Below are positions 1-64,000 of a DNA stretch of 64,000 nucleotides, piece after piece. The notes beneath the pieces were generated by a model, which saw only the letters and a program-made list of their open reading frames with translations, was not told the origin of the DNA and did not search any database. This DNA comes from Rhizobium sp. L43. GTDB taxonomy: Bacteria > Pseudomonadota > Alphaproteobacteria > Rhizobiales > Rhizobiaceae. The translations under genes and the position numbers were made by a program. Where the stretch lies: contig NZ_NWSQ01000004.1 in NCBI RefSeq assembly GCF_002531725.1, positions 124,001 through 188,000 on the forward strand, written 5' to 3'. How positions within the stretch are numbered: the first letter of the stretch is position 1; each line of letters begins with the position of its first letter.

Positions 1-1089
1 GCGCCGGGTTGATGCCCAGTGGATATGGTTGATCGCCTCGTCCTTGCGCAGCGCCCGATGTTGGCTGCCTGATGTCAGGAAGAAGTCGAGTTCGGCCCAG
101 GTCGGATATTCCGGCGAGCAGAGCAGGCGGGAAACGGCAAAGGCGCCGCAGGCATTGGCCCAGGTGGCGCAGGTCTTCAGTGGCTCATCGCGCAGGAAGC
201 CGCGCAGAAAACCGGACATGAAGGCATCGCCGGCGCCGAGCACGTTGAAGACTTCGATCGGGAAACCCTGGCCGATAATGCCGGCTTCGAGGTCGTCGGC
301 GATCGGTCCGTCATAGACGATGCAGCCCATGGCGCCGCGCTTCAGCACGATCGTCGCCGGTGACAGGCGGCGGATCTCCTTCAGCGCGCCGAGCACGTCG
401 TCGGCGCCGGAAGCGATCAGGATTTCCTCTTCGGTACCGACGATGAGATCGCAATCCGGCAGCGTCTCCTTCATCTTCGAAGAGACGCGGTCGGACTTCA
501 CGTAGCGCTCGAAGCCTTCTGCATGGCCGGCAAGGCCCCAGAGGTTCGGCCGGTAGTCGATGTCGAAGATCACCTTGCGGCCGTTCGCCTTGGCGATGCG
601 GATCGCCTTGCGCTGCGCGGCCTCGGTATTCGGCCGCGAGAAATGCGTGCCGGAAACGAGAACGGCGCGCGACGACTTGATGAAATCTTCGTCGATATCG
701 CCTTCATCGAGCGCCATGTCGGCGCAGTCCGACCGATAGAAGATCATCGGCGACACGCCCTCGGCCTCGACCGCCAGCAGCACCAGTGCCGTCAGCCGCT
801 CCTTATCGGTGACGATGCCCTGTGTCGCTACACCTTCGCGCCCCGATTGCTCGCGGATGAAACGTCCCATCTGCTCGTCGCCGACGCGGGTGATGAGGCC
901 GGATTTGAGGCCGAGCCGCGCCGTGCCGATGGCGATATTAGCCGGGCAGCCGCCGACGGATTTGGCGAAGGAGCCGATATCCTCCAGCCGTGAGCCGATC
1001 TGCTGACCGTAAAGATCGACCGAGGAGCGGCCGATGGTGATTACATCAAGCGCCGGCTCCGGCTGTGAGCCCGGATTCGATTGTACCAT
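1..1089 (-). CDS. iolC: 5-dehydro-2-deoxygluconokinase IolC (3' end outside window)
   Basis: This is the N-terminal 363 codons of a PfkB-family sugar kinase that phosphorylates 5-dehydro-2-deoxy-D-gluconate in myo-inositol breakdown. The PfkB signatures are visible: GGCPAN near residue 46 and NVLGAGDAF near residue 284, which contains the catalytic Asp. The ATG is preceded by GGAGGA at good spacing. No stop codon is reached before the window edge. Rhizobial IolC is often about 640 residues with a fused C-terminal DUF2090 domain, so the missing part is probably that domain (inference). The gene lies downstream of iolR on the same strand with candidate IolR operators in the gap, which supports an inositol role over other PfkB substrates. 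Confidence 0.85.
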   Translation of the reverse strand, partial: MVQSNPGSQPEPALDVITIGRSSVDLYGQQIGSRLEDIGSFAKSVGGCPANIAIGTARLGLKSGLITRVGDEQMGRFIREQSGREGVATQGIVTDKERLTALVLLAVEAEGVSPMIFYRSDCADMALDEGDIDEDFIKSSRAVLVSGTHFSRPNTEAAQRKAIRIAKANGRKVIFDIDYRPNLWGLAGHAEGFERYVKSDRVSSKMKETLPDCDLIVGTEEEILIASGADDVLGALKEIRRLSPATIVLKRGAMGCIVYDGPIADDLEAGIIGQGFPIEVFNVLGAGDAFMSGFLRGFLRDEPLKTCATWANACGAFAVSRLLCSPEYPTWAELDFFLTSGSQHRALRKDEAINHIHWASTRR

Positions 1090-1144
1090 GATGTCCTCCC
1101 GCTAGATTTTGCGCGGCTTCCAGTGCCTGCGAATTTTCAATAAT

Positions 1145-1188
1145 GAAACATCGGTTCCGATATTTTGTCAATTCGGAATGTTTATTCC
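1145..1188. promoter_or_regulatory. Candidate IolR operators upstream of iolC
   Basis: Two boxes lie between iolR and iolC. Positions 1175-1188 read GGAATGTTTATTCC, a perfect GGAA-N6-TTCC palindrome. Positions 1145-1158 read GAAA-N6-TTCC, one base off. GGAA-N6-TTCC is the motif described for IolR in Sinorhizobium meliloti (established knowledge, from memory). The perfect box spans the iolR stop codon and sits about 86 bases upstream of iolC, so it fits repression of an iolC promoter in the gap. Confidence 0.6.
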
Positions 1189-2057
1189 ATTTTCGCTTTT
1201 CCAGCTTTTGAGTGCTGATGCTTGCGGCGCCGTTCGGCGATGGCCACCGGCAGCGCCATGGTCAGCGCCATGGAGGCCGAAAGCGAGCGGAAGCCGGCGA
1301 AATCGGCCTCCGCCACTTCGAACCAATGCGTCGCGCAAGCAGCAAGCGGCGAGAAGGCCGAATCGGTGATCGCGATGACGGGCACGCCGCGGTCGGCAAG
1401 CTCCTGGCTCTGACTGAGGCTGTCGGCCGCATAGGGCGAGAAGCTCGCGGCGATCGCTGCATCCCTGGGGGTTGCGAACTGCACCATTTCAGGGTCGACG
1501 CCGTTCGGCGAGGCGACGATCTGGTGGCGGATATTGAGCTTGGAAAAAGCGTAGGTCATGTGCGCCGTCAGCGGGTAGGAACGCCGTTTGGCGATCAGAT
1601 AGATCGTCTCGGCGCCGGCAAGGATATTCACCGCTTTCGTGAATGTATCGCTCTGTACCGTCGCCGCCAGCCGGTTGACCGACTGGCTGGCGGCGGCAAT
1701 GAAGCCGGAGAGCAGATTGGCGTCCTCATCGTCGCCGCTCGCCTGCTCCAGCGTGACCAGCCGCTCTTCATAGCTCAGCGTCCGGTCGCGCAATCTTTCG
1801 CGGAAAATGCTCTGCAGGTCGGAGAAGCCTCCGTAACCCAAATGATGCGCCAGGCGCACCAGCGTCGAGGGCTGAACGTCGGAGGCAGCCGCGATGCTTG
1901 CCGTGGTGCCGAAGGCGATTTCATCAGGATTGCCGAGCGCGAAGGCGGCAACCTGCGCCAGCCGCTTCGGCATGCTCGCCTTGCGTTCGATGATGGTGCT
2001 GCGCAGGCTTTCGAAATCGCGCGGCACACGCGCGTGCCTCTGGGGATCGTTATCCAT
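1182..2057 (-). CDS. iolR: RpiR-family transcriptional regulator, probable IolR
   Basis: This 291-residue protein has the RpiR layout: an N-terminal helix-turn-helix at about residues 52-80 and a sugar-isomerase-type (SIS) ligand domain from about 135 to 260. RpiR regulators sense phosphosugars or inositol intermediates. Its position directly upstream of iolC, and divergent from a Gfo/Idh/MocA dehydrogenase, supports IolR, the repressor of inositol catabolism. GGAA-N6-TTCC-like boxes lie on both sides of the gene, so autoregulation and control of both neighbours are likely (inference). The chosen ATG has only a weak ribosome site. The inositol assignment rests on context and operators. Confidence 0.82.
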   Translation of the reverse strand: MDNDPQRHARVPRDFESLRSTIIERKASMPKRLAQVAAFALGNPDEIAFGTTASIAAASDVQPSTLVRLAHHLGYGGFSDLQSIFRERLRDRTLSYEERLVTLEQASGDDEDANLLSGFIAAASQSVNRLAATVQSDTFTKAVNILAGAETIYLIAKRRSYPLTAHMTYAFSKLNIRHQIVASPNGVDPEMVQFATPRDAAIAASFSPYAADSLSQSQELADRGVPVIAITDSAFSPLAACATHWFEVAEADFAGFRSLSASMALTMALPVAIAERRRKHQHSKAGKAKME

Positions 2058-2075
2058 GCTTGCGGCTCACGAGAT

Positions 2076-2231
2076 GAAACAAATATTCCATATTGCCAAA
2101 CATAGACGATTTCAAACGGCACGCCTAATTGTTTTTAATCGCCTGTAATTGAAGGCTTTTAAACAGCTTACCGGGAAGAATGGAAAAATGCCTGCGTGTG
2201 GGTCCCTTGTCAAAATGATCCAAATATTCCA
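2076..2231. promoter_or_regulatory. Candidate IolR half-operators in the divergent iolR/dehydrogenase promoter region
   Basis: The 11-mer CAAATATTCCA occurs twice in this 206-base divergent gap, at 2080-2090 and 2221-2231. The first copy is part of GAAA-N6-TTCC (2076-2089), a near match to the IolR palindrome; the second is GATC-N6-TTCC (2217-2230). The exact direct repeat and its location suggest operators for iolR itself and for the plus-strand dehydrogenase. This is inference from motif and position. Confidence 0.45.
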
Positions 2232-2263
2232 AAAATCCGCGCGCAACTCTGGAGGGGACGGAA

Positions 2264-3379
2264 ATGAAGCCACTCGGCATCGGTTTGATCGGCACCGGTT
2301 ACATGGGCAAATGCCATGCGCTGGCGTGGAATGCGGTGAAGACGGTGTTCGGCGATGTCGAGCGTCCGCGTCTCGTGCATCTGGCCGAAGCCAATGCCGG
2401 GCTTGCTGCGGCGCGTGCCGGCGAATTCGGCTTCGAGAAGGCCACCGCCGACTGGCGGGCGCTGATTGCCGACCCGGAGGTCGACGTCGTCTCCGTCACC
2501 ACGCCCAATCAGTTCCACCCCGAGATGGCGATCGCAGCCCTTCAAGCCGGCAAACATGTCTGGTGCGAAAAGCCCATGGCGCCGGCCTATGCCGATGCCG
2601 AGCACATGCTGGAAACGGCGAGGGGCTCAGGCAAGGTGGCGGCTCTCGGCTACAACTATATTCAGAATCCTGTGATGCGGCACATCAAGACGCTTGTCGG
2701 CGAGGGCGCCATCGGCACGGTCAACCATATCCGCGTAGAGATGGACGAGGATTTTATGGCCGATCCCGATGTCTTTTTTTACTGGAAGAGCGAGCTTGCC
2801 GCCGGCTACGGCGCGCTTGACGATTTCGCCGTGCATCCGCTGTCGCTGCTCTGGTATCTTTTCGGCCACGTCGAGGCTGTCATTACAGACATGGTAAGAC
2901 CCTATGCCGACCGCCCGCTGAGCGAGGGTGGCCGCCGCGCCGTCGAAAACCACGATGGCGCCAACGTGCTGATGCGGCTTGGCGGCGGCATCTCCGCCGT
3001 CTTGATGGCGAATCGCGCCGCCTGGGGCCGCAAGGGCCGCATCGCCCTGCAGATTTATGGCTCGAAAGGCTCGATCGTCTACGACCAGGAGCGCATGAAC
3101 GAATTCGACCTCTATCAGGCAGAGGGTCGCGGTTCCGAACAGGGCTTCCGCAAGATACTGGCGGCACCGGCCCATCGGCCTTATGATCGCTTCATCCCGG
3201 CGCCCGGCCACGGCCTCGGCTTCAACGACCTGAAGATCATCGAATGCCGCGAGCTGATCCGGGCAATTTCCGGCGAACCGTCGTTGATCGTCACATTTGA
3301 AGACGGTCTCAGGATAGAGAAGTCGGTGCATGCCATGGCACAGTCCTTCCACGAGCGCCGCTGGATCGAGATCGGTTGA
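2264..3379 (+). CDS. Gfo/Idh/MocA-family NAD(P)-dependent oxidoreductase
   Basis: This 371-residue protein begins with a Rossmann dinucleotide-binding motif (GLIGTGYMG, residues 7-15) and carries the family's catalytic EKP motif at residues 102-104, so it should oxidise or reduce a sugar or polyol with NAD(P). The start has a strong GGAGGGGACGGAA ribosome site. It is divergent from iolR and preceded by two copies of CAAATATTCCA, so it may act on an inositol or scyllo-inositol-type substrate (inference). It is not clearly the main myo-inositol dehydrogenase, and the family is too broad to fix the substrate from sequence. Confidence 0.8.
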   Translation: MKPLGIGLIGTGYMGKCHALAWNAVKTVFGDVERPRLVHLAEANAGLAAARAGEFGFEKATADWRALIADPEVDVVSVTTPNQFHPEMAIAALQAGKHVWCEKPMAPAYADAEHMLETARGSGKVAALGYNYIQNPVMRHIKTLVGEGAIGTVNHIRVEMDEDFMADPDVFFYWKSELAAGYGALDDFAVHPLSLLWYLFGHVEAVITDMVRPYADRPLSEGGRRAVENHDGANVLMRLGGGISAVLMANRAAWGRKGRIALQIYGSKGSIVYDQERMNEFDLYQAEGRGSEQGFRKILAAPAHRPYDRFIPAPGHGLGFNDLKIIECRELIRAISGEPSLIVTFEDGLRIEKSVHAMAQSFHERRWIEIG

Positions 3380-3465
3380 ATGGAAAGACCGCTTTCCGTC
3401 TGACGTGCGGCGCTGTAGGGGTAGGCTTGGACCGTATTGGCGGGCGCAGTTTCGGGAGTGAGATC

Positions 3466-4683
3466 GTGACGGATAGACTGGTGATCATCGGCGCGGGACA
3501 GGCCGGTTTCGCATTGGCGGCCAAGCTGCGTGCCTTGAAGGATACGCGCCCGATCACCCTCATCGGTGCGGAGGACGTGGCTCCCTATCAGCGCCCGCCG
3601 CTTTCGAAGAAATATCTGCTTGGCGAAATGGCTTTCGACCGGCTGCTGTTTCGCGCCGAGCACTGGTATGCGGACAATGACGTCGATCTTCGACTTTCGA
3701 CCTGGGCCGAACAGATCAAGCCTGATAGCAAGCAGGTTCTGCTGCAGGACGGCTCCGTTCTCGATTACGGCACGCTGGCGCTGGCCACCGGCTCGACGCC
3801 GCGCCGGCTGCCGGCCGCAATCGGCGGCGATCTCGACGGCGTCTACGTCGCCCGCGACAAGCGCGATGCCGATCTGCTCGCCGAAGAGATGCGCCCCGGT
3901 CGCCGCGTCCTCATCATCGGCGGCGGTTATATCGGTCTCGAGGCGGCAGCCGTTGCCCGCCACCGCGGCCTGGAGGTCACCGTCATCGAGATGGCCGACC
4001 GCATCCTGCAGCGCGTCGCGGCGAAGGAAACCGCCGACATCATGCGCGGCATCCATGAGACCCACGATGTGGTGATTCGGGAAAAGACAGGGCTCAAGCA
4101 TCTGGTCGGCAAGGATGGCCGCGTCACTGGCGCCGCACTTTCCGACGGGTCTGTGATCGACATCGACTTTGCCGTCGTCGGCATCGGCGTCGTGCCGAAC
4201 GACCAGCTCGCCAAGGAAGCCGGCCTCGAAGTCGCCAACGGCATTGTCGTCGACGAATTCGCCCGCACCTCCGATCCGGCGATCTTTGCCGCGGGCGATT
4301 GCGCGGCCCTTCCCTGGCAGGGTGGCCGCATCAGGCTCGAATCGGTGCAGAACGCCGTCGACCAGGCCGAAGCGGCGGCAGCCGTCATCGCAGGCGGCAG
4401 CGCACCATATGATCCGAAGCCGTGGTTCTGGTCCGATCAGTATGACGTCAAGCTGCAGATCGCAGGCTTCAATCTCGGTTATGATGAAACGCTGCTGCGC
4501 CCCGGTGCTCGCGAAGGCGCCCATTCGGTCTGGTACTTCCGGGAAGGCCTGCTGATCGCCGTCGACGCCATCAACGACGCGAAGGCCTATGTGACCGGCA
4601 AGAAACTGCTGGAATCCGGGACCAACCCCGACAGATCGATTCTCGCCGACCCCTCTGCCGACCTCAAAAGCCTGCTCAGCTGA
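3466..4683 (+). CDS. FAD-dependent NAD(P)H-ferredoxin reductase-like oxidoreductase
   Basis: This 405-residue flavoprotein has an FAD-binding GAGQAG motif at residues 9-14, the PPLSK motif near residue 44, an NAD(P)-binding GGGYIGLEAA motif near residue 150 and the late FAAGDCA motif that contacts FAD. The set matches ferredoxin/rubredoxin/rhodocoxin reductases that pass electrons from NADH to a 2Fe-2S partner. I chose GTG at 3466 because it places the Rossmann motif at the usual distance from the N-terminus and follows GGGAGTGA; an upstream ATG at 3376 would add 30 unlikely residues. No partner ferredoxin or P450 gene is adjacent. Confidence 0.8.
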   Translation: MTDRLVIIGAGQAGFALAAKLRALKDTRPITLIGAEDVAPYQRPPLSKKYLLGEMAFDRLLFRAEHWYADNDVDLRLSTWAEQIKPDSKQVLLQDGSVLDYGTLALATGSTPRRLPAAIGGDLDGVYVARDKRDADLLAEEMRPGRRVLIIGGGYIGLEAAAVARHRGLEVTVIEMADRILQRVAAKETADIMRGIHETHDVVIREKTGLKHLVGKDGRVTGAALSDGSVIDIDFAVVGIGVVPNDQLAKEAGLEVANGIVVDEFARTSDPAIFAAGDCAALPWQGGRIRLESVQNAVDQAEAAAAVIAGGSAPYDPKPWFWSDQYDVKLQIAGFNLGYDETLLRPGAREGAHSVWYFREGLLIAVDAINDAKAYVTGKKLLESGTNPDRSILADPSADLKSLLS

Positions 4684-4931
4684 ATCAGTGCAGGTCGTCG
4701 CGAAATGACCGCCGGCGGCAACGCCGCGCTAGGTTAATCCTGCCGGAGCCCGGACGGCAAAGTTCGGCTTCTTCAACAAAGGGAACGAAGCGCGATCAAA
4801 TTCCGCCGATCACGGCAGGAAATGCCGTCTGTTTGCGCAGCCAGCCGAAATGCCGCCCGCTGCATTTCTTTGTGGTGAAAATTCAAAAAACTCTTGCATT
4901 CACAGACCGGTCACCATAGTTAGGCCGCACC

Positions 4932-5022
4932 GGAGAGGTGGCCGAGTGGTCGAAGGCGCTCCCCTGCTAAGGGAGTATACGTCAAAAGCGTATCGTGGGT
5001 TCGAATCCCATCTTCTCCGCCA
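4932..5022 (+). tRNA. tRNA-Ser (anticodon GCT)
   Basis: The 91-base gene folds as a class II tRNA. The acceptor arms are GGAGAGG and CTTCTCC, followed by discriminator G and an encoded CCA. The anticodon stem CTCCC/GGGAG encloses the loop CTGCTAA with anticodon GCT at 4966-4968, reading AGC/AGU serine codons. A long variable arm (about 4976-4995) and the TTCGAAT T-loop are present. Confidence 0.97.
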
Positions 5023-5589
5023 TTTCGATTTCCTGAACATTTCGCGATCTTTAGTTCCTGATGGAGAATCAGGTTCGCTTAGTCGGCTACGCCTTACGGC
5101 CGCGCGACGGCGCAAATCTCTCCGCCTTCAGCGAAAGAATCGGTTGCGGAATCATCTCCCGCTTCCACGCTCCATCCGGTGGCGAAAGCGGATCGGTGAT
5201 CACCGGGTTACGCTTCCAGCAATCATAACATCTCCTGCATGAGCCGGATTTTGTCGGAAAAGTGTCGCAGATGCGTCGAAAGGCGCATGTCCAACTCTTT
5301 GTGGATCTGACCTAAGCGGCCGCAAAATCAGGGTTTTCTTAATAAAGCATAAAGGAAAGCGGGGCCGGTTGCCCGACTTGTGTCCTTTCAGCAACAGAAT
5401 GTCGGGAAGGCTCCCTCAAACCCCCTATCCGAGCAAGTTGGTGATTGCGTGACGGCCGCCGTCTTGTATTTTCACCCTCGGAAGCAAGGGCGACGGATCG
5501 TCCACTTCTTGAAACACGGGGATGGGGCAGGGAACGCTGCTCAGCGAAAGATCCCAAACCCGATCGAAACTTTGAATTGGAGGTCATTT
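5023..5589 (+). other. Long intergenic region before ropA, no gene supported
   Basis: These 567 bases hold no convincing coding region. A small hairpin (CCTGAT 5057-5062 with ATCAGG 5068-5073) follows the tRNA and could help end its transcript, though no strong T-run follows. The rest is the upstream and leader region of ropA; GGAGG lies just before the ropA ATG. I could not place a promoter with confidence. No integrase or duplicated tRNA end is seen. Confidence 0.5.
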
Positions 5590-6597
5590 ATGAACATCAA
5601 GAGCCTTCTTCTCGGCTCCGCTGCTGCTCTCGCAGTAGTTTCCGGTGCTCAGGCTGCTGACGCTATCGTTGCTGCCGAGCCGGAACCGGTTGAATACGTC
5701 CGCGTCTGCGACGCTTACGGCACCGGCTACTTCTACATCCCGGGCACCGAAACCTGCCTCAAGATCAACGGTTACATCCGTTTCCAGGTTAACGTTGGTG
5801 AAGACATCGGCGGCGACTCTGATTGGGATGCAACGACCCGCGGTCAGGTTCAGTTCACCGCCAAGAGCGACACCGAATACGGTCCGCTGACCGGCGTTAT
5901 CGTCATGCAGTTCAATGCTGACAACGCCACCGATCAGGCTTCGAAGCTCGACTCCGCTTACCTCGACATCGCCGGCTTCCGCGCTGGTCTGTTCTACAGC
6001 TGGTGGGACGACGGCCTCTCGGGCGAAACCGACGATATCGGCTCGCCGGTCACGCTGCATAACTCCATCCGTTATCAGTACGAAACGTCTGACTTCTACG
6101 CTGGCATCAGCGTCGACGAACTGGAAGACGGCTTCTACAAGACGGACGAAAATCCGAACAACGTCGGCGTTGCCGTTGGCCTCGGCGGTAAGGCTGGTGC
6201 ATTCAGCTACCAGATCACTGCCGGCTACGACGTCGACAACGAAGAAGGCGCCGTCCGTGCAATGGGTACGGTTGACGTTGGTCCTGGCACGCTCGGCCTC
6301 GCAGCCGTATACGCTTCCGGCCCGAGCTCCTACTACACCAAGGCTGAATGGGCTATCGCTGCCGAATACGCTATCAAGGCAACCGACAAGCTCAAGATCA
6401 CCCCTGGCGTCCAGTACTACAGCAACTACTACGTTGCTGGCGACGACTTCAGCAATGACGACGCTTGGAAGGTCGGTCTGACGGTTGATTACCAGATCGT
6501 CGACAACTTCTACGCCAAGGCTTCGGTTCAGTACCTCGATCCGGACAATGCTGACGACTCCACGACGGGCTACTTCCGTCTGCAGCGTTCGTTCTAA
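5590..6597 (+). CDS. ropA: Outer-membrane porin RopA
   Basis: This 335-residue protein starts with a typical signal peptide (Lys at position 4, hydrophobic Ala/Leu core, cleavage after AQA near residue 22). The mature part is rich in Gly, Asp, Tyr and alternating patterns of beta-barrel porins, contains the VRVCDAYG.GYFYIPGT start typical of alphaproteobacterial Porin_2 proteins, and ends in Phe as outer-membrane barrels do. It forms a general diffusion pore. The ATG at 5590 follows TTGGAGG; the upstream in-frame extension lacks a signal peptide. Codon use is distinctive, with many GCT and GTT codons, as expected for a very abundant protein. A strong terminator follows. Rhizobia carry several ropA paralogs, so the copy number cannot be told here. 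Confidence 0.93.
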   Translation: MNIKSLLLGSAAALAVVSGAQAADAIVAAEPEPVEYVRVCDAYGTGYFYIPGTETCLKINGYIRFQVNVGEDIGGDSDWDATTRGQVQFTAKSDTEYGPLTGVIVMQFNADNATDQASKLDSAYLDIAGFRAGLFYSWWDDGLSGETDDIGSPVTLHNSIRYQYETSDFYAGISVDELEDGFYKTDENPNNVGVAVGLGGKAGAFSYQITAGYDVDNEEGAVRAMGTVDVGPGTLGLAAVYASGPSSYYTKAEWAIAAEYAIKATDKLKITPGVQYYSNYYVAGDDFSNDDAWKVGLTVDYQIVDNFYAKASVQYLDPDNADDSTTGYFRLQRSF

Positions 6598-6622
6598 TCT
6601 GATCTGACTTCGGTCAATCAGG

Positions 6623-6652
6623 AAAGCCCGGCTCTCTCGAGCCGGGCTTTTT
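6623..6652 (+). terminator. Rho-independent terminator of ropA
   Basis: A perfect 12-bp stem (AAAGCCCGGCTC 6623-6634 with GAGCCGGGCTTT 6639-6650) has a TCTC loop and runs into TTTTTGT. It lies 25 bases after the ropA stop. Confidence 0.92.
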
Positions 6653-6699
6653 GTATTTCAACGCATGGCAAATGTACCAGCGGACTGGCTCCGACAAGG

Positions 6700-7596
6700 T
6701 TACCGGCAAGGGGCGAGAAAGGCCCGAATCGCTGCGGGGATATTGCCGAGATGCAGGAGGGGCGCGTGTCCTTGTCCTTCGGCAGCATGAAGGATCAGCT
6801 TCGAATGCCGCCGCGCCATTTCATTCGCGCTTTCCTGTGAAAGCAGCGAGGTATTTTCGCCGCGGATCAGCATCAGCGGCAAGTGGCTCAGCTTCTCGAA
6901 TTGCTCCCAGAGATCGGGCAGCGGCTGGCTGAAATCGATCGATTTCAGCGCTTCGGCGATCGCCGGGTCGAAATCGGCGACCGGTCTTCCGCCGACGTCT
7001 CGATAAAGCGCCAGCGCCATTTCGCGCCAGTCTTGCTCCGAAAGCGCGGTAAACGACGCGCCATGATTTTCCTGCAGTATATCGACCGCCTCGCGCCAGT
7101 CTGCCGGCCGTCTGCCGCTGTTGAGATAGTCGCGGATCAGCATCAGCCCCGTGGCCTCGATGGCAGGCCCGATATCATTGAGAATGACGGCTTCGAGAAG
7201 ATCCGGCCGCATCACCGCGATCAGATGCAGGATCAGCCCGCCCCGGGAGGTGCCGATGAAGACCGCCCGCTCGATGCCGAGCGCCGCGCAGGCGGCGACG
7301 ACATCGCCGGCCTCGATGCCGAGATTGTAGTTCGCCTTGTTCTCATCCCATGCCGAGTTTCCCCGCCCGCGCGAATCGAGCGCGATGACCCTGCGTGGTG
7401 CTGTTATGTCCTGGGAGAGAAGCAGTGCCAGCGGATGAAAATCCCGCGTATTGCGGGTCAGGCCGGGCAGGCAGATGACCGGCAGCCGTCCCGCGGTTGC
7501 CGTCTCGCCGGGCCGATAGTCGCGGGCATAGAGCTTCAGCCCATCGGGAGACGTATAAAATCGTTCCTGGAAACCGCTTGCGTAAGTATCCGGCAT
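6700..7596 (-). CDS. Alpha/beta hydrolase
   Basis: This 298-residue cytoplasmic protein has the alpha/beta-hydrolase nucleophile elbow GTSRG (Ser117), an oxyanion-hole region CLPGLTRN near residue 42, a DSRGRGNS motif near residue 74, and a C-terminal GQGHAP that supplies the catalytic His near residue 279. It probably hydrolyses an ester or similar bond, but the substrate is not evident. It is convergent with ropA and shares a strand with the transglycosylase gene upstream, separated by 64 bases. Confidence 0.8.
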   Translation of the reverse strand: MPDTYASGFQERFYTSPDGLKLYARDYRPGETATAGRLPVICLPGLTRNTRDFHPLALLLSQDITAPRRVIALDSRGRGNSAWDENKANYNLGIEAGDVVAACAALGIERAVFIGTSRGGLILHLIAVMRPDLLEAVILNDIGPAIEATGLMLIRDYLNSGRRPADWREAVDILQENHGASFTALSEQDWREMALALYRDVGGRPVADFDPAIAEALKSIDFSQPLPDLWEQFEKLSHLPLMLIRGENTSLLSQESANEMARRHSKLILHAAEGQGHAPLLHLGNIPAAIRAFLAPCR

Positions 7597-7660
7597 CGCA
7601 TCCCTCGAAATCTGTTGATCACGAAGATGTAGCCTGCTTTTCCGGCCGCACCAAATGGCT

Positions 7661-9736
7661 TCAGGAGGCGCTGCGTCCGCCGATGAGGTCGCGCTCGATA
7701 TCGGTGGCCTGGCCGAGGCGAGCCTTGTAGACCTCGTAATTCTCCATCACCCGCTGGACGTAGTTCCGCGTTTCGGGGAAGGGGATGCGCTCGATCCAGT
7801 CGACGATCTGGTCGATCGACTTGCCGCGCGGATCGCCGTAACGACCGATCCATTCCGGCACCCGCTTCGGCCCGGCATTGTAGGCAATGAAGGTGAGGAT
7901 ATAGGAGCCGCCGAAGGCGTCGATCTGCTCGCCGAGATAATGGGCGCCGAGTGTGGCGTTATAACCGGCATCGGCCGTCAGCTTGTCTTTCGAATAGGCG
8001 ATGTTGTGGCGCTTGGCCACCGCCTGGGCTGTCCCCGGCAGAAGCTGCAGCAATCCCCGCGCATTCGCAGCTGAAACGGCGGCTGGGTTGAAGGCGCTTT
8101 CCTGCCGGGCGATGGCATAGGCGAGTGCCTTGCCGGAGCCTGTTATATTGGCGTTCGCCGGGATGACGCCGACCGGAAAGGCGAGCGCTGCGACATCGAT
8201 GCCGCGGCCATAGGCGATCTTGCCGATCTGTAGCGACAGATGATGATCGCCGGATTGCTCGGCCTGCGCCGCAAGCACAGCCAGTTCACCGGGGCTTTGC
8301 AGCTGATCGGCGAGTGCGAGATAGAGGATGTCGGCCCGCCATCCATGGCCTGCGGCCTCCAGCCGGGCGATCGCCTGCACGGCTTCTCGTGCCTGGAAGC
8401 GTTGCCGGTCGGCCGTGCTCGGCGAGGGATAGGTGACGTTCAGCGTCTTTCGTCCCAGCTTTTCGGCTGCGAGCTGGCCATAAAAGGTGCCGGGGAAGGT
8501 CGCGGCCTTTGCATAGAATTCGCTGGATTTGCCAGGACCCCCGGCCTCCGCCGCTCGTCCCAGCCAATACCAGGCGCGTGAAACCGAGATCGGTCCGTTT
8601 GAGGTCTGCAAAATCTTGCGGAAGTGTTTTTCCGCGGTTGCCGGATCCTGCAGGCCGCGAAGCGCGTACCATCCGGCATGGAACTCAGCCTCGACGATGT
8701 CAGTCGGGCTCGTTGCGGCGTAATTGGCGACGATGCGATAGGCGGGCTTGAACTGTCCCTGGTCGACGAGACCACGGCTGACGATACGCTGCTCGTTCCA
8801 CCACTCACCGGAGTTGACGAGTTCGCTGCGCTCGGGCGGCATCTGCTCCAGCAGTGCTGCCGCTTCCACATATTTGTCCTGTTTGCGCAGATATTCGATC
8901 CGCGCAAACAGCAGGCCGGCATCGCCGCGCCATTTTGCATCGACGGCGTTGAGCAGCGCGCCGGCATTGCCGGCCTTGGCGTCGACGGCAGCCCAGGCCT
9001 TGTAGAGCGACTGCGCCTGGGCCATGTCGCCGAAGCGCTTGGCCTGCGCCACCCGGCCGCGATACATCAGATAGTCCATCCGTGCCTTATGGTCGGCCGG
9101 CGTCAACAGCGCTGAAAATTCGATGAGGATCTTGTCCTCGGTCGCCTTGTCGAGAGCCTCTCCGCGCCAGACCTTGCGGATATATTTTGCCGCCTGCGCT
9201 TGGTTGCCTGATGCAACCAGCGCCCGGCCGAGGATGACGGCGCCCTGCATCGTCTCGGGCGCGGTATCGCCGAAGGCGGCGAGCACGGCTGATGGGGCGG
9301 GGTTCTCGTCATAGAGCGCACGTTCGGAATAGACGCGCAGCCGCGAAAGGCCCGGCCAGCTCTTCAGCTCCTGCCCAGCGCTGGCGATTTCATAGGAGGG
9401 AACGCCCTTCAATCCGGAAACGGCGATCGCCCAGGTGAGGATATGGCGGTCGAGCGTACCGTCCTGCATGCTGTCGCGGATCGACAGCGCCAGCTGCGGG
9501 TTCTTGTCGGAAAGCGCATCAAGGCCGGATTTCAGGTCGCTGTTGACAGGCGCGATGGCCGGATTGCGCGGAATGGCGCCTGTTGTGATCGATTCCGGCA
9601 TGGCCGTTTCGGGAATGAAGCCGAGCGGCTTGACGCCAGGCATAGGCGTGCTCTCGCCCGGAAGCGGCGAGGCTCCGCTGCCCCACGCGGCGGCGGCGAA
9701 GCCGAAGGCGGACAGAATCAGGACAGCTTTCTTCAT
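7661..9736 (-). CDS. Soluble lytic murein transglycosylase (GH23)
   Basis: This 691-residue periplasmic enzyme cleaves the glycan strands of peptidoglycan to form 1,6-anhydromuropeptides. A signal peptide (MKKAVLIL then a hydrophobic stretch) is present, followed by a long helical, TPR-like superhelix region and a C-terminal SLT domain. The SLT motif ARQESAFNP (catalytic Glu near residue 546), the following ANARGLLQLLPGTA and the AYNAGP motif are intact. I chose ATG 9736 because it begins the signal peptide; an in-frame start 11 codons upstream would spoil it. The gene is divergent from dapA, as in other rhizobia. Confidence 0.9.
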   Translation of the reverse strand: MKKAVLILSAFGFAAAAWGSGASPLPGESTPMPGVKPLGFIPETAMPESITTGAIPRNPAIAPVNSDLKSGLDALSDKNPQLALSIRDSMQDGTLDRHILTWAIAVSGLKGVPSYEIASAGQELKSWPGLSRLRVYSERALYDENPAPSAVLAAFGDTAPETMQGAVILGRALVASGNQAQAAKYIRKVWRGEALDKATEDKILIEFSALLTPADHKARMDYLMYRGRVAQAKRFGDMAQAQSLYKAWAAVDAKAGNAGALLNAVDAKWRGDAGLLFARIEYLRKQDKYVEAAALLEQMPPERSELVNSGEWWNEQRIVSRGLVDQGQFKPAYRIVANYAATSPTDIVEAEFHAGWYALRGLQDPATAEKHFRKILQTSNGPISVSRAWYWLGRAAEAGGPGKSSEFYAKAATFPGTFYGQLAAEKLGRKTLNVTYPSPSTADRQRFQAREAVQAIARLEAAGHGWRADILYLALADQLQSPGELAVLAAQAEQSGDHHLSLQIGKIAYGRGIDVAALAFPVGVIPANANITGSGKALAYAIARQESAFNPAAVSAANARGLLQLLPGTAQAVAKRHNIAYSKDKLTADAGYNATLGAHYLGEQIDAFGGSYILTFIAYNAGPKRVPEWIGRYGDPRGKSIDQIVDWIERIPFPETRNYVQRVMENYEVYKARLGQATDIERDLIGGRSAS

Positions 9737-9948
9737 CCGGGATCTCGCAATGAAAACACGCCCTGCCATTTGGCTAGAGGCATCTTAACGAAACCTTACC
9801 GTACCAGGTAAAATTCATTCACATCTGCTATCGGAATTTGCCCTAAACCGAACTCTACGCGCTTGTCGCGATGATTTCGGCGCTCTATGGTGCGCAAAAT
9901 ATTCATGGAATGCGGCCGAAGCAAGGATTTGGTCGTGAGGAGCTTTGC

Positions 9949-10833
9949 ATGTTCAATGGGTCCATTCCCGCCCTCGTCACCCCTTTCACGGATGCCGGAC
10001 TGATCGACGAAGACAGCTTCGCAGCTCATGTCGACTGGCAGATCAAGGAAGGCAGCGGCGGTCTCGTTCCGGTCGGCACGACAGGCGAATCGCCGACGCT
10101 GTCGCATGCCGAACACAAGCGGGTGGTGGAGCTTTGCATCGAAGTTGCTGCAAAACGCGTTCCCGTCATGGCCGGCGCCGGCTCGAACAATACGCGTGAG
10201 GCGGTCGAGCTTGCCCAGCACGCCGAAAAGGTCGGTGCCGACGCCGTTCTCGTCGTCACCCCCTATTACAACAAGCCGACGCAGAAGGGCTTGATTGCGC
10301 ATTTTTCGGCGATTGCCGAGGCCGTCGATCTGCCGATCTATATCTACAATATCCCCGGCCGCTCGGTGGTCGACATGACACCGGAAACGATGGGTGCGCT
10401 CGCCAAGGCGCACCGGAATATCGTCGGCGTCAAGGATGCGACGGGCAAGATCGAGCGCGTCTCCGAACAGCGCATCACCTGCGGCAAGGATTTCCGGCAG
10501 CTGTCGGGCGAGGATGCGACAGCGCTCGGCTTCAACGCCCATGGCGGCGTCGGCTGTATTTCGGTCACGGCCAATGTCGCCCCGCGCCTCTGCGCCGATT
10601 TCCAGGCGGCGACGCTGGCGGGCGATTACATCAGTGCGTTGGAATATCAGGACCGGCTGATGCCGCTGCACAAGGCGATCTTCCTCGAGCCCGGTCTTTG
10701 CGGCGCCAAATACGGGCTCTCCCGGCTTGGCCGCATGAGCCGCAACGTCCGCTCGCCGCTGCTCTCGACGCTGGAGCCGGCAACGGAAACGGCGATCGAC
10801 GCTGCCCTGCGCCATGCCGGCCTTCTGAACTGA
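9949..10833 (+). CDS. dapA: 4-hydroxy-tetrahydrodipicolinate synthase
   Basis: DapA condenses pyruvate with aspartate semialdehyde, the first committed step to diaminopimelate and lysine. The 294-residue TIM barrel shows the TTGESPT motif (Thr44-Thr45), YYNKPTQ, YNIPGRS (catalytic Tyr133) and the Schiff-base Lys162 in GVKDATG. The length is normal. ATG 9949 has GAGGAG seven bases upstream; longer in-frame starts are not supported. It is followed by smpB, a conserved rhizobial order. Confidence 0.96.
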
Positions 10834-10836
10834 AGA

Positions 10837-10912
10837 GACCGGCCGTCTTCACAAGGCCGGGTCGTTCCCTTACATAGAGGGTAAGAAAAAGGGGGCGCGG
10901 CTTTTCGCGCCC
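10837..10912 (+). other. Two GC-rich hairpins between dapA and smpB
   Basis: CCGGCC (10839-10844) pairs with GGCCGG (10855-10860) just after the dapA stop. GGGCGCG (10893-10899) pairs with CGCGCCC (10906-10912) 20 bases before smpB. Neither is followed by a clear T-run, so a terminator call is weak; they could slow or stabilise the dapA-smpB transcript. Confidence 0.4.
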
Positions 10913-10931
10913 TAAGCAATGGAATATCGTC

Positions 10932-11411
10932 ATGGCCCCCAAAGGCAGCCAGCGCGTGGTGAACAAGGTCGTGGCCGAAAACCGCAAGGCCCGCTTCAAC
11001 TACGAGATCATCGATACCTACGAGGCCGGCCTCGTGCTGATGGGCACGGAGGTCAAGTCGCTGCGCGAAGGCAAGGCCAATATCGCCGAATCCTATGCGT
11101 CGGATGAGGGGGGCGAGATCTGGCTGATCAATTCCTACCTGCCGGAATATCTTCAGGCGAACCGCTTCAATCACGAACCGCGCCGGCGCCGCAAGCTGCT
11201 GCTGTCGGGCCGTGAGATCCATCGCCTGCGCTCTGCCGTCAACCGTGAGGGCATGACGCTGATCCCGCTGAAGATCTATTTCAACGACCGGGGTCGGGCG
11301 AAGATGGAGTTGGCGCTCGCCAAGGGTAAGAAATTGCACGATAAGCGCGAGTCCGAGAAGGAGCGCGATTGGAACCGGCAGAAGAGCCGCCTGCTCAAGG
11401 ATAGAGGCTGA
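10932..11411 (+). CDS. smpB: SsrA-binding protein SmpB
   Basis: SmpB binds tmRNA and delivers it to stalled ribosomes for trans-translation. The 159-residue product has the family hallmarks: an N-terminal [11 protein letters not shown] segment, the [14 protein letters not shown] stretch near residues 38-51, the [12 protein letters not shown] region near 80-91, and a basic C-terminal tail ending near KKLHDKRE and DRNRQK-like residues that inserts into the decoding centre. It is 98 bases after dapA. Confidence 0.96.
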
Positions 11412-11466
11412 CGGGATCGGCTGGCGATGCTGCCACCGCTGTGTCTTGACCGCTTACCCTGAAATA

Positions 11467-11502
11467 GGAAAAGCCGGCCGCGCTGTGACGAGCGGGCCGG
11501 CC
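11467..11502 (-). terminator. Hairpin terminator between convergent smpB and NYN gene
   Basis: GCCGGCCGCGCT (11473-11484) pairs with AGCGGGCCGGC (11491-11501) with one irregular base. On the minus strand the stem is followed by TTTTCC, so it fits best as the terminator of the NYN gene and may also stop smpB transcripts. Confidence 0.65.
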
Positions 11503-11519
11503 ATAACGTGTAAATCCAC

Positions 11520-12101
11520 TTAGTCCTCGAAATCGCTCGCCGGTGCGACTTCGGCCGGGCGTGGGGCCCGTTCGGCGGGATCGCGACCGATTTCGGCCTT
11601 CAACGACAAGAGATCGATGAAATGATCGGCCTGGCGGCGCAGGTCATCGGCGATCATCGGCGGCTGGGTCGCCATGGTCGAAATGACAGAGACCTTGCGG
11701 CCTCTGCGCTGCAACGCTTCGACGAGGTTGGTGAAGTCACCGTCGCCCGAGAAGATCACGAGATGATCGACCGTTTCGGATTGTTCCATGGCGTCGATTG
11801 CAAGCTCGATGTCCATGTTGCCCTTGATCTTTCGGCGACCCATGGAATCTGTGAATTCCTTGGCGGGCTTGGTGACGACTTTATAGCCGTTATAGTCGAG
11901 CCAATCGATCAGTGGTCGGATCGACGAATATTCCTGATCCTCGATCAGAGCGGTATAATAGTAGGCGCGCAGCAGGTAGCCGCGTTTCTGAAATGCTTTC
12001 AAGAGCTTACGGTAATCTATGTCGAAGCCGAGGCTTTTGGATGCAGCGTAGAGGTTGGCGCCGTCAATGAAGAGTGCAATTTTTTCGCGTGGGTCAAACA
12101 T
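11520..12101 (-). CDS. NYN-domain (LabA/DUF88-type) protein
   Basis: This 193-residue protein is a NYN domain of the LabA/DUF88 group, a PIN-like metal-dependent RNase fold. The conserved acidic residues are visible: FIDGANLY near residues 11-18, the KGNMDIELAIDAM segment near 92-104 and FSGDGDF near 117-123. The C-terminal 25 residues are Pro/Ala-rich and probably disordered. It likely processes RNA, but no substrate can be read from sequence. It is convergent with smpB and divergent from rpoZ; the roughly 300-base gap upstream holds no convincing gene. Confidence 0.85.
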   Translation of the reverse strand: MFDPREKIALFIDGANLYAASKSLGFDIDYRKLLKAFQKRGYLLRAYYYTALIEDQEYSSIRPLIDWLDYNGYKVVTKPAKEFTDSMGRRKIKGNMDIELAIDAMEQSETVDHLVIFSGDGDFTNLVEALQRRGRKVSVISTMATQPPMIADDLRRQADHFIDLLSLKAEIGRDPAERAPRPAEVAPASDFED

Positions 12102-12399
12102 CGCTTACCAATCCAATGAGAGCAATCGAAATCCGCAAGTGCCAAACGTCAATAAAAACAATAGGTTGTTTTGTCGTTTTCGATCCGGTCCTTACTTTAT
12201 GGATTATTCATATACGAAAGATTTAGGGCACGATTCGGCATATTCCAAGCAACCAGAGGTGGAATTGTGACGTTCTCCATGGAAATTTAGCTCAGCCGCG
12301 GATAAAGACGAGGGGAGCCGGAATGAAAAACTTGTATTTGCCCGGTTTTAATTGTATCGGGCGTGTTAATCCCGAAATGACGACCGTAAAGGACAGGCA

Positions 12400-12804
12400 A
12401 TGGCCCGTGTCACAGTTGAAGATTGCATCGACAAGGTGGAGAACCGCTTCGAGCTGGTTCTGCTCGCCAGCCACCGCGCCCGGCTGATTTCCCAGGGCGC
12501 CTCGATCACCATCGATCGCGACAACGACAAGAACCCGGTCGTGGCGCTGCGCGAAATCGCCGACGAGACGCTTTCGCCTGATGACCTCAAGGAAGATCTG
12601 ATCCATTCGCTGCAGAAGCATGTCGAAGTCGATGAGCCCGAGCCCGATCCGGCAAGCATGATCGCCGCCGGCGGTGTCGCCGCAGCCGACAGCGAAGAGC
12701 AGGACGACCTGCCGGAAACGATCACTTTCGACCAGATGTCGGAAGAAGAACTGCTTGCCGGCATCGAAGGCCTGGTGCCGCCGGAAAAGAGCGACGACTA
12801 CTAA
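12400..12804 (+). CDS. rpoZ: RNA polymerase omega subunit
   Basis: Omega helps assemble RNA polymerase and contributes to a ppGpp-binding site with beta-prime in other Proteobacteria. The 134-residue product starts MARVTVEDC and has the [19 protein letters not shown] helix segment typical of omega, then a long acidic C-terminal tail. The length is usual for Rhizobiales. It sits directly upstream of the (p)ppGpp enzyme gene, with a strong terminator between them. Confidence 0.95.
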
Positions 12805-12935
12805 GCGCCGAGACCGGATCTCCGTCGCATTGGTCGGATGCGACACGGAAACAGTTTCATGCGATGCAAAAGCGCGATGATTACCAATCGTCAATCTTGC
12901 GCCTTTATTGCTTAGGCATATTATTGCCCATGTGT

Positions 12936-12970
12936 GCGCCAATCGTTGATTGGCGCGCTTTTATTTTTAT
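12936..12970 (+). terminator. Strong intrinsic terminator between rpoZ and rsh
   Basis: GCGCCAATC (12936-12944) pairs perfectly with GATTGGCGC (12948-12956) around a 3-base loop and is followed by GCTTTTATTTTTAT. Its T-run ends 15 bases before the rsh start codon and just before the rsh ribosome site (CGGAG, 12971-12975). It is far from the rpoZ stop (about 130 bases), so it lies in the rsh leader. Confidence 0.88.
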
Positions 12971-12985
12971 CGGAGTGGCTTTGGA

Positions 12986-15220
12986 ATGATGCGGCAGTAC
13001 GAGCTCGTGGAGCGGGTTCAGCAATACAAGCCCGATGCCAATGAAGCACTGCTGAACAAAGCCTATGTGTACGCCATGCAGAAACATGGCCAGCAAAAGC
13101 GCGCCAGCGGCGATCCCTATATTTCCCATCCGCTCGAAGTCGCCGCCATCCTCACCGACATGCATCTCGATGAATCGACGATCGCAGTCGCTCTGCTGCA
13201 CGATACGATCGAGGATACGACGGCGACGCGCGCCGAGATCGACGAACTCTTCGGCGAGGATATCGGCCGCCTGGTCGAGGGCCTGACGAAGATCAAGAAG
13301 CTCGATCTCGTCACCAAGAAGGCCAAGCAGGCGGAAAATCTGCGCAAGCTGCTGCTCGCCATTTCAGACGATGTGCGCGTGCTGCTCGTCAAACTCGCCG
13401 ATCGCCTGCACAATATGCGCACCCTCGACCACATGTCGGCCGACAAACGCGCCCGCATCTCCGAGGAAACGATGGAAATCTATGCGCCGCTTGCCGGCCG
13501 CATGGGCATGCAGGACATGCGCGAGGAGCTGGAGGAGCTCTCCTTCCGCCATATGAACCCGGAGGCCTACGAGACCGTCACCAAAAGGCTGGAAGAGCTT
13601 TCCAAGCGCAACGAGGGCATCGTCAAGAAGATCGAGGCCGAACTGCGCGACTTGCTGGTGGCGAGCGGCCTGACGAGCGCCTATGTCAAGGGCCGGCAGA
13701 AGAAGCCCTATTCGGTCTTCCGCAAAATGCAGTCGAAGTCGCTTTCCTTCGAGCAGCTTTCCGATGTCTACGGCTTCCGCCTGATCGTCGAGGACATCCC
13801 GTCCTGTTATCGGGCGCTCGGCATCGTCCACACCCGCTGGCGCGTCGTGCCCGGCCGTTTCAAGGACTATATCTCGACGCCGAAGCAGAACGATTACCGT
13901 TCGCTGCACACCACCATCGTCGGACCCTCCAGCCAGCGCATCGAGCTGCAGATCCGCACCAAGCGCATGCATGAAATCGCCGAATTCGGCATCGCCGCCC
14001 ACACGCTCTATAAGGACGGCGCCACCAATGCCGACGGCGACATCCTTTCGCGTGAATCCAATGCCTATTCCTGGTTGCGCCATACGATCGAGGCTCTGGC
14101 CGAGGGCGACAGCCCCGAGGAATTCCTCGAACACACCAAGCTCGAACTCTTCCAGGACCAGGTGTTCTGCTTCACGCCGAAGGGCAAGCTGATTGCCCTG
14201 CCGCGGGGCGCCACCCCGATCGATTTCGCCTATGCGGTGCACACCAATATCGGCGATACCACGGTCGGCGCCAAGATCAACGGCCGCATCATGCCGTTGG
14301 TGACGCGGCTTGCCAATGGCGACGAGGTCGAGATCATCCGCTCCGGCGTGCAGGTTCCGCCCGCCGCCTGGGAGGAGATCGTCGTCACCGGCAAGGCGCG
14401 CGCCGCCATCCGCCGCGCCACCCGCATGGCGATCCGCAAGCAATATGCCGGCCTCGGCCACCGCATTCTCGAGCGCACCTTCGACAGGGCCGGCAAGATT
14501 TTCTCGCGCGAGGCGATGAAGCCGGCGCTGCACCGTCTCGGTCAGAAGGATGTCGAGGATGCGATCGCCGCCGTCGGCCGCGGCGAGATGTCCTCGCTCG
14601 ACGTGCTGCGCGCCGTCTATCCCGACCATCAGGATGAACGCGTCACCGTCAAGCCCTCCGGCGATGACGGCTGGTTCAACGTCCGCAGCGCCGCCGGCAT
14701 GATCTTCAAGATCCCCGGCAAGGCCAAGCCCGGGCCCGACGGCCGCCATCCGGAAGTCGACGCCGACATCGATATCGGGCCGATTCGCGGCCTGTCCGGC
14801 AATGTCGACGTCAAGTTCGCATCGACCGGCGCCGTGCCGGGCGATCGCATCGTCGGCATCATGGACCAGGGCAAGGGCATCACCATCTATCCGATCCAGT
14901 CGCCGAGCCTGCAGCGGTTCGACGATCAGCCCGACCGCTGGATCGACGTCCGCTGGGATCTCGATGAAGCCAACAAGTCGCGTTTCATGGCGCGCATCAT
15001 GGTCAATGGGTTGAATGAGCCCGGCACGCTTGCCAAGGTCGCCCAGACGGTTGCAGGCCTCGACGTCAATATCCGGTTGTTGAACACGGTGCGCGTCGCG
15101 GCCGATTTCACCGAAATGATGCTCGAGGTCGAGGTCTGGGACCTGCGCCAGCTCAATCAACTGCTCGCTCAGATGAAGGATCTGGATTGCATCGCCACGG
15201 TGCGGCGGCTCTACGAGTAA
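12986..15220 (+). CDS. rsh: Bifunctional (p)ppGpp synthetase/hydrolase (RelA/SpoT family)
   Basis: Rsh makes and degrades (p)ppGpp to drive the stringent response. The 744-residue protein has, in order, an HD hydrolase domain with His48 and the HD pair at 72-73 in LLHDTIEDT, a synthetase domain (about 215-345, with the RLIVEDI and FKDYISTPKQNDYRSLHT motifs), a TGS domain (about 400-460), and a C-terminal ACT domain. The intact HDxxED-like motif argues for hydrolase activity, so this is the single bifunctional enzyme typical of alphaproteobacteria. I chose the first of two adjacent ATGs (12986, 12989) after CGGAGTGG; a longer frame would begin inside the terminator. Confidence 0.94.
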   Translation: MMRQYELVERVQQYKPDANEALLNKAYVYAMQKHGQQKRASGDPYISHPLEVAAILTDMHLDESTIAVALLHDTIEDTTATRAEIDELFGEDIGRLVEGLTKIKKLDLVTKKAKQAENLRKLLLAISDDVRVLLVKLADRLHNMRTLDHMSADKRARISEETMEIYAPLAGRMGMQDMREELEELSFRHMNPEAYETVTKRLEELSKRNEGIVKKIEAELRDLLVASGLTSAYVKGRQKKPYSVFRKMQSKSLSFEQLSDVYGFRLIVEDIPSCYRALGIVHTRWRVVPGRFKDYISTPKQNDYRSLHTTIVGPSSQRIELQIRTKRMHEIAEFGIAAHTLYKDGATNADGDILSRESNAYSWLRHTIEALAEGDSPEEFLEHTKLELFQDQVFCFTPKGKLIALPRGATPIDFAYAVHTNIGDTTVGAKINGRIMPLVTRLANGDEVEIIRSGVQVPPAAWEEIVVTGKARAAIRRATRMAIRKQYAGLGHRILERTFDRAGKIFSREAMKPALHRLGQKDVEDAIAAVGRGEMSSLDVLRAVYPDHQDERVTVKPSGDDGWFNVRSAAGMIFKIPGKAKPGPDGRHPEVDADIDIGPIRGLSGNVDVKFASTGAVPGDRIVGIMDQGKGITIYPIQSPSLQRFDDQPDRWIDVRWDLDEANKSRFMARIMVNGLNEPGTLAKVAQTVAGLDVNIRLLNTVRVAADFTEMMLEVEVWDLRQLNQLLAQMKDLDCIATVRRLYE

Positions 15221-15414
15221 GCTTTTGTTAAGCCTGCCGCCGGCTGGGTCGAAAAATTGCACATTTTGTGATCGTTTTATGGTCGGAGTAGCGCATCCAA
15301 AAGGCAAGCAATGCGCCTGGTGCATGGCTGTCTCCATGTTGCGGCGGTGGTAATTAACCTCTGTCGGGACTATCTTCTGGTCATCGAAACGCAAACAGAA
15401 GATGAGACAAGGTA

Positions 15415-15564
15415 ATGTTTGACCCTATCAGGAAAATTGCTCGCGCCCTTCGCGCTCCGACTGCCCAGGAGCGTGAAATGGCATATTTGAACGGCTCGTT
15501 CGATCGTATCGATCTCGAGTTTCGTCAGCGCCAGGTCGACCGCGGTCTGTTCCGCAATCGCTGA
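15415..15564 (+). CDS. Small DUF3563-type protein (49 aa)
   Basis: This 49-residue protein resembles the DUF3563 family of small rhizobial proteins: it starts MFDPIRKIARALRAP and has the family-like stretches QEREMAYLNGS and DRIDLEFRQRQVDRGLF. It is basic and amphipathic, without a signal peptide. The function is unknown. The reading frame starts after ACAAGGTA and ends before a hairpin-prone stretch (GTTATGCATAAC near 15600). The family call is from memory of the sequence pattern, but the coding nature is supported by the clear conserved pattern. Confidence 0.75.
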   Translation: MFDPIRKIARALRAPTAQEREMAYLNGSFDRIDLEFRQRQVDRGLFRNR

Positions 15565-15723
15565 TACCAGACTTTTATACTTGAGATGGGTGAGGGACGT
15601 TATGCATAACGGACGCCCCTCGGCATGAAGAAGCTCCTCTCCGCTGTCGGGACTGAGCTGTTTTTTCGGCGGTGTCATTTGCCGCTCTTGTCATGGTCAT
15701 GTGCGCTGCACTAAATACCGGCC

Positions 15724-16314
15724 ATGTTGTTTCGCCGTCGCAAGCCCGCGGGATTCAAGGAAAAGATGCGAGAGCTTCTATGGCCCCGCAAAGGTTTCCT
15801 TCGCCCGATCCGTTACCTCTCCATGCGCATCCTGCGCCTGAGCGCTTCTCCGCATGCGGTTGCGGCCGGCGTCGCTGCGGGTGTCTTCGTCTCGTGGACG
15901 CCTTTCATCGGCGTACATTTCGTCATGGCCTTCGTCATCACCTATTTCCTCTCCGGCAGTATGGTGGCCGCCGCCCTCGGTTGCGCGGCCTTCGGCAATC
16001 CGCTGACCTATCCCTTCATCTGGGGCATCACCTGGGAGATCGGGCATCTGCTGCTCAGCCGTGAGGATCATCTGGCCGGTCAGACGGTGGATCTCGCCGC
16101 CCTTTTTCACAAGCTGAACTTCACTGAGCTATGGAAGCCGGTGCTGGAACCGATGCTGGTCGGCGCCATTCCGCCGGCGATCGTCACCTCCGTTGCGCTC
16201 TATGCGCTGACATTCTACACCGTGAAGGGGTTTCAGACGCGCCGCCACACACGGCTGCTGGAGCGGGCGCGCCTGCGTCTGGCGAGCCCGGCCGGCGACA
16301 TGCCGAGCGTATGA
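15724..16314 (+). CDS. DUF2062 membrane protein
   Basis: This 196-residue protein has a basic N-terminus and hydrophobic segments at about residues 44-75, 78-105 and 140-165, matching DUF2062 integral membrane proteins. The pattern SPHAVAAGVAAGVFVSWTPF and the FGNPLTYPFIW stretch are typical. The function is unknown. It lies between rsh and acpS on the same strand, a place it holds in other rhizobia, and is followed by acpS after 38 bases. Confidence 0.85.
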   Translation: MLFRRRKPAGFKEKMRELLWPRKGFLRPIRYLSMRILRLSASPHAVAAGVAAGVFVSWTPFIGVHFVMAFVITYFLSGSMVAAALGCAAFGNPLTYPFIWGITWEIGHLLLSREDHLAGQTVDLAALFHKLNFTELWKPVLEPMLVGAIPPAIVTSVALYALTFYTVKGFQTRRHTRLLERARLRLASPAGDMPSV

Positions 16315-16352
16315 GCCTGAACAAGAATTCTTAAGCGACGGAAGGTTCCGGC

Positions 16353-16757
16353 ATGATCATCGGCATTGGCAGCGATCTGATCGACATTCGCCGCGTCGAG
16401 AAATCCATCGAGCGCTTCGGCGACCGCTTCACCCATCGCTGCTTCACCGAGATCGAGCGCGCGCGTTCCGACCGCAGGGCGAATCGTGGCGCATCCTACG
16501 CCAAACGTTTCGCCGCCAAGGAGGCCTGTTCCAAGGCGCTCGGCACCGGTATCGCCCAGGGCGTCTTCTGGAAGGACATGGGCGTCGTCAACCTGCCGAG
16601 CGGCAAGCCGACCATGCTTCTGACCGGCGGCGCCGCGGCAATTCTCGAATCGATGCTGCCCGCGGGCCACCGGCCGGCCATTCATTTGACAATAACGGAT
16701 GATTATCCCTTGGCGCAGGCCTTCGTGATTATCGAGGCGTTGCCCGAGAGCGTATGA
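16353..16757 (+). CDS. acpS: Holo-[acyl-carrier-protein] synthase
   Basis: AcpS transfers 4'-phosphopantetheine from CoA to apo-ACP, activating fatty-acid synthesis. The 134-residue enzyme shows GIGSDLIDI with metal ligand Asp8 and the [15 protein letters not shown] motif with Glu57. Length is normal. It precedes lepB on the same strand, separated by about 160 bases. Confidence 0.95.
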
Positions 16758-16915
16758 TCGCGAACCTCGGGAGCGTTTGACGCGACCTCGGAAGCGTACT
16801 ATCGCGACCTCTCGTCGCTTTTGATGCTGTCGCCATTGCCGCAACCGGCCGAAGCCGCTAGAGAGAACGACAGAAAGAATTGCGCCGCCGCGGCGTCTTG
16901 AAGGAATAAGACTGC

Positions 16916-17659
16916 GTGTCCGAAAAAGTCGAAACCAAGCCGAACGCCCTCTGGGAAAATATCAAAGTCATCATCCAGGCGCTGATTTTGGCGATGGTGA
17001 TCCGAACGGTGCTGTTCCAGCCCTTCACCATTCCGTCCGGTTCGATGATGCCGACGCTGCTCGTCGGCGACTACATCTTCGTCAATAAGTTCGCTTACGG
17101 CTATTCGAAATATTCGCTGCCCTTCTCGCCCGACATCTTCAGCGGCCGCCTGTTCGGCGCCGATCCGAAGCGTGGCGACATCGTCGTCTTCCGCTTTCCG
17201 CCAAATCCTGAGGTCGATTACATCAAGCGCTGCATCGGCCTGCCGGGCGACCATATCCAGGTGACCGACGGCGTGCTCTACGTCAACGGAAAGCCGGTTC
17301 CGAAGGTGGCGGATGGTACGTTTACGTCGGATTACAAGCTCGATCCGGGCGCCGATGTGCCGGTCTTCCGCGAAACGCTCGACAACGGCAAGACCTATGA
17401 CACGCTCGATCAGTCTCCTGTGTCGCGCGGCGATAACACCCGTGAATTCATCGTGCCGGAAGGCCATTATTTCATGATGGGCGACAACCGCGACAACTCG
17501 CTCGACAGCCGCTTCGACGTCGGCTTCGTGCCGGCCGAAAATCTTGTCGGCCGCGCCAGCGTCATCTTCTTCTCGCTCGGCAACGACACCTCCTTCCGCG
17601 AAATCTGGAAGTGGCCGACGAACATGCGTTGGGACCGCCTCTTCAAGGTTGTTGAATGA
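16916..17659 (+). CDS. lepB: Signal peptidase I
   Basis: LepB cleaves signal peptides from exported proteins at the inner membrane. The 247-residue protein has one N-terminal membrane segment (about residues 17-33), the catalytic Ser43 in PSGSMMPTL and the general-base Lys104 in DYIKRCIGLPGD, followed by the MGDNRDNSLDSR box. It starts with GTG after AAGGAATAAG. Its stop overlaps the rnc start in ATGA, so the two are translationally coupled. Confidence 0.95.
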   Translation: MSEKVETKPNALWENIKVIIQALILAMVIRTVLFQPFTIPSGSMMPTLLVGDYIFVNKFAYGYSKYSLPFSPDIFSGRLFGADPKRGDIVVFRFPPNPEVDYIKRCIGLPGDHIQVTDGVLYVNGKPVPKVADGTFTSDYKLDPGADVPVFRETLDNGKTYDTLDQSPVSRGDNTREFIVPEGHYFMMGDNRDNSLDSRFDVGFVPAENLVGRASVIFFSLGNDTSFREIWKWPTNMRWDRLFKVVE

Positions 17660-18375
17660 GCAAGGCGCAGACGCTTTCTGCGGCGGACCGCGCAAAGCTT
17701 GAAGACCTGATCGGTCACGACTTCGCCGAAAAGGAACGCCTCGACCGGGCGCTGACCCATGCCAGCGCCCGCACGGAAAAGGGCGGCAATTACGAACGGC
17801 TGGAATTCCTCGGCGACAGGGTCCTCGGGCTCTGCATCGCCGAGCTTCTGTTTCGCACCTTCGGCACAGCGGCGGAAGGCGAGCTCTCGGTGCGCCTCAA
17901 CCAGCTCGTCAGCGCTGAAACCTGCGCTGCCGTCGCCGACGAGCTCAACCTTCACCTCTATATCCGCACCGGCGCCGATGTGAAGAAATTGACCGGCAAG
18001 CGCATGATGAACGTGCGGGCCGACGTCGTAGAAAGCCTGATCGCCGCGATCTATCTCGACGGCGGCCTCGAGGTCGCCCGCCGCTTCATTCTGCGCTACT
18101 GGCAGGGCAGGGCGGTCAGGGCCGATGGCGCCAAGCGGGATGCCAAGACCGAGCTGCAGGAATGGTCGCACGCGAAATTCGGCGTCACGCCCAACTACCG
18201 GGTTGATGAACGCAGCGGACCGGATCATGATCCGCGCTTCAAGGTGACGGTGGAAGTTGCTGGCATTAAGCCCGAAACCGGCGTAGAGCGGTCGAAGCGG
18301 GCCGCCGAACAGGTTGCGGCGACGAAGATGCTTGAGCGCGAAGGCATTTGGCAGCAACAGCCTGCCGGAAACTGA
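17656..18375 (+). CDS. rnc: Ribonuclease III
   Basis: RNase III cleaves double-stranded RNA in rRNA processing and mRNA turnover. The 239-residue protein has the signature YERLEFLGDRVL (residues 46-57, with acidic metal ligands Glu50 and Asp54), a second acidic patch near ADVVESLIAAIYLDGG, and a C-terminal dsRNA-binding domain from about residue 163. It overlaps lepB by 4 bases and is 7 bases before era. Confidence 0.96.
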   Translation: MSKAQTLSAADRAKLEDLIGHDFAEKERLDRALTHASARTEKGGNYERLEFLGDRVLGLCIAELLFRTFGTAAEGELSVRLNQLVSAETCAAVADELNLHLYIRTGADVKKLTGKRMMNVRADVVESLIAAIYLDGGLEVARRFILRYWQGRAVRADGAKRDAKTELQEWSHAKFGVTPNYRVDERSGPDHDPRFKVTVEVAGIKPETGVERSKRAAEQVAATKMLEREGIWQQQPAGN

Positions 18376-18382
18376 CGGGACA

Positions 18383-19324
18383 ATGACACAAGAAGAAGAT
18401 ATCGCGGCCGAAGCTGCCGCAGAAACCAGTGGTCCGACGCATTCGGGCTTCGTCGCGCTGATCGGGCCGACCAATGCCGGCAAGTCGACGCTGGTCAACC
18501 GCCTCGTCGGCGCCAAGGTGTCCATCGTCAGCCATAAGGTGCAGACGACGCGCGCGATCGTGCGCGGCATCGCCATCCACGACAATGCCCAGATCGTCTT
18601 CATGGATACACCCGGCATCTTCAAGCCGCGCCGCCGGCTCGACCGCGCCATGGTGACCTCGGCCTGGGGCGGCGCGAGGGATGCCGATCTGATCGTGCTC
18701 TTGATCGACAGCGAGCGCGGCCTGCGCGGCGATGCCGAAGCCATCCTCGAAGGCCTCAAGGAAGTCCGGCAGCCGAAGATCCTGCTGCTGAACAAGATCG
18801 ACCGCGTCAACCGCGAGGATCTGCTGGCGCTGGCGGCCGCCGCCAACGAGAAGATCGCCTTCGAACGCACCTTCATGATCTCGGCCGAAAACGGCTCCGG
18901 CTGCGACGATGTCATGGACTATCTGGCCAAGACGCTGCCGGAGGGGCCGTGGTATTATCCGGAAGACCAGATCTCCGATCTGCCGATGCGCCAGCTCGCA
19001 GCCGAGATCACCCGCGAGAAGCTGTTTCTGCGCCTGCACCAGGAGCTTCCCTACGCCTCGCATGTCGAAACGGAGAAGTGGGAAGAACGCAAGGACGGCT
19101 CTGTGCGCATCGAGCAGGTGATCTATCTCGAGCGCGACAGCCAGAAGAAGATCGCGCTCGGCAAGGGTGGTGAAACCATCAAGGCGATCTCGACTGCGTC
19201 GCGCAGGGAATTGTCGGAAATCCTCGAGCAGCCGGTCCATCTCTTCCTGTTCGTCAAGGTTCGCGAGAATTGGGGCGATGATCCCGAGCGATTCCGCGAA
19301 ATGGGTCTCGATTTCCCGAAATAG
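18383..19324 (+). CDS. era: GTPase Era
   Basis: Era is a GTPase needed for 16S rRNA maturation and 30S assembly. The 313-residue protein shows G1 GPTNAGKST (residues 28-36), G3 DTPG near residue 75, G4 NKID near 134 and a C-terminal KH domain with the GKGGETIK loop. I chose ATG 18383, seven bases after rnc, because it gives a normal length; an upstream in-frame start would overlap rnc by 62 bases. Confidence 0.96.
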   Translation: MTQEEDIAAEAAAETSGPTHSGFVALIGPTNAGKSTLVNRLVGAKVSIVSHKVQTTRAIVRGIAIHDNAQIVFMDTPGIFKPRRRLDRAMVTSAWGGARDADLIVLLIDSERGLRGDAEAILEGLKEVRQPKILLLNKIDRVNREDLLALAAAANEKIAFERTFMISAENGSGCDDVMDYLAKTLPEGPWYYPEDQISDLPMRQLAAEITREKLFLRLHQELPYASHVETEKWEERKDGSVRIEQVIYLERDSQKKIALGKGGETIKAISTASRRELSEILEQPVHLFLFVKVRENWGDDPERFREMGLDFPK

Positions 19325-19474
19325 CCACGGCAAGGATTTCACCGGCCTGACGCCAGTCCCTTGTTTCCGTAGAAAAAATCGGCCTCGTTGCGGAACGAAT
19401 CCATGCTTGGAGCATTCCTTGCTCGACGGTGCGCCGAGGGCGGGCCGCCGGTTTGCGCGACCGCAGGGGCAGGC

Positions 19475-20227
19475 ATGGCAACGTCGAGACGCGTCCACTC
19501 TTTCAAGACCCCTTGCGAGCAATGTCCGTTGCGGCCGCTGCCGCATTTCAGGGAATTCAGTCGCGACGAGCTGGAATTCGTCTCCCGTTTCAAGCGGGGC
19601 GAGCTTGCCGTCGATGCCGGCTCCACCATCCTCCTCGAGGGCGCACATAGCGCTCATCTCTTCACCGTGCTTTCCGGTTGGGGCTTCCGTTACAAGATGC
19701 TGGAGGATGGCCGCCGCCAGATTCTGAATTACATCATGCCGGGCGACCTGATCGGCCTGCAGGGAACGATCGCCGGCGAGATGCAGCATTCGGTCGAAGC
19801 GCTGTCACCGGTGTCCCTCTGCGTCTTCGAGCGCGACAGGCTGATGACGCTCTATAACAAACACGCCTCGCTCGCCTTCGATATCACCTGGATTGCGGCG
19901 CGCGAGGAGCGCATCCTGGATGAGCATCTGCTCTCCATCGGCCGCCGCACGGCGCTGGAAAGAGCAGCCTACCTGATCGCTTTCCTGTTCGAGCGCGGCC
20001 GGAAGCTTAATCTCTTCAACGGCCGTACATTCATCCCGATCACCCAGCAGCACATTGCCGATACGCTTGGCCTTTCCATCGTTCACACCAACAAGACTTT
20101 GAAAAAGCTCGGTGAACGTGGGCTGATCCGCTGGCAGGAGCGCGGCTGCGAGGTGCTGAACGGCGAGGAATTGATGGCTATATCAGGCTGGGAAGGGCTC
20201 GGAGAGAGCAAACGCCCCTTCATCTGA
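19475..20227 (+). CDS. Crp/Fnr-family transcriptional regulator
   Basis: This 250-residue protein has an N-terminal PCEQCPLRPLP motif, a cyclic-nucleotide-binding fold (about residues 30-145) and a C-terminal winged helix with the recognition region ITQQHIADTLGLSIVHTNKTL. It belongs to the Crp/Fnr superfamily. Only two N-terminal Cys (14 and 17) plus one more distant Cys are visible, so an oxygen-sensing 4Fe-4S cluster like FnrN is not supported. An earlier in-frame ATG at 19388 would add 29 residues of doubtful character. It separates era from recO together with a receiver protein. Confidence 0.82.
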   Translation: MATSRRVHSFKTPCEQCPLRPLPHFREFSRDELEFVSRFKRGELAVDAGSTILLEGAHSAHLFTVLSGWGFRYKMLEDGRRQILNYIMPGDLIGLQGTIAGEMQHSVEALSPVSLCVFERDRLMTLYNKHASLAFDITWIAAREERILDEHLLSIGRRTALERAAYLIAFLFERGRKLNLFNGRTFIPITQQHIADTLGLSIVHTNKTLKKLGERGLIRWQERGCEVLNGEELMAISGWEGLGESKRPFI

Positions 20228-20228
20228 T

Positions 20229-20271
20229 GCATGTCGCCCGGAAGTGTGCCGCGGTTGCGGGACAACGACAT
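20229..20271. repeat. Degenerate rhizobial palindromic intergenic element (copy 1)
   Basis: Right after the Crp/Fnr stop, ATGTCGCCCG (20231-20240) is roughly inverted in CGGGACAACGACAT (20258-20271), with AAGTGTGC and GCGGTT between. The core matches, on the opposite strand, the element at 24100-24148 (ATGTCGC, AAGTGTGC, GCGGTT in the same order). I recall this pattern as a widespread rhizobial intergenic mosaic repeat; that identity is from memory. Confidence 0.5.
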
Positions 20272-20547
20272 CACCCAAGACGTTTGCAGCATTCCTGGTT
20301 TCTCCGCCTCATGCGGTAGCCAACCCGCTTGCTTATGTCTTTTTTAAATGCGCATTAGCATCAGGGAAAATAAGGTTGGCCGTCATCCTTCCTCCGATTT
20401 GATTCTTATCGACCGGGCAGAAAAATGTTTTATTCGAAAATGGTGGCGGAATTCACCGATAGCGTGCCATGCGGGGCACCGGAGGGCGATGATGTTGGGG
20501 AAACGGCCGGGGCGCTGCGACAGGCGCCCGACGGGGGGCATAGAATC

Positions 20548-20910
20548 ATGAGCGCAATCCGTGTTCTGGTTCTTGAAGACAGTCTGATCATCGCGATGGA
20601 GGCGGAGGATATGCTGCGCCTTGCCGGCGTCGAGAGCATCGATATCGTCGGCAGCGTCGAGCAGGCAAGGGCTGCCATCGCGGCGCAGACATATGATTTT
20701 GCCCTTCTCGACGTCAATCTCGGCGAGGGCATGAGCTTCGGATTTGCCCGCCATCTTCTCGATATCGGCATTCCCTTCGGCTTCGTCAGCGGCTATTCCG
20801 ATACGGGCGATTTCCCGCCCGACCTTCAGCATATTCCGCTTTTGGTGAAGCCTTTCGACGAAACAGCGATGCGCGACTTCCTGCTGAGGCTTTCCCCGGC
20901 TGTCGCCTGA
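20548..20910 (+). CDS. Stand-alone response-regulator receiver protein
   Basis: This 120-residue protein is a single receiver domain with no output domain. The acidic pocket is EDS near residues 10-12, the phosphoacceptor Asp is in ALLDVNL near residue 54, the Ser of FVSGYSD is near residue 83, and the conserved Lys is in VKPF near residue 102. It could work as a phosphorelay intermediate. No histidine kinase gene is nearby. ATG 20548 follows GGGGGGC; a longer frame upstream lacks domain support. Confidence 0.85.
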   Translation: MSAIRVLVLEDSLIIAMEAEDMLRLAGVESIDIVGSVEQARAAIAAQTYDFALLDVNLGEGMSFGFARHLLDIGIPFGFVSGYSDTGDFPPDLQHIPLLVKPFDETAMRDFLLRLSPAVA

Positions 20911-20954
20911 CGCTGTCCATGGCTAAAGGGGCGCGATGACAGCAGCCAGGCCTT

Positions 20955-21012
20955 GCATTACAGCGCGTCTTATCGGACGCGCAAGGACGCTGTAACGCGT
21001 TGAATTATGCAG
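20955..21012. repeat. Small palindromic intergenic element upstream of recO
   Basis: TTACAGCG (20959-20966) is inverted in CGCTGTAA (20988-20995), and between them GCGTC and GACGC form an inner stem around TTATCG. GCAT at 20955 is mirrored by ATGC at 21007-21010. I recall very similar elements between many Rhizobium genes. It lies 40-95 bases before recO. Confidence 0.55.
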
Positions 21013-21049
21013 TAGGATGGATATTCGTCAGCCGTGAGGACTTCTTTCG

Positions 21050-21820
21050 ATGCAGTGGCAGGACCATGCGATCATCCTGGGCGTCAAGCGCCACGGCGAG
21101 ACGAGTGTCATCGCCGAGGTGATGACGCGTGATCGCGGCCGCCATCTCGGCCTGGTGCGTTCCGGCCGCTCGCGCGCCATGCAGCCGGTGCTACAGGCGG
21201 GCAATGCCGTCGAGGTCCTCTGGCGCGCCAGGTTGGACGAGCATCTCGGTGAATTCCGCGTCGAGCCGGTGACGTTGCGCGCCGCCCGCCTGATGGAAAC
21301 GGCGACCGCCGTCTACGGCGTCCAGGCGATGGGCGCGCTGCTGCGGCTGCTGCCGGAGCGTGATCCGCATCCACACCTCTTCGATGCGCTCGAAGTGATC
21401 CTCGATCACCTGCACAACCCGGCCGATGCCGGCGAACTCTTCGTGCGTTTCGAACTTGCGGTGCTGAACGACCTCGGCTTCGGCCTCGATCTTGCCGAAT
21501 GTGCCGCGACCGGCGCCCGTTCCGATCTCGTCTACGTCTCGCCGAAATCCGGCCGCGCCGTCAGCCGCAGCGCCGGCGCCCCCTGGGCGGACAAGATGCT
21601 GCTCCTGCCGCCCTTCCTCAGCGCCGAAGGCAATCATGCGGCCGACTTCGATAGTCTCGCCGCGGCATTCCGTCTGACGGGGTTCTTTCTGCATCGCCAC
21701 GTCTATGAACCGCGCGGCATCGAGGCGGCGGCGGCCCGCGACGGCTTCGTTCAGGCGGTGCTCAAGGCGCTCAATCCAGCCTTGCGGACGCTTTCCGGTT
21801 CGAATGGTATTTCCGCCTGA
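21050..21820 (+). CDS. recO: DNA repair protein RecO
   Basis: RecO anneals DNA and helps load RecA at gaps in the RecFOR pathway. The 256-residue protein begins [17 protein letters not shown], the usual start of the N-terminal OB fold, followed by [14 protein letters not shown] and a helical C-terminal domain with [15 protein letters not shown]. It follows era in gene order, as in other Rhizobiales, with the two regulators inserted between. Confidence 0.94.
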
Positions 21821-21939
21821 CTTCCTTCCTTTCTTTCTTTCGCGCATTTTTTACCGGTGCAAAACATCCTCCGGATTTGGCGGTTTACCCGTATGGGAGC
21901 CCTTCCTATGTCTTTGAGACGCCAACCGAGGAGGATCTC

Positions 21940-22935
21940 ATGCTGACCAAGACCGCATCACCGACGACGATCACGCTCTGGAACGGCCGCGAATTTCCGC
22001 GTCTCGGCATGGGATGCTGGGCGATCGGCGGTCCCTTCTTTGCCGGCGACACGCCGCTCGGCTGGGGTGAAGTCGACGACGATGAATCCGTCGAAGCCAT
22101 CGACCGCGCCATCGAACTCGGCATCCGCTTCTTCGATACAGCCTCGAACTACGGCGCCGGCCACTCGGAGGAAGTGCTCGGTCGGGCGATCGGCAATCGC
22201 GACGATATCGTCATCGCCACCAAATTCGGCTTTGCCACCGATCCGCAGACGAAGCAGGCAACCGGCGCCTTCGCCGATGAGGCCTTCATCCGTCGTTCGG
22301 TCGAGACCTCGCTGCGCCGTCTCAAGCGCGATCGCCTCGATCTCCTGCAGTTTCATCTCAACGATTTTCCCCTGGCACAATCGGATGCCGTCTTCGATAC
22401 GCTGGAGGCGCTGCGCAGCGAAGGCAAGATCGATGCGTTCGGTTGGAGCACCGATTTTCCCGATCGCGCCGCCCGTCATGCCGGCCGCCGCGGTTACGTC
22501 TCGGTCCAACATACGATGAACGTTTTCGAGCCGGTGCCGGGGATGATTGCGGTGATCGAAGGCAAGGGGCTGATCTCCATCAATCGCGGCCCGCTGGCCA
22601 TGGGGCTCTTGACCGGCAAGTTCACCGCCGACAAGGCGGTAGGCGCCAAGGATGTGCGCGGCGCGGCCCTCGACTGGATGGTCTATTTCAAGGACGGGCG
22701 CATGGCCCCGGAATTCGCCGCAAGGCTCGATGCCGTCCGCGATCTCCTGACATCGGACGGCCGCACGCTGACGCAGGGGGCGCTTGCCTGGCTCTGGGCG
22801 AGGTCGCCGCGCACCCTGCCCATCCCGGGCTTCCGCACCGTCGCCCAGGTGGAAGAAAATGCCGGCGCGCTGGAAAAAGGACCGTTATCGGTGGACGTTA
22901 TGGCGGAGATCGATGCCGCACTCGATCGCGTATAG
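21940..22935 (+). CDS. Aldo/keto reductase
   Basis: This 331-residue TIM-barrel oxidoreductase shows the AKR features GIRFFDTASNYGAGHSEE (Asp and Tyr of the tetrad, near residues 64-81), VIATKFGF with the catalytic Lys, and the DLLQFHLND strand with the His. A C-terminal IPGFRTVAQVEENAGAL segment binds NADP(H). ATG 21940 follows GAGGAGG. The substrate is unknown. Transcription runs into the large palindromic element at 22942. Confidence 0.85.
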   Translation: MLTKTASPTTITLWNGREFPRLGMGCWAIGGPFFAGDTPLGWGEVDDDESVEAIDRAIELGIRFFDTASNYGAGHSEEVLGRAIGNRDDIVIATKFGFATDPQTKQATGAFADEAFIRRSVETSLRRLKRDRLDLLQFHLNDFPLAQSDAVFDTLEALRSEGKIDAFGWSTDFPDRAARHAGRRGYVSVQHTMNVFEPVPGMIAVIEGKGLISINRGPLAMGLLTGKFTADKAVGAKDVRGAALDWMVYFKDGRMAPEFAARLDAVRDLLTSDGRTLTQGALAWLWARSPRTLPIPGFRTVAQVEENAGALEKGPLSVDVMAEIDAALDRV

Positions 22936-22941
22936 GTGGGG

Positions 22942-23092
22942 CGCAATTTCCTCCCTCATGTGCCCGTCACAGGAATCCACCCACCGCGCGGACGCGCGGT
23001 GGGTGCCTCTCATACCCGAAGCAGAGTCTCCTGCGCCCAAGGACTTGGGCGCACGGGATTCCTGTGACGAGCACAGGAGGGAGGAAATTGCG
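22942..23092. repeat. 151-bp three-armed palindromic element
   Basis: The outer arms 22942-22978 and 23056-23092 are 37-base inverted repeats with only about two mismatches. Inside are a perfect 13-bp hairpin (22978-22990 with 22993-23005) and a perfect 10-bp hairpin (23032-23041 with 23044-23053), both centred on GA. CTCT/AGAG in the middle part could pair as a minor stem. It starts 6 bases after the aldo/keto reductase stop and ends 47 bases before the convergent MOSC stop, so it can act as a bidirectional terminator or mRNA-end stabiliser. Similar GGATTCCTGTGACGAGCACAGG elements are common in rhizobia, from memory. Confidence 0.8.
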
Positions 23093-23139
23093 ACATATAC
23101 GGGAAAGCCGCCATTCGAGCAGCTCTTCCGCAATTCGAC

Positions 23140-23997
23140 CTACCCCCCTGCGCGAACCTTCAACGCCCAGCCTTCCGGCCTTTCTTCGACGATTCGAACG
23201 GTGTCACCCGTCGTGATCCTGCCGCTGCCGCGCGGCGTGACGTTCCAGCCGAACAGCGGGCCGGGCACGCGGCGGTCGGCCGACATGCGGATGCGGCCCA
23301 TAGCCGGCATCGGGTTGGGCCCTTCGCGTGAGCCGGTCAACTGGTCCTGCGTCGTCATGATGCAGCGCGAGCAGGGTTTGACGAGATCGAAGCGGATGCC
23401 GGCGATTTCGATCGCCGCCCAGCGGTCCTCCGGCCAGGCCTCGTCGATATCGATGACGATGTTCGGACGGAAGCGTTCCATGCCGACGCTGCCTTCGCCA
23501 TGGGCGGCGAGATCGGCATTCAAAGCCTTCAGCGAGCCGGTCGTCGTCACCAGGATCTGGTAGCCGTCCGTAAAGGTGACCGGCGTGCCTTCGCCGGCCC
23601 ATTCGGTATTCGCCGTCCGCCGCGCCTGGCCATCGAAGAAGACCAGCCGCACCTGACGGCCAAGCCATTCGGAAAGCTGGCGGTTGCTGTCGGGATCGGC
23701 GACAGCGGCGCTGACGGTCGATTTCCACACGGTCACATCCATGCGGGTTTCGGGCCGAGGCGGCGGCACCGATATGTCAGGCCGTCCATCCATCAGCAGC
23801 CGGAAGGCGCCGGATTCCGGCCGCAGCGCGATGCGGGCGAGGTCCGGCAGCTCCCGCTGGGTGATGAAGTGACCCTTGGGATCGGTGATCATTGCCCGCC
23901 GGTCGCCTGACAGTCCGTGGGCATCGATCTCGGCGGCGGCCAGCGCAATGCCGCGGGCGCTCTTGAGTGGGTAGATGAAGAGGTCGCTGATACGCAT
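23140..23997 (-). CDS. MOSC-domain protein (YcbX-like)
   Basis: This 285-residue protein has an N-terminal MOSC beta-barrel (YPLKSARGI start, residues 9-17) and a C-terminal MOSC domain with KPCSRC (near residue 210), whose Cys is the usual molybdenum-cofactor ligand. MOSC proteins such as YcbX reduce N-hydroxylated compounds or carry Moco sulfur. No 2Fe-2S ferredoxin domain is fused, unlike E. coli YcbX. It is downstream of an HD gene with a repeat element between. Confidence 0.88.
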   Translation of the reverse strand: MRISDLFIYPLKSARGIALAAAEIDAHGLSGDRRAMITDPKGHFITQRELPDLARIALRPESGAFRLLMDGRPDISVPPPRPETRMDVTVWKSTVSAAVADPDSNRQLSEWLGRQVRLVFFDGQARRTANTEWAGEGTPVTFTDGYQILVTTTGSLKALNADLAAHGEGSVGMERFRPNIVIDIDEAWPEDRWAAIEIAGIRFDLVKPCSRCIMTTQDQLTGSREGPNPMPAMGRIRMSADRRVPGPLFGWNVTPRGSGRITTGDTVRIVEERPEGWALKVRAGG

Positions 23998-24020
23998 GCC
24001 GTTCTCCTGGGTCTCGTCCC

Positions 24021-24148
24021 CTAAAGCGCGTCGCGAGCTTCCAGATTCGCTCCTTGCGCTTTAGCTCTTTGTTTTTACGTATGTCTCGGCAAAAGCGTTT
24101 CACGCTTTGCCTGGCAAAACCGCTGCACACTTTTGCGCGACATTCTTT
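24021..24148. repeat. Rhizobial intergenic mosaic-type element (copy 2)
   Basis: Two palindromic modules lie side by side. CTAAAGCGC (24021-24029) is inverted perfectly in GCGCTTTAG (24056-24064). ATGTCTCGGCAAAA (near 24081) is imperfectly inverted in TTTTGCGCGACAT (24131-24143), with the short hairpin AAAGCG/CGCTTT between them. The end reaches the stop codon of the HD gene. The module order matches mosaic elements (RIME-like) I recall from rhizobia. Confidence 0.65.
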
Positions 24149-24791
24149 AGATTTCATCCATGAAGGCCGAGAGGAAATCGCGCAGGCTTTTGTCACGCGC
24201 GGCCGCCAGCCTGCGGCCGGTCTCGGTCTGGAACCCGTCCGCCAGCTTGAACAGCTTCGTCCGGAAATGGTCAATGGCATAACGCTTGTCGTCGAGCGGG
24301 CGGTGTTCCGCCGCCGGGTCGAACGGATCGTAGAGCCCCGATCCCAGTCGTCCGGCGATATAGAAACAGCGGGCGGCGCCGACCATGCCGATCGCGTCCA
24401 GCCGGTCGGCATCCTGCAGGATCTTCGCCTCCAGCGTCTGCGGCGCCACTCCGGCCGAGAAACTATGCGCGGTGATCGCATGCGCCGCAGCCTCGATATC
24501 CGCCTTTGTCCAGCCGAGCTCTGCCAGGATCGCCGATGCCTTTTCCGCGGCCAGAGCCGATGCTTTTGCCCGCAGCGGCGAATTCTTCTCGACGGCGACG
24601 CAGTCGTGCAGCAGCACGGAAGCGGCAAGAACCCGCCCGTCACCGCCTTCTCCAGCATGGATGCGCATGGCGTTCCTGAAGACGCGCAGAATATGGGAAA
24701 GATCGTGCGAGCCGTCGTCGCCGTCGGCCGCATGCGCAATCAGCGCCGCCGCCAGCGTTTCGTGAGGGGAAAAGGCTTCAGCCTCGAACAT
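24147..24791 (-). CDS. HD-domain phosphohydrolase
   Basis: This 214-residue protein has an HD metal site: SHDLSH (His33), LLHDC (His62-Asp63) and a later Asp in QDADRLDAIG near residue 128. It resembles the YedJ-type HD proteins. The likely activity is phosphate-ester or nucleotide hydrolysis with a divalent metal; the substrate is not known. The stop codon is embedded in the end of a repeat element. Confidence 0.82.
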   Translation of the reverse strand: MFEAEAFSPHETLAAALIAHAADGDDGSHDLSHILRVFRNAMRIHAGEGGDGRVLAASVLLHDCVAVEKNSPLRAKASALAAEKASAILAELGWTKADIEAAAHAITAHSFSAGVAPQTLEAKILQDADRLDAIGMVGAARCFYIAGRLGSGLYDPFDPAAEHRPLDDKRYAIDHFRTKLFKLADGFQTETGRRLAAARDKSLRDFLSAFMDEI

Positions 24792-24924
24792 CGCGCCACC
24801 TGTTCTGAGAAAGGTTAAAGCATAGGCTGCAAGCCGATGCCGGCCAAAGCATGCGACAGGGAGGCCTCCGCTATCGCAGCCGATTTTTTAGCGGCTTGCC
24901 ATGCGAGTCGCAATCGAGCGAATC

Positions 24925-26829
24925 TCAGCGCCCGGTTTTAGGAAGACGCGTCACGCCGCCGTTCTTCGGCGGCAGCGAGAGAAGGTGGGGCACGTCACGC
25001 GCCGGTCTCGGCGGACTGATATGGTAACCTTGGATCTCGTCGCATTCTTCGCATTCGAGCAGCGCCAGCTGCTCGGCCGTCTCGACGCCCTCGACGGTGA
25101 CGCGCATGCCGAGCGCATCGCCGAGCAGGATGATCGCGTGCATGATCGCATGCGCCTCCTTGTTGTCGCCGATGTCATTGACGAAGGATTTGTCGATCTT
25201 GATCTTGTCGAAGGGAAAGCTCGAGAGATAGCTCAGCGAGGAATAGCCGGTGCCGAAATCGTCCATCGAAATGCGGATGCCGCGCTCCTTGAGCGCATGC
25301 AGGATCGGCAGCACCTCGTCGAGATTCTCCATCAGCACGCTCTCGGTGATTTCGAGTTCGAGCCGCGACGGCGACAGCGCGGCGGCTGCAAGCGCTTCGC
25401 CTACGTCCTTGGTCAGGTCGCTGCCGCTGAATTGGATTGCAGAAACGTTGACCGCGACCTTGATGCCCTCCGGCCATTGCGCCGCATCGCTGCAGGCTCG
25501 GCGCAAAACCCAACGGCCGATATCGACGATGAGGCCGACCTCTTCGGCGAGCGGAATGAAATCTAGCGGCCGGACCCGGCCGCGGATCGGGTGGTTCCAG
25601 CGGATCAGGGCTTCAAAGCCGCAGATGCGCCGCTGCCGGAGGTCATAGAGCGGCTGGTAGTGCAGCTCGAATTCCTCATTCTCGACGGCTGCCCTGAGGT
25701 CTGCCTCGAGCGCGTGGCGCAGCTGCATCTGCACTTCCATCTCACCGGCGAAGAAACGCTCGCGTTTGCGCCCGTCCGCTTTGGCATGCGATAGCGCAAC
25801 GCCGGCATTCTTCAGCAGGATATCGGTTTCCTCGCCATCACCAGGGGCGACTGCGATCCCCATGGAGACGCTGAGCTCCACTTGTTTCTCACCGTCGAAA
25901 AATGGCTCGGAAAGCGCGCGGCGAATCTGCTCGGCCAGCGCCGTCACGTTCCACGGTTGCTGTCTGCCGGTCTGCAGGATGGCGAATTCATCCGAGCCGA
26001 GGCGCGCCAGGGCATTCTCCGAACCGGCCGAGGCTCGGATGCGCTCGGCGACCTGCTGCAGGATCTTGTCGCCGACCGACACGCCCATCGAGTTGTTGAT
26101 CGATTTGAACCGGTCGAGATTGAGGTGAACGAGAGCGATCTGCTCGTCCGGTTTGCGCTCGATGAGCGTCGCATCGACCTGCTCGCGGAAATGGATGCGG
26201 TTCGGAAGGCCGGTCAGCGGGTCGTGGTGAGCGAGATAGGTGATACGCTCGGCCGCCTTTCGATCCTCGGTAATGTCGGCATGAATGGCGATGCTGCTGC
26301 CGTCGGCAAGGATGGTCACCATGCTCTGGATGGTGCGGCCGTCGTCCATCAGCCATTCGCGCCGGCGGATACTGCCGCTTGTTGCGATCGCAGGGAAATG
26401 TCGCCCGACCCGCCGGCCGGGCTTGGCGCTGGCGCCCTCCGCGCCACGCATTTTGTCGACGAGATCGGCGATTGTCGCGCCTGGAGTGACATCGTCCTGC
26501 GTGAGGCCAAAGAGTTGGCCGAAGCGAATGTTGGAAAGCGTCAGCCGCTGGTCTGCGTCGAAGACGCTGAGGCCGAGCGGCAGGTTGTTGAGGATGATTT
26601 CGAAGAGCCTCTGCTGTCCGTCGAACGCTTGACTGAGGGCTGATATATTGCCTCTCAGCGCATGATTTTCCCTCAGCAGCGTTTCCGCGCTTCTCTCGAT
26701 TTCGTCATAGTCATTTTCATGGACGCGATAGGTCGCGATCACAAGCTCCATCAGACGCTGCGCGTCGACCATTCCATCGGCTGTGACGGCCTGGCTGCAT
26801 TGCTGCCAGAAGAGCGCTTCGGCTTTCAT
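24925..26829 (-). CDS. PAS-GGDEF-EAL protein, probable c-di-GMP phosphodiesterase
   Basis: This 634-residue protein has an N-terminal helical region, a PAS domain (about residues 85-195), a GGDEF domain (about 210-370) and an EAL domain (about 385-625). The GGDEF site is degenerate: GSDEF replaces GGDEF, and NLDRFK has Asn where the first metal-binding Asp is usual, so cyclase activity is doubtful. The EAL site looks intact: EAL, NVSAIQF, ELEITES, DDFGTGYSS, KIDKSF and EGVET. The likely net role is c-di-GMP breakdown under PAS control. No membrane segments are seen. I chose ATG 26829; a longer frame to 26976 has low-complexity start sequence. Confidence 0.88.
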   Translation of the reverse strand: MKAEALFWQQCSQAVTADGMVDAQRLMELVIATYRVHENDYDEIERSAETLLRENHALRGNISALSQAFDGQQRLFEIILNNLPLGLSVFDADQRLTLSNIRFGQLFGLTQDDVTPGATIADLVDKMRGAEGASAKPGRRVGRHFPAIATSGSIRRREWLMDDGRTIQSMVTILADGSSIAIHADITEDRKAAERITYLAHHDPLTGLPNRIHFREQVDATLIERKPDEQIALVHLNLDRFKSINNSMGVSVGDKILQQVAERIRASAGSENALARLGSDEFAILQTGRQQPWNVTALAEQIRRALSEPFFDGEKQVELSVSMGIAVAPGDGEETDILLKNAGVALSHAKADGRKRERFFAGEMEVQMQLRHALEADLRAAVENEEFELHYQPLYDLRQRRICGFEALIRWNHPIRGRVRPLDFIPLAEEVGLIVDIGRWVLRRACSDAAQWPEGIKVAVNVSAIQFSGSDLTKDVGEALAAAALSPSRLELEITESVLMENLDEVLPILHALKERGIRISMDDFGTGYSSLSYLSSFPFDKIKIDKSFVNDIGDNKEAHAIMHAIILLGDALGMRVTVEGVETAEQLALLECEECDEIQGYHISPPRPARDVPHLLSLPPKNGGVTRLPKTGR

Positions 26830-27266
26830 GTGGATGCAACTTGCGGGACGGCTGCGATGGCAATGGTCGTCGTCTGTTGATGAACGTACCTCATTGCGTC
26901 GGAGAGCCTTTCTGAAATGAACGCCAAATTGATTTTTTATAAGCTGAACGTCTGGGTGGTGGCTGGTAGTGCCCATTCTGGATGGGTCGGATTAATATTC
27001 GGTTGCAGTGCAGCAGCGGCGACACCTCGTTAGACATTTGTTTTATATGTGAAAAATCGCTGAAATACGCCGCGATCCCTTCGTTTGCCGCCGGAGGAAG
27101 CCTGGCCTCGAGGCATTCCGTTAACGATTGTCAATCATCGTTAATCAGAAGTTAACAACTTATTGACGCACTGCGCAAATCAGTTTAACCAGCGAGTCAA
27201 CAGTGATTTTCCACCTTCGTATTGCGTACAAACACCACCGGCAAAAGGCGGTGAATGGAGGTTTGT
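26830..27266. other. 437-base intergenic region, divergent promoters
   Basis: No gene is supported here. It holds the divergent promoters of the GGDEF-EAL gene and the EF-hand gene. The AT-rich part 27110-27200 carries the inverted repeat TTAACGAT/ATCGTTAA and a CtrA-like box, listed separately. Confidence 0.5.
27121..27156 (+). promoter_or_regulatory. CtrA-like box and inverted repeat before the EF-hand gene
   Basis: TTAATCAGAAGTTAAC (27141-27156) matches TTAA-N7-TTAAC, the consensus for the cell-cycle regulator CtrA in alphaproteobacteria. It overlaps an 8-bp inverted repeat, TTAACGAT (27121-27128) and ATCGTTAA (27137-27144). It lies 111 bases before the EF-hand start codon. Control by CtrA is inferred from the motif only. 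Confidence 0.5.
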
Positions 27267-27608
27267 ATGACCAGCACCACATCCGTTTCCGACACTTCAT
27301 ACGCATATCTGGCGACGCTTTCGCGGCTTGATGCCAATGGCGACGGCGTACTCAGCCGCAGCGAACGTGCGGCCGATAAGAAGCCCGGCATCATCAAGGA
27401 GCTTCTCGAAGAGGACAAGGCCAGCGAGACGCAGCCGAAGTTTTCCGGCAGCCTGATTGCGCTGATGATGGACACGCGTGACGGCGGCACGGCAAGCAGC
27501 ATCGCCGTTTCCTATCCGTTGCAGCAGACCGCATCGGCGACCGGCGACCAGCCCGAGGATCTCTACCGCAAGACCTACGGCCAGTTCGATTTCGACGCCG
27601 TCGCCTGA
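27267..27608 (+). CDS. Small protein with one EF-hand-like calcium loop
   Basis: This 113-residue protein carries one canonical EF-hand loop, DANGDGVLSRSE (residues 27-38), with acidic or polar residues at loop positions 1, 3, 5, 9 and 12. The rest is polar, with no signal peptide or membrane segment. A single EF-hand usually pairs with another in a dimer. Ca2+ binding is inferred from the loop; the role is unknown. GGAGG precedes the ATG at good spacing, and a strong terminator follows. Confidence 0.75.
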   Translation: MTSTTSVSDTSYAYLATLSRLDANGDGVLSRSERAADKKPGIIKELLEEDKASETQPKFSGSLIALMMDTRDGGTASSIAVSYPLQQTASATGDQPEDLYRKTYGQFDFDAVA

Positions 27609-27631
27609 ACGCGTCGCGGTTCGTGATCTGC

Positions 27632-27657
27632 AAGCCGGCCGTTTGGCCGGCTTTTCT
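27632..27657 (+). terminator. Rho-independent terminator after the EF-hand gene
   Basis: AAGCCGGCC (27632-27640) pairs with GGCCGGCTT (27645-27653) around GTTT and is followed by TTCT. It separates the EF-hand gene from sodC. Confidence 0.85.
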
Positions 27658-27733
27658 CGTCCCATATTTCTTCATCAGGAACACCTTCCGGGTTGATACG
27701 TTCAGAAGGACAACCGGACGGAAGGAGATCTCC

Positions 27734-28249
27734 ATGAAAGCCATGTGCACCATCGCCGCCCTGAGCCTGCTTGCCGTTGCATTGCCGGCGGGCGCTCAGG
27801 ACAAGCAGACGGCGATCGCCAATTTCGTCGGCAAGGACGGCAAGGAAGACGGCCGCGCGCAGCTGACGGCTGCCGCCAATGGCGGTGTGCTCATCGAAGT
27901 CGAGATATCGGGACTGCCTGTGAATAAATGGGTGGCCTTCCATGTTCACGAGACCGGCCGGTGCGACGCTGCGACCCATCACGAATCGGCCGGCGGTCAT
28001 TTCAACCCTGATAAGGCCGAGCACGGCATCCTTGCCGCCAAGGGGCCGCACCCCGGCGATATGCCCAATCAATATGTCGGGCAGGACGGCGTTCTCCGGG
28101 CGCAGATCTTCGACAGCATGGTCACGCTCGACGGCAAGACCGACGGCATTCGCGGCCGCGCATTGATGGTGCACGCCAATTCGGATGATTATCGCAGCCA
28201 ACCCTCAGGCGACGCCGGGGAAAGATTGTCCTGCGGCGTCATTCAATAG
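27734..28249 (+). CDS. sodC: Periplasmic Cu/Zn superoxide dismutase
   Basis: SodC converts superoxide to hydrogen peroxide and oxygen in the periplasm. The 171-residue precursor has a signal peptide (about residues 1-22, ending AGAQ). The copper/zinc ligands are in FHVHETGRC, HHESAGGHFNP and MVHANSDDY, and the C-terminal GDAGERLSCGVI matches the SOD signature, with Asp where Asn is more common. Two Cys suit the usual disulfide. ATG 27734 follows AAGGAG. Confidence 0.94.
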   Translation: MKAMCTIAALSLLAVALPAGAQDKQTAIANFVGKDGKEDGRAQLTAAANGGVLIEVEISGLPVNKWVAFHVHETGRCDAATHHESAGGHFNPDKAEHGILAAKGPHPGDMPNQYVGQDGVLRAQIFDSMVTLDGKTDGIRGRALMVHANSDDYRSQPSGDAGERLSCGVIQ

Positions 28250-28315
28250 CCAACTGCAGCATTCGACGTGTTACAGAGCCGAGCGTCTGCAAAGGCACGG
28301 GGGCGCTGTCATGTC

Positions 28316-29206
28316 TCATTGCCGCGTCGGCGCCGGCTTTTCGGCCGCCGCCCTGCCGTTTGACTTCTTCGTAGGTGCTGCGTCTAAAGCATCCGCCACC
28401 GTGGCCGGACTACCCTTCTCGTCGAAGGCGAGTTTGACACGCTTCACCATGTCACGGCTGAGCGACCACCAGTCGCCGGTCTTTGCCCAGTAGCGCAGCG
28501 TCACGAAGATCGTGCTGTCACCGAGGCTGTCGATGAAGACGCTGGGTGCCGGTGACGTCAGCACCCGCGCATCGCCTTTGGCAAGGCCCATCAACGTCTC
28601 CATCGCCCGATCGAGGTCATCTTCGTAGGCGACCTTGATCTTCACCTCGTTCTGCCGGGTGGGCTCGCGGCTGAAATTGGTGATCGGCGTGTTCCAGAGC
28701 GTCGAATTCGGCGCCAGCCGATAAAGCCCGTCGGCAGTCCTGAGTTCGGTTGCAAACAATCCGATTTCGCGCACCGTGCCGGCCACGCTGCTGGTCTCGA
28801 TATATTCGCCGACCCGGAACGGCCTGAGGATCAGCAGCATGATGCCGGCGGCGATGTTCTGCAGCGTCCCTTGCAGTGCCAGTCCGATCGCCAGGCCTGC
28901 CGCGCCAAGGGCCGCGATGATCGAGGCGGTCTGGACGCCGAACTGGCCGAGCACGGTGATGAACACCAGGATGAGCAGCGCGTAACGCAGCACATTGGTG
29001 AAGAATCGCGCCAGCGTCTCGTCGATGCCATGGACGCGCGACAGGCCTTCATAGGCCCAGCGGCTGGCAAAACCGGCAAGCGTCCAGCCGAGAACGAGCA
29101 GGATCACCGCTCCGAGGACGGAGAAGGAATATTGCACCGCCAGCGCACTCGCCTGGCTGAGCGCCGTTTGCGTGGCGAGAAGAACATCGGCTGCCTGTTG
29201 TTGCAT
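28316..29206 (-). CDS. Small-conductance mechanosensitive channel (MscS family)
   Basis: This 296-residue protein has three N-terminal membrane segments (about residues 24-48, 67-88 and 92-115), the third being the glycine/alanine-rich pore helix AALGAAGLAIGLALQGTLQN. A soluble beta domain with RPFRVGEYIE follows. This is the core MscS fold that opens under membrane tension after hypo-osmotic shock. A lysine/alanine-rich tail ends the protein. Confidence 0.92.
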   Translation of the reverse strand: MQQQAADVLLATQTALSQASALAVQYSFSVLGAVILLVLGWTLAGFASRWAYEGLSRVHGIDETLARFFTNVLRYALLILVFITVLGQFGVQTASIIAALGAAGLAIGLALQGTLQNIAAGIMLLILRPFRVGEYIETSSVAGTVREIGLFATELRTADGLYRLAPNSTLWNTPITNFSREPTRQNEVKIKVAYEDDLDRAMETLMGLAKGDARVLTSPAPSVFIDSLGDSTIFVTLRYWAKTGDWWSLSRDMVKRVKLAFDEKGSPATVADALDAAPTKKSNGRAAAEKPAPTRQ

Positions 29207-29264
29207 GATCTGGCCCTGTCGATTCTACGTCGTCGGGGCCTAGATGGAGCAGCGGGCGGCAGCG

Positions 29265-29795
29265 TCAACCGCAGGCGGCGTCCCGGATATCAAGCACGAA
29301 GGGCGTGTTGCCGTCGGCATCGGCACCGCGTCCGATTGCCCGCACCGCTGCGGCCAGCCGGCCGCCGCGGTTAAGCAGCGCGTCGCCGATCTCGATCAGC
29401 CGGGTGTTCGGTGTGGCGAAAGGTGAGGCGGCCCGCAGCCGGCGGGCAAGCGCTTCCTCGCTCTGATCCGGTGCGAGCGACAACGCGGCGATCAGGGCTG
29501 CCGCCGGCGATCGCGACACGCCCATCCAGCAATGGATGAGCAGCGGCGTCTCCTGCCGCCATGAGGCGGCAAAATCGATAAGCCCGCGGACATGGGTCTC
29601 GTCGGGTGCCACGAGACCGCCGGTGCCCTTGAAAGTGATATCGTTCATGCAAAGCGTCAGATGACGGTCGGCCGCGATCACGCCCGGCCGGTGAAAGGCC
29701 TGCTCCTTGGCGATCAGGCTGATCATGTCACGCGCCTTATGGCGCACGGCCATCTCCGCGATGCGCGACAGCGGCGAGACGACGATGAAGCTCAT
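29265..29795 (-). CDS. Dual-specificity/tyrosine phosphatase-like protein
   Basis: This 176-residue protein has the PTP loop HCWMGVSRS (nucleophile Cys89, Arg95), fitting HCx5R, and an upstream Asp in NDIT that could be the general acid. It probably dephosphorylates a phosphotyrosine or other phosphomonoester. Its start ATG overlaps the stop of the HD gene upstream (ATGA), so it is translationally coupled to it. Confidence 0.85.
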   Translation of the reverse strand: MSFIVVSPLSRIAEMAVRHKARDMISLIAKEQAFHRPGVIAADRHLTLCMNDITFKGTGGLVAPDETHVRGLIDFAASWRQETPLLIHCWMGVSRSPAAALIAALSLAPDQSEEALARRLRAASPFATPNTRLIEIGDALLNRGGRLAAAVRAIGRGADADGNTPFVLDIRDAACG

Positions 29796-30400
29796 GACAC
29801 CATCGCCCGCTCGGCCTCGATCGCCGCGAAGCGCTCGCAGAACAACCGCTGTGCTTCGATCGCCGGCAACGGCTCGATCATCAGCATCTCCCTGCTGATA
29901 CCGCGCGGCTGACCGAAGAATTTTTGTGCCTCCGCGGGTGTGAAGCCGGCCAGCACGGTCGCCTCGAAATAGGCGGCGATCGTATCGGCCTTCTTGATTC
30001 GGTCCTTGAGGTCGCGCGAGGGATGCGGCGGCAGGCCAAAGCGCAGGTGCACGGCGGCCTCCAGCCGCATCTCCACCGTCTTGTAGCCGCCGCCGACCAC
30101 CGATTTGAACGGCGAGATCATATCGCCGATCACATATTCCGGCGCGTCATGCAGCAGGGCCATCAGACACTCCTGCGGCCGCGCCTCGTTGAAGCGGCGG
30201 AAAATGTCTTCGACGAGGAGACTATGCTGCGCCACCGAAAAAGCATGGTCGCCTGACGTCTGGCCATTCCAGCGGGCGACACGCGCCAGCCCGTGGGCGA
30301 TGTCGATCAGTTCGACATCGAGCGGCGAGGGGTCGAGCAGGTCGAGCCTGCGCCCGGACAGCATGCGCTGCCAGGCACGCGGAGCTTTCGCCACTGTCAC
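29792..30400 (-). CDS. HD-domain 5'-nucleotidase-like phosphohydrolase (YfbR type)
   Basis: This 202-residue protein has the YfbR-like HD pattern: SVAQHSLLVEDIF, LMALLHDAPEYVIGDMISPFK and a later KKADTIAAYFEA. Such proteins cleave deoxynucleoside 5'-monophosphates. I chose GTG at 30400 because it overlaps the ygfZ stop (GTGA) and gives the known length; an upstream ATG would overlap ygfZ by about 49 bases. It is coupled to ygfZ before it and to the phosphatase after it. Confidence 0.85.
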   Translation of the reverse strand: MTVAKAPRAWQRMLSGRRLDLLDPSPLDVELIDIAHGLARVARWNGQTSGDHAFSVAQHSLLVEDIFRRFNEARPQECLMALLHDAPEYVIGDMISPFKSVVGGGYKTVEMRLEAAVHLRFGLPPHPSRDLKDRIKKADTIAAYFEATVLAGFTPAEAQKFFGQPRGISREMLMIEPLPAIEAQRLFCERFAAIEAERAMVS

Positions 30401-31275
30401 GCGTTGGCCTCGTCGGCACTGGTGGGAAAGGCAAGGCCGGACCATGCCGGCAGGACGAGGGAAACGGCTATGTCGCCGGCAAGCAGCGGCGTGCCTGCCG
30501 CCATCGCGGCGCCGGCGCGGTCGATGCGCACGATCGCAAGCCCATGGCCGTCTTCGACCGAACCGAGCGTTCCCACAGGCCTGCCGGCGGCGGTGATCTC
30601 GGTTCCCGTGCCTGGCAAGGCTGTCGTGGCGGACACCGTCACGACGCGCCGGCGCGCGGTGCCGCGGTGCTGCATGCGCGAGACGACCTCCTGGCCGACA
30701 TAGCAGCCCTTCCGGAAGGAGAGGCCGCCGTTGAAATCCATCAGCACGTCATGCGGGAAGGCGTCCTGCAGGGCGAAGTCCGATCCCGATGTGACGATGC
30801 CGTGGCGGATACGCAGCGCGTCGTAGAGCGCCTGCGCTCCATCGCCGTGTTTTCCTGCCCGGCGGATCAGCGTGACGCCCGCCTTGGCGAAGCGGCTGTC
30901 TCGGACGCCCTGGCCATTCTCGATCTCGTCGCCATCTTCGCCCCAGGAAACCGTGACGCCTTGCTCGGCGCTGAGCGCCAGCGTGACGGCGGCGCGCAGC
31001 TTATACATGGTCAACCGCTTCAGCAGGCCATCGCGCTGATCGGCATCCGTTTCGATCGTGAAGCCGTCGCCGTCCTGCCAGATCATGAAGTCGAACAGGA
31101 TCTTGCCCTGCGGCGTCAGCAATGCTCCGGGCCGCGCCTCGTCGGGTTCAAGCGAGGTGATATCGGTGGTGATCAGGTTCTGCAGGAAGGACTGGGCTTC
31201 CGCGCCGCTGACGAGGAGCAATGAGCGGTCTTTCAGGAATACGGCTGGCATGGCGGAACCTGTCGCGTTGGTCAT
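30397..31275 (-). CDS. ygfZ: YgfZ/GcvT-type folate-binding Fe-S cluster repair protein
   Basis: This 292-residue protein has the YgfZ signature KGCYVGQE at residues 189-196, with Cys191, followed by VVSRMQHRG, and an N-terminal GcvT-like folate fold. YgfZ supports repair or assembly of some Fe-S enzymes, with tetrahydrofolate. The start may also be ATG 27 bases later (MPAVFLKDRS). It heads a coupled trio with an HD hydrolase and a phosphatase. Confidence 0.9.
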   Translation of the reverse strand: MTNATGSAMPAVFLKDRSLLLVSGAEAQSFLQNLITTDITSLEPDEARPGALLTPQGKILFDFMIWQDGDGFTIETDADQRDGLLKRLTMYKLRAAVTLALSAEQGVTVSWGEDGDEIENGQGVRDSRFAKAGVTLIRRAGKHGDGAQALYDALRIRHGIVTSGSDFALQDAFPHDVLMDFNGGLSFRKGCYVGQEVVSRMQHRGTARRRVVTVSATTALPGTGTEITAAGRPVGTLGSVEDGHGLAIVRIDRAGAAMAAGTPLLAGDIAVSLVLPAWSGLAFPTSADEANA

Positions 31276-31344
31276 CGCTCAGAGGTATGTCTTCGCAGGG
31301 TGGATCGCAAGCGCCATGCGAGACGCGAAGGGCGCAGGCAGGCG

Positions 31345-32103
31345 TCAATCGCCCGCGGTGAAGAATTTCCATTTGCCGTCGGGCTTGATACCGAGGCGGT
31401 AGAAATTATATCCGCCGAATTCCTGCATGTCGGAAAGATCGCCTGCCGTGACGATGCGCAGCAGCTCGACGCGTTCCGGCGGCGTCAGCGACTTCAAGTC
31501 CTTCTCGGCAAAATAGGGCCAGACATACATTTCATCAGCCGTGCCCTGGCCGACATGCACGAAGCCGGTCGAAATGATGTCGAGCATGATGGCCAGGATC
31601 TCGTCTCCATCGGGATCACCCGAAAGATCCTTCAGCGTGCCGATCGGATCGTCGGTCGGCTCGCCCACGGTCACCTGCGTCTGCTCCGTGCCGGTGCCTA
31701 TCAGCGGCCGCAGCCGTTCGAGATCGCCGGAGGCGGCCGCCTCGACGATCTGCTCGCGCATCTTGCGAACCGGCTCGGGCGCCTTGCTGATGTCGTAGAT
31801 CACCTCCACCGGCTTGGAAGCATCCTGAGCACCCGGCGTCTTGTCGACACCCTGATTATTCTGGCTGTTGACCAGCGGATCGGCCATCGGAACGCCGGAC
31901 GCGGTCCCGCCCTGCGGCTGGCTCTGTCCCTGAGCGCTTCCCGGCGCGGCCGGGGCGTCATTGGCCGCCTGGCCGGGGATCTTGTGCAGTTCGGAAAGCG
32001 CGTAGGCTGCCGGCGCGAGGCAAACATTGCCGGCGGCGAGGCTGAACGCAAGCAGCACCGGCGCGAGCGGAATTCGCGAAACTTTCTCTTTACCGGTGCG
32101 CAT
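31345..32103 (-). CDS. Conserved rhizobial secreted or periplasmic protein of unknown function
   Basis: This 252-residue protein has a signal-peptide-like N-terminus (basic MRTGKEKVSR, hydrophobic core, AYA near residue 35). A Gln/Pro/Ala-rich linker (about 45-95) follows, then a conserved-looking C-terminal domain (about 100-250) with VRKMREQIVEAAASGDLERLRPLIG and a final GYNFYRLGIKPDGKWKFFTAGD. The end resembles substrate-sensing or lipoprotein-type modules, but I cannot assign it. It lies 70 bases before ygfZ on the same strand. Confidence 0.65.
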   Translation of the reverse strand: MRTGKEKVSRIPLAPVLLAFSLAAGNVCLAPAAYALSELHKIPGQAANDAPAAPGSAQGQSQPQGGTASGVPMADPLVNSQNNQGVDKTPGAQDASKPVEVIYDISKAPEPVRKMREQIVEAAASGDLERLRPLIGTGTEQTQVTVGEPTDDPIGTLKDLSGDPDGDEILAIMLDIISTGFVHVGQGTADEMYVWPYFAEKDLKSLTPPERVELLRIVTAGDLSDMQEFGGYNFYRLGIKPDGKWKFFTAGD

Positions 32104-32121
32104 CAAACTCTCTGATATCGG

Positions 32122-32379
32122 TTATTGCAGGGTGCGGTTGGCGGAAAATTCGCCGGCAAGCATGCGTTCGCGCAACGAATCCAGCAGGGCTTCGGCGCTG
32201 TTTTCCCCGTGCAATCTGATGGTCTCTCTCAGTGCATGCGCAATGGCTGCATCAGCGATGATTTCAGGCTCGATTCCGTCGGCCATGCCGTCGGCCCAAG
32301 CCTCGTTCTGGTACTCCAGAGCCGCCTGCATCTTTTCGTGGACGATCATGTCGTCGATGTCGTTGAGGCTTGCTTCCAT
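32122..32379 (-). CDS. Small acidic protein of unknown function (85 aa)
   Basis: This 85-residue acidic, helical protein (MEASLNDIDDMIVHEKMQ start, ending FSANRTLQ) has no signal peptide or membrane segment and no recognised domain. It ends 18 bases before the start of the 252-residue protein, suggesting one operon. A CtrA-like box lies about 90 bases upstream. I chose ATG 32379 over an upstream start because it begins the ordered, charge-patterned region. Confidence 0.55.
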   Translation of the reverse strand: MEASLNDIDDMIVHEKMQAALEYQNEAWADGMADGIEPEIIADAAIAHALRETIRLHGENSAEALLDSLRERMLAGEFSANRTLQ

Positions 32380-32469
32380 TGTTTTTTCCTCAGAACTTCT
32401 CATGTCTTACTGCACCGTTAACAACACTAACAGCCTTTTCCCAAAACGACACGTCCGCATGCGAAAACA

Positions 32470-32486
32470 GGTTAATTTAACGTTAA
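32470..32486 (-). promoter_or_regulatory. CtrA-like box upstream of the 85-aa gene
   Basis: On the minus strand the sequence reads TTAACGTTAAATTAACC, which is TTAA-N7-TTAACC, an exact match to the CtrA consensus. It overlaps the stop codon of the upstream gene and lies 91 bases before the 85-residue gene. Confidence 0.5.
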
Positions 32487-32917
32487 TTTCCAAAACGCGA
32501 GGTAATTTCTGTGGCGAGTGTTGCGCCTTCGTTACGGTAGCGCTCTTCTGCCACGATGGCCGCCGGGGTGCAATCCGTATAGACCGAGGCGAAGGCGCGA
32601 TAGCCGCGATTGAAGGCCGCAGTGAGCTTTTCCCTGCGCTGCTGCTCGCCCCCGGTCTCCGAATCGAGCAACTGCTGCATGCCGTTTCGCCACTCGTCGC
32701 CGCCTGCCGCCTTGCAGAGCGTTCTGAGATAATGCACCGAACCCAACACCTCGGCGAGCCGCGCCAGCTTATCGTCATAGGGCACGGTCGCGGCCGGCGG
32801 CGGCGCAATCTCCTGCGCCTGTGGAGGCGGCGTATTCTTGCCCTGCGCCATGCTGGGGCCGGCGAGCACGAGGGCCAGCACGGGCAGGGACAGGAAAACG
32901 CGTCGTACGGGAATCAT
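32483..32917 (-). CDS. TIGR02301-type periplasmic protein
   Basis: This 144-residue protein has a signal peptide (MIPVRRVFLSLPVLALVLA, cleavage near SMAQ), a Pro-rich linker, and a conserved domain LARLAEVLGSVHYLRTLC...DEWRNGMQQLLDSE...REKLTAAFNRGYRAFASVY. The pattern matches the TIGR02301 family that occurs in Rhizobiales next to a NUDIX gene. The function is unknown. ATG 32917 starts the signal peptide. Confidence 0.75.
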   Translation of the reverse strand: MIPVRRVFLSLPVLALVLAGPSMAQGKNTPPPQAQEIAPPPAATVPYDDKLARLAEVLGSVHYLRTLCKAAGGDEWRNGMQQLLDSETGGEQQRREKLTAAFNRGYRAFASVYTDCTPAAIVAEERYRNEGATLATEITSRFGN

Positions 32918-32975
32918 GCTCGTAGTTGATACGCTGAGCATGACGGCAACAAGGCGTGCCTGAAAGTTTCCACTT

Positions 32976-33392
32976 CTATTCGCCGCTCGAAAGCCGCTCC
33001 GCGCATTCGAGCACGCTTTGCGGCGTGGGCAGAAACCGGATTTCCTCCACCGTGTACCAGCCGAGCGCGGCCGCATCGTCGGCGGCTTCCGCCACGGCGT
33101 CCTCATCCGCATCGACGCGAAAGACCGAGAGCAGGAAATGGCTGCTGACGCTGCCGTCGGCGGCATGCGTCTTCAGCTCATAGGTCGAAAACAGCCGCGG
33201 ATTACGGGCCGAAATGCCGGTTTCCTCGCGGAATTCCCGCAATGCCGTTTGCTCCGGCGTTTCACCGGGTTCGGCCCGTCCGCCGGGAAAGGCATACATG
33301 TCGGCGGAAGGCGGGTTGCGCCGCAACACCAGAAGGAAACGTCCGTCGCGTTCGAGAATGGCGGACGAGGCGGCTTTGGCGGTGGAGATCAT
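32976..33392 (-). CDS. NUDIX hydrolase
   Basis: This 138-residue enzyme has a complete NUDIX box, G(38)x5E(44)x7REFREETGI (52-60), so it should cleave a nucleoside diphosphate linked to another moiety using Mg2+ or Mn2+. The fold begins with the substrate strand SSAILERDGRFLLVLR. The substrate is not readable. It precedes the TIGR02301-type gene by 58 bases on the same strand. Confidence 0.9.
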   Translation of the reverse strand: MISTAKAASSAILERDGRFLLVLRRNPPSADMYAFPGGRAEPGETPEQTALREFREETGISARNPRLFSTYELKTHAADGSVSSHFLLSVFRVDADEDAVAEAADDAAALGWYTVEEIRFLPTPQSVLECAERLSSGE

Positions 33393-33464
33393 CGGAGGCT
33401 GCTCTTGCTGTGATTGCCCATCTTATCGGATGAAGAGTGCGACGGGGATTCGAAAGGTACTTCC

Positions 33465-33785
33465 GTGACCTATATCATCTATGCCTTTGCCGCTCTCTTC
33501 GAGATATCAGGCTGCTTTGCCTTCTGGGCATGGCTGAAGCTCGAAAAGCCCGTCTGGTGGCTGGCGCCGGGCATGGTCTCGCTGGCGCTTTTCGCTTGGG
33601 CGCTGACGCTGGTGCCGAGCGAGGCCGCCGGTCGCACCTTCGCCGCCTATGGCGGCATCTACATCCTCGCCTCGCTGCTCTGGCTGTGGCTGGTCGAAGC
33701 CCGCGTGCCCGATCGTTACGATATCGGTGGGGTGCTGATCTGCCTTGCCGGCGCCAGCCTCATCCTGTTCGCGCCGCGAGGCTGA
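33465..33785 (+). CDS. UPF0060 (YnfA-family) membrane protein
   Basis: This 106-residue protein has four predicted membrane segments (about residues 3-22, 30-50, 60-77 and 84-102). The stretch [15 protein letters not shown] and the ending FEIGG-like [20 protein letters not shown] match the YnfA/UPF0060 family, related in shape to small multidrug transporters. It starts with GTG after AAAGGTACTTCC; the upstream in-frame ATG adds a non-membrane tail. Confidence 0.88.
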
Positions 33786-33826
33786 GGCGTCTTGACCGGA
33801 TACGGGCCGGGTGCAAAGACAGGCCG

Positions 33827-34588
33827 ATGTGTGGACGTTTCGCTCTGACAATCTCCAGCGCCGACCTGCGCGACTTCTTCTCCGGTCTCGATCTCGACGA
33901 TTTTCCGGCGCGCTACAATATCGCGCCGACGCAGCCAATCCTCGTCGTCATATCGGGCGAAGGCAGGGACCAGGGCAGCAATCTGCCCGACCGCCGCGCC
34001 GTGCTCGTGCGCTGGGGCCTGACGCCGGGCTGGGTCAAGGATCCCAGGGACTTCCCGTTGCTGATCAATGCGCGCTCCGAGACCGCGATCGGTAAAGCCT
34101 CCTTTCGGGCGGCCATGCGTCATCGCCGCGTACTCATCCCGGCCTCCGGCTTCTATGAATGGCATCGCCCGTCCAAGGAAAGCGGCGAGCGGCCGCAGGC
34201 CTATTGGATCCGGCCGCGCCGGGGCGGGGTCGTCGCCTTTGCCGGGCTGATGGAGACATGGTCTTCGGCTGACGGCTCCGAGGTCGATACCGGGGCGATC
34301 CTGACGACGTCAGCCAATTCAGGAATATCGGCGATCCATGATCGCATGCCTGTCGTCATCAAACCCGAAGATTTCACGCGCTGGCTCGATTGCAAGACGC
34401 AGGAACCGCGCGAGGTGGCAGACCTGATGCGGCCCGTTCAGGATGATTTCTTCGAGGCCGTCCCGGTCTCCGACAAGGTCAACAAGGTCGCCAATATGGG
34501 TCCGGACCTGCAGGAGCCTGTTGTCGTCGAAAAGCCGCTGAAGGCGCCCGAAAAGCAAAGGCCTGACGGCCAGCTCAGCTTCTTCTGA
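33827..34588 (+). CDS. SOS-response-associated peptidase (SRAP, YedK/HMCES)
   Basis: SRAP proteins trap abasic sites in single-stranded DNA by forming a stable covalent bond through Cys2. The 253-residue product begins MCGRFALT, and shows RYNIAPTQPI (Asn), SGFYEW (Glu, near residue 107) and AIHDRMPVVI (His). All key residues are in place. The true start at 33827 exposes Cys2 after Met removal, which decides against the longer frame. It follows the YnfA gene after 41 bases. Confidence 0.93.
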   Translation: MCGRFALTISSADLRDFFSGLDLDDFPARYNIAPTQPILVVISGEGRDQGSNLPDRRAVLVRWGLTPGWVKDPRDFPLLINARSETAIGKASFRAAMRHRRVLIPASGFYEWHRPSKESGERPQAYWIRPRRGGVVAFAGLMETWSSADGSEVDTGAILTTSANSGISAIHDRMPVVIKPEDFTRWLDCKTQEPREVADLMRPVQDDFFEAVPVSDKVNKVANMGPDLQEPVVVEKPLKAPEKQRPDGQLSFF

Positions 34589-34797
34589 ATGCTATCCGCG
34601 TCGGCGACCTACGGCGCCGACGTCTCACATCAGCGGCGGCGATGCGTCGCTTCATCCATCAGGTTTTTCGGGTTGCGCTTATGTCGCCAGAGCGTCGTCA
34701 GAAGATGTCAGGCGATCGCCTCGTCATTCACTTCGTCCGCGGTGCCTAACGCATGGAACCCGAAAGCACGCATGATTCCGATTTGAAGCTTTCCGCT

Positions 34798-34944
34798 TCA
34801 AGCGGATTTTTTGACGCTGGTCGGCTTGTGCTTGGCCATCAGCGATGCTGCGGCAACCGCCTTCAGGCCGACGGGGCGATAGTTGGCGGCGAGGTCCGGC
34901 TTGGCCGTCTGCTGTTCGCCGGTACTGCTCTTCTTCGAAGTCAC
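34798..34944 (-). CDS. Small basic protein (48 aa), conserved-looking
   Basis: A 48-residue frame begins with GTG after AAGGAGAGTATC and ends TGA. The product is basic and Ala/Lys/Ser-rich: MTSKKSSTGEQQTAKP start, then NYRPVGLKAVAAASLMAKH. I recall similar small rhizobial proteins, but the family is not named and the function is unknown. The ribosome site and the LKAVAAAS helix support coding. A hairpin (TTGAAGC/GCTTCAA, near 34784-34802) lies over its stop. Confidence 0.55.
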   Translation of the reverse strand: MTSKKSSTGEQQTAKPDLAANYRPVGLKAVAAASLMAKHKPTSVKKSA

Positions 34945-35276
34945 GATACTCTCCTTACGTGGTTCTTCCCTGGGTATTTTATCGTTTTATGTTTCGTCAC
35001 GAATAGCGACAAAACGGGGGCGTAGCTTATCAGGAATTGTAAACGCCCACCATAATTCGCGAGGCTTAACTGAAGCCTACGTTGGTTAATACTTACTGAA
35101 GGGAGCAGTTCCAATAAAAGTGCGAAAGCGGTTTTCCGGGGAAAAGCGCGTGACGGTTTCACCCGCATAAGCGCGCGACTTCCTCCCGGGAAAGCGTACG
35201 CCTTTCCCGGGGATCAGCAGAACGAAGGGAGAGAGAAGCATTGCCGTCATTCGGAGAATCCGGAAATGCCCGGAGG
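34945..35276. other. 332-base intergenic region with a stable hairpin
   Basis: No gene is supported. A perfect 10-bp stem (CCCGGGAAAG 35185-35194 with CTTTCCCGGG 35202-35211) has a 7-base loop and lies 65 bases past the pssA stop. It has no T-run on either strand, so it may protect the pssA mRNA end rather than terminate. Confidence 0.5.
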
Positions 35277-36122
35277 TCAAATGTGCCGGCCGATATCGTC
35301 GTCGCCGACGCCGGGTTCCTCGATCGTCAGCGTCCCGTATTTCCGCTGCCATTTCCGCGCGCCGAAGGGGAGCGATACGAGGTAGGCTGCAACGGTAAAG
35401 ACCATCACTTCCCAGGTGTAGCTCATCAGCAGCGCCACATAGAGCACGACGCCGAGCATCATCGGCAGCACGAGATCGCGCCGCAGGCGGTTGCCTTCCG
35501 ATTTACCCGACCAGACCGGCAGCCGGCTGATCAGCAGGAAGGCGATGAGCACGGTGTAGATCGACGAGAGATAGGCGAAGGTGCGGTCCGTCGTCAGCCC
35601 GAGGAAGCCGAGATAGACCGGCAAGAGCACCAGCATGGCGCCGGCCGGCGCCGGCACGCCGACGAAATATTCCGATTGCCAGCTCGCCTTGTTCTCGCGT
35701 TCGGCCATGACGTTGAAGCGGGCAAGGCGAAGTCCGGCGGCGATCGCATAGATCAGGGCGGCGATCCAGCCGAGCGAGCGGGCCTGGTCGAGCGCGAAGA
35801 CATAGACGACGAGGGCGGGTGCGACGCCGAAATTGACGATGTCGGCAAGCGAATCCATCTGCGCCCCGAACTTCGAGGTCGCCTTCATCAGCCGCGCCAC
35901 GCGCCCGTCGATGCCGTCGAGGAAGGCGGCGACCAGCACCATCGAGACGGCGAGTTCGTAACGGTTCTCGAAAGCCAGCCGGATGCCGGTCAGCCCGGCG
36001 CAGATCGCCAGAATGGTGATGAGGTTCGGAAAGACGAGACGCAGCGGGATTTCGCGCAGCCGCGGGCCGCGGGCGGAATCATCAGGTCCATTGGGCTCGA
36101 AGGGCGGAAAAGGCGTTTCCAT
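35277..36122 (-). CDS. pssA: CDP-diacylglycerol-serine O-phosphatidyltransferase
   Basis: PssA makes phosphatidylserine from CDP-diacylglycerol and serine, on the way to phosphatidylethanolamine. The 281-residue membrane enzyme has the CDP-alcohol motif with Asp72, Gly73, Ala76, Arg77, Gly86, Asp90 and Asp94, and about eight membrane segments. It is 10 bases downstream of psd, so the two enzymes of the PS-PE route share an operon, as known in rhizobia. Confidence 0.93.
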   Translation of the reverse strand: METPFPPFEPNGPDDSARGPRLREIPLRLVFPNLITILAICAGLTGIRLAFENRYELAVSMVLVAAFLDGIDGRVARLMKATSKFGAQMDSLADIVNFGVAPALVVYVFALDQARSLGWIAALIYAIAAGLRLARFNVMAERENKASWQSEYFVGVPAPAGAMLVLLPVYLGFLGLTTDRTFAYLSSIYTVLIAFLLISRLPVWSGKSEGNRLRRDLVLPMMLGVVLYVALLMSYTWEVMVFTVAAYLVSLPFGARKWQRKYGTLTIEEPGVGDDDIGRHI

Positions 36123-36132
36123 ATCGACGTTC

Positions 36133-36831
36133 CTAGCTGCGGCGGCTGATGATGGGACCCTTGGCGGAGGCGAATTCGGCGATCACGGTTTCTCCGGCAA
36201 CCGCCGTCTGGCCGAGCGACACGCGGGGTGCCGCACCGGCCGGCAGGAACACGTCGAGCCGCGAGCCGAAACGGATGAGGCCGAAGCGCTCGCCGGCATC
36301 CAACGGTTCGTTGGTATTGGCCCAGCAGAGGATGCGCCGCGCCACGAGGCCGGCGATCTGCACGACGCCGATCTGGCCGTGGCGGGTTTCGATGACAAGC
36401 CCGTTGCGCTCATTGTCCTCGCTCGCCTTGTCGAGCTCGGCGTTGACGAAGCTGCCGGAGCGGTAGTTGATGCTGACGATGCGCCCGCGCATCGGCGCCC
36501 GGTTCACATGGCAATTGAAGACGTTCATGAAGACGGAGATGCGCAGCATCGGCTCGGAGCCGAGGTTGAGTTCGGCCGGCGGGGTCACCATCTGGATCGC
36601 CGAGACCTTGCCGTCGGCAGGAGAGATCACCAGATCGTCGTCCTGCGGCGTCACGCGCTCGGGATCACGGAAGAAATAGGCGCACCACAGCGTGAAGATC
36701 ATGCCGATCCAAAAGAGCGGCTTGAAGATCCAGCCGAGGAGCAGCGATGCGACAAAGAAGGCGGCAACGAAGGGATAACCCTCCTTGTGCACGGGGACGA
36801 TCGTGTTGCGAACCGTATTGAACAGGCTCAT
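36133..36831 (-). CDS. psd: Phosphatidylserine decarboxylase
   Basis: Psd converts phosphatidylserine to phosphatidylethanolamine. The 232-residue protein self-cleaves at the GS pair (Gly189-Ser190 in RFGSRLD) to form the pyruvoyl group, the type with FGS rather than LGST. It has an N-terminal membrane helix and the motifs FFRDPERV (near residue 53) and SPADGKV (near 70). I chose ATG 36831 from length and because the upstream extension has no family match. Confidence 0.94.
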
Positions 36832-36980
36832 GCTGCCGGTCTCCTTGCGTTGTCGTTTTTTGCTGGTTAGCGAAAAACCGTCTCCGGGGCAATGCTGTGG
36901 CCCCGGCACTGGTTCCGACGCCGAGGTTCTGAACAACAAAAGCCTGCCGGCGCCGTCCTCCCTGTTCAGCGGTCTCTGGG

Positions 36981-38858
36981 TCAGCTTGCCGGAGCAAGCC
37001 GCGTGATCACGCCGAGGTCGTCGCTTTCGCGCACCTGCTTCAGATGTTCCTCCGCCTGGATCGCCTCGCGCTGGCGGTTCCACATCGAGGCATAGAGGCC
37101 GTTCTGTTCGATGAGGGCAGTATGCGTCCCGCGCTCGGCGATCTCGCCGCTTTTCAAGACGATGATTTCGTCGGCGCCGATAACGGTCGAAAGCCGGTGG
37201 GCGATAACAAGCGTCGTGCGGTTTTTCGACACCACGTCGAGCGCGGTCTGGATTTCCCGTTCCGTCGTCGTGTCGAGCGCCGACGTCGCCTCGTCGAGGA
37301 TCAGGATCGGCGGCGCCTTGAGGATGGTGCGGGCGATCGCCACCCGCTGCTTCTCGCCGCCCGAAAGCTTCAGCCCGCGTTCGCCGACCTTGGTCTCGAA
37401 CCCCTCGGGCAGCGTCTCGATGAAATGGGCGATCTGCGCCACCTCGGCTGCCGCAAAGACCTCGCCGTCGCTGGCCGATGTGCGGCCGTAGCGGATGTTG
37501 TAGGCGACCGTGTCGTTGAAGAGCACCGTATCCTGCGGCACCATGCCGATCGCCGTGCGCAGGCTCTTCTGCGTCACCGTGCGGATATCCTGGCCGTCGA
37601 CGGTGATCGTGCCGCTCTGGATATCGTAGAAACGATAGAGCAGCCGCGACAGCGTCGATTTGCCGGCGCCCGACGGGCCGACGACGGCGACCGTCTTGCC
37701 GGCCGGCACCTCGAAGGAAATGCCCTTCAGGATCGGACGGGCCGGATCATAGGCGAACTGCACGTTCTTGAAGGCGATCGCGCCCTGGCCGATGCGAAGC
37801 TCGGTCGCATCGGGCGCGTCCTTGACCTCGGCCTTCACCTCCAGCAGATCGAACATCTGCTCGATATCGGTCAGCCCCTGGCGGATTTCGCGGTAGACGA
37901 AGCCGATGAAGTTGAGCGGCGCGGAAAGCTGCAGCAGCATCGAATTGACGAAGACGAAATCGCCGACCGTCTGCTCGCCGCGCTGCACGGCCAGCGCCGA
38001 CAGCACCAGCATGATGGTGGTGCCGATGCCGAAAATGACGCCCTGGCCGAAGTTCAGCCAGCCGAGCGAAGTCCAGACATCGGTCGCCGCCTTCTCGTAG
38101 CGTTCCATCGATTTGTCGAAGCGTTTCGCCTCCATCTCTTCGTTGCCGAAATATTTGACGGTCTCGAAATTGAGCAGGGAATCGATCGCCTTGGTGTTGG
38201 CGTCGGTATCGCTGTCGTTCATCGACCGGCGGATGGCGATCCGCCAGTCGGAGGCGCGGATCGTGAACCAGATATAGGCCCAGACGGTGAAGGCGGTGAC
38301 GGCGAGATAGGAGAAGCCGTAGCCCCACCAGAAGATCGCCGCCGTCAGCAGGAATTCGATGACGGTTGGCACCGAATTGAGGATCGTGAAACGCACGATC
38401 GTTTCGATGCCTTTGGTGCCGCGCTCGATGATGCGCGAGAGGCCGCCGGTCTTGCGCTCCAGATGGAAGCGCAGCGACAGCTCGTGCATGTGCACGAAGG
38501 TCCTGTAGGCAAGCTGGCGCACCGCATGTTGACCGACGCTGGCAAACAGCGCGTCGCGCAGCTGGTTGAGGCCGAGCTGGATCAGCCGGGTGATGTTGTA
38601 GGCGATGACAAGCGCGATGGCGCCGGCAAGCAGCGGCGGCACCGAGCCGGCAAGATCCATCCTGCCGTTCAGCGCATCGGTCGACCACTTGAAAAAATAG
38701 GGAACGAGCAGCAGCACGAACTTGGAAATCAGCAGAAAGACCGAGGCCCAGACGACGCGCATCTTCAGGTCGGTGCGGCCGGCCGGCCACATATAGGGCC
38801 ATAGGTTGAGAAGTGTGCGCAGCAGGTTGGATTCCGAGACTGTCTTGCTGTTTGCCAT
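36981..38858 (-). CDS. Atm1/HMT1-type ABC exporter
   Basis: This 625-residue protein fuses six membrane segments (about residues 30-325) with an ATPase domain. The ATPase has Walker [10 protein letters not shown] (near residue 394), the signature LSGGEKQR, Walker [13 protein letters not shown] and the switch His in IAHRLST. The arrangement and the N-terminal stretch match Atm1/HMT1 (ABCB7) proteins, which export glutathione-linked or metal-related compounds. The substrate is inferred only from the family. It is upstream of psd on the same strand. Confidence 0.88.
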
Positions 38859-39023
38859 GATTGTCTCCAGCCCGGATGGGCTTGCCGCGATTTACGGCGC
38901 TTCGATGCCGGCAAGGGTAGGGGACCGGGACGTGCCTGAAAGCGCTTCCCGCAATTCCGCAGCCGCCACCGCCAGATAAGGTGCCGGGCGGATGAATACA
39001 ACAAATGCAGGGGTCAGGAAAAG

Positions 39024-39049
39024 ACAGACCGGGCGGTTGTGCCGCCCGG
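39024..39049 (-). terminator. Terminator downstream of the LysM gene
   Basis: CCGGGCGG (39029-39036) pairs perfectly with CCGCCCGG (39042-39049) around a 5-base loop; on the minus strand it runs into TCTGTCTTTTCC. It lies just after the LysM-gene stop. Confidence 0.75.
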
Positions 39050-39070
39050 CCTCGTCATGTTGTCTGGTGC

Positions 39071-41110
39071 TTAGAGACGCTGGTGAGACATGCGCTTGCG
39101 GTGCAGCTCTTCGGCGTTCGGCAACGCATCCTTCGGAAGCCCGAAGATCTGGCCGGGGCGGATGCGATCGGGATCGATGATCTTGTCCTCATTGGCGATG
39201 TAGATCGTCGTGTAGCGAACGCCGAGGCCATAGGTGCGGCGCGAGATCTGCCACAGCGTGTCGCCGCGGCGAATGATGACCGCCGCGTTGTTTGCCGTCA
39301 GCGGCGCCTGTTCGATCGTCTTCGGCTGGTTGCTCCCCACCTCGTTTGCAGCGGGTGCAGTCAGAGCAGGTGCAGTCGTGAGCTCGGCGATCATAGCGCC
39401 CAGCCTGTCGAGTGCTGCGCCGACGGACGTCGCATCCCCAGGCAGGCCCTGCAGCAGCTTTAGCGCATTGGTGGCGACCTGCGAGGCGGAGCCGGAGGCT
39501 TGCTTGAAGGCGTCGGGCGCATCGGCCGCCGGGCGGAAATCGGCGACGGAGCGCAACGCGAATTCCGTGGCCGAGCGTGCCGCTGCAAGCTGTTCGGCGC
39601 CGGGCAGCTTGCCATCGGCAAACAGCCCCTTCAGCAGGCCGAAGGCCTTGCTGGTCTCGGCCTTGCGCTTGCCGAGTTCGCCTTCGTCGAGCGGCACCAT
39701 CGCCGAAGACCCGTCCGCGTCGGCCGGACCGACCTGTGCGGCGACCCTGACCTGATCGCCGGCCGGGCGATTGAAATTCACCGCTGCGCGCACGATCACC
39801 TTGCCGGCGGGATCGACGACATCGACGCGGATCTTGTGGTCGCCGACCGAAAGCGCCACCACGCCGTCGATGACGAAATGGCCGTCGGAGCCGGCGGTGT
39901 CCTGGCCGACGAGGCTGTCGTCGGCATAACCGATGACCTTGGCGTTGGCACGCGTCGTGCCGGCAACGAAGATCTTGTTGCCTTCGATCTCGACCGCATT
40001 GACCATCACATCAGGGGCAGTCGTCTTATCAGGTGCGGCCGTGCCGGGAACGGCCGGTGCCGTATCCGTGCCGCCGGAGGCAGCGTCGGTGACACCAGGC
40101 GTCTGCAGCGCCAGCTCGCCGGTCGGTGCAGGCGTTGCGGCAGACGCGGTCTCACCCGCCGGTTTGTCCGCAGGCGGCGCCATCGGATTGGAGGCATCGG
40201 CAACTTCGGTTCCGCCCTTCGGCGCAGTGATGATGCGGCTTGCCGTGCCGGGTTTGGAGACCATGGCGAGCAGATTGGCGCCATTGCCGTCCTTCGGCAC
40301 GGAAATGGTCGCGACCTCTTCGGAAAGCGTGCTCTTGCCGTCCTTGCTGGTGAACTTGAGCACGAGCTGATGGTCGCCGGCCGAAAGCGGATCGTCGAGA
40401 ACCGCAGCGAAATCACCGCTCGCATCGACATTGGCCGTCGTCACCACCTTTTCGCCGTCAAGCACTTCGAGCTTGCCGTTTGGTTCGGCGGAGCCGGCAA
40501 TCACCGTCGAGCCGTCCGGTTCGACACGCAAGACGTCGAAAGCCGGAAGCTTCGGGCCGGTATTCACTGCGGCGTTATTGGCAGCAGGGGCGGGCTCAGT
40601 CGCACCGGTCAGCGCAGCCTCGGCCTTGGCGATCGCGGCAAGCGCATCGGCGATGTTCTCGGGCAGTGCCTGGATGATGGCGAGCGCCTTGGCGCCGCCT
40701 TCCCTAGCCTTGACGGCAAGCGTCCGGGTGGCGGGATCGAGACCCTCGGGGACGGCGAAATCGGCCAGCGCCGTCAGCGCATTGACGGCCTTGGTCTTGG
40801 CGGCGGCGAAGACATCGTCGGCAGGGCCCTTGCCGTCGGCAAACAGCGCCTTGAGCTCACCGAGCGACACACCGGCATCGGCCGAAAGACGACCCACCTT
40901 ATCGGCGACCCCAGCCGTGTCGGCGACGGCCGAGCGCGATGTCTTTTCTGCCTCGTTAACCGTGTTCTTGAGCTCCGTGCTCGCCTGGTTGATGGCGTCG
41001 CCGACCTTGGCTGCATCGCTGCCGATGCGCGGCATGACGAAAAACACCATCAGTAAGATTGCGATTACGAGGACTGCAAGGGCCAGCAAGCCGGCACGGT
41101 TCTTCATCAT
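39071..41110 (-). CDS. Membrane-anchored LysM protein with duplicated domains
   Basis: This 679-residue protein has one N-terminal membrane segment (about residues 7-27), a long periplasmic region and a C-terminal LysM domain (about 610-660: IRRGDTLWQISRRTYG ... GQIFGLP), which binds peptidoglycan. The middle is a mirrored repeat: helical module A1 (83-160), Ig-like module (190-255), disordered Thr/Pro/Ala linker (256-365), second Ig-like module (366-435), helical module A2 (491-570). A1 and A2 share ELK/LLKxLFADGK and xLQ/IQALPxxxxDALA-like stretches. It likely links the inner membrane and the cell wall; no catalytic motif is seen. Two adjacent ATGs are possible starts (41110, 41107). Confidence 0.8.
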   Translation of the reverse strand: MMKNRAGLLALAVLVIAILLMVFFVMPRIGSDAAKVGDAINQASTELKNTVNEAEKTSRSAVADTAGVADKVGRLSADAGVSLGELKALFADGKGPADDVFAAAKTKAVNALTALADFAVPEGLDPATRTLAVKAREGGAKALAIIQALPENIADALAAIAKAEAALTGATEPAPAANNAAVNTGPKLPAFDVLRVEPDGSTVIAGSAEPNGKLEVLDGEKVVTTANVDASGDFAAVLDDPLSAGDHQLVLKFTSKDGKSTLSEEVATISVPKDGNGANLLAMVSKPGTASRIITAPKGGTEVADASNPMAPPADKPAGETASAATPAPTGELALQTPGVTDAASGGTDTAPAVPGTAAPDKTTAPDVMVNAVEIEGNKIFVAGTTRANAKVIGYADDSLVGQDTAGSDGHFVIDGVVALSVGDHKIRVDVVDPAGKVIVRAAVNFNRPAGDQVRVAAQVGPADADGSSAMVPLDEGELGKRKAETSKAFGLLKGLFADGKLPGAEQLAAARSATEFALRSVADFRPAADAPDAFKQASGSASQVATNALKLLQGLPGDATSVGAALDRLGAMIAELTTAPALTAPAANEVGSNQPKTIEQAPLTANNAAVIIRRGDTLWQISRRTYGLGVRYTTIYIANEDKIIDPDRIRPGQIFGLPKDALPNAEELHRKRMSHQRL

Positions 41111-41264
41111 TATGTCTCCCCAGGCGGCAATTTGCCGTAGTAACCGAAATTGCTAGCGATTCCCGTTGCTTTTCACAAGCATTCAAAGCAATTAGGCAAG
41201 CTAGGCACGCTGCTTTTCAGTCAATTTTCTTGACTGCATTGAAATGGAATAGTTGTTTGCCCTC

Positions 41265-41888
41265 ATGACCGAGCAATCTGTATCGATTCGATCCATCTGC
41301 GTTTACTGCGGCTCCAGGCCGGGACGCGATCCCTCCCACATGGCGGCCGGGCGTGCTCTCGGACGAGAGATCGCCGAATACGGCCTGCGCCTCGTCTATG
41401 GCGGGGGTACCAAAGGCATCATGGGCGCGGTTGCCAGCGGCGTGCTTTCAGGCGGCGGTCAGGTGACGGGCATCATTCCCGAATTCCTGATCGATATGGA
41501 AGCGACTCGCCACTCGCTCGGTCAGCTTAACGAACTTATTGTAACGCCTGACATGCACGCGCGCAAACATACGATGTTCGAGCGCTCCGACGCCTTCGTA
41601 GCACTCCCCGGCGGCATCGGCACGCTGGAAGAGATCGTCGAAATCATGACCTGGGCGCAGCTCGGCCGCCACGAAAAGCCGATGGTCTTTGCTAACGTCA
41701 ACGGTTTCTGGGATCCGATGATGGAGCTGATGCGCCATATGACCGAAGAAGGCTTCCTGCACACCGCCCACCGGGTGCAGCCGCTCGTCGTCGACGAGAT
41801 CTCCGGCATCATTCCGGCGATCATGGCCCAGGCAGCCCAGCTCGCCGCCGACCGTGACGGCGAGGACGAGGTGATTTCGAAGATGTAG
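41265..41888 (+). CDS. LOG-family protein (TIGR00730), cytokinin-riboside phosphoribohydrolase type
   Basis: This 207-residue Rossmann-like protein has the LOG motif PGGIGTLEE (near residue 107) and the YGGGTKGIMG stretch near residue 46. LOG proteins remove ribose 5'-phosphate from AMP or cytokinin nucleotides. In rhizobia such proteins could release active cytokinins, but most bacterial members act on AMP. ATG 41265 begins MTEQSVSI; a nearby TTG four codons upstream is weaker. Confidence 0.88.
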   Translation: MTEQSVSIRSICVYCGSRPGRDPSHMAAGRALGREIAEYGLRLVYGGGTKGIMGAVASGVLSGGGQVTGIIPEFLIDMEATRHSLGQLNELIVTPDMHARKHTMFERSDAFVALPGGIGTLEEIVEIMTWAQLGRHEKPMVFANVNGFWDPMMELMRHMTEEGFLHTAHRVQPLVVDEISGIIPAIMAQAAQLAADRDGEDEVISKM

Positions 41889-41933
41889 GCGGCCGGGCGG
41901 TGCCGGAGCAGTCAAGCTTTTCTGCAGGCAAAT

Positions 41934-42869
41934 TCAGCTATATGCCGAGACAAGCTGCGTCACCTGAGATCGCATCCATCGGCTGGCGGGATCATTGTCA
42001 CTTGCCGTCGACCAGACCATCGATATCGGGCTTACCGTTAGATCGAGGGGAACGTCGGCGACCGCCAAGCCGAACAGGCCGGCATACCGCTTCACGATTC
42101 TGGTCGGCAGGGTCGCGATCAAGGGCGCTTCCAGAACAGCGGTCAGCACAGTCAGGAATTCCGGCGCTGCCACCGACACGTCAAGCCGCACATTGATCCG
42201 CTTCAATGCATCATCAATGCAGCCTTCGATGGCGTCTTTCTGTGAAACCAGTGCATGCTTCAGCCCGACATAGCTGTCTCGGTCCAATGTTTCGGGTAGG
42301 TCGAGAAGCTTCGGATTGTAGCAACACATCAGCGATTGCTCGAACAGCAGGCTCCGCCGATGTCTGTTGTTGCCGTCATCGTAGCAGCCGACGCCGAGAT
42401 CGATGACGTTGTCGTCCAGAAGCTTGTGGACCATCTCTGGATCGACCGCGCGGGCGAGTACCCTGATGCGGGGCGCCGTTTCGTTCAACATAGCGGCGAG
42501 GCGCGGCACGAGCAGCACCTCAAGCTCGCTGGAAAAGCCGATGCGGAATATCTGTTCGGCCTCACCGGGCTCGAAGGTCGATGGCGTTACGATCGCCTGC
42601 TGCGTACGGCTGAGGATCTGCTCGACGGCCTCGGCGAAACGCAGTGCGCGATGGGTCGGCTGCATGACTTGGCCGACACGCACGAACAACTCGTCCTGAA
42701 GCAATGTCCGAAGCGTTCCGAGATTGTGGCTCATGGCAGGCTGCTGGATTTTCAGACGAACAGCAGCCTTCGTCACGCTCCGCTCCTTCATCAGCGCATC
42801 GAATGCGACGAGCAGGTTCAGGTCGAAAGACCACAAATTGAAATGATCGATGGAGACAATTTCATTCAT
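41934..42869 (-). CDS. LysR-family transcriptional regulator
   Basis: This 311-residue protein has an N-terminal winged helix-turn-helix (about residues 15-75: LLVAFDALMKERSVTKAAVRL) and a substrate-binding domain from about 100 to 300. It is divergent from the metallo-beta-lactamase gene with only 88 bases between starts, the usual arrangement for a LysR regulator and its target. It likely controls the three-gene set to the right and itself (inference). Confidence 0.88.
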   Translation of the reverse strand: MNEIVSIDHFNLWSFDLNLLVAFDALMKERSVTKAAVRLKIQQPAMSHNLGTLRTLLQDELFVRVGQVMQPTHRALRFAEAVEQILSRTQQAIVTPSTFEPGEAEQIFRIGFSSELEVLLVPRLAAMLNETAPRIRVLARAVDPEMVHKLLDDNVIDLGVGCYDDGNNRHRRSLLFEQSLMCCYNPKLLDLPETLDRDSYVGLKHALVSQKDAIEGCIDDALKRINVRLDVSVAAPEFLTVLTAVLEAPLIATLPTRIVKRYAGLFGLAVADVPLDLTVSPISMVWSTASDNDPASRWMRSQVTQLVSAYS

Positions 42870-42957
42870 CGATTTGATCGTTTCACGAATTCTCCCTATT
42901 GTCCATAGCCATCAGACAGCGCTGTCCCGATCCCAGTTCAACTCGAAAGGAAGTTCC

Positions 42958-43851
42958 ATGAGCGATCTTGGAAAGGAATATCGTATTGCCGGCGTGGCGG
43001 TGAGAAAGGTGCAGGAGCAATATCTGCATAACGTGCCGCCGTCGTTTCTCTATCCGGATGCTGGTTCTGAGGAGATCAAGGCGGTCGAGCCGCGGCTTTC
43101 CGCCGTTGATATGGAAGAGGGCCGCGATGCCCTTGTGGTGAGCATACATAGTTGGCTTGTGAGAACGCCCGACCACGTCATCCTGATCGATACGAGCTCG
43201 GGCAACGACAAGGAAAGACCGCGTAACCCCAGCTTCCATCAACAGACTATCCCGTTTCTCGACAGGCTGCGCCAGGCGGGTGTCGGGCCGGAAGACGTCG
43301 ACTTCGTCATCAATACTCATCTCCACGTCGATCATTCCGGCTGGAATACCGTGCTTGAGGACGGAAGATGGATTCCCACCTTCAAAAATGCGCGCTACAT
43401 CTTCCCGCGCGCCGAGCAGGAATACTACTCGTCAACGGCAAGCCACAACGACGTCAACATTCCGAGTTCCGGCGTCTATGAAGACAGCGTGCGGCCCGTG
43501 ATCGAGGCGGGGCTTGCGGATTTCATCGACAGTGCTGGCGGTCCTTTCCTGGATCGCTTCACCTTCTTGCCGACACCTGGCCACAGCATCGGCCACATGT
43601 CCGTTCTGCTGGAATCGGACAATGAAGCGGCGATTTTTGCCGGCGATGTCATGCACCATCCGATCCAGGTGGAGCGTCCCGACCTCAACACGGTGTTCTG
43701 CGAATTCCTGGATCAGGCTGCCCAGTCCAGACGGCGTGTCCTCGAGCTCGCAGCCGATAATCGCGCCATTTACTTCTCCACGCATTTCCCCGGCTCGTCT
43801 GCTGGTTATGTGACCCGCGACGGCGAAAAATTCAGGTGGTCCTATGTCTGA
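42958..43851 (+). CDS. Metallo-beta-lactamase-fold hydrolase
   Basis: This 297-residue enzyme has the zinc site HLHVDH (His121, His123, Asp125, His126) preceded by VDFVINT, plus later HSIGHMS, GDVMHH and STHFPG motifs that supply other ligands. The subfamily resembles AHL lactonases and other quorum-quenching or ester-cleaving MBL proteins, but the substrate is not proven. ATG 42958 follows AAAGGAAG. It overlaps the next gene by 8 bases and is controlled with it. Confidence 0.87.
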   Translation: MSDLGKEYRIAGVAVRKVQEQYLHNVPPSFLYPDAGSEEIKAVEPRLSAVDMEEGRDALVVSIHSWLVRTPDHVILIDTSSGNDKERPRNPSFHQQTIPFLDRLRQAGVGPEDVDFVINTHLHVDHSGWNTVLEDGRWIPTFKNARYIFPRAEQEYYSSTASHNDVNIPSSGVYEDSVRPVIEAGLADFIDSAGGPFLDRFTFLPTPGHSIGHMSVLLESDNEAAIFAGDVMHHPIQVERPDLNTVFCEFLDQAAQSRRRVLELAADNRAIYFSTHFPGSSAGYVTRDGEKFRWSYV

Positions 43852-44851
43852 GAACAAGCTCGCATCTTCAGCTTTTGACGCAGGCGAGATCGTATTCGAC
43901 GAACATTACGTCGATAGCGGAACCGACGGCATCAAGCTCTATCTCCGCAATAAGCGAAGGAAAGATCACAAGACCTTTCTCGCCGAGAAGACAATCGTGA
44001 TGGTGCACGGGGCGACCTTCTCGTCCGGAAGTCTTTACGATGTTCCCTTCAACGGGATGTCCTTCATCGACTTCCTCGCTCATCAAGGCTTCGATGTCTT
44101 TGCGGTCGATGTCAGGGGCTATGGAAAATCGACCCGCCCGCCGGAAATGCAGGCGGAGCCCGATCTCAACCCGCCGCTTGTCGCTACCGACACCGGCGTC
44201 ACGGACTTCGCAACGGCTGTCGATTTCGTCCTTCGACTGCGCGGTCTGAAGGCTGTCAACGTCTTCGCCATGTCGTGGGGCGGCACCGTGGCCGGCGCAT
44301 ATGCTGCGCGCAACGGCGACAAGGTCGTCAAGCTCGCGCTGCTCGCGCCGCAATGGCTGAGCGACGTTCCCATCCCGATCGACCAGGGTGGCGTCCTCGG
44401 TTCCTACCGGCTTGTTCCGGCCCAGGCGGCCTTGGCGCGTTGGCTGAGCACTGCACCCGAGCACGCGCGTGAACGTCTTGTGCCGGAGGGCTGGTTCGAC
44501 CTCTGGGCCAAACTGACTCTTTCCGAGGAGACGTCGCAGGCTGACAGGGAGCAGGGCAAACTCCGAGCTACCAACGGGCCGATCCAGGATATCCGTACCT
44601 ACTGGCGGGCTGGAAATCCCTACTATCGGCCGGGCGAGATTCGCGCGCCGGTGCTGCTGTTGCACGGTGAATGGGACATCGACGTCCCGCTTGATCTGGC
44701 GCGGGCCTATTTCGAGCAGCTGACCGGCGCCTCCTACAAGCGATGGGTGGAAATCGGGGAGGCGACGCACCTCGCCCTGATGGAAAGCAACCGCATGCAG
44801 GCCTATTCCGAGGTTGCCCGCTTCTTCGATGAAACCTTCCAACCGGAATAG
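43844..44851 (+). CDS. Alpha/beta hydrolase
   Basis: This 335-residue protein has the alpha/beta-hydrolase fold: oxyanion region MVHGATFSS (residues 53-61), DVRGYGKS (89-96), a nucleophile elbow AMSWGG with Ser144, a late Asp in GEWDID near residue 277 and His in EATHLALM near residue 307. The Ala at the first elbow position is a tolerated variant. It overlaps the MBL gene by 8 bases, so the two are co-translated. A paired function with the MBL enzyme is plausible. The substrate is unknown. Confidence 0.82.
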   Translation: MSENKLASSAFDAGEIVFDEHYVDSGTDGIKLYLRNKRRKDHKTFLAEKTIVMVHGATFSSGSLYDVPFNGMSFIDFLAHQGFDVFAVDVRGYGKSTRPPEMQAEPDLNPPLVATDTGVTDFATAVDFVLRLRGLKAVNVFAMSWGGTVAGAYAARNGDKVVKLALLAPQWLSDVPIPIDQGGVLGSYRLVPAQAALARWLSTAPEHARERLVPEGWFDLWAKLTLSEETSQADREQGKLRATNGPIQDIRTYWRAGNPYYRPGEIRAPVLLLHGEWDIDVPLDLARAYFEQLTGASYKRWVEIGEATHLALMESNRMQAYSEVARFFDETFQPE

Positions 44852-44945
44852 AATTTGAACGAGCGGGCTCCGGGCTCAAATCCGGGGCCCGCTTCCTCCA
44901 TCAGCCTGCCGCAAGCTCGGCGCGGCCATCAAGTCACTCGTTCCT

Positions 44946-45878
44946 ATGACAATTCTGATCAACGCCATCTTGGATGCCGGACGAACTGCCGTCGACATCG
45001 CGATATTCACCTTTCTGCCGTTGATGATCGTGACATTCTCGCTGATGCGCTATCTCGAGGGTATGAGCGCCTTGCGATGGATGGCCGGCAAGGCCGACCC
45101 GCTCTTCCGATTGTTCGGTCTGGACGGTTTCGGAGCCTTGGCGATTATCCAGCTCAGCCTCGTCAGTTCGGCAGCCCCGGTCGCGGCCCTGTCGCTCATG
45201 GCGCACAAACGGACATCGGAGCGATTCATGGCCGCCGCCTTTGCCGCGGTGCTTGCGGCCGCGCCGGCAAATGCCAGTTTTCCGCTCGCAAGCCTCGGTG
45301 TCGATCCCGGCTTGATCATCGTCAACGGTCTTTGCGGAGCGCTTGTGGCGTCCACTCTCGCTTGCTGGATGATTGGACGCCGTTCCTTGTTTGAAACGGT
45401 CTGTTCCCGTGACACGGCCGATGACCACGTCGCCGCAAGACGCGATCTGCTGGCGGCAATCAACCGCGGTGGCGCAGATGCCGTTCGGGTCATTTCGGCA
45501 ATTCTGCCGGTGCTGGTGATCTCCCTGGAGATGGTGAGGCTAATCCAAAGCACAGGCGCACTTTCGGTCTTCACGTCCGTTGCGCAGCCGTTGCTTCAGT
45601 TGCTCGGCGTCTCGCAGCAGGATGTCCTGTTCTTGCTCACAAAGTGCCTGGCAGGGTCGAGCGCAGCGGTCACGCTGTTACTCGACCTCCACAAGGAGCA
45701 GGGCCTTGCGCCTGAGAAGATCATTCACGGGTCCGCATTTCTGCTAAACCCTCTCGACGTTCCCGGTCTTTCCATCCTGATCGCTTCGGTGCCGGCGCTC
45801 AGGCCGGTGGCAGGCGTCGCCGTCGTGAGCGCATTGGCCGGGATCGTTGTCCGCACGGCGCTGCTGTCCTGGTTTTAA
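44946..45878 (+). CDS. Nucleoside-recognition-domain (Gate) membrane protein
   Basis: This 310-residue integral membrane protein has about eight hydrophobic segments. Two halves each carry a Gate-type nucleoside-recognition stretch (SLMRYLEGMSALRWM and LPVLVISLEMVRLIQSTGAL, with SSAAPVAALSL between). Similar proteins occur next to various metabolic genes with unknown transport or sensor roles. It is 94 bases after the alpha/beta hydrolase on the same strand, so it is probably the last gene of the module. Confidence 0.65.
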   Translation: MTILINAILDAGRTAVDIAIFTFLPLMIVTFSLMRYLEGMSALRWMAGKADPLFRLFGLDGFGALAIIQLSLVSSAAPVAALSLMAHKRTSERFMAAAFAAVLAAAPANASFPLASLGVDPGLIIVNGLCGALVASTLACWMIGRRSLFETVCSRDTADDHVAARRDLLAAINRGGADAVRVISAILPVLVISLEMVRLIQSTGALSVFTSVAQPLLQLLGVSQQDVLFLLTKCLAGSSAAVTLLLDLHKEQGLAPEKIIHGSAFLLNPLDVPGLSILIASVPALRPVAGVAVVSALAGIVVRTALLSWF

Positions 45879-45953
45879 AGCCGACGCGCTCCGGCTTTCG
45901 ATGGTTCGATCGTTACGTAGCAACGACGACATCCGTTGGACAGGGACTCCGAA

Positions 45954-46868
45954 CTAGCGCCCGCGGCTACCCTTCAGCATCGACCAGCTATAGAGGAACA
46001 GCCCCGCCCAGATCAGCGGGAAGGCGATCATGCGCGCCGTGCTGAGCGGCTCGTGGAAGACGAAGACGGCAATCAGGAAGATCATCGTCGGCGCGATATA
46101 CTGCATGATGCCGATCGTCGACAGCTTCAAGAGCTTGGCGCCGTTGGCATAGATCATCAGCGGCACGGCGGTGATGACGCCGCAGCCGAGCAGCAGCGTG
46201 GTGTCGGCAAGACTTGTGCGGTAGAGATGGCCCTGGCCGCTGTCGAATTCGAGATAGAGGATGTAAAGCAGGGCCGGCCCGCTGAGGATCAGCACTTCGA
46301 GGAAGAAGCCCTGGTTCGGCCCGAGCGGCAGCGTCTTGCGGAACAGGGCATAAAAACCCCAGCTGATTGCCAGCGTCAGCGCCACCCACGGGATGCCGCC
46401 GCTATCGAATGCGAGAATGGCGACGGCAAGGGCGGCAAGCGCGATCGCCGCGATTTGCAGCGGCTGCAGCTTTTCCTTGAGAAACACCGCGCCGAGGAAG
46501 ATGCTGAACAGCGGATTGATGAAATAGCCGAGCGCCGCATCGAGTGAATGGCCGGCACCGATGGCCCAGACATAGGTGCCCCAGTTGACGGTGATCAGCG
46601 ACGCCGTCAGCGCCGCCATCGCCAGCATGCGCGGCGAGCGCAGCGCGGTCGCGATGTCCTGCGTACGCCCGAGCACGATCAGCACGATGCCTGCCAGCGG
46701 CAGCGACCAGACAATGCGATGGGCGATCACCTCGGCCGGCGGAATATGCGCCACCGCCTTCATGTAGATCGGCAGAAAACCCCAGAGCAGATAGGCCGTC
46801 AGCGCGAAGGCGAAACCACGCGGACTATCTTCGTTCTTGGCCAGCGGAACGGATACATCGGTCGACAT
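45954..46868 (-). CDS. rarD: EamA-family permease RarD
   Basis: RarD-type proteins have ten membrane helices in two EamA halves and export small metabolites. The 304-residue product starts with FALTAYLLWGFLPIYMKAVAHIPPAEVIAHRIVWS, the RarD hallmark region, and continues with SLITVNWGTYVWAIGAGHSLDAALGYFINPL and a late QYIAPTMIFLIAVFVFHEPLS. It is convergent with the Gate gene and is not part of the LysR module. Confidence 0.9.
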   Translation of the reverse strand: MSTDVSVPLAKNEDSPRGFAFALTAYLLWGFLPIYMKAVAHIPPAEVIAHRIVWSLPLAGIVLIVLGRTQDIATALRSPRMLAMAALTASLITVNWGTYVWAIGAGHSLDAALGYFINPLFSIFLGAVFLKEKLQPLQIAAIALAALAVAILAFDSGGIPWVALTLAISWGFYALFRKTLPLGPNQGFFLEVLILSGPALLYILYLEFDSGQGHLYRTSLADTTLLLGCGVITAVPLMIYANGAKLLKLSTIGIMQYIAPTMIFLIAVFVFHEPLSTARMIAFPLIWAGLFLYSWSMLKGSRGR

Positions 46869-47044
46869 CGGCTGTTTCCATCTTTGTTCTTCTTCTGATC
46901 CGGCCTAGCTTAAGCGCCGTGAATAGGCCAATTCATTTCGTTGAATGAAGGGTAAGGAGATTTGACGCGGATGGCGACGCGATGAACGGATGACAGCGGC
47001 CAAGGCCGGTATCGGCCTTGGCGCGGAGAACCGGCGGAATAGAC

Positions 47045-48658
47045 TTATTCCGCCGCGATCTTGCCGGCCAGCTGCCGGTTCTTCATCAGCTTGTAGATGA
47101 CGGAATCCATCAGCGCCTGGAACGAGGCGTCGATGATGTTTTCCGAGACGCCGACCGTCCACCAGCGCACGCCGTCGCTGTCGGTGGATTCGATCAGCAC
47201 GCGGGTGATCGCCTCCGTGCCGCCATTGAGGATACGCACCTTGAAATCGGCGAGCACCAGATCGTCGATCTCGTGCTGATACTTGCCGAAATCCTTGCGC
47301 AGCGCCAGGTCGAGCGCGTTGACCGGTCCTTCCGCATCGGCAACCGACATCAGCGTCTGGCCGTCGATGGTGATCTTGACCACCGCCTCCGAGACGATCT
47401 TCACGCGGCCAAGGCTGTCGAAGCGGCGCTCGATCATCACGCGGAAGCCTTCGATGGTGAAGAATTCCGGGATCGTGCCGAGCGTGCGGTGCGCCAGGAG
47501 CTCGAAGCTCGCGTCGGCGCCCTCATAGGCATAGCCGATGGATTCCCGTTCCTTGACGATCGAGATCAGCAGGTCGAGCTTCGGATCGTCCTTGGCGACG
47601 GTGATGCCGCGCCGCTTCAGCGCATTGATGAAGTTCGCCTTGCCGCCCTGGTCCGACACCATGACCTTGCGGAAGTTGCCGACGGTTTCCGGCGGCACGT
47701 GTTCATAGGTGCGCGGGTCCTTGATCAGCGCCGATGCGTGGATGCCGGCCTTGGTGGCGAAGGCGGAAGCGCCGACATAGGGCATCTGGTGGTCGGGCGA
47801 GCGGTTGAGCAGCTCGTCGAAGGCATGCGAGAGCCGGGTGAGGTTGAGCAGCCGCTCCTCGTCGATCGCCGTTTCGAAACGTGAGGTATAGGCGCTCTTC
47901 AGCGCCAGCGTCGGGATCAGCGTCACCAGATTGGCATTGCCGCAGCGCTCGCCGATGCCGTTCAGCGTGCCCTGGATCTGCCGGACGCCGGCTTCGACCG
48001 CGGCAAGCGAATTGGCGACTGCCTGTCCGGTGTCGTTATGCGCATGAATGCCGAGACAGTGGCCGGGAACGCCTGAGGCGATCACCGCCTCGACGATGGC
48101 GCGGACCTCCGGCGGCTGCGTGCCGCCATTGGTGTCGCAGAGCACGACCCAGCGTGCGCCGCTCTCATAGGCCGTCTTGGCGCAGGCGAGCGCATAGGCC
48201 GGATTGGCCTTGAAGCCGTCGAAGAAATGCTCGCAATCGACGATCGCTTCCTTGCCGGCGCCGACGGCTGCCTTGACGCTTTCGGCAATGCTTTCGAGGT
48301 TTTCCTCATTGGTGCAGCCGAGCGCCACCGCGACGTGATAATCCCAGGTCTTGGCGACGAAACAGATGGCGTCGCTTTTGGCCTGCAGCAGCCCGGCAAT
48401 GCCGGGATCGTTGGAGACCGAAACACCCGCCCGCTTGGTCATGCCGAAGGCGACGAAGCGGGCCTGGCTGGTGCGCTTCTCGCTGAAGAAGGCGGTATCG
48501 GTTGGATTGGCGCCGGGGTAACCGCCCTCGACATAGTCGAAGCCGAACTCATCCAGCATGGCGGCTATCGCAATCTTGTCCTCGACCGAAAAATCGATGC
48601 CGGGCGTCTGCTGCCCGTCCCGGAGCGTCGTGTCGAAGAGGTAGATGCGTTCTTTCAT
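47045..48658 (-). CDS. cimA: (R)-citramalate synthase
   Basis: CimA condenses acetyl-CoA with pyruvate to (R)-citramalate, giving an alternative start to isoleucine. The 537-residue protein belongs to the alpha-IPM synthase/homocitrate synthase family: DTTLRDGQQ at residues 9-17, HAHND at 205-209 with metal-binding His, GIGERCGN near 235 and a C-terminal LeuA allosteric domain. The sequence pattern matches CimA-type members rather than LeuA; it could also take other alpha-keto acids. Confidence 0.85.
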   Translation of the reverse strand: MKERIYLFDTTLRDGQQTPGIDFSVEDKIAIAAMLDEFGFDYVEGGYPGANPTDTAFFSEKRTSQARFVAFGMTKRAGVSVSNDPGIAGLLQAKSDAICFVAKTWDYHVAVALGCTNEENLESIAESVKAAVGAGKEAIVDCEHFFDGFKANPAYALACAKTAYESGARWVVLCDTNGGTQPPEVRAIVEAVIASGVPGHCLGIHAHNDTGQAVANSLAAVEAGVRQIQGTLNGIGERCGNANLVTLIPTLALKSAYTSRFETAIDEERLLNLTRLSHAFDELLNRSPDHQMPYVGASAFATKAGIHASALIKDPRTYEHVPPETVGNFRKVMVSDQGGKANFINALKRRGITVAKDDPKLDLLISIVKERESIGYAYEGADASFELLAHRTLGTIPEFFTIEGFRVMIERRFDSLGRVKIVSEAVVKITIDGQTLMSVADAEGPVNALDLALRKDFGKYQHEIDDLVLADFKVRILNGGTEAITRVLIESTDSDGVRWWTVGVSENIIDASFQALMDSVIYKLMKNRQLAGKIAAE

Positions 48659-48703
48659 GTCGTTTCCTCCCGGCGGGCGGGTGTTGTTTTCTGTTGTGCG
48701 GAA

Positions 48704-48810
48704 GCCCCCTCATCCGCCCTACGGGCACCTTCTCCCCGAGGGGAGAAGGGGTAGCCGCGTCGCTCGCCTTGTCCCCTCTCCCCTCGGGGAGAGGGTTAGG
48801 GTGAGGGGGC
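48704..48810. repeat. Long inverted-repeat element left of the pip-GFA cassette
   Basis: Outer arms GCCCCCTCATCC (48704-48715) and GGGTGAGGGGGC (48799-48810) are near-mirror. Two perfect 10-bp hairpins lie inside: CCTTCTCCCC/GGGGAGAAGG (48728-48749) and CCCTCTCCCC/GGGGAGAGGG (48774-48795), each with a 2-base centre. This is the CCCTCTCCCCGAGGGGAGAGGG-type element common in alphaproteobacteria (from memory). It separates cimA from pip. Confidence 0.75.
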
Positions 48811-48823
48811 CTCACGGTACGGC

Positions 48824-50252
<1,429 letters not shown>

Positions 50253-50256
<4 letters not shown>

Positions 50257-50741
50257 GCGGTCTCTCCGAGGGGCCAGATTTTCGTATCGTGGTCGGGGTG
50301 CTGATGATTGCTTGCCGCGATCGCGGTCTCGCGGTCGGGTGTTTCAGGCTCTGGTTCGAGCGGCAGGCCGTCCAGCGCATGAAACCAGGACATCTTGCGG
50401 CCGGTGTTCGATTGCGCCACCGGCTTGACCGCATCGGGATTATCCAGCGTGCCAAGCGTGATATTGATGAAATCAGTCCCCGGGATGTCGTAGAACAGCG
50501 GCGTCCCGCAATCGCCGCAGAAGCCGCGCCGCACCAGATCCGAGGATTGAAACCATTTCGGCGCGCCGCGCGTCAGGGTAAAATCGCTACGCTTCACGCC
50601 GGCCAGCGGCATGAAATAATTACCGGCCGCCTTCTGGCACATGCGGCAATGGCAAAGATGGGGGTAGCCGAGTTCGCCTTTGGCGCGATAACGCAATGCG
50701 CCGCACTGGCACCCGCCGCTTTTGTCCGTTTCCGTCGTCAT
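50253..50741 (-). CDS. GFA-family zinc protein 2
   Basis: This 162-residue paralog has GGCQCGA, LCHCRMCQK and GFCGDCGTP with all seven zinc-site cysteines, and a similar HPDHDTKIWP tail. It differs mainly in the middle, which probably faces the substrate. I chose ATG 50741 because it overlaps the GFA3 stop by ATGA; an in-frame start 7 codons upstream is less likely. The function within the family is unknown. Confidence 0.87.
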
Positions 50742-51214
50742 CCGAGCTCCTTGGGTGGCCATGCCTGCGTCTCATGATCGGGATGCTGATAGGAAACGAG
50801 TTCGTGCAGGAAAGAGCCCGCCGTCAGATCCGCCTCGGTTCTTTCTCCGGGCAGTTCGTGCAGATGATCGACGAATCCGATCTTGCCTTCCACACCCCAT
50901 TGAATGGTCGGCGGAAGCAATGATGGATCGTCGAAGGCGCCTGCGGCAATCGCCATTCCATCCGGTGCCTCATAGGTCAGCGGCGTGCCGCAATCACCGC
51001 AGAAACCGCGCTCGACGAAATTCGAAGAGCGGAACCGCTTCCGCTCTCCGCGCGCCCATTCGAACTCGGCGCCGCGCACCGAGACCAGCGGCGCATAATA
51101 GGCCCCGAACGCCTTCTGGCACATGCGGCAATGACAGATCGACGAATCCTTGAGTTCGCCGCTGACGCGAAAACGGATCGCTCCGCATTGGCAGCCGCCG
51201 GTGTAGGTGGTCAT
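50738..51214 (-). CDS. GFA-family zinc protein 3, first gene of the cassette
   Basis: This 158-residue paralog begins MTTYTGGCQCGA and has SICHCRMCQK and GFCGDCGTP, with the tail SYQHPDHETQAWPPKE. All zinc-site cysteines are present. As the most upstream gene it probably carries the promoter for GFA3-GFA2-GFA1-pip. No other gene precedes it before the inverted repeat at 51250. The substrate is unknown. Confidence 0.88.
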   Translation of the reverse strand: MTTYTGGCQCGAIRFRVSGELKDSSICHCRMCQKAFGAYYAPLVSVRGAEFEWARGERKRFRSSNFVERGFCGDCGTPLTYEAPDGMAIAAGAFDDPSLLPPTIQWGVEGKIGFVDHLHELPGERTEADLTAGSFLHELVSYQHPDHETQAWPPKELG

Positions 51215-51249
51215 CGACTATTCCTCCCTTGGGATTCCAGCCTGGGCGC

Positions 51250-51409
51250 AAAGACCCCTCCCAACCCTCCCCACAAGGGGGAGGGCTCGCTGGTGGCACC
51301 ACCTTCGCTTTTGCCTAGAATTCCGGCAGTGGTGGTGAGGTCGCATCGGAGGAGCAGCGCGGCACCATAGCCCCTCCCCCTTGTGGGGAGGGGTTGGGGA
51401 GGGGTCTTT
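51250..51409. repeat. Long inverted-repeat element right of the pip-GFA cassette
   Basis: The left arm 51250-51285 (starting AAAGACCCCTCCC) is inverted in the right arm 51369-51409 (ending GAGGGGTCTTT), about 38 of 41 bases with three extra bases on the right. The 83-base spacer holds GGTGGCACCACC and TGGTGGTG. The sequence differs from the left element at 48704 but is of the same G/C-run style. On the minus strand it follows the cysS stop, so it may terminate cysS. Confidence 0.7.
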
Positions 51410-51425
51410 TCCCAACTCGCCACTT

Positions 51426-52817
51426 TCACCGCTTGACCTCCCAAGTCGTCACGCGCTCGCCGGTCGCCGCATCCTTGCCGTCCTTCAACTGGATGCCTTT
51501 TGCCGTCAGCTCGTCGCGGATCTTGTCGGCCTCGGCAAAATTTTTCGCCTTCAGCATTTCGAGGCGCATGGCGACCAGCGCATCGACCGCCGCCGCCACG
51601 GCTTCGTCGATCTCCATCTTTTTCGGCAACAGGCCCAGAAGGTCGGCCGTTGCGGCGAAGGTGGCACCCACGGTGGGATCCGTATGGGCGGCCTGCGCCA
51701 GCGCATGCAGTGCCTGCACTGCCGCCACCGTATTGAGATCGTCGGCCAGCGCCTTCAGCACGCCGTCGTCGGGTGCGGCATCGCCGGCTTCCGTCGCCGG
51801 CCATTTGGCGAGCAGCCGTTCGGCTTCTTCCAGTCGCTTGATCGAGAAATCGATCGGCTCGCGGTAATGCGTCATCAGCATGGCAAGACGCAGCACCTCG
51901 CCCGGCCATTTGCGGCCGCCGAAGGTGTCCGTGTGCAGCAACTCGTGGATGGTGACGAAATTGCCTTCGGATTTCGACATCTTGCGACCTTCGACCTGCA
52001 GGAAGCCGTTATGCATCCAGACATTCGCCATCACCTCGGTACCGTGGGCGCAGCGCGACTGGGCGATCTCGTTTTCATGATGCGGAAAGATCAGGTCCAG
52101 CCCGCCGCCGTGAATGTCGAAGACATCGCCGAGATAACGCTTGCTCATCGCGGAGCATTCGATGTGCCATCCGGGCCGGCCGCGGCCCCAGGGGCTCTCC
52201 CAGCCGGGCTCGTTGTGGCTCGACAGCTTCCAGAGCACGAAATCGCCCGGATTCTTCTTGTGCGCGTCGACGGCGATGCGGGCGCCGGCCTGCTGTTCGT
52301 CGAGAGGGCGCTTCGAAAGCTGGCCATAATCCGCCATGGATTTGGTGTCGAACAGCACTTCGCCCGATGCGACATAGGCATGACCGTTGCCGATCAGCTT
52401 TTCGATGATTTCGGTCATCTCTTCGATATTGTCGGTGGCGCGCGGCTCGAAGCTCGGCTCCAGGCAGCCGAGTTCGGCGACATCGGCGTGATATTGCGTC
52501 TCGGTCTTTTCGGTGACCGCGCGGATCGCTTCATTGAGCGGCAGGCCTGGATGGTCGCGAAGTGCGCGCGCATTGATCTTGTCGTCAACGTCGGTGATGT
52601 TGCGGGCATAGGTGACGTGGTCTTCGCCATAGGCATGGCGCAGCAGCCGGAACAGCACGTCGAAGACGATGGCTGGCCGGGCATTGCCGATATGGGCGAA
52701 GTCATAGACGGTCGGGCCGCAGACATACAGGCGGACATTGTTGGGATCGATCGGCGAAAAGACCGATTTTTCCCGTGTCAGCGTGTTGTACAGCTTCAGT
52801 TCCGGCGTCGCGTCCAT
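51426..52817 (-). CDS. cysS: Cysteinyl-tRNA synthetase
   Basis: CysS charges tRNA-Cys with cysteine. The 463-residue class I synthetase has Zn ligand Cys33 in YVCGPTVYD, the HIGN motif at residues 42-45, later zinc ligands in HIECSAMS and HHENEIAQS and the KMSKS loop near residue 280. Length is normal. It lies just upstream of the inverted repeat, outside the GFA cassette. Confidence 0.96.
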
Positions 52818-53172
52818 TTCACTCTCCCAAAGGCACGATCAGAAAAATAGTGCGACCGGCGGACCGGGGCGTTTCGCATCTTGACTATTTGGGAGACGAA
52901 AACGGCCGGGCCAGCGCTCGCGCTAGCGAATAATCTTCCGGCAGATAATGCAGATAACCGTTTTCATGGCGGGATTTATGGCTCGGGAATGGCATTTGGT
53001 CAAGAGGGACGAGGAGCGATCCGGCGGTAACCGGAGCGACATATCCGGCGACCCGATTGCAAGGGTGAGCGTCCGGCGAAGACACGGGTGCGCACGCTGA
53101 GGCTCGTCCGCCATTTTCGCGGCACAAATCGCGAATAGCCAGTTGGCGGGCTGCCGAGAAATGGGGGGATGA
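52818..53172. other. 355-base intergenic region, divergent cysS and GH25 genes
   Basis: I see no supported gene or strong repeat here. A 36-codon minus frame at 52885-52995 lacks a ribosome site. GGGGGGATGA at 53164-53173 is the ribosome site of the GH25 gene. Confidence 0.45.
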
Positions 53173-53922
53173 GTGAGAAGCTTGGTCTGGGGAACGATCG
53201 GAGCGACTGTAATTCTGATGGTCGCATCCGCTGCTTATTTCGCATACGATTTCGGGATGCTTCGTTTCAACAATCCCTCTCTCGACAGCTATCCGATCCA
53301 AGGCATCGATGTCAGCCATCACCAGGGCGACATCGATTGGAAGACCGTTGCCGCGCAGGCGAATGTCCGCTTCGCCTTCATGAAGGCGACCGAAGGCGGC
53401 GACCACAGGGATTCCCGATTCGCCGAGAACTGGCAGCGCGCCGGAGACGCCGGAGTGGTCAGGGGCGCCTATCATTTCTTCACCTTCTGCCGCCCGGGCA
53501 AGGATCAGGCGCAGAATGTCCTGGCGACCGTGCCGAAAGAGCCGGGAACCCTGCCCATCGCCGTCGACCTAGAGTTTGTCGGCAATTGCAACAAGGTCCC
53601 GACGCTCGAGGAAATGGCGACGGAGGTGAACGCCTTCTTCACCGAGCTGAAAGGCACCTTTCCGGAAAAGCCGATTTTCTACGTCACGCAGGAGTTCTTC
53701 GATCAATATCTGAAAGGCAATGAAGCCCGCTTCCCCGACCATTACCTCTGGCTGCGAAGCGTATTCAAGGAGCCGGCGCAGGAAGACTGCCGTCGTTGGT
53801 CGATCTGGCAATTTGCCGATAACGGCACCTTGGACGGCATTCAAGGACCGGTGGACCTCAATGCCTTATGCCCGTCGGAGACGGGCCTGGCGCCCCTATT
53901 CCCATCCGTTGCAGCGAAGTGA
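53173..53922 (+). CDS. GH25-family lysozyme
   Basis: GH25 enzymes cleave N-acetylmuramic acid links in peptidoglycan. This 249-residue protein has an N-terminal membrane/signal segment (about residues 5-27), the catalytic region GIDVSHHQGDIDW (Asp46) and IAVDLEFVG with Asp132 and Glu134, and YHFFTFCRPG as in other GH25 members. It is probably inner-membrane anchored or secreted. It starts with GTG after GGGGGGATGA. No holin or phage genes are nearby, so a prophage origin is not supported. Confidence 0.88.
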   Translation: MRSLVWGTIGATVILMVASAAYFAYDFGMLRFNNPSLDSYPIQGIDVSHHQGDIDWKTVAAQANVRFAFMKATEGGDHRDSRFAENWQRAGDAGVVRGAYHFFTFCRPGKDQAQNVLATVPKEPGTLPIAVDLEFVGNCNKVPTLEEMATEVNAFFTELKGTFPEKPIFYVTQEFFDQYLKGNEARFPDHYLWLRSVFKEPAQEDCRRWSIWQFADNGTLDGIQGPVDLNALCPSETGLAPLFPSVAAK

Positions 53923-53932
53923 GAGGTGCGGC

Positions 53933-54673
53933 CTATTCCGGCAGGCGGTAGTCGACGAGCTTGTTTTCCCGCACGATGAACAGCTTGCCCGTCTCCGTCA
54001 CTCCGGGACCGAGCAGCGGCAGGATTGCCTTCGCCACCTCGGAAGGATGCGGCAGCGTCTGCGGGTCTTCGCCGGGCACCGCCTGCGACCGCATGGCGGT
54101 GCGGGTCGCGCCGGGATCGACGCTGGTGATCCTCAGCGGCGTACTTTGGCTCTCGCCGGCCCAGGTGCGCGCCAGCGCCTCGACGGCGGCCTTGGACGCG
54201 GAGTAGGCGCCCCAGAAGGGACGGCACTTATGGGCGGCGCCCGAGGTCAGGATGACGGCGCGGCCAGCATCGGAACGGGCGAGCAGCGGGTCGACCGAGC
54301 GGATCAGCCGCCATGTCGCGGTGACATTGATGGTCATCACCTTCTCGAACACCTTCGCCTCGATATGGCCGATCGGCGAAATCACCCCGAGCACGCCGGC
54401 ATTGGCGACGAGGATGTCGAGCTTGCCCCAGCGCTCGAAGATCGAGCCGCCGAGCGCGTCGATCGCGTTCATGTCGGCTAGGTCGAAGGGCACCAGCGTC
54501 GCCGTGCCACCGACGGCCTTGATCGCATCGTCGAGATCCTCAAGCCCGCCGACCGTGCGGGCGCAGGCAATCACATGGGCGCCGGCTCTGGCAAGCTCCA
54601 GCGCCGTGAAATAGCCGATGCCGCGCGACGCACCGGTGACGAGCGCGATCTTGCCCTCAAGATTGATGTTCAT
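53933..54673 (-). CDS. Short-chain dehydrogenase/reductase
   Basis: This 246-residue SDR has the NAD(P)-binding GASRGIG (residues 15-21), NAGVLG (near 91), the catalytic Ser and YxxxK in GAYSASKAAVEAL (near 155-159) and PGATRT after the active site. The substrate is unknown. It is downstream of purF on the same strand, a pairing seen in other rhizobia. Confidence 0.88.
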   Translation of the reverse strand: MNINLEGKIALVTGASRGIGYFTALELARAGAHVIACARTVGGLEDLDDAIKAVGGTATLVPFDLADMNAIDALGGSIFERWGKLDILVANAGVLGVISPIGHIEAKVFEKVMTINVTATWRLIRSVDPLLARSDAGRAVILTSGAAHKCRPFWGAYSASKAAVEALARTWAGESQSTPLRITSVDPGATRTAMRSQAVPGEDPQTLPHPSEVAKAILPLLGPGVTETGKLFIVRENKLVDYRLPE

Positions 54674-54762
54674 GATGTCGTATTCCCCGACGAAGGGAGA
54701 GGGGTGCGGTGAACCCCTCCGGATGGATGATAGGAAAGCCGGCCCGTGTCAGCCTTTGCTGG

Positions 54763-56253
54763 TCAGCCGTTGCTGGCAAGCATCGAAAGCTTGTTGCCCA
54801 TCGACTCGCCGTTCTTATCGAGCAGGCGGGTCGGATAGTCACCGGTGAAATAGTGGTCGGTGAACTGCGGACGGGCCGGATTGCGATCCTCGCCGCCAAC
54901 GGCACGATAGAGGCCGTTGATCGACAGGAAGGCGAGCGAATCCGCGCCGATATATTTGGCCATCGCCTCGACATCGGCATACTGGTTTGCCAGCAGCTTT
55001 TCGGCATCGGGCGTGTCGATGCCGTAGAAGTCCGGGAAGAAGATCATCGGGCTTGCAACGCGGACATGGACTTCGCGTGCGCCGGCTTCACGGATCATCT
55101 GCACGATCTTGAGAGAGGTCGTGCCGCGCACGATGGAATCGTCCACCAGCACCACGCGCTTGCCTTCGATCATCGCCCGGTTGGCAGAGTGCTTCAGCTT
55201 CACGCCGAAGGCGCGAATCTGTTGCGTCGGCTCGATGAAGGTGCGCCCGACATAATGGTTGCGGATGATGCCGTATTCGAAGGGAATGCCGCTCTGCTGG
55301 GCATAGCCGAGAGCCGCAGGCGTGCCGCCATCCGGCACCGGCACGATCACGTCGGCATCGACGGGCGATTCCTTGGCGAGGTTCATGCCCATGTTCTTGC
55401 GGGTGGTATAGACATTGCGGCCGCCGACGACCGAGTCCGGCCGGGCGAAATAGACATATTCGAACAGGCACAGGCGCTCCGGTTGCGGCTTGCTGGGCTT
55501 GCGTGCATCGATGCTGATCGAGCCGTCAGGCTGGATTTCGCAGATGACGACTTCGCCGTTCTCAACGTCGCGGATGAACTTGGCGCCGATGATGTCGAGC
55601 GCGCAGGTTTCCGAGCAGAAGATCGGCTTGCCGTCGAGTTCGCCCAGCACGAGCGGGCGGATGCCTGTGGGGTCGCGCGCGGCAATCAGCTTGGTGCGCG
55701 TCATCGCGAGCATCGAATAGCCGCCTTCCATCTGGCGGATGGCGTCGATGAAACGATCGGACGTGGAAGCATGACGGGAGCGGGCGATGAGATGCAGGAC
55801 GACTTCGGTATCGGAGGTCGACTGACAGATGGCGCCGGTCGCGATGATCTGGCGGCGCAGCGTCAGGCCGTTGGTGAAATTGCCGTTATGGGCAATGGCG
55901 ATGCCGCCTTCTTCCAATTCGGCAAAGAGCGGCTGCACGTTGCGCATGGCCACTTCGCCCGTCGTCGAGTAGCGCGTATGACCGATCGACATGCTGCCGG
56001 GCAGGCGGGCGAGCGTCATCGGATTGGTATAATGGTCGCCGACCAGGCCCATATGGCGCTCTTGATAAAAGCGCTTGCCGTCGAAGGAGACGATGCCGGC
56101 CGCTTCCTGTCCGCGATGCTGAAGCGCATGCAGGCCAAGAGCGGTGAGTGCCGCGGCATCGGGATGTCCCAAAATTCCGAAAACCCCGCATTCTTCATGC
56201 AGCGTATCTCCGTCGAGCGGATCGTCGGTCGGGATGGCATGGGACTGGTTCAT
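54763..56253 (-). CDS. purF: Amidophosphoribosyltransferase
   Basis: PurF makes 5-phosphoribosylamine from PRPP and glutamine, the first step of purine synthesis. The 496-residue precursor has a short propeptide ending before the N-terminal nucleophile Cys22 in HEECGVFGI, class II glutaminase motifs such as GHTRYSTTG and AHNGNFTN, and the PRPP loop VVLVDDSIVRGTTS (near residue 360). Length and the propeptide match the Bacillus-type group. Confidence 0.95.
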   Translation of the reverse strand: MNQSHAIPTDDPLDGDTLHEECGVFGILGHPDAAALTALGLHALQHRGQEAAGIVSFDGKRFYQERHMGLVGDHYTNPMTLARLPGSMSIGHTRYSTTGEVAMRNVQPLFAELEEGGIAIAHNGNFTNGLTLRRQIIATGAICQSTSDTEVVLHLIARSRHASTSDRFIDAIRQMEGGYSMLAMTRTKLIAARDPTGIRPLVLGELDGKPIFCSETCALDIIGAKFIRDVENGEVVICEIQPDGSISIDARKPSKPQPERLCLFEYVYFARPDSVVGGRNVYTTRKNMGMNLAKESPVDADVIVPVPDGGTPAALGYAQQSGIPFEYGIIRNHYVGRTFIEPTQQIRAFGVKLKHSANRAMIEGKRVVLVDDSIVRGTTSLKIVQMIREAGAREVHVRVASPMIFFPDFYGIDTPDAEKLLANQYADVEAMAKYIGADSLAFLSINGLYRAVGGEDRNPARPQFTDHYFTGDYPTRLLDKNGESMGNKLSMLASNG

Positions 56254-56402
56254 TTCTGCGGGCCTCTGCTCTCACAAGAATGGATCGGCATTTCCAGAAA
56301 TAACTGAAGCCCGGTAGAGCTGGAATGCTCGGCCGGACCCCTCATTCACGTCCCGCTCAAATGGCAATTGCCTTAGGGCGGGTCAAGCTCTTGAACACTG
56401 TG

Positions 56403-57020
56403 TCAATTCGCCGGCTGCTGTGCAGGCGCGGCCGGTGCGTCTTCCGCCGGCGCCTGGTCGCCCGTCGGCGGATTGGTACCTTCCGTTCCCTGTGCCTGCG
56501 GCTGAAGCTTATCACGGATGCTCGCCGGTATCATCTGGGCAAATTGTTCCGGCAGAACCGATTTCAGCTTCACGACCATCGAATCCAGGAAGGGTTTCGA
56601 CTTCGCGTCGTTGACCCAGGCCGGGCGGTGGTCGGCATCGACCAGCCAGTTCCAGAAGGCGACGGCAACGACCAAGAGCAGCACGCCGCGCGCTGCCCCG
56701 AACAGGAAGCCGAGCGTGCGGTCGAGCGCGCCAACGCGGCTGTCGATGATGAAATCGGCGATCTTCATGGTGATGAAGGAGATGACGATCAGCGCGATCA
56801 GGAAGACGACCGCTGCCGAACCGACGATCGCGATGCGGTCGTCATCGGTGTATTTCTTCGCATAGGGCAGCAGGTACGGATAGAGGTAATAAGCCGCCGC
56901 CGCCGAACCGCCCCAGCTCGCGATCGAGAGGATCTCGCGCGAGAAGCCGCGGACCATCGCCAGCACGGCGGAGAAGAGCACGACGCCGATGACAATACCG
57001 TCGAAAATCGTAATGGGCAT
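56403..57020 (-). CDS. cvpA: CvpA-family membrane protein
   Basis: This 205-residue protein has four membrane segments (about residues 5-25, 30-50, 63-85 and 98-125) and the CvpA-type GFSREILSIASW and GALDRTLGFLFGAARG regions, then a Pro/Ala/Gln-rich cytoplasmic tail. CvpA is linked to colicin V export and envelope processes; its precise role is unclear. It lies between radA and purF on the same strand, the usual rhizobial order. Confidence 0.9.
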   Translation of the reverse strand: MPITIFDGIVIGVVLFSAVLAMVRGFSREILSIASWGGSAAAAYYLYPYLLPYAKKYTDDDRIAIVGSAAVVFLIALIVISFITMKIADFIIDSRVGALDRTLGFLFGAARGVLLLVVAVAFWNWLVDADHRPAWVNDAKSKPFLDSMVVKLKSVLPEQFAQMIPASIRDKLQPQAQGTEGTNPPTGDQAPAEDAPAAPAQQPAN

Positions 57021-57110
57021 GTAATTTCAACTCCAGGACTGCCGCTTGGCGGCCGTGTCGCGCCTTATCGTGTGCCTCCTATATCATCACCAATCTTGGC
57101 AATGAAAGGA

Positions 57111-58511
57111 TCAAACCTCGTCTTCCACACGCAGCGCTCCCTTCGACCCGGCAATGCGCGCCACCAGATCCGGCAGGCTTGCGACTTCGCTCCAGCGCCC
57201 GCCGGAGCCCTTCGGCAATTCGGCGGAGGCGGACGGAAGCAGTGCAGCGGAAAAGCCCAGCTTCTCGGCTTCCTTGAGGCGCTGGGCGGTGTGCGCAACC
57301 GGCCGGATGGCACCCGACAGGCTGACTTCGCCGAAATAGACGCAATCGGCAGGAAGGGCAATACCGGCAAGCGAGGAAACGAGCGCCGAGGCGACGGCAA
57401 GATCGGCCGCCGGTTCGGAGATGCGGTAACCGCCGGCGACGTTGAGGTAGACGTCGTGCTGGCCGAGCCGGACGCCGCAATGGGCTTCCAGCACCGCAAG
57501 GATCATCGACAGCCGGGCCGAATCCCAGCCGACCACGGCACGCCGCGGCGTGCCGAGCGAGGTTGGGGCCACCAGCGCCTGCACCTCGACGAGAATGGGG
57601 CGGGTGCCCTCCATGCCGGCGAAGACGGCAGCACCCGGCGATTTTTCGTTGCGCTCGCCGAGGAAGAGCTCCGAGGGATTGGCGACTTCGCGCAAGCCTC
57701 TGTCGGACATTTCGAAGACGCCTATCTCGTCGGTCGGGCCGAAGCGGTTCTTGACCGTGCGCAGGATGCGGTAGTGATGGCCGCGATCGCCTTCGAAATA
57801 GAGCACGGCATCGACCATGTGTTCGACGACGCGCGGGCCGGCGATCTGCCCGTCCTTGGTCACATGCCCGACAAGCACCATGGCAGCCCCGGTCTGCTTG
57901 GCGAAACGGATCATCGCCTGCACGCCGGTGCGCACCTGCGTCACCGTTCCCGGTGCGGATTCGGCAAGTTCGCTCCACAGCGTCTGGATGGAATCGATGA
58001 TGACGAGATCCGGCCTTTTGCCCTCGGCAAGCGTCGCCAGAATATCCTCGACATTGGTTTCGGCCGCCAGCATCACGTCGGTATCGGCCGCCGCAAGGCG
58101 CTGCGCCCGCAGCCGCACCTGCGCCACGGCTTCTTCGCCGGAGACGTAGATGATCTTGTGGCCGCGCCGTGCAAGGGCGGCTGCCGCCTGCATCAGCAGC
58201 GTCGATTTGCCGATGCCGGGATCGCCGCCGATCAGCACTGCCGAGCCGCGCACGAAGCCGCCGCCGAGCGCCCGGTCGAGCTCCGACATGGCGGTGTGGA
58301 TGCGCGGCGCCTCCTCGATCTCGCCCGACAGCGCCGTCAGCGTCACCGGCCGGCCTTTTTTCGGCGTCTTGCCGGGACCGGAGCCGATCCCGCCCATCGG
58401 GTCTTCCTCGACGATGGTGTTCCACTCGCCGCAGTTCTCGCATTTGCCGGCCCAGCGGTTATGAACCGTGCCGCAGCTCTGGCAGATGAATTGTGTCCTG
58501 GCCTTCGCCAT
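57111..58511 (-). CDS. radA: DNA repair protein RadA
   Basis: RadA is a RecA-like ATPase and helicase that helps process recombination intermediates. The 466-residue protein has an N-terminal zinc finger (Cys10, Cys13, Cys24, Cys27), Walker A GGDPGIGKST near residues 95-104, the RadA-specific KNRFG motif near residue 257, and a C-terminal Lon-like domain (FGEVSLSGAIRPV). All expected features are present. Confidence 0.96.
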   Translation of the reverse strand: MAKARTQFICQSCGTVHNRWAGKCENCGEWNTIVEEDPMGGIGSGPGKTPKKGRPVTLTALSGEIEEAPRIHTAMSELDRALGGGFVRGSAVLIGGDPGIGKSTLLMQAAAALARRGHKIIYVSGEEAVAQVRLRAQRLAAADTDVMLAAETNVEDILATLAEGKRPDLVIIDSIQTLWSELAESAPGTVTQVRTGVQAMIRFAKQTGAAMVLVGHVTKDGQIAGPRVVEHMVDAVLYFEGDRGHHYRILRTVKNRFGPTDEIGVFEMSDRGLREVANPSELFLGERNEKSPGAAVFAGMEGTRPILVEVQALVAPTSLGTPRRAVVGWDSARLSMILAVLEAHCGVRLGQHDVYLNVAGGYRISEPAADLAVASALVSSLAGIALPADCVYFGEVSLSGAIRPVAHTAQRLKEAEKLGFSAALLPSASAELPKGSGGRWSEVASLPDLVARIAGSKGALRVEDEV

Positions 58512-58677
58512 CGATTACTCTTTCAGTCCGGGGTTCCCGAGGCAAGCAGACGCGCCGCTTCAACGAATCATTGTCGTGCTTGAGATAATGGCTATCGCGA
58601 CGGATCAAAACTAATGATTTCCCCATCAGCGCGCGCCGTGCCAATCCTTTGCCTTTGCTCATCCGGAACGGTGGAAT

Positions 58678-59313
58678 ATGTTCGATTATTCGCTCGCGCA
58701 CTGGCTTGCATTTCTGTCGGCGGCGGTTTTGCTCAACCTCTCGCCTGGCCCCGACATCGCGTTCATCCTCGGTCACACGATGAGAAGCGGAAAACGCGCC
58801 GGTTTTTCCGCGCTGTTCGGCGTTTGGTCCGGCGCCTGCCTGCACGTGCTGATGGCGGCACTCGGCCTCTCCGCCGTGCTTGCCGCTTCCGCCGTCGCCT
58901 TCTCCGCGGTCAAGTGGATCGGCGCCGCCTATCTCGTCTGGCTCGGCATCCAGGCCTTGCGCGCTGGTGGCGGCAATGGGTTGATAAAGGCTGCCGGTGA
59001 AGAAATGCCGGTCGCAAGGATCTACCGGCAGGGAATTCTGGTGTCGCTGCTCAATCCGAAGGTGGCTATATTCTTTCTGGCCTTCCTGCCGCAATTCGTC
59101 GTCGAAGGGGCAGGGCCGGCATGGGCCCAGCTCATGCTGCATGGTGGGCTCATCATTGTCGTCGCTGCCTTCATCGAGCCGCCGCTCGTCCTTCTCGGAG
59201 GGCGCCTTGCCGATGCGCTCAGGCATAATCAGAAAATCGGGCTATGGCTCGATCGCGGCCTCGGCGCGCTTTTCGTGGCGCTCGGCGTCCGCCTTGCGCT
59301 CAGCAGCCGCTGA
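58678..59313 (+). CDS. LysE-family amino-acid exporter
   Basis: This 211-residue protein has about six membrane segments and the LysE/RhtB N-terminal pattern LNLSPGPDIAFILGHTMRSGKRAG, followed by KWIGAAYLVWLGIQALR and LLNPKVAIFFLAFLPQFV. It probably exports an amino acid such as homoserine, threonine or lysine. It lies between radA and alr, divergent from radA, and converges with alr; this is an insertion in an otherwise conserved block. Confidence 0.88.
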   Translation: MFDYSLAHWLAFLSAAVLLNLSPGPDIAFILGHTMRSGKRAGFSALFGVWSGACLHVLMAALGLSAVLAASAVAFSAVKWIGAAYLVWLGIQALRAGGGNGLIKAAGEEMPVARIYRQGILVSLLNPKVAIFFLAFLPQFVVEGAGPAWAQLMLHGGLIIVVAAFIEPPLVLLGGRLADALRHNQKIGLWLDRGLGALFVALGVRLALSSR

Positions 59314-59320
59314 GAGGAGC

Positions 59321-60484
59321 TTATTCCTCGGCGACATAGCGCCGCTCGTGGCGCAGCCCCATGCTGGTCAGGATCTCGTATCCGATCGTGCCCGCTGCCC
59401 GCGCTACGTCGTCGACCGGCATGTTCTTGCCGAAAAGCTCGACATAGTCCCCGGCGCGCACGGCATTGTCGGGCAGGTCGGTGATATCGAAGATCGTCAG
59501 GTCCATGGTGATCCGGCCGGCAACCGGCACCTTGCGTCCGGCGATGAAACCTTGTCCGCCTTGTGGCACCACCTGGCGCAGCGGCACGCCGCCGCTCGAC
59601 TGGCTGCGCATGTAGCCGTCGGCATAACCGGCCGAAGCGATCGCCAGCCGGCTGTCGCGGCGAAGCTGCAGCGCTCGGCCGTAGCTGACGGTCTCGCCGG
59701 CCTCGACGCTGCGTACCTGGATGATTCGGGCTTCCGCGGTTGCGACCGGCCGCATCGGGTTCGCCATGCCGTTGACCGCTTCGCCGCCATAAAGCGCGAT
59801 GCCGGGTCGTGTCAGGTCGAAATGATAATCTTCGCCGAGAAAAATGCCGGCCGAGGCGGCAAGACTTGAATCGATGCCTTCATAGGCGGCGCTAACCCTG
59901 TGGAATGATTCGAGCTGTCGCTTATTCATCGCATGGCTGGGATCGTCGCCGCAGGCGAGGTGACTCATGACGAGCACCGGCGCGAAACTCGCCGGCCGCG
60001 AGACGTCGTCGGCGAGCGCGATCGCATCGTCCATGCGCAGTCCCAGCCGATTGAAGCCGGTATCGACATGCAGCGCGCAGGGGTAGTCGCCGTAATCGGT
60101 AAGCACCGCCATCCAGAAGGCGAGCTGCTCGTCGGAGGAAATCACCGGCACCAGATCATTGTCGAAGAAGCGCCGCTCGGTGCCCGGCCATATGCCCGAG
60201 AGCACGAAGATGCGCGCCTCGGGCGCATAGAGGCGGAGCGTGACACCCTCGTCGACTGTGGCGACGAAGAAATCGCGAGCACCTGCCATATAAAGCGCTT
60301 CGCCGGCATCCTCGATGCCCATGCCATAGGCATCCGCCTTGACGACTGCCGAGGCGCGCGCCGCACCTGAACGGCGCGCCATGTCGCGCCAGTTTTCCGT
60401 CAGGGCGGTCAGGTCGACGGTCAGCCGCAGGCCCGCGGAAGCGAAAAGATCGTCGTCTTCGAAGGGGATAGGAAAATCTGTCAT
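59321..60484 (-). CDS. alr: Alanine racemase
   Basis: Alr interconverts L- and D-alanine for peptidoglycan. The 387-residue PLP enzyme has Lys49 in VVKADAYG, the catalytic Tyr region TVSYGRAL (near residue 274), HVDTGFNRLG and GRITMDLTIFD. Length is normal. It converges with lysE. In rhizobia alr usually lies close to dnaB and radA; here exporter genes are on each side. Confidence 0.93.
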   Translation of the reverse strand: MTDFPIPFEDDDLFASAGLRLTVDLTALTENWRDMARRSGAARASAVVKADAYGMGIEDAGEALYMAGARDFFVATVDEGVTLRLYAPEARIFVLSGIWPGTERRFFDNDLVPVISSDEQLAFWMAVLTDYGDYPCALHVDTGFNRLGLRMDDAIALADDVSRPASFAPVLVMSHLACGDDPSHAMNKRQLESFHRVSAAYEGIDSSLAASAGIFLGEDYHFDLTRPGIALYGGEAVNGMANPMRPVATAEARIIQVRSVEAGETVSYGRALQLRRDSRLAIASAGYADGYMRSQSSGGVPLRQVVPQGGQGFIAGRKVPVAGRITMDLTIFDITDLPDNAVRAGDYVELFGKNMPVDDVARAAGTIGYEILTSMGLRHERRYVAEE

Positions 60485-60585
60485 GAATCGCCGTGAAGAA
60501 TGGAAGGAAAATCACTTCGCCAGTCTAGAGAGCATTGTGGCCAAGGGGAAGCACAGCGGCCACATACCATCCTTTGCCACCGGCG

Positions 60586-60627
60586 TGATCACTTTTGTTC
60601 AAGACGCGTACCGGCTTCCACGCTAAT
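60586..60627 (+). promoter_or_regulatory. Conserved promoter/operator motif before the araC-type gene
   Basis: TGATCACTTTTGTTCAAGAC (60586-60605) is followed 16 bases later by GCTAAT (60622-60627). The same motif with 18/20 identity and the same spacing to GCTAA lies before azlC. It includes TGATCA and could be an AraC-type operator overlapping a -35 box, with GCTAAT as -10. If GCTAAT is the -10, transcription would start at or near the 60636 ATG. Confidence 0.65.
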
Positions 60628-60635
60628 CTTTCCGG

Positions 60636-61493
60636 ATGCAGAACGTATCGCAGAAAGAGGCGGCAGACGCCATGCCGCTTGCCAACGTGGAATCGGCTCG
60701 CTTCTGGCGGGATAGCCGCTTCCACGACATGGAGTGCCTGAGCGCCACCTTCCTGACGCATGAATATGCGCCGCATGCGCATGATACCTTCAGCATCGGC
60801 GCGATCGAAAGCGGCACCCAGATCGCCACCCTCAGCGGCAGGCGGGAGGAGACCGGTCCGGGCGATCTTTACCTGATCGATCCCGGCGTCATTCACGACG
60901 GCGCTCCCGGCGGCGAGGGCTATCGCTACCGCATGATCTATCCGGATACGCAGCTGTTCATCGACATTCTGGAGGATGTCACCGGCAAGGCCTTCCACGC
61001 GACGCCGTCCTTCGCCGGCGGGCTTCCACGCGATCTGCAGCTCGCCAATGCCTTTCACGCCGCTCATCGGACACTCGAGAGCGGCGCAGGCGCGCTGGAA
61101 TCCGATGAGAGCATGTTCTCGGTGCTGGCGGCGATCTTTGCGCGTCACGGCAGCGCCATCATCGTTCCGGTCGATACACAGGAGCGAAGCGCGGTCGCCC
61201 GCGCCCGCGACTACTTGGTCGAGAATTTCGACAGCGATGTCGGCCTCGATGAGCTGGCCGGTGTGGCGGGATTGAGCCGCGCTCACCTCATCCGCGCTTT
61301 CCGCAAGGAATATCACATCACGCCGCATGCGTTCCTGACGGACCGGCGCGTGCAGGTGGCCCGCCGGCTGCTGCGGCAGGGGTGTGCGCCGGCCGATATC
61401 GCGCTTGAATGCGGCTTCGCCGATCAGGCGCATTTCACCCGACACTTCAAGGCGCGCACGGGCGTAACACCTGGCCAATTCCGCACGGGCTGA
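60636..61493 (+). CDS. AraC-family transcriptional regulator
   Basis: This 285-residue protein has an N-terminal cupin-type ligand domain (EYAPHAHDTFSIG, then PGDLYLIDPGVIHDG) and two C-terminal helix-turn-helices (about residues 185-280: LDELAGVAGLSRAHLIRAFRKEY and APADIALECGFADQAHFTRHFK). It is upstream of azlCD on the same strand, and both share a promoter motif, so it likely controls azlCD and itself. The first ATG (60636) may sit too close to the predicted -10; ATG 60672 (MPLANVES) is an alternative start. Confidence 0.88.
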   Translation: MQNVSQKEAADAMPLANVESARFWRDSRFHDMECLSATFLTHEYAPHAHDTFSIGAIESGTQIATLSGRREETGPGDLYLIDPGVIHDGAPGGEGYRYRMIYPDTQLFIDILEDVTGKAFHATPSFAGGLPRDLQLANAFHAAHRTLESGAGALESDESMFSVLAAIFARHGSAIIVPVDTQERSAVARARDYLVENFDSDVGLDELAGVAGLSRAHLIRAFRKEYHITPHAFLTDRRVQVARRLLRQGCAPADIALECGFADQAHFTRHFKARTGVTPGQFRTG

Positions 61494-61532
61494 TCACTTT
61501 CGTTCAATACAGCCATCCCAGGCTGGGCTAAG
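61491..61532 (+). promoter_or_regulatory. Second copy of the araC/azlCD motif, before azlC
   Basis: TGATCACTTTCGTTCAATAC (61491-61510) is followed 16 bases later by GCTAAG (61527-61532). Two mismatches in 20 separate it from the copy at 60586. It begins within the araC-type stop codon and lies 50 bases before the azlC ATG, which has its own AGGAGG site. It is a candidate target of the AraC regulator. Confidence 0.65.
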
Positions 61533-61560
61533 CCTCCGTGATCCCAATCAGGAGGTTGCC

Positions 61561-62265
61561 ATGTTGCAGTACAGCCGGCGATCCAGCGAATTTATTGCCG
61601 GAACGCGTGCTATTTTTCCGCTTGTTGTCGCCGTCCTGCCGATCGGCCTGGTCTTCGGCGCGGTCGCCGCCACCAAGGGCCTTTCCCCGCTGGAAACGAC
61701 GCTGATGAGTGTCCTTGTCTTTGCCGGCGGATCGCAATTCGTCGCCATGGACATCTGGACGCATCCGGCAAGCTGGGTCGGCGTCGGCTTCGCGGCCCTC
61801 CTGGTCAATATCCGCCACGTGCTGATGAGCGCGTCGATCGGCACGAAGATGCAGTCCTTCTCCGGCGTCAAACGCTATATCGCCATGCTCTTCCTTGCCG
61901 ATGAGCTGTGGGCCATGGCGGAATTCCGCGCCGGCGCCACGCGGCTGACACCCGCCTGGTATGCCGGCATCGTCACGCCTTTCTACCTTACCTGGGTGGG
62001 CTCGTCGCTGACAGGCGCGCTGCTCGGCGCCTTTCTCGGCAATCCTGCCGTCATCGGTCTCGACTTCGCCTTTCCGGCGGTCTTCACCGTACTCGTCATG
62101 GGCTTCTGGAAGGGGCCGGAAACCGGCGCCGTTCTTGCCGCAAGTGGTGTCGCCTCCGTGGCGGTCCATCACTTCGTGCCCGGCGTCTGGTATATCGCCG
62201 CCGGTGCGCTGGCCGGGCTGGCAACGGCCCTCTGGCAGGGCAGGGCGCGGGAGCAGGCGGCATGA
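61561..62265 (+). CDS. azlC: AzlC-family branched-chain amino-acid exporter, large subunit
   Basis: AzlC forms an exporter with AzlD for branched-chain amino acids or analogues. The 234-residue protein has seven to eight membrane segments and the AzlC patterns FPLVVAVLPIGLVFG, VFAGGSQFVAMDIW and LLVNIRHVLMSAS. AGGAGG precedes the ATG. Its stop overlaps azlD (ATGA), the usual azlCD coupling. Confidence 0.9.
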   Translation: MLQYSRRSSEFIAGTRAIFPLVVAVLPIGLVFGAVAATKGLSPLETTLMSVLVFAGGSQFVAMDIWTHPASWVGVGFAALLVNIRHVLMSASIGTKMQSFSGVKRYIAMLFLADELWAMAEFRAGATRLTPAWYAGIVTPFYLTWVGSSLTGALLGAFLGNPAVIGLDFAFPAVFTVLVMGFWKGPETGAVLAASGVASVAVHHFVPGVWYIAAGALAGLATALWQGRAREQAA

Positions 62266-62564
62266 CGCTCGATCTCGACACCTTGATCGCCATTCTTGCG
62301 ATGGCCGCCGCCACGGTCTTCACCCGTATCAGCGGCCTCGTATTGATCCGTCACGTCGAAATGGATGAGCGCCGGAGGACCGCGATCGAGGCCATTCCCC
62401 CGGCCGTGCTGATGGCCGTCATTGCGCCCACCGCTTTTGCGACCGGCTGGGCCGAGGCGCTGGCATGTGCGGCAACGGCGGTGGCCGCACGCCGCTTGCC
62501 GATGCTGGCCAGCATCGTGGTCGGCGTTGCGACGGTGGCTTTGCTCCGGGCTGCGGGCCTCTGA
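62262..62564 (+). CDS. azlD: AzlD-family exporter, small subunit
   Basis: This 100-residue membrane protein has about four helices, starting LIAILAMAAATVFTRISGLVL with ISG and ending VAARRLPMLASIVVGVATVALL, as in AzlD. It pairs with AzlC, with which it overlaps by 4 bases, and probably exports a branched-chain amino acid. It is convergent with dnaB. Confidence 0.88.
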   Translation: MTLDLDTLIAILAMAAATVFTRISGLVLIRHVEMDERRRTAIEAIPPAVLMAVIAPTAFATGWAEALACAATAVAARRLPMLASIVVGVATVALLRAAGL

Positions 62565-62570
62565 CGGAAA

Positions 62571-62592
62571 TTGACGCGGAAGCCCGCGTCAA
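62571..62592. terminator. Possible bidirectional terminator between azlD and dnaB
   Basis: TTGACGCGG (62571-62579) pairs perfectly with CCGCGTCAA (62584-62592) around AAGC. The right arm covers the dnaB stop codon. The T-runs are short, so strength is uncertain. Confidence 0.4.
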
Positions 62593-64000
62593 TGTTCCTC
62601 GTAATGGGTGAAGGATGGATCGGCGAGATCGGCGAAGCGGGTGAATTCCGACTGGAAGGCGAGCTTCACCGTGCCGGTCGGCCCATGGCGCTGCTTGGCG
62701 ATGATGACGTCGGCCGTGCCCTTGACCTTGTCGAACAGCGCTTCCCATTCCGGATATTTCGGATCGTGGATGTCGCGCGGCTCCGAATTCTTGACGTAAT
62801 ATTCCTCGCGGAACACGAAGAGCACGACGTCGGCGTCCTGCTCGATCGAGCCGGATTCGCGAAGGTCGGAAAGCTGCGGCCGCTTGTCGTCGCGGCTTTC
62901 GACCTGACGCGAAAGCTGCGACAGCGCGATGATCGGAACGTTGAGTTCCTTGCCGAGCGCCTTGAGGCCGGTGGTGATCTGGGTGATTTCCTGCACGCGG
63001 TTGTCGCTTGATTTGCCCGAGCCGGTCATCAGCTGGATATAGTCGACCACAAGCACGTCGAGGCCGCGCTGGCGCTTCAGACGGCGCGCACGCGCCGAAA
63101 GCTGGGCGATCGAGATGCCGCCGGTCTGGTCGATATAGAGCGGCACCTTCTGCATCATCATCGAGCAGGCGACGAGCTTTTCGAAATCGGCATCGTTGAT
63201 GTCGCCGCGGCGGATCTTCGAGGAGGAGACTTCCGTCTGCTCGGAGATGATACGGGTGGCGAGCTGTTCGGACGACATTTCGAGCGAGTAAAAACCGACG
63301 ACGCCGCCGTTCTTGGCCTTCATGCTGCCGTCCGACTGGACCTCGCCTTCGTAGGCGGCGGCGATATTGTAGGCAATGTTGGTGGCCAGCGAGGTCTTGC
63401 CCATGCCGGGACGACCGGCGAGCACGATCAAGTCCGAACGCTGCAACCCGCCCATCTTGGAATCCAGCGAATGGATGCCGGTGGAAATGCCGGAAAGCCC
63501 GCCGTCACGTTCCTTGGCGACGGCCGCCATGTCGATCGCCAGCGCAACCGCATCGTTGAAGGCCTGGAAGCCGCCGTCGTAGCGGCCGTTTTCCGCCAGT
63601 TCGAAAAGGCGGCGTTCGGTATCCTCGATCTGCGACTGCGGCGGCATGTCGAGCGGCGCATCATAGGCGATGTTGACGACGTCCTCGCCGATGGTGATCA
63701 GCGCCCGGCGCAGCGCCAGGTCGTAGATTGCCCGGCCGTAATCCTCGGCATTGATGACGGTGACGGCATTGCTGACAAGGCTCGCCAGATATTGCGAAAC
63801 CGTCATGTCGCCGACCTTCTCGTCGGCCTTCAGGAAGGTCTTGATCGTCACCGGATTGGCGATCTTGCCCATGCGGATGATATCGCCGGCAACCTCGAAG
63901 ATCTTCCGGTGCAGCGGCTCATAAAGATGGATCGGCTTCAGGAAGTCCGACACCCGGTAATAGGCGTCGTTGTTCATCAGGATCGCACCCAGGAGCGCCT
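62589..64000 (-). CDS. dnaB: Replicative DNA helicase DnaB (5' end outside window)
   Basis: DnaB unwinds DNA at the replication fork. The visible C-terminal 470 codons show the end of the N-terminal domain (ALLGAILMNNDAYYRV), the linker, and the RecA-like domain with Walker A AGRPGMGKTS, Walker B DVLVVDYIQL, ALSQLSRQVE and the arginine-finger stretch DLRESGSIEQDAD. The frame stays open at the window edge; about 30 residues are missing if it has the usual length near 500. Confidence 0.95.
   Translation of the reverse strand, partial: ALLGAILMNNDAYYRVSDFLKPIHLYEPLHRKIFEVAGDIIRMGKIANPVTIKTFLKADEKVGDMTVSQYLASLVSNAVTVINAEDYGRAIYDLALRRALITIGEDVVNIAYDAPLDMPPQSQIEDTERRLFELAENGRYDGGFQAFNDAVALAIDMAAVAKERDGGLSGISTGIHSLDSKMGGLQRSDLIVLAGRPGMGKTSLATNIAYNIAAAYEGEVQSDGSMKAKNGGVVGFYSLEMSSEQLATRIISEQTEVSSSKIRRGDINDADFEKLVACSMMMQKVPLYIDQTGGISIAQLSARARRLKRQRGLDVLVVDYIQLMTGSGKSSDNRVQEITQITTGLKALGKELNVPIIALSQLSRQVESRDDKRPQLSDLRESGSIEQDADVVLFVFREEYYVKNSEPRDIHDPKYPEWEALFDKVKGTADVIIAKQRHGPTGTVKLAFQSEFTRFADLADPSFTHYEEH

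Follow-up and report, generated by a model that had tools for sequence, protein, structure and literature searches.

The window is a stretch of 64,000 nucleotides from Rhizobium sp. L43, in which an earlier note had drawn attention to four adjoining genes. A gene for a LysR-type regulator (41934-42869, minus strand; Pfam HTH_1 and LysR_substrate) is divergent from three genes on the plus strand. These encode an MBL-fold hydrolase (42958-43851; Pfam Lactamase_B, 89 bits), an alpha/beta hydrolase (ABH; 43844-44851; Pfam Abhydrolase_1, 80 bits), and a membrane protein with a Gate (nucleoside recognition) domain (44946-45878; PF07670, 36 bits against a cut-off of 29.6). The coordinates confirm the arrangement first described: a gap of 88 bases between LysR and MBL (42870-42957), an overlap of 8 bases between MBL and ABH (43844-43851), and then Gate, 94 bases beyond ABH. 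This last gap holds a stem-loop of 12 pairs (44863-44892, plus strand), which lies 3' of the ABH stop codon and lacks a T run. The MBL start is taken as the ATG at 42958, with AAAGGAAG upstream at 42946-42953; the first ATG in that frame is at 42850.

All four genes are under purifying selection, as judged by comparing the window with six loci. The dN/dS ratio is 0.04-0.08 for LysR (six pairs), 0.06-0.10 for MBL (five pairs), 0.075-0.145 for ABH (six pairs), and 0.15-0.30 for Gate (six pairs). A consensus scan of 41800-46000 returned no sigma-70-like promoters (1.2 expected) and four terminator-like sites (3.7 expected), the stem-loop after ABH not being among them. Rfam, searched over 41200-47000, gave no match at gathering score. 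A role in anti-phage defence was considered and dropped; at E 0.01, none of the four proteins had a match in PADLOC.

The module is bordered on the left by a LOG-family gene (41253-41888, plus strand) and on the right by a RarD/EamA gene (45954-46868, minus strand). These two are neighbours in all ten of the genomes compared that do not have the module there; the ten were hand-picked from 27, and adjacency was judged from the LOG and RarD matches themselves. Their matches stand 18-123 bases apart in nine of these empty sites and 479 bases apart in the tenth (L244). The four genes therefore behave as an inserted unit, and this unit occupies the gap between LOG and RarD in 15 of 18 genomes, the window included.

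Within Rhizobium, ABH is found in 24 of 120 genomes, and all four genes in 18 of those 24, although in one four-gene module (G250) the MBL gene is in two pieces. Here, the four genes stay together. The outcome that the note had named as refuting, their failing to do so in relatives, is seen only outside Rhizobium, where Gate drops out and LysR proves replaceable; the regulator varies by lineage, being LysR or, in Paenibacillus, an XRE-cupin protein.

What does persist is the pair of hydrolases, which is the core of the module. In a scan with one genome per species, the best 80 of 499 confirmed ABH loci were kept, and a relative of MBL lies directly upstream of ABH, on the same strand, in 80 of those 80. 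These best 80 come from Pseudomonadota, Bacillota (22 Paenibacillus loci), and one Armatimonadota metagenome-assembled genome. In a pooled set, which takes in 118 of 131 wide loci and counts some genomes twice because they arrived by two routes, 106 of 118 ABH loci are paired, and the 12 without MBL are all at most 44.5% identical. The 13 loci omitted from that set (L076-L088) are Rhizobium loci that also have the pair. Some of the per-genome scans scored only the best five to eight candidates in each genome.

The two enzymes have also been inherited together. In a tree of 68 ABH rows, hand-chosen from 119, the paired ABHs form one clade (97%). This clade includes L072, a decayed locus that has lost its MBL and half of its ABH and whose LysR is in pieces. 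Pairwise distances between ABHs follow those between MBLs (Mantel r 0.85 over 82 non-redundant loci, with none of 2000 permutations as high), and the values are 0.93 for LysR against ABH and 0.95 for LysR against MBL in the 35 of these 82 loci whose LysR is at least 44% identical; shared species history contributes to all three.

Conservation does not extend to the genes around the pair, which leaves it without a framing pathway. A DMT transporter gene stands beside the pair in 12 of the 22 Paenibacillus loci, and an MFS transporter gene in L058 and L069. A RidA gene is found beside the pair in seven of the 22 Paenibacillus loci, and a GST gene and an SMP-like gene in some lineages.

The MBL protein has the two-metal ligands of its superfamily (HxHxDH...H...D...H), and H121, H123, D125, H126, H209, D230 and H276 fall in invariant columns of 35 rows, the window's own among them. 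Among solved structures it comes closest to the organophosphorus, dihydrocoumarin and methyl parathion hydrolases (4le6, which we take to be OPHC2, together with 5hif and 8zu4). With these it shares fold and metal ligands; it differs in that some 240-250 residues align at no more than 84 bits, and in its linkage to ABH and LysR. The D-x-x-H that follows the bridging aspartate is common to the window's protein, 5hif, 7y7u and 4xuk, but not to 4le6. Its histidine, H233, the third residue after D230, is kept in at least 90% of the 35 rows; the position is presumably the one at which AiiA has its conserved lactonase tyrosine.

From these resemblances, MBL is probably a lactonase/esterase, although it could act as an esterase or a phosphotriesterase instead of a lactonase, and its N-terminus, which is not hydrophobic, suggests that it is probably cytosolic. 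The narrower suggestion that it is a lactonase of the N-acyl homoserine lactone (AHL) type is not supported, as the protein scores far under every NCBIfam cut-off for such enzymes: 88.1 bits against 360 for AidB (NF047979), its best match in that collection, and 51.6 against 375 for the AiiA type (NF045699). It likewise reaches only 59.2 bits against 325 for 4-pyridoxolactonase (NF047925) and 50 against 390 for the AttM model. No reported activity was found for a close relative.

For ABH, a proposed triad of S144, D278 and H309 is invariant in 41 rows, and a structure model has a pLDDT of 90. Sequence and model together agree with the Ser-Asp-His triad, on an alpha/beta fold, that is expected of a serine esterase or amidase. 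The fold searches do not fix the reaction, as they give many tied matches: esterases, lipases, C-C hydrolases, dehalogenases and epoxide hydrolases. The best VIA matches to the model, themselves tied, are StnA hydrolase (Z 29.5, rmsd 2.5, 275 aligned) and gastric lipase (Z 29.3, rmsd 2.9, 294 aligned); these and other alpha/beta hydrolases are alike in fold at an identity of 15-18%. A phmmer search of the PDB gave ABH no match at 1e-5.

A second kind of operon bears on what the pair might do. At four loci (L252, L332, L336 and L337), an MBL from the same group as the window's is accompanied by a PF01425 amidase as the second enzyme in place of ABH, in an otherwise like layout. The amidase overlaps MBL in L252 and L336 and is close by in L332 and L337; a LysR gene is divergent from MBL in L252 and L337 (annotated or by tblastn) and in L336 (by sight). 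One genome (G922) has an MBL-ABH and an MBL-amidase operon side by side. Such MBLs have other amide hydrolases as neighbours, with an AstE-type gene near the MBL of L205 and a creatininase next to the one in L246. A PLP-dependent Thr/Ser dehydratase is encoded close to L090. The MBL tree was built from 88 rows chosen by hand and rooted at its midpoint; strictly speaking, the "group" is therefore what lies to one side of a branch. Its 49 rows include exceptions: the annotated stretches of L206 and L247 show no second hydrolase, in L316 a same-strand RPE65-family gene stands in its place, and L335 has only a sub-cut-off alpha/beta-hydrolase match. Among 40 regions, 12 have an aconitase gene, three an amidase, two an FAA-hydrolase and one an ABH, counts that are not frequencies, as the hand-picking of the regions left aside Rhizobium and any ABH pair already known.

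The idea that LysR is linked to the module was borne out, both by the divergent gene and by a conserved site between LysR and MBL, which are two features of a LysR-controlled divergent operon. The candidate regulator site, CATCGATTTGATCG (42867-42880), begins with the LysR start codon (42867-42869); the remainder (42870-42880) is non-coding and forms a CGAT-TTG-ATCG inverted repeat. In 22 hand-picked intergenic regions from loci with a close LysR, ATCGATT is invariant, and ATCGATTTG is present in 21 of the 22, including those from Paraburkholderia, Advenella and Sphingopyxis. The window's LysR is 91-97% identical to its counterparts in the 17 other Gate-containing modules of Rhizobium. We infer that LysR would bind at this candidate site and induce MBL and ABH from it. 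Its nearest solved relatives are 2uyf (phmmer E 1.6e-36), 1uth and 1utb, all of which we take to be DntR. DntR binds salicylate-like aromatics.

Gate is a Rhizobium addition to the MBL-ABH pair. It occurs in 18 of the 120 Rhizobium genomes, every time adjoining the module's ABH, and is absent or a remnant in six of the 24 that have ABH; it was not seen in the non-Rhizobium loci compared. Thus, it is not needed for the core. In two modules, Gate differs from the window allele with a dS of 1.2, while the core genes show 0.4-0.5, which implies that its history is partly separate. The protein matches NF007811 (PRK10519, presumably YjiG) weakly, at 36 bits against a cut-off of 111, and has the Gate domain in common with such proteins at 310 amino acids against the 155 residues of that model. 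No Gate relative that was looked at had a known function, and an AlphaFold2 model built with nine close rows had a pLDDT of 36 and went unused. Gate stands beside the pair in one Rhizobium group only, and the proposal of import or sensing is not supported; the protein is possibly a transporter. The stem-loop before it has a fold z of -3.1 and pairs in 84.8% of cells in 14 rows, with weak covariation (two pairs changed on both sides, a number reached by 181 of 500 shuffles). It may serve to separate Gate expression from that of the enzymes.

These observations are best accommodated, and with somewhat better than even confidence, by a mobile, substrate-induced cassette for the LysR-controlled, cytosolic, two-step hydrolysis of one compound by MBL and ABH. 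LysR would bind next to its own start codon, at the candidate site, and, together with an inducer (the substrate or the first product), would turn on the divergent operon. MBL, as a two-metal hydrolase, would open a lactone or cleave an ester. ABH, its translation probably coupled through the 8-base overlap, would make the second cut, as a serine hydrolase, at an ester or amide bond in that same molecule. In Rhizobium, Gate would most likely carry substrate or product across the membrane. What is observed is the gene order, the conserved catalytic residues, the joint inheritance, the insertion as one unit and the conserved promoter site; a common compound for the two enzymes, which step comes first, and the transport are inferred. 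Against this reading stand the lack of conserved neighbours, the exceptions in the MBL group, the 12 unpaired ABHs, and the RidA, GST and SMP-like genes, for which it does not account. Two-step hydrolysis had been proposed before, and both the near-obligate pairing and the operons with an amidase agree with it; a signal as the substrate is not supported.

More specific forms of this two-step cassette name the compound. One, which is quite unlikely, is that an N-acyl homoserine lactone or similar N-acyl lactone is broken down, with MBL opening the lactone, ABH deacylating it as an amidase, and the amino acid being exported or used. The amide hydrolases beside MBLs of the group (the four amidases, the AstE-type gene and the creatininase) suit such a scheme, and an amino-acid product is hinted at by the RidA and DMT genes of Paenibacillus and by the dehydratase close to L090. 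Those amidases, however, are nearest to indoleacetamide hydrolase, and far under its cut-off (307 and 276 against 532). AidB is the best NCBIfam match and the solved relatives of MBL include an acylhomoserine lactonase (4zo2), but the shortfall against the AidB cut-off is large, and H233 stands where AiiA presumably has tyrosine. OPHC2 is without that tyrosine, and its AHL activity was undetectable (PMC3817169). Of 12 lactones tried, OPHC2 acted on only one, and its authors leave the native substrate open (PMC3817169), a point that counts against the general reading of MBL as a lactonase. In another form, itself unlikely, the compound is an aromatic lactone or aryl ester of plant or fungal origin that is broken down or detoxified, and a DntR/NahR-type LysR is the sensor. 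Here, the presence of 5hif, a dihydrocoumarin hydrolase construct, among the MBL relatives, the activity of OPHC2 on dihydrocoumarin (PMC3817169), the DntR likeness of LysR, and an MBL relative (39.7% identical) inside a Sphingobium muconate/maleylacetate operon all point the same way, as do the named hosts of the best 80 of 499 loci, many of which are plant-associated. Family likeness nevertheless leaves the inducer of LysR unfixed, no aromatic-degradation gene was noticed in consistent linkage with the pair, and a bare aromatic lactone would need no second hydrolase.

The two proteins might instead be separate detoxifying hydrolases under one promoter, each with its own substrate, as neighbours that are not conserved and transporters that vary would allow. 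We consider this improbable: the pairing is near-obligate across three phyla in the best 80 of 499 loci and has a single origin on the tree, and regulators have been exchanged around an intact pair, where free-standing genes would be expected to part. That the pair belongs to a known operon is close to refuted, and no known catabolic operon was matched. The candidates were vitamin B6 degradation, which uses 4-pyridoxolactonase and acetamidomethylenesuccinate hydrolase, and attKLM/blc, the Agrobacterium lactone operon. MBL does match 4-pyridoxolactonase and AttM weakly, and ABH aligns with 3kxp, the structure taken to stand for E-2-(acetamidomethylene)succinate hydrolase, at Z 25.3; the first two matches are far below cut-off, 3kxp is one among many tied folds, and the four module genes include no oxygenase or dehydrogenase, so both candidates were dropped. 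A keyword search of the literature (listings and the openings of abstracts) found no description of the gene set in print.

A shared task most likely underlies the near-inseparability of the two hydrolases in bacteria as distant from each other as Paenibacillus and Rhizobium. The cassette might, more speculatively and with little confidence, be one version of an undescribed, horizontally spread two-step pathway, present in at least three phyla, that dismantles a molecule with a lactone or ester and an amide, for example an acylated lactone signal. One group of MBL lactonases would then be the constant part, around which the other parts are exchanged: ABH or an amidase as second hydrolase, LysR or XRE-cupin as regulator, and Gate, DMT or MFS as transporter. 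The substrate might be a common plant, fungal or bacterial compound that soil bacteria need to break down, and naming it would assign a function to many gene pairs that now have no annotation. Through a reporter screen, the conserved site at the promoter gives direct access to inducers. In the 7.1 Mb genome, an exact ATCGATTTGATCG is found a single time; if two mismatches are allowed, the window has four copies of the 14-mer where 1.43 are expected, a mild enrichment only.

The earlier note had drawn a LysR gene divergent from three same-strand genes, and this four-gene arrangement is borne out on sequence and by Pfam in the window (G000:C36:124001-188000, within a 7.1 Mb genome). Here, LysR (41934-42869, minus strand) is separated by an 88-base gap (42870-42957) from plus-strand genes for an MBL-fold hydrolase (MBL, 42958-43851), an alpha/beta hydrolase (ABH, 43844-44851), and a Gate-domain (nucleoside recognition) membrane protein (Gate, 44946-45878). 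Both a ribosome-binding stretch and a similar N-terminus among relatives back the MBL start at 42958, and the MBL and ABH reading frames share 8 bases. The 94-base spacer between ABH and Gate contains a stem-loop of 12 pairs without a T run. An alignment of 14 loci keeps the stem-loop and shows weak covariation; 84.8% of its cells are paired, compared with 82.9% after shuffling and 31-63% after sliding.

The MBL-ABH pair is found in several bacterial orders. An ABH profile was scanned against one genome per species, and the best 80 of 499 confirmed relatives were used; the closest named among these, from Rhizobium chutanense and R. vallis, are 99% identical. In all 80 of these best loci, an MBL relative lies directly upstream on the same strand. 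Their hosts are Rhizobiales, Burkholderiales, Sphingomonadales, Rhodospirillales, Enterobacterales, Paenibacillus (22 loci), and a Capsulimonas MAG; the phylum of a locus titled Mycobacterium sp. KBS0706, which clusters with Inquilinus on the ABH tree, was left out of the count. LysR relatives (E 1e-5) accompany 51 of the same 80, while all 22 Paenibacillus loci carry instead a divergent XRE-cupin-type gene, with, downstream of the pair, a DMT transporter gene in 12/22 and a RidA gene in 7/22; for each of these three assignments one member was checked with Pfam.

A tree of 68 ABH rows chosen by hand unites every one of the 56 paired rows in a single clade (97%), whose one unpaired member, L072, is the wreck of a module. 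The remaining unpaired relatives fall outside, at least three with signal-peptide-like N-termini. Across 82 loci, the correlation between ABH and MBL distances is 0.85. We conclude that the pair had a single origin and is co-inherited, switching regulator and transporter. A conjugative plasmid of Klebsiella pneumoniae carries one LysR-MBL-ABH module (L093:5386-10188), flanked by an IS1 gene and, at its opposite end, an IS91 gene. In one lineage of five loci (L115:8165-9133 and relatives), a conserved protein of 323 residues, whose start resembles a signal peptide and which has no Pfam match at 0.001, is encoded downstream of the pair; the gene at the matching place in L092 is, by annotation only, a gluconolactonase.

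In Rhizobium, ABH is present in 24 of 120 genomes (E 1e-20) and Gate in 18 (the window and 17 other modules). The earlier note took the four genes as one module, and in these relatives they do stay together: Gate adjoins ABH, with MBL and LysR, in 18/18 Gate genomes, in one of which (G250) MBL is in two pieces. Gate is absent from the other six ABH-bearing genomes, one keeping a 32-residue remnant. An order-wide search of 249 genomes gave Gate in 2, both from this genus. In Rhizobium sp. R711, MBL reads in two overlapping pieces (L088:8116-9007, L106:6114-7005), as if frameshifted; the other three genes match across nearly their whole length.

The module lies between the same LOG (41253-41888, plus strand) and RarD/EamA (45954-46868, minus strand) genes in 15 of the 18. 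These two genes are adjacent in 10/10 module-free sites, chosen by hand out of 27 genomes searched for RarD, and modules also occur elsewhere, as on the conjugative plasmid pRspNXC24a. Thus, in Rhizobium the four genes seem to have been inserted as a unit. Gate in two modules located elsewhere (L089, L106) differs from the window's at dS 1.2-1.3, against 0.4-0.5 for LysR, ABH and, where measured, MBL; Gate has therefore probably been exchanged at least once, to judge from sequence. Gate is a putative transporter, given that it is a membrane protein, that in Rhizobium it occurs only next to ABH, and that other transporters stand beside the pair elsewhere. Distant Gate relatives on plasmids (33-39% identical) adjoin, among others, SDR and quinone oxidoreductase genes as well as remote MBL genes (sharing 27-29% identity with the window's), neighbours that do not settle the transporter role.

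The LysR-MBL gap carries a candidate operator. Among 22 intergenic regions chosen by hand, each with a close LysR, ATCGATT is invariant and ATCGATTTG is present in all but one (L131). In the window ATCGATTTG lies immediately outside the LysR start codon; in Burkholderiales that codon is elsewhere and the motif stays put. The 13-mer ATCGATTTGATCG has a single exact match in the whole genome, and a 14-mer containing it, with two mismatches allowed, matches four times in the window versus 1.43 expected, and so is not rare there.

MBL keeps all its metal ligands. Among solved structures, its closest relatives are organophosphorus hydrolases (4le6, 4o98), methyl parathion hydrolases, an acylhomoserine lactonase (4zo2), a dihydrocoumarin hydrolase construct (5hif), and an unnamed MBL hydrolase (7y7u); against named lactonase family models it scores far under every cut-off. 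ABH keeps Ser144, Asp278, and His309 in 41 rows. Its structure model (pLDDT 90) has two tied best fold matches, StnA and gastric lipase, and many more follow closely, so the fold search leaves its target bond unfixed. A hydrophobic N-terminus, looked for in both enzymes, is in neither.

MBL relatives not paired with this ABH were also surveyed. In an MBL tree of 88 rows chosen by hand, all 38 rows with ABH as partner fall on one side of a branch with 99% support, along with four whose partner is a PF01425 amidase, L246 beside a creatininase, L205 near an AstE-type deacylase, and five others. Of these five, L324 has a different alpha/beta hydrolase upstream and L335 a weak one under cut-off, and no adjoining same-strand alpha/beta hydrolase was seen in L206, L247, or L316. 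The MBL-amidase operons resemble the window module, with LysR divergent from MBL (L252, L336, L337) and the amidase overlapping it (L252, L336). In G922, MBL-amidase and MBL-ABH pairs lie within 5.5 kb, a LysR-like gene between them. The opposite side holds operons with an aconitase-family gene, often with an FAD oxidoreductase (14 rows), and the MBL of a muconate/maleylacetate operon in Sphingobium. These varied surroundings on both sides suggest a lactonase family recruited many times, whose members on the ABH-bearing side usually have a second hydrolase as partner; in six rows this is an amide hydrolase.

The module is most likely an inducible, LysR-linked, two-step hydrolysis of one compound, in which MBL would cut a lactone or ester and ABH a second ester or amide. 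An AHL as that compound is attractive, amide hydrolases occupying ABH's place in related operons and amino-acid-linked genes (RidA, DMT, Thr/Ser dehydratase at L090) lying nearby. However, the window MBL seemingly lacks the AiiA-type Tyr. The MBL enzyme OPHC2 lacks the Tyr of MBL lactonases, hydrolysed dihydrocoumarin as the sole lactone of 12, and gave no detected AHL activity (PMC3817169). The module's DntR-type LysR makes an aromatic lactone or ester no less likely as the substrate. Both substrates are, of course, special cases of two-step hydrolysis, so the confidences overlap. Keyword searches of mainly open-access literature found no description of this gene set; this is weak evidence of novelty, since subscription papers mostly lay outside it.

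The MBL-aconitase operon (L300-L302, L304-L306, L308, L309, L312, L315, L320, L321; L207, L248) is a separate conserved one, often with FAD-binding oxidoreductase and IclR genes, and frequently with a small isopropylmalate-dehydratase-like gene and an isocitrate lyase/PEP mutase-family gene. Across 40 hand-picked regions, the aconitase gene appears in 12 and the FAD gene in 9; the operon looks like an unnamed catabolic pathway. On a Sphingobium plasmid (L250:419-6723), an MBL relative belongs to an operon that also encodes muconate cycloisomerase, muconolactone isomerase, and maleylacetate reductase, and may serve there as the lactone hydrolase. Elsewhere in the window (49780-51214), three successive ORFs encode similar short proteins of 158-169 aa that carry CQCG...CHCRMCQK motifs, presumably, from the motif, tandem GFA-family copies.
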